11,676 nt of DNA from Fimbriimonas sp. (lineage in GTDB: Bacteria; Armatimonadota; Fimbriimonadia; Fimbriimonadales; Fimbriimonadaceae), in assembly GCA_030447945.1 (NCBI GenBank), contig JAUJNV010000047.1:1-11676 (forward strand), written 5' to 3'. The notes beneath the pieces were generated by a model that saw only the letters and a program-made list of their open reading frames with translations, did no database searches and had not been told where the DNA came from. Below are positions 1-11,676 of this stretch, one piece after another. Every line of letters starts with the position of its first letter. The stretch's first letter is position 1. A program made the position numbers and the translations under genes.

Positions 1-1
1 A

Positions 2-448
2 GATGGTCGGAGCGGGATAGCCCCACTCCTCAATCATATAGGCGCTTCCCATTTCGCCGTCGACGCCACGCTCCGTGCCGATTCAGGCAAGCATCTTGGG
101 AAGGCCGTCCTCCCCGAGTTCCTGAGCGATGCGCGGCAGTCCAGCGAGGGCGAAAGCTTCGTCGACCCGCAGGTAGCCACCGTTCTGGTGGCGCAGGAAC
201 TCGACGTAGCTCCACGGCAGGCGGAGCCCGACGGCCGCCTCGGCGCGGGCCACCATCTCGTCGGTGAGCGGAGCGCCGTAGGTCCGGTCTAACCTCCGGA
301 CCCGCTCCGCCTCCATCTTCGCACGGCGCCGCCGGGAGAAGAGTCGACCGAGTCGGCTCATCGACTCGATGACGTCCTCCGACTCGATCTCCGCTCGGGG
401 CTGCCAGAGCCGGCGAGCGAGCTCGGCGATCTCCTCCCGGGCATCCAT
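2..448 (-). pseudogene. SMI1/KNR4 family protein, interrupted by in-frame TGA and cut by left edge
   Basis: The ORF starts at ATG 448 and stops at TGA 83-85 after 121 codons. Residues about 61-95 carry the SMI1/KNR4 core pattern: an E-rich helix, 'GLRLPWSYVEFLRHQNGGYL' and a following hydrophobic segment. Past the stop the same frame stays open to the window edge and reads IGTERGVDG..., then SAYMIEEWGYP, a recognisable conserved SMI1 segment. The stop is therefore premature: a Gly codon GGA at 83-85 would give the expected GIG-type turn. SMI1/KNR4 proteins are small soluble proteins, often immunity proteins of bacterial toxin systems, but no toxin gene is visible here. The start lies 3 nt after the DAHP synthase stop (452-454) with no clear Shine-Dalgarno, so it is probably translated by coupling. 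The alternatives are a sequencing error or a true truncated protein. Family assignment is fairly sure, function unknown. Confidence 0.72.
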
Positions 449-451
449 GAC

Positions 452-1510
452 TCAACCCGCTGCCGCCGCTTCGACTCCGACCGGCTCCGCCATCCGGCGG
501 CCCACCGCTCTCGCGATCGTTCGCAGCTCCGGCATGAGGGACTCGAACGACTCGATGGTGACGCTCTGCGCGCCGTCCTTCAGGGCGTGGTCGGGGTCCG
601 GGTGGACTTCGATGAGGAGCCCGTCGGCGCCCACGGCGACGGCGGCGCGGCTCATCGGGGGGACGAGCTCGCGGCGGCCGGTGCCCTGGGAGGGATCGAC
701 GATCACGGGCAGGTGCGAGAGGCTGTGGAGGGCAGGCACGGCGGAGAGGTCGAGGGTGTTGCGGGTGTGGGTCTCGAAGGTGCGGACGCCGCGCTCGCAG
801 AGCATGATCCGCTCGTTGCCCGCGCTCGCGATGTACTCGGCGGCGAGGAGCCACTCCTCGAATTTGGCGCTCATGCCCCGCTTCAGCATCACGGGCACAC
901 GGGACAGGCCCACCTCGTGCAGGAGGTCGTAGTTCTGCATGTTGCGGGTGCCGACCTGGAGGATGTCCGCGTACTCGGCGACCTCCTCCACCTTGCGGAC
1001 GTGCATCACCTCGGTGACCACCTTCAGCCCGAATCGCCGTCCGGCCTCCTTGAGGAGACGGAGGCCCTCGACGCCCATCCCTTGGAAGGAGTAGGGGGAC
1101 GTGGAGGGCTTGTAAGCTCCGCCACGGAGAATGCGCGCGCCCGCGCGGGCCACGGCCTCCGCCGTCTTCATGAGCTGCTCCTCGGACTCGACGGTACAAG
1201 GGCCCGCCATCATGACAACCTCGTCACCTCCGATGGCGACACCGCCCACATCCACCACCGACCGTTCGAGCCGTGACTCGCGCGCCACGAACTTGTACGG
1301 CTTGGTGATGAGGATGACGTCCTCGACCCCGGCGAGGGCCCGCAGACCTTCGGCCGCCTCGACCTTGTCGGCGTTGGTGCCGCCGACCGCTCCGATGACC
1401 GTCTTTTCGACGCCGTAGATAGGGTTCACGACGTAACCGAGCCCGACCAGCCGGCCCTCGACCTCCTGAATCTGTTCCGCGGGACACCCGCTGCGCATCA
1501 CGACGATCAT
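452..1510 (-). CDS. aroF: 3-deoxy-7-phosphoheptulonate (DAHP) synthase, type I-beta with N-terminal regulatory domain
   Basis: Condenses phosphoenolpyruvate with erythrose 4-phosphate, the first step of the shikimate pathway, in the cytoplasm. The 352-residue protein has an N-terminal ferredoxin-like domain (about 1-70, [10 protein letters not shown]... to ILITKPYKF). In the Thermotoga maritima enzyme this domain mediates feedback inhibition by Tyr/Phe. A TIM barrel follows. Visible active-site segments are AGPC (102-105), [15 protein letters not shown] (130-144), VGTRNMQN (187-194), LKRG (209-212) and LIEVHPDP with KDGAQS (about 299-316). Three of the four expected metal ligands are present (Cys105, Glu301, Asp312). 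The fourth, normally His in the DPSH motif, is Gln275 (DPSQGTG). The start ATG at 1510 is chosen because it overlaps the hisC stop as ATGA (1507-1510), and the protein then begins exactly at the family's usual N-terminus; longer in-frame versions run into hisC. The SMI1 gene begins 3 nt downstream. Confidence 0.95.
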
Positions 1511-2622
1511 CGGGCCACCGCCATCGGGCTCATGACGCCCCTTAACGCTTCTACGAAAAGATCGATCTCCTCGTCGGTGCCCACACTCACCCTGAGGCAC
1601 GTCGGGTTCCCCAGCACGTCGCCCGAGCGTACGATTACGCCTCGCTCCATCAGCGCCTGAAACACGGGCCGCGCGGGCTGCCCGAGGTCCGCCCACACGA
1701 AGTTCGCGTACCCCTCGCAGGGCGTCGCGCCCACCTCGCGGAAGGCGCGCGCGATCCGCTCCAGGCCGCGCCGGTTGTTCGCCACCGTCTTCGCGACGTG
1801 CTCCTCGTCCCCCAGCGCGGCCACGGCCGCCGCCTGCGCCAGAGCGTTCACGTTGAACGGCTCGCGGGCGCGGTTGACCGCGTCCACGACCTCTTCGGAT
1901 GCCATGCCGTACCCCACGCGGATGCCGGCGAGGCCGTGGGCCTTGCTCAGCGTGCGCAGGCCGACGACGTTATGGCCCTCGCGGATGTGATCCCGCGAGT
2001 CCGGCAGCTCGGGCACGTGCGCGGCGAACTCGTAGTACGCCTCGTCCAGCACGACCACGGTTTGCGGAGGAAGGTCGGCGAGCAACCGGTCCACTTCCGA
2101 CTTCGTCACGATCGTGCCGGTGGGGTTGTTCGGGTTGGCGATGAAGAGGAGCTTCGTCCGCTCCGTCGCCGCCCGGGCCATCGCAGGGAGGTCGTGGCGA
2201 TAGTCGCGGTCGAGGGGCACCTCCACCAGGCGGCACGGGACGAGTTGCGCGGTGGGGCCGTAGCGCGCGAAGGAGGGATCGCCGGTCAGCACTTCGTCCT
2301 CCTCCGAGCCCAGGAAGATCAGGCCCAGGAGATGGATGAGCTCATCGCTCCCGTTGCCGACCATGATCTGCGAGGTCGGAAGGTTCAGCTTCCGGGAGAG
2401 CGCGGCCTTGAGGTCGAACGCGGCCCCATCCGGATAAATGTGCATCGTCTCCGCCGCCTGCCGCACCGCCTCGACCGCCTTGGGCGACGGACCCAGGGGG
2501 TTTTCGTTGCTCGCAAGCTTCACGACCCGGTCGAGTCCGAGCTCGCGCTTAACCTCCGCGACGGGCTTCCCGGGCGAATACGGCTCCATTCGCAGGACGT
2601 TGGGGCGGATGGGAATGCTCAC
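1507..2622 (-). CDS. hisC: HisC-family aminotransferase (histidinol-phosphate or aromatic aminotransferase)
   Basis: A 371-residue PLP-dependent class I/II aminotransferase. The family motifs are in order: pY.PGKP at about 15-20, [13 protein letters not shown] (35-47), VGNGSDELI (88-96), NPNNPTG (163-169), DEAYYEF (193-199), the PLP lysine in [15 protein letters not shown] (Lys227) and the C-terminal LRVSVGT (Arg344, substrate carboxylate/phosphate side). It would transfer an amino group from glutamate to imidazole-acetol phosphate (histidine pathway) or to phenylpyruvate/4-hydroxyphenylpyruvate; members of this family do either or both. The four-base overlap with DAHP synthase, and no his gene nearby, favours an aromatic role, but that is inference. 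I chose GTG 2622, which keeps the usual short lead before the YSPGKP motif. ATG 2589 (360 residues) is the alternative, and neither has a strong ribosome site. Upstream ORF extension runs into repeat sequence. Confidence 0.93.
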
Positions 2623-2648
2623 AGGCTCTATTGTGGCGTGTTGGACGC

Positions 2649-2783
2649 GAGGAGAGGGCGTTTGGGGCTTTAAGGCGTTGGGGCCTTGAGGACGAGAGGG
2701 AGTCTTCAACCAGCGCAGGACCAAGGAGAAGCCACCCGCGCGCCAACGCCCCAACGCCCCAACGCCCCAACGCCTTCTCCTCA
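2649..2783. repeat. Gene-end inverted repeat A (TTGG-word family)
   Basis: Arms at about 2649-2692 and 2742-2783 are imperfect reverse complements. Read on the minus strand the first arm starts TGAGGAGAAGGCGTTGGGGC and the second ends GCCCCAAACGCCCTCTCC. Its outer edge is the TGA stop of the propeller gene (2781-2783). The distal arm ends about 27 nt before the GTG start of hisC. The spacer (about 2693-2741) has no ORF. There is no U-tract after the 3' arm, so a classical intrinsic terminator is not supported, though a long RNA hairpin is. Inverted repeat B at 5704-5793 shares its vocabulary and position. Confidence 0.7.
2743..2774. repeat. Four perfect tandem copies of CCAACGCC
   Basis: The 8-base unit CCAACGCC (GGCGTTGG on the minus strand) is repeated four times without a mismatch at 2743, 2751, 2759 and 2767. 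It makes up most of one arm of inverted repeat A. The opposite arm has only one clear copy (about 2673-2680), so the array has expanded on one side only. Such arrays commonly vary in copy number by replication slippage. Confidence 0.92.
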
Positions 2784-3881
2784 CATCCCCGGGAGCGCCT
2801 CAAACGGGGTGTAGGCCAGGCTGTCCACGCCCTTTGCGCACTCCAGGCTTCCCGCGAGCGTCTGATTTTGGAGGTTCAGAACGGCAATCCCGCCCGAGGC
2901 GGCGAAGCTGGCATAGGCGTAATCGCTGTAGGGATGAACCACGATGGAGGAAGACCGGCTCCTGGCGCCTGGGCGGCTGGGCGGCCGAGCCACGCGGAGG
3001 CGCTTGACTTCCTTTTCCGACCAGCTGCTTAGGAAGGCGATCTCGCCGCTGCCCGGGTGGCTGACGAGCGCGTGCTCGGAATCCCGGGTCACCGCGATGC
3101 TCAACGGGGAGCCGTGGGAGGGGAACGTCTTGCGGAGACCGAGGGTGGCGGTATCCACCGTGGCGACGGTGCCGCTCCGGCTGTCGCTCAGCCAAAGCGT
3201 CTCCCCGTCCGGAGCAATCGCAATGCTGTCGCTCGGCGGGATCGAGGGTGCCACGGTCGCCATTTTCTGGCGGAGATCGAGCACGGTCAGCCCCTTCGCC
3301 CCCGAGCTTGCGGTGTATACGGTTTGGCCCTTCCGCGAGAGGGTGAAGGTTTCCCCCTCTCGCGAGCCCCGCGTGAGCGTCTGCTCGACTCTTTGCTCGA
3401 CCGTGTCCACGACCAGAATAGCGGGTGGCCGGTGGCTAGCAACGGCAACATGCCTATCGTCCAGCCAAACCGGATCGTGCAGTCCCCGGTACGCGCCGAG
3501 CGGCATCCGCCATGAGATTTTCCGCTGGGGGATGTTAATCAACGTGAGAGAGTCTCCCTCCGCTTGCGGAGGTCCGGATTGGCAGGAGATCGCACGGTAT
3601 CCGATCGGAGCCACCACGAGTGATCTATGGCCCTTGCCGATGAGAATCGTGCCGCTCGTGGCTCCGCTCGTCAGGCTGATAAGGGCCACGGTACCCTTCT
3701 GGCTGTCGAGCGCCAGAAGGGTCCCTTCCGTCGAGGGAAGGCCCGGGCTGGCCTTCGCGTAGGTGGCGGAACCCGTGGGCAAGAAGACCTCCAGGCCACC
3801 CCACATCGCGGCGGACGCGACGAGCACCGCCAGGATCAGACATACGAGCGACACCGGCCCAACGTTGATCTTTTTAGACAT
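2781..3881 (-). CDS. Membrane-anchored YVTN/YncE-like beta-propeller protein
   Basis: A 366-residue protein of unknown specific function. Residues 1-8 are short and positively charged. Residues about 9-30 (VGPVSLVCLILAVLVASAAM) are one hydrophobic segment, either a signal anchor or an uncleaved signal peptide, so the rest should face the periplasm. From about 50 to 360 it contains repeated blades of the YVTN/surface-antigen type: GTLLALDSQKGTVALI, AILVVDTVEQRVEQTL, GLTVLDLRQ, IAIAPDGETLWLSDSRSGTVATVDTAT, SIAVTRDSEHALVSHPGSGEIAFL and IVVHPYSDYAYASFAASGGIAVLNLQ. No catalytic or haem motif is visible, so binding or scaffolding is more likely than catalysis. ATG 3881 is chosen over in-frame starts further upstream (3926) because GGGAAG lies just before it and the charged-then-hydrophobic N-terminus begins here. 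A C-terminal fragment of a paralogue lies directly upstream (4011-4223). Confidence 0.85.
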   Translation of the reverse strand: MSKKINVGPVSLVCLILAVLVASAAMWGGLEVFLPTGSATYAKASPGLPSTEGTLLALDSQKGTVALISLTSGATSGTILIGKGHRSLVVAPIGYRAISCQSGPPQAEGDSLTLINIPQRKISWRMPLGAYRGLHDPVWLDDRHVAVASHRPPAILVVDTVEQRVEQTLTRGSREGETFTLSRKGQTVYTASSGAKGLTVLDLRQKMATVAPSIPPSDSIAIAPDGETLWLSDSRSGTVATVDTATLGLRKTFPSHGSPLSIAVTRDSEHALVSHPGSGEIAFLSSWSEKEVKRLRVARPPSRPGARSRSSSIVVHPYSDYAYASFAASGGIAVLNLQNQTLAGSLECAKGVDSLAYTPFEALPGM

Positions 3882-4010
3882 CCCACTTCCCACAGCCATT
3901 GCTTGCTCGGGGTGCTCTACTGGCATGGCGAGAGGGGGAGTTCCGGGTCCTAGGTCCTTTGGAACACGCGTGTGAAGGGCGATCGCCTAACGTCGCCGGC
4001 CGACGCCTCG

Positions 4011-4223
4011 CTACCATTGGGGAGGCGAGTAGTCGACCGCGTCCGGTTTCGTGCCGCACTCGATGCGGGCGACCATTTCACGCTTCCCGGGATCCACCAT
4101 CGCGACCGCGCCGGAGGTGAAGACGTTGACGTAGGCGTGGCGCCTCGCCGGATGGACGACGAGGCCGGAGGAGCCCGAGTCGTAGGCAAGCGGGACGTCC
4201 TCGCCGGCACGAACATCCGGCGG
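4011..4223 (-). pseudogene. C-terminal remnant of a second beta-propeller protein
   Basis: Seventy open codons run from immediately after the serine hydrolase TAG (4224-4226), in the same frame, to TAG 4011-4013. The reading begins PPDVRAGEDVPLAYDSG, then LVVHPARRHAYVNVFTSGAV and ends IECGTKPDAVDYSPPQW. It matches the C-terminal last-blade region of the intact propeller gene next door (residues about 299-360: ARPPSRPG..., IVVHPYSDYAYASFAASGGI, LECAKGVDSLAYTPF). The shared positions are PP, VVHP, AY, SG, EC, K, D and Y-P. No ATG, GTG or TTG could start it before the in-frame ATG at about codon 42. It is therefore a 3' gene fragment left after duplication and deletion, or the 3' end of a gene lost when the hydrolase was inserted. 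The remaining 3882-4010 stretch holds only the leader of the intact propeller gene; I see no convincing promoter there. Confidence 0.75.
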
Positions 4224-5683
4224 CTACGGGCCCTTGGAGCCCATCTTTGCGCGCCGTAGTTCCGTCCAGTAGGGTAGAGCGTTGCCGTACCGCTTGCCCG
4301 GAGCGCCCCCTCCGTTGCCATCGATCCTGCTCAGCGTTAGGGCCGCTCCGTTCATCAGATCGCCACGGGGCTTCAGATCCAAATGAACGCGGTACTCGTA
4401 GCGCGCCGCGTCGTCCGTCCGCACGTCGCCGTCGAAGACGCCGTACCCGCGCCCGTTAGTGATTTGCAGGTCCTCGACCGGATGCTCCTCTCGTCCCAAC
4501 CGAGCGATCGCTCCATCACCTTCGCGGATGTCCAGCATGAACGGCAGCCGCTCGTTGTAGGTCTCGATCGTCCCCTCCCATCGCCCGAAGAAACTGGCGG
4601 GTACCGGATCCCCCGGATCCTCGGGCTTGAGCGCCGCTCGCTCCGCACGAAGACGCTCCTCCAGTACGGGTACCACGGCGGCGACGGCGTCGTCCGACGA
4701 TCGCACGGCAAGAGCGCTCTGGCCGTTGGTGACGATGGCGACGACGAGGTCCAGCTCGGGAACGAGCGTCAGGGCCGTGGTCACTCCACCCATCTGCCCC
4801 ATGTGCTGCACGATGTGAGCTCCCAGACGGTCCCGATTGCTGGCCCAGCCAAGGCCGTAACCCCGCGTCTCGTCCATGAGGATGGACGGGCGATGCATCT
4901 CCGCGAGCACGTCGGGGGAGAGGAGGCCGGGGCCTTGGCCAAGGTGGAACCGGCCAAAAGCGAGCAGGTCCTCGATACTCGCGTAAGCGGCCGAACCGCC
5001 CGGGTGGTCGAATGTGTAGTGGGGATAGGGGACGCCATCGGGGCCGTAGGCGACGGCTTCTCCGCCCTCGGCCGGGGCGCCGATGGAGGAGTCTCGCATG
5101 CCCAGGGGAGCGAACACCTCGTCCGCCATGAACTCCGCGTAAGGCCGCCCAGAGAGCCGCTCGATCAGCAGATCGAGCAGTCCGTAGCCGAGGTTGGAGT
5201 AGTGGTACCGCTCGCCCGGCGGGGAAAAGAGCTTCGCGTAGCGCTGGATGACCTCGTCCATCGGAGGCCGCCGGCAGGGCTCGTCGGCATAGAAGAACCG
5301 GTAGAACGTGGGCAACCCCGCGCTGTGGTCGGCCACGCGCCGCACCGTCGCCCCCTGCGCGTCACCCGCCTTCCCCTCGATCCTGGCACCTTCCAGGTAG
5401 TCGTTCAGGGGCGCGTCCAGATCGACGAGCCCCCGCTGCGCGAGGAGCATGAGCCCCGTCGTCGTCATCGGCTTGGTCACGGAGGCGAGCGAGTACGGCG
5501 TCTGCGGCGTCGCGGGGGTGCCCCGCTCCCGGTTTGCGAGCCCGGCCGCACCCAGCAGAAGCGTCTCCTTGCCCCGCGAGATGCCGTACGTTACCGAGGG
5601 AGGGTGAGCGGATCGAGAGCCCGGACAAGGTTCTCTTCGAACTCACGCAGCGAGGCGGGAACGGCAGACGGGCGTAGGCTCAC
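4224..5683 (-). pseudogene. Serine hydrolase (class C beta-lactamase fold) with lipocalin-like tail, N-terminal frameshift
   Basis: A beta-lactamase-fold (PF00144-like) serine hydrolase/transpeptidase homologue. Its motifs are SVTK (S-x-x-K nucleophile, Val codon at 5478-5480), HYSNLGYG (Y-x-N) and QHMGQMGG (H-x-G). The C-terminal 125 or so residues (FFGRWEGTIETYN... to LPYWTELRR) resemble the beta-barrel tail common in this family, and the end looks natural. Upstream of the nucleophile the frame reads SVTYGISRGKETLLLGAAG, the usual first strands. That frame has no ATG, GTG or TTG between an upstream TGA (at about 5642-5644) and the GTG inside SVTK. The frame before it, from GTG 5683 (VSLRPSAVPASLREFEENL...RALDPLTLP), reads as the normal N-terminal helix and stops at TAA 5591-5593. 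One extra C in the C-run at about 5596-5604 joins the two into 486 codons. Substrate is unknown (peptide, ester or beta-lactam). No signal peptide is visible and the GTG lacks a good ribosome site. Confidence 0.82.
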
Positions 5684-5703
5684 GGAGCAAGAGTATCTCG
5701 AAA

Positions 5704-5793
5704 GAGTTGAGCGTTGGAGGTTGAGGATTGAGGGTTGAGGGAGACGGCTCCGGTCTCAATACTCAACACCCAACGTCCAACGCCCAACCCTCA
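5704..5793. repeat. Gene-end inverted repeat B (heptamer TTGG/TTGAG family)
   Basis: Arms 5704-5740 and 5755-5793 are imperfect reverse complements built of seven-base units. On the minus strand the first arm reads TGAGGGTTGGGCGTTGG then ACGTTGGGTGTTGAGTATTGAG. The second arm reads as its complement with substitutions mostly between G and A. A short inner stem GAGAC/GTCTC (5741-5745, 5753-5757) closes the loop. The outer edge is the secretin TGA stop (5791-5793), as in repeat A. The other edge lies about 20 nt before the hydrolase GTG. This gap contains no other gene. Confidence 0.75.
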
Positions 5794-8253
5794 GCCCTTC
5801 CCGCCAGGGGGCGGAACCTTCGGCTGGCTCACGGGCGGCTTCGTGCCCACGCCGCCCCGGCCTAGTTCCTTTCCGAGGGTCTTCTGGCTGGGGTCGCTCA
5901 GGCGGCGTTGCTCCGACTCGCGGAGGCGGCGTGCCTCGTCCGCATCGCGCACGATGCGCGGCGTGAGGAACACGAGCAACTCGGTCTTCGTGTTCTGCTT
6001 CGACGTCGACCGGAAGAGATTCCCGAGGATCGGGATGTCGCCAAGGAGCGGGATCTTCCGCACCCTCGAAGTCACGACCGAGCGGATGATGCCGCCCAAG
6101 ATCACCGTCTCGCCGTCGCGCACCGACACCGTCGTGTTCGCTTGCCGCTGGTTGACGATCGGCGCGTTGAAGTCGGTGAAGCCCTGGAGGTCGTTCGCCG
6201 TCTGGCTCACGTCCATCGTCACGTACCCGTTGCTCGTGATCCGCGGGGTGACCGTCAGGACGATGCCCACGTCCTGGAAGTCATAGTTGAAGGTCAGGTT
6301 GCCGTTCGAGTCTTCGCGCGTGCTCAGCACGTACGGAATGCTCTGGCTGATGTTGATCTCGGCGGGCGCGTTGTTCGACGTGAAAATCCTTGGCGTCGAG
6401 AGCACCTGGAACTTGTCGTCGCGCTTGATGGCGCTCACAAAGGCTGAGAGCTGCGTTCCCGTGAGGGTGTACCGGAACCCGTCGGTGTTCGCGTTCGCCC
6501 CGTTCAGGCCGAAGTTCGATTCGCCCGTTCCGGTCGTGCCGGGGGTGCCAAACGGGTTGCCCTGGACGTACTTCCACTCGACCCCGAAGGCGCTGCTCGC
6601 GTCGAGGGTGGCCTCGATGATGATCGTCTCGATCATCACCTGCTCAGGAATGCGGTCCAGCTGGGTGAGGATGCTCCGGATCAGCTCCTGGTTGTCCGGC
6701 GTCGTCACGACGATGAGCGAGTTGGTGCTGACGTCGGGGATGACCGTGATCTGGCCCGTGAGGTCGCGCACGTTGACGAGACGCCCCTGAGCGTCCCGCG
6801 CCGTCTGAGCGCCACCCGGGCCGGGGCGTTGCCCTTGGCCGCCTCCTCCGAAAACGCGGTTGAAGCCGCCGCCTTGCTGAACGCCGATGGAGGTCATTAG
6901 CTCACCTTCCTCGGCGTCGGGGTCGGCGAGCATGAGCTCCATCGACTGCTCGTCCGGCTCCACCGAACGACCGCCGCCCAAGCCTCCGCCCTGGTTCCGC
7001 CGTCCCCCTGCGTTGTTCCGGTTTCCGGCGTTATTACGATTCCCCGTGTTACGGTTTCCGGCGTTGTTGGGGCGCTGGGCCATGCCCGTCCCGGCGCCTT
7101 GGCGGGTGCCGAAGGCTTGCTGGAGCAGCGTCGCCACTTGGTCGGCGCGGGCGTTCTCCAGTTGCAAAACGAACGCCGCATTCTCCAGCTTGATCTCGGT
7201 GTCGAGCTCGGCGATGACCTGCTCGACGAGCTTGAGGTTCTGGTCGGTCGCCGTAACGACGAGCGCATTGGTTCGGGGATCGCTCACCACCGTTCCGAAG
7301 GACGCCTGGGCGGAGCCGAACCGCATCGCCTGCTGCATCCGCTGCATCGGGTCGATGTTCTGCGTGCCGATGCCGCCGCGACCGCGCGGGGCATTGGAGA
7401 CGAGGACGTTTTGAACCACGGGCGCGAGATCGTCGGACGACGCGAATTGAAGCTTGAAGACGCGCGGCTTCTGGGGCTCTTCGGTCTGTCGGTCAAGTTG
7501 CGTGATAAGGTCCTGAATCTCTCCCTGCTCACGATCCGGAGCGTTGACGATTACCGAGTTGCTGAAGTCGTCCGAAGAAGCGCGAACCGTTGGACCTTGT
7601 CCCGGCACTCCGCCCGCGAAGCGCCCGCGTCCGCCTTGGCCACCGCCGCCGAATCGGTTGCCACCCCGGCCGCCCTGGCCACCTCCGCCCGCGCCGCCCA
7701 TCATCTGCTGAAGGCCGGCCAGCGGGTTAGGAGTGGTCGCGAAAACCTCATTGATCACACGGGCGACCTGGCTCGCGTTCGCGAACTTGATCGTGTAGAT
7801 CCTCAGGTTGTTGCCCGAGCCCCGCTGGTTCATCATCTGCATGATTTGCTCGGCGGTGGGGCCCCCGCCTCCGGCGCCGCGGCCTCCGCCACCTTGCCGG
7901 ATGACGAGCAGCTTCCCGGACTTCTCGATGCGGTAGCCCTTGAGCCCCAGCGTCGTCGAGAGGATCTGGAAGGCGTCGTTCAGCGACACCGGCTTCGCGC
8001 TGGTGAGCGTAATCGGGCCGGTGAGCGCGGGATCCTTCACGATCGTGATGCCGGAGGTACGCGAGAGGAGGGAGATGACGGCGTCGATGTTCGCGTTCCG
8101 GAAGTCCAGGCTGATCCTCGTCCGCGGGTTAAGCGCGAACGACGACCACGCCGGCCGCTCCACTGCACCCGCGCCGGTGTCGAACTGTGCGAATGAGCCC
8201 GCGGGGGCGACGCACACCAGCGCCGCCAGAAAGACCTTTATTGCTCTCATCAT
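5791..8253 (-). CDS. gspD: Outer-membrane secretin (GspD/PilQ family)
   Basis: This 820-residue protein would form the multimeric outer-membrane channel of a type II secretion or type IV pilus machine. Residues 1-22 are a signal peptide (MMRAIKVFLAALVCVAPAGS, cleavage near FA-Q23). An N0/STN domain spans about 46-118 (ISLDFRNANIDAVISLLSRT... LKGYRIEKSGKLLVI). Three N-domains follow: N1 about 150-256, N2 265-352 and N3 358-535. Each has the paired strands 'hKLxhAxxxxVxxhh' and 'hxxDxxxNxhhhxxxxxxxxxhxxhhxxLD'. The secretin domain is about 538-768, ending in the family signature KIPLLGDIPILGNLFR (733-748) and TELLVFLTPRIV. Long Gly- and Asn-rich inserts interrupt N1 (186-222) and N3 (383-480). 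A charged then proline-rich tail (770-820) could be a pilotin-type S-domain. The start ATG 8253 directly follows the TAA (8254-8256) of the intended gspC/pilP frame; ATG 8250 is an alternative. Last gene of the operon. Confidence 0.95.
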   Translation of the reverse strand: MMRAIKVFLAALVCVAPAGSFAQFDTGAGAVERPAWSSFALNPRTRISLDFRNANIDAVISLLSRTSGITIVKDPALTGPITLTSAKPVSLNDAFQILSTTLGLKGYRIEKSGKLLVIRQGGGGRGAGGGGPTAEQIMQMMNQRGSGNNLRIYTIKFANASQVARVINEVFATTPNPLAGLQQMMGGAGGGGQGGRGGNRFGGGGQGGRGRFAGGVPGQGPTVRASSDDFSNSVIVNAPDREQGEIQDLITQLDRQTEEPQKPRVFKLQFASSDDLAPVVQNVLVSNAPRGRGGIGTQNIDPMQRMQQAMRFGSAQASFGTVVSDPRTNALVVTATDQNLKLVEQVIAELDTEIKLENAAFVLQLENARADQVATLLQQAFGTRQGAGTGMAQRPNNAGNRNTGNRNNAGNRNNAGGRRNQGGGLGGGRSVEPDEQSMELMLADPDAEEGELMTSIGVQQGGGFNRVFGGGGQGQRPGPGGAQTARDAQGRLVNVRDLTGQITVIPDVSTNSLIVVTTPDNQELIRSILTQLDRIPEQVMIETIIIEATLDASSAFGVEWKYVQGNPFGTPGTTGTGESNFGLNGANANTDGFRYTLTGTQLSAFVSAIKRDDKFQVLSTPRIFTSNNAPAEINISQSIPYVLSTREDSNGNLTFNYDFQDVGIVLTVTPRITSNGYVTMDVSQTANDLQGFTDFNAPIVNQRQANTTVSVRDGETVILGGIIRSVVTSRVRKIPLLGDIPILGNLFRSTSKQNTKTELLVFLTPRIVRDADEARRLRESEQRRLSDPSQKTLGKELGRGGVGTKPPVSQPKVPPPGGKG
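6994..7068 (-). repeat. Asn/Gly/Arg-rich imperfect tandem repeat inside the secretin gene
   Basis: Codons 396-420 of the secretin encode four degenerate copies of a six-residue unit of the type N-A-G-N-R-N (NAGNRN, TGNRNN, AGNRNN, AGGRRN). The nucleotide unit is about 18 bases and shows a recurring GGTTTCCGGCGTT-like word on the plus strand. It sits in the loop that interrupts the N3 domain, so it should form a flexible linker in the periplasmic vestibule. Length variation here would keep the frame. Confidence 0.75.
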
Positions 8254-8989
8254 TTAGTTTCCACCGGCCCGGTTCTGGGCCCTGTTTCTACGCCTTTCGG
8301 CCCTTGCTTGGTCTCGGGTCGTCGCCGCCTCACCGTTCGAGCCGGCGACCGGTGCGACGGCAAGAGGCTGGGGGCCTGCCACGGTTCCGATATTTCCCGG
8401 CAGCGCCGGCGCGATCTGCGGCGCGATTTCCTCTTCGGCGCGGGTGATGATCGACTCGCCCCCCGCCGCTCCCCGCAGCCCGATCCCCTCGGAGGAGATG
8501 CGCACGACCGTCGCGCCCTGCCGCTCCCCGCAGCCCGATCCCCTCGGAGGAGATGCGCACGACCGTCGCGCCCTGCCACTTCTGGCCGAGGCGGACGAAC
8601 TGCGAATCGCCCCCCGGGCCCTCCAGCAGCGCAGTCGGGACTCCATCGATCGTCGCCATACCCGTGAACTTCCAGCCGGAGGGTGCCCCGCCCATGCCGA
8701 TCGTCCCACCCGGTATCGGCTTGGGAGCGGTATTGGTGGCCTTCGCCGCCCGTGCTACGAGAGGCTTGAACGCATTCGTGGCCGGCATGTTCACCGGGCC
8801 GAAGCGGGCTTCGTAGTCGGCTGGGAGCACGCCCGTAATCTTCGTCGCCTTGGCGACGGCCTTTGGCCGGACCTTTCCCGACCGCTTCGCCGGCGTTTCC
8901 GGCGAGGTCAGGACGTAAGCCGCAATGGCCAACGACGCTAGCCCGACCCACAGGATCGGACTGGACTTCTTTTTAGGAGCCTTTGCCAC
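8254..8989 (-). pseudogene. GspC/PilP-like periplasmic linker protein, frameshifted by 55-bp tandem duplication
   Basis: It starts at GTG 8989, with AAGGAGGT at 8995-9002 five bases before it, and overlaps the upstream gspM/pilO gene by 17 nt. Residues 1-11 are basic, 12-27 (ILWVGLASLAIAAYVL) are a transmembrane anchor and 30-100 are a Pro/Ala/Lys linker. Residues 104-155 (GWKFTGMATIDGVPTALLEG then FVRLGQKWQGATVVRISSEG) form the small beta domain typical of GspC homology regions and PilP, which contacts the secretin N0 domain. After GIGLRGAAG (about 150-158) the frame enters the second copy of a perfect 55-bp duplication, becomes arginine-rich non-family sequence and stops at 8330. Removing one copy gives 681 nt (226 residues) with a tail GGESIITRAEEEIAPQIAP... 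ending at TAA 8254-8256, directly before the secretin ATG. The ancestral gene was therefore intact and abutted gspD. PilP versus GspC cannot be separated by eye. Confidence 0.85.
8465..8577. repeat. Perfect 55-bp tandem duplication with 3-bp microhomology
   Basis: Bases 8465-8519 are repeated exactly at 8520-8574, with no mismatch. The next three bases (8575-8577, GCC) also match, so three GCC triplets bound the copies. Flanking bases then diverge (A versus G at 8578). The unit length is not a multiple of three, so the reading frame of the GspC/PilP-like gene shifts by one. The form is what template slippage between GCC repeats, or a mis-assembly, would produce. Confidence 0.98.
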
Positions 8990-9530
8990 TCTTTACCTCC
9001 TTCTTCTCGACCGGCTTCAGAAAGGCGACCGCGCCCACGGTCGCGTTCACGCGGTCGCTCGTCGGATCGGCGGACGCGACCTGAACGAGGTTCACGGCCA
9101 GCCGGCTTCCCTGGGAGTCGAGGTCCCGCACGAAGCCCGTCACAGCGGGGAAAGGACCTTCCAGCGAGATCAGAAACGGCACCTGCGCCAGTTCGAACCC
9201 CTCGGCCGCGCGCTGGGGTCGGAAGGCGACGAGGCGCAGATTGTGCCGGCGGACCAGAGCCGATACGGTACTCATCGCCGCCGGGGCGACCTGATCCGGC
9301 GTCCCGCTCCAGAGGCGCGGGAGGGCCGCCGCAGTCGACTTCTTCCACGCCGCTTCCGCCTGCGCCGTCTCCGTCTTGATCTTTCGCTCCTCTCGGTTCC
9401 GACTCAGCGTAGAGCCGATCGCTCGAGGCTTCGACATCAGCATAAAGCCCAGCGTTATGGCCAGGACGACGACGGCGCCGGCCATCAGCACGGCCGACTT
9501 GCGCTCGGTCGTCATGTTCGTCGAAATCAT
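8973..9530 (-). CDS. GspM/PilO-like inner-membrane assembly protein
   Basis: A 185-residue bitopic inner-membrane protein. It has a short cytoplasmic N-terminus, a transmembrane helix at about 13-32 (AVLMAGAVVVLAITLGFMLM), a charged helical or coiled-coil stretch at about 38-70 and a periplasmic ferredoxin-like domain at about 85-165. That domain includes LRLVAFRPQRA, VPFLISLEGPFPAVTGFVRDL and LAVNLVQVAS, the beta-alpha pattern of PilO/GspM. Proteins of this class pair with PilN/GspL and position the ATPase and linker protein. Start ATG 9530 overlaps the preceding stop as ATGA (9527-9530) and has a purine-rich GGGAGGGGGAG tract upstream; ATG 9515 is possible. The stop TAA 8973-8975 lies inside the next gene's start region (17-nt overlap), so translation is tightly coupled. 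Family call is from architecture, context and pattern; sequence conservation in this family is low. Confidence 0.85.
   Translation of the reverse strand: MISTNMTTERKSAVLMAGAVVVLAITLGFMLMSKPRAIGSTLSRNREERKIKTETAQAEAAWKKSTAAALPRLWSGTPDQVAPAAMSTVSALVRRHNLRLVAFRPQRAAEGFELAQVPFLISLEGPFPAVTGFVRDLDSQGSRLAVNLVQVASADPTSDRVNATVGAVAFLKPVEKKEVKSGKGS
8995..9002 (-). promoter_or_regulatory. Strong ribosome binding site deciding the GTG start of the gspC/pilP-like gene
   Basis: AAGGAGGT on the minus strand, a near-perfect Shine-Dalgarno, ends five bases before GTG 8989. It lies within the 3' end of the gspM/pilO coding sequence. It settles the unusual GTG start; no competing ATG in frame has a comparable site. 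Confidence 0.85.
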
Positions 9531-10852
9531 TTCGTCGCTCCCCCTCCCGTCGTCCCGCCCGTCCTGGTCGTTTTCGCCTTGGTCCGGGCCTTTTCCTCGG
9601 CAAGGGGCACGTTGCCGACCGCGAAGGCGGAGACAGAGAAATTCACTACCGGCGTCTCCTCGATCTTCGTGTTCGTCGCGAAGACCAGTCGTACGTCTCG
9701 CAGCCGGGGCTGTCTCGTGAGGCGAGCGAGATACTGCGTGAGGACGTCGTTCCCCTTCGCCGTACCGCGGATGGTCATGGTCCGCCCGCGCTCCATCGTC
9801 ATGCCGGTGAGCCACACGCCGGGCGGAACCGCGCCGGTGACGACGGCTACGGTGTCGGTGATTCGCTGGGGCGGGGTGAAGGCCTGATTGAGGGCGAGTT
9901 CAATCCTCTTCGCGTCGCTCGCGCGGTCGAGGACGCGTTCGCTATCTTTGCGAAGCCGGTTCAGCCGGGCGTTCGCCTTCGACTGCTGGTCGTCGATCTT
10001 TTTTTGCGCGTCGCTTCGGTCGAGGTAAACGGTGAGCGCGAGCAGGGCCGCCGCGGCCCAGAGCATGAGCGCGAGCCGCATGCGCCCGCTCTCTTTCCGC
10101 CGTTCACGCTCGGTGACGACGGCGGAGGGCTCCAGGTTGAGCCCGATCGTCTCGACCTGCGCGGAGCCTAGAGCCTCCAGTGGGCTGATGACCGTCTCGA
10201 TGGCCCCCGGCAGAGCGAGGTCCCCGACGGCAACGACCCGGGCGGGAGGGACGCCGGCGGCGGCGAAGGTCCGTTGCACCTCGGCCTCCAGCGCCTCGGG
10301 GTTGGTCGCGGGGATCATGCGGCTGTACCGGAGCTCGCCTCCCGCGATCACGTCGATGGCGCTGCCCTCGTGCGTCTTCTGCACCACGGCGCACTCGGAC
10401 AAACCTAGCTCGCGAGCTACGATCACGGAGCCGAACGCCGCCGGCAGCACACGGCGGACGCGCAAGCCTGCGCCGCGCGCCTCTGCGTGCAGGCGGCTCA
10501 GGTTCGACTCGCGGATCGCCCCGATGATCGCCAGCCGGCCCTCCGGGGAAACGTCGTCGGTAAGCTGGAAGTCCATCGCCAGCTCGGCCGGCGGAACCGG
10601 AAAGAGCTGCGCCGCCTGCATCCGAAGGATCTGCCCGATCTCCGCACGGCCCACGTTCGGGACGCGCACCGCCCGCACGAAGGCCGTGCGGCGCGACACG
10701 GCGGCCACGACATCCCGCTGTCCGTTGAGGTCCGCGGCGGCCTCGCCGACGTCTCCGGCCACCCGGGTCGCGCGGGTGACGAGGTTCAGAACCGCCGCGT
10801 GGTCCGGGCTCCACTCGAGGATCGCGCCGGGGGTGGTGTGGGTCTTGCTCAC
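9527..10852 (-). CDS. GspL-like protein (PilM-PilN fusion)
   Basis: The protein has 441 residues. Residues 1 to about 245 are a cytoplasmic PilM/GspL-like domain: ILEWSPDHAAVLNLV at the first strand, then EIGQILRMQAAQLFPVPPAEL (the typical PilM 'R.E...lP...e...D...' helix region), LAIIGAIRES and RVLPAAFGSVIVAREL. A transmembrane helix is at about 258-276 (MRLALMLWAAAALLALTVYL), then a coiled coil to about 320. A PilN-type periplasmic domain at 322-412 follows, with PPGVWLTGMTMERGRTMTIRGTAKGNDVLTQYLARL in its centre, and a Lys/Thr/Gly-rich tail. This is the single-chain arrangement of GspL, equivalent to PilM plus PilN; it would anchor the secretion ATPase to the membrane. The actin-like part is short, with no clear nucleotide-binding DxG motif at the first strand. 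Start GTG 10852 overlaps the gspK stop (GTGA, 10849-10852) and has AAGGAGGA four bases upstream. Confidence 0.85.
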   Translation of the reverse strand: MSKTHTTPGAILEWSPDHAAVLNLVTRATRVAGDVGEAAADLNGQRDVVAAVSRRTAFVRAVRVPNVGRAEIGQILRMQAAQLFPVPPAELAMDFQLTDDVSPEGRLAIIGAIRESNLSRLHAEARGAGLRVRRVLPAAFGSVIVARELGLSECAVVQKTHEGSAIDVIAGGELRYSRMIPATNPEALEAEVQRTFAAAGVPPARVVAVGDLALPGAIETVISPLEALGSAQVETIGLNLEPSAVVTERERRKESGRMRLALMLWAAAALLALTVYLDRSDAQKKIDDQQSKANARLNRLRKDSERVLDRASDAKRIELALNQAFTPPQRITDTVAVVTGAVPPGVWLTGMTMERGRTMTIRGTAKGNDVLTQYLARLTRQPRLRDVRLVFATNTKIEETPVVNFSVSAFAVGNVPLAEEKARTKAKTTRTGGTTGGGATK

Positions 10853-11676
10853 GAATCCTCCTTCAGCACGACTTCGGCCGTCGTCTCTTCGACCCATCCC
10901 CAACGTGTCTCGATCTCGACGTGGGGCGGGTGCTCGATGCGGACGATGCGGGGCGTTTCGTCTTCCAGAGAAATCACAGCCTCCAAGGCGACCCGCGTCG
11001 TACCAACCTGGCCCACGCAGCGAACGAGAAACACGGTCGAGTCTACGGCGAAGAGGTCCGCCGTCTGCGCGGCGAGGGCGAGCGTATAGCCAGGGATATC
11101 GAAGAGGTTGCCCAGCCCTTCGAAGCCCGCCGACTGCCGGGAGACGATCGCCGAGGCGATGTCCGGGAGCATGTCGGGGATCGAGTTGAGCACCGGCTCT
11201 GTGGCGGTGTTGAGGTTGATCTTGCCCAGATCGACGGCCGCGTTCCCGATCCGAAAGTTATCCAGCAGGGCCCGCGCGGCCTCGTTCGACATGGTGTTCT
11301 GGTTCAGGCGGAGGACCTGACCCAAGGAGGTAAAAGCGCCTCCGGCCGCCGCGCGCTGCAGGAGGATCTGAAGCGCCAGGTTCGGATCGCCCAGCCGCTG
11401 GGTAAGGAGCGCGACGTTCGCCTGCGGCGAGTTGAGATTGACCTTCGGCTGGCCGGTGGAGGTGGTTCCCGGCGATGCCGAATCCACGGTCACGAGCTCC
11501 GCCAGAGAGGATTGATCCTCCGTCGAGCCAGCGACGACGGTCGCCGAGTTCACGGTCTGCGCCTGTGGCTCGTAAAGGATGCTGGCGGTAAAGCCTTTCA
11601 CCTGGAGTAGCTCGTCGACCGTGTCGAACGGCGCGAGCTTCGCCAACCGCGCGTTCCCCAGCATGGGCACCACGTG
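10849..11676 (-). CDS. gspK: GspK-like minor pseudopilin / helix-hairpin-helix export protein, 5' end beyond right edge
   Basis: About 275 residues are present. The frame is open to the window edge, so the N-terminus (prepilin leader and hydrophobic helix) is missing. FDTVDELLQVKGFTASILYEP is the typical GspK segment that precedes the saposin-like SAM domains. Two helix-hairpin-helix-like modules follow: VNLNSPQANVALLTQRLGDP...TSLGQVLRL and INLNTATEPVLNSIPDMLPDIA...GLGNLFDIPG. A C-terminal beta-rich part (VFLVRCVGQVGTTRVALEAVIS, ETRWGWVEE) completes the fold. In T2SS, GspK caps the pseudopilus tip together with GspI and GspJ. It is the first visible gene of the K-L-M-C-D order and is coupled to gspL by a GTGA overlap. 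The remaining pseudopilins, ATPase and GspF would be expected to the right of the window or elsewhere. Family call is good; T2SS versus T4P membership is inference. Confidence 0.85.
   Translation of the reverse strand, partial: HVVPMLGNARLAKLAPFDTVDELLQVKGFTASILYEPQAQTVNSATVVAGSTEDQSSLAELVTVDSASPGTTSTGQPKVNLNSPQANVALLTQRLGDPNLALQILLQRAAAGGAFTSLGQVLRLNQNTMSNEAARALLDNFRIGNAAVDLGKINLNTATEPVLNSIPDMLPDIASAIVSRQSAGFEGLGNLFDIPGYTLALAAQTADLFAVDSTVFLVRCVGQVGTTRVALEAVISLEDETPRIVRIEHPPHVEIETRWGWVEETTAEVVLKEDS
10856..10863 (-). promoter_or_regulatory. Ribosome binding site deciding the GTG start of the gspL-like gene
   Basis: AAGGAGGA on the minus strand, a few bases before GTG 10852 and inside the 3' end of the gspK-like gene. 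It favours this start over the in-frame upstream ATG at 10903, which would overlap gspK by 55 nt. Confidence 0.8.

Follow-up and report, generated by a model that had tools for sequence, protein, structure and literature searches.

A frame-breaking 55-bp tandem duplication in a gspC/pilP-like gene of an Armatimonadota type II secretion operon: recent mutation or assembly artefact

Results

In a window of 11,676 nucleotides (the whole stretch of contig JAUJNV010000047.1 of Fimbriimonas sp. that was analysed), we identified a perfect 55-bp tandem duplication at which the reading frame of a gspC/pilP-like gene changes (Table 1). A genuine recent mutation and an error of assembly or consensus are about equally probable origins of this confirmed, private, frame-breaking microduplication.

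Table 1. Features of the gspC/pilP-like locus, in coordinates of the window
Feature	Position	Strand	Basis
Perfect 55-bp tandem duplication (58-bp identical run)	8465..8577	-	Exact self-match; Tandem Repeats Finder; exact-repeat scan
gspC/pilP-like gene as present (219 codons from a GTG start; the frame shifts where the duplication lies)	8330..8989	-	ORF list, profile, codon use, model
HR-like domain of the gspC/pilP-like gene	about residues 107-164	-	Model of the 219-residue frame
Remainder of the gspC-like gene, read in a second frame and ending in a TAA that adjoins the secretin start	8254..8464	-	Profile, codon use
GspD secretin	5791..8253	-	Family-model match (TIGR02517, 394.6 bits; cut-off 351.35)
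GspM-like gene (listed ORF 8973-9815)	8973..9530	-	Family match; start inferred from an ATG overlapping the end of the preceding gene and from lengths in relatives
PilM/PilN-like (GspL-type) gene, listed ORF	9527..10903	-	Family match
GspK-like gene, truncated by the window end	10849..11676	-	Family match

A GspC/PilP-like secretin linker

The duplicated gene encodes a GspC/PilP-like secretin linker in an Armatimonadota type II secretion operon. It adjoins the GspD secretin gene in an operon with GspK-, GspL- and GspM-like genes, and its product contains a periplasmic domain of the HR type; fold matches and the position before the secretin support the gene type assigned in a preliminary description made from the sequence alone. 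Unlike known GspC/PilP HR-domain linkers, however, the window linker has a sequence that falls below family thresholds. The NCBIfam model GspC_delta scored 17.3 bits for the window linker and 15.1 bits for the relative at locus L013 against a cut-off of 150, and gave no match for that at L019; Pfam at cut-off returned no family for the window linker frames or three relatives; and a search of solved-structure profiles by sequence yielded one weak match only, to a topoisomerase (E 0.021).

The linker family that precedes the secretin in type II operons of Armatimonadota (loci L001-L068) likewise lies below Pfam and NCBIfam cut-offs in the members tested (for Pfam, the window and three relatives; for NCBIfam, the window and two relatives). 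Knowing of a GspC/PilP-like linker that escapes the family models is a modest aid to annotation. At one of these loci, L042, two GspC/PilP-like genes stand in tandem before the secretin (L042:11-616 and L042:624-1406), the first of which matches the family profile with 72.5 bits.

Change of reading frame at the duplication

Over a run of 58 bases in the window, each base is identical to the base 55 further on, which makes a perfect tandem duplication of period 55 with copies at 8465-8519 and 8520-8574 and a GCC common to the boundaries. Tandem Repeats Finder recovered the same array, together with two further arrays that lie elsewhere in the window and are unrelated, and a scan of the window for exact tandem repeats of period 25-259 found none besides this one. 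The two identical copies, the shared GCC and their location had thus been described correctly.

Upstream of the repeat, frame A is open from 8989 down to 8330 (219 codons); past the repeat, frame B closes with a TAA (8256-8254) that adjoins the secretin ATG at 8253. The protein of 226 residues that had been proposed to result from deleting one copy is right by length (736 - 55 = 681, or 226 codons and a stop), a figure obtained by arithmetic alone with no sequence joined. With a codon-use model trained on five further genes from the window, frame A scored +28.4 bits before the repeat (other frames, -134.1 and -47.4 bits) and frame B +4.9 bits past it (continuing frame, -41.2 bits; third frame, -38.7 bits). 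Because frame B is open for 69 codons up to the secretin start and has better codon use than either alternative, it shows no decay yet. In a sliding plot of 120-base windows the frame switches between 8586-8467 and 8556-8437, single windows of this plot being noisy, with a one-window flicker also in the glycine-rich part of the secretin (7686-7567).

A profile built from 55 distinct relatives scored 149.4 bits against frame A, over profile positions 40-212, and 16.5 bits against frame B, over positions 179-266. Both matches span the duplicated segment, as expected of a duplication. Since the match to frame A extends about 18 residues into the out-of-frame peptide, the profile alone locates the frame change loosely. 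The reading frame of the gspC-like gene changes at the duplication, and the frame break reported in the preliminary description is supported by both codon use and the profile.

Relatives across the site

The 55 distinct relatives were taken from 65 of the 68 loci; L012, L016 and L018, where the secretin matches begin near the locus start, gave none. Past the duplication site a single frame reaches profile position 235 or beyond in all 55, which are open frames of at least 120 codons picked by similarity and also the source of the profile, one of them (L055) losing its beginning to the edge of the contig. The preliminary description had named conservation of the longer frame in homologues as an outcome that would count against its reading; a conserved longer protein is ruled out, as 55 of 55 relatives are single-frame at the site and their tails match frame B. 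Because the frame changes at the duplication and every relative is single-frame, we conclude that the two-copy allele is private to this contig and is not a shared longer protein.

The same copy junction, which had been suggested as something to look for in related genomes, did not appear: no exact tandem repeat of period 25-259 was found at this site or elsewhere in L001-L068 (446,634 bases), although these relatives are distant (best secretin, 66%). From 2994 candidates, a protein search with the linker for another allele recovered just two proteins, that of the window itself and one with 34% identity. A search for another allele via the secretin gave at best 68% identity at 70% coverage among the 120 listed (637 hits; 7989 candidates scored), a list that lacks the window's own secretin and so is no proof of absence. 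No plasmid matches to the window were found.

Recent duplication or assembly artefact

The best explanation of these results, in which our confidence and our doubt are about evenly matched, is that the gspC-like gene of a single Armatimonadota strain recently underwent a spontaneous tandem duplication of 55 bp. The simplest route would be a replication slip between two GCC triplets lying 55 bp apart. Homology of at least 3 bp at distance 55 occurs by chance at 6.1% of operon positions (mean over distances 40-70, 7.2%), so the 3-bp junction homology adds little to the case for a real duplication. A hairpin as the cause of the slip was rejected, as the strand at the duplication folds no better than shuffled sequence (z 0.00; 90 of 200 shuffles equally good). 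For a real duplication we counted its exactness together with the junction homology, the undecayed frame B, the profile match to both frames, the single-frame relatives, the tight linker-secretin junction in relatives and the precedent of a 57-bp duplication at the dop promoter of another bacterium; against it we counted the k-like unit, a second gene that seems out of frame, the rarity of such repeats in control sequence, the failure of the protein searches to turn up a second allele, the score of only +4.9 bits over 70 codons for frame B and the loose placement by the profile.

Nearly as likely, because the 55-bp unit matches a default SPAdes k and another gene of the window is seemingly out of frame at its start, is an artefact of assembly or consensus. 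In that case the genome would carry a single copy, and the assembler would have written out a k-length overlap twice in joining two pieces, or low coverage would have led to errors. The default k values of SPAdes and metaSPAdes are 21, 33 and 55, the last being exactly the period of the duplication, and the finding that all 55 distinct relatives are single-frame at the site fits an artefact as well.

The second gene encodes a serine hydrolase (PF00144; window 4224-5690), which scores 207.6 bits in its open frame. That frame is open from 5642 to 4224 without an in-frame ATG, GTG or TTG before 5480, so that no usual in-frame start codon precedes what we take, by eye, to be the catalytic SxxK region, and the PF00144 match begins at profile position 15, with the first 14 positions missing. 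From the lack of a start codon before 5480 and the late beginning of the match, the start probably lies in another frame; a candidate start piece in another frame, scanned alone, had no PF00144 match. The first residues are seemingly encoded in another frame near 5600, which may mark a second frame lesion or a sequence error; a gene that seems out of frame at its start fits a poor consensus.

Control sequence speaks to both explanations. In 600 IMG/VR contig pieces (5,349,711 bases), we found 20 exact tandem repeats of period 25-299 in 16 pieces, 16 of the 20 being multiples of three. None had a period of 55, 77, 99 or 127, whereas two were at 33 and five at 30, and two were of at least 50 (60 and 66). 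This absence of an excess at assembler k lengths (0 of 20) would speak against an artefact, but the control, viral contigs from mixed sources and assemblers, is too small to exclude one. Forty 20-kb genome pieces from the same class, scanned over the same range of periods, contained four exact repeats in 800,000 bases (periods 32, 32, 36 and 45). All controls together held 24 exact tandem repeats in about 6.6 Mb, part of the 446,634-base L001-L068 control being the same locus fetched twice; the two with a period of at least 50 are both multiples of three, and no frame-breaking exact repeat of at least 50 bp was found. Thus, exact frame-breaking repeats this long are rare, whichever their origin. 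The duplication is of a kind already known, and is most likely either an ordinary one-off lesion or an artefact.

Comparison with duplication-based switches

The preliminary description had also proposed that the contig represents the OFF state of a switch. A selected on/off switch (phase variation) of secretion, operating through a reversible tandem duplication, is in our view improbable. In its fullest form, to which we give equally little credence, the 55-bp repeat would turn the GspC-like linker off and uncouple secretin translation, and a minority of cells would thereby escape a cost of type II secretion in Armatimonadota, such as phage entry. The duplication is perfect, lies inside an open frame and breaks it, as in phase variation of this kind, and because the copies are identical one of them could be lost by slippage or recombination.

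The pneumococcal capsule-gene duplications are known for their reversion. Phase variation by spontaneous tandem duplication has been reported in culture for such genes (the type 3 locus, cap8E and tts; PMC4022640, which cites Waite 2001, 2003), and the anatomy is the same as here: a tandem duplication within a reading frame breaks a gene of surface machinery and could revert. In contrast to those cultures, the present case is one contig in a single state. In Ralstonia, loss of type II secretion is selectable by phage (PMC9765573), which would favor a switch. Fungal ssp1, according to a review (PMC13207564), undergoes microhomology-mediated tandem duplications that break the frame and are reversible; it shares with our case a localised frame-breaking duplication bounded by short matching sequences, but ours is bacterial, has only 3 bp of homology and carries no evidence of reversion. 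In another bacterium, the Erdman strain, a 57-bp tandem duplication at the dop promoter is reported as genuine on the strength of long reads, and its copy number varies between assemblies of that strain (PMC12817950). Its unit is similar in length to ours (57 versus 55 bp), but the Erdman duplication is supported by long reads and is interpreted in terms of promoter copy number rather than a broken frame. Among the matches listed from open-licence literature, none described a type II system switched by duplication in its title or the opening of its abstract.

No relative carries an exact repeat at this place, distant though the relatives are, no further tandem array lies near the site, one state only was seen, and any spontaneous duplication may have a 3-bp junction homology. 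With no one-copy allele found either, the OFF state is unsupported, and the fresh loss mutation and the assembly artefact that the same description had offered as alternatives are likelier. A lone contig whose single exact repeat has an assembler-like length calls for caution and is not evidence of a switch; if real and recurrent, such a duplication would carry switching of this type beyond capsule genes and into a secretion machine.

Probable consequences for the linker and for secretin translation

If the duplication is a recent mutation, the frame would shift where the HR-like domain ends, an unrelated arginine-rich tail would replace the natural one, and translation would stop 76 bases ahead of the secretin start codon instead of beside it; as a result of these three changes the mutation would probably weaken or abolish secretion. 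The claim that it knocks the gene out holds as far as the broken frame is concerned, but is stronger than the evidence allows. When the linkers of 32 relatives were aligned with the window frame and P0002, the columns invariant in the family fell before the duplication. The near-invariant columns include a glycine at the copy boundary and a proline in the tail, and the tail beyond the HR-like domain is highly variable in length, and also in sequence, across the family. With the HR-like domain ending at roughly the position of the duplication, the harm done may be small and consist mainly in loss of the last HR-like strand, the variable tail and the tight junction with the secretin.

A predicted model of the 219-residue frame (mean pLDDT 69.8, pTM 0.40) has six strands; the two-copy product would keep its helix and most of the HR-like domain. 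The last strand (residues 160-164) is read out of frame from the second copy, with a mean pLDDT of 91 for residues 151-160 and 71 for residues 161-170, and the tail has block pLDDT values of 40-59. Since the predictor's alignment sets the out-of-frame peptide on the last strand of the relatives, the sixth strand is weakly supported. A two-copy gene that works in its present form, with frame A encoding a whole HR-like domain whose last strand is new and whose tail differs, would agree with the six strands of the model and the variable family tail but is the least probable of the readings, given the alignment bias at the last strand, the low tail pLDDT and pTM, and the loss of the natural tail with its near-invariant proline and of the tight secretin junction.

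Translation of frame A stops 76 bases short of the secretin ATG, whereas the normal stop adjoins it. The linker stop and the secretin start lie at most 40 bases apart in 46 of the 51 relatives with a start call, these calls being heuristic (4 of 55 relatives gave none, and at least one call, at L029, looks wrong). Loss of the linker-secretin junction might lower translation of the secretin.

Other features of the window

Directly past the serine-hydrolase stop, the codon-use plot shows a coding-like remnant at about 3970-4223. By eye it resembles the C-terminal end of the beta-propeller gene at 2781-3926 and may be what remains of a paralogue. Tandem Repeats Finder located a short array of an 8-bp unit at 2739-2774 (CGCCCCAA, 4.5 copies), close to the beginning of a gene that by eye looks aminotransferase-like.
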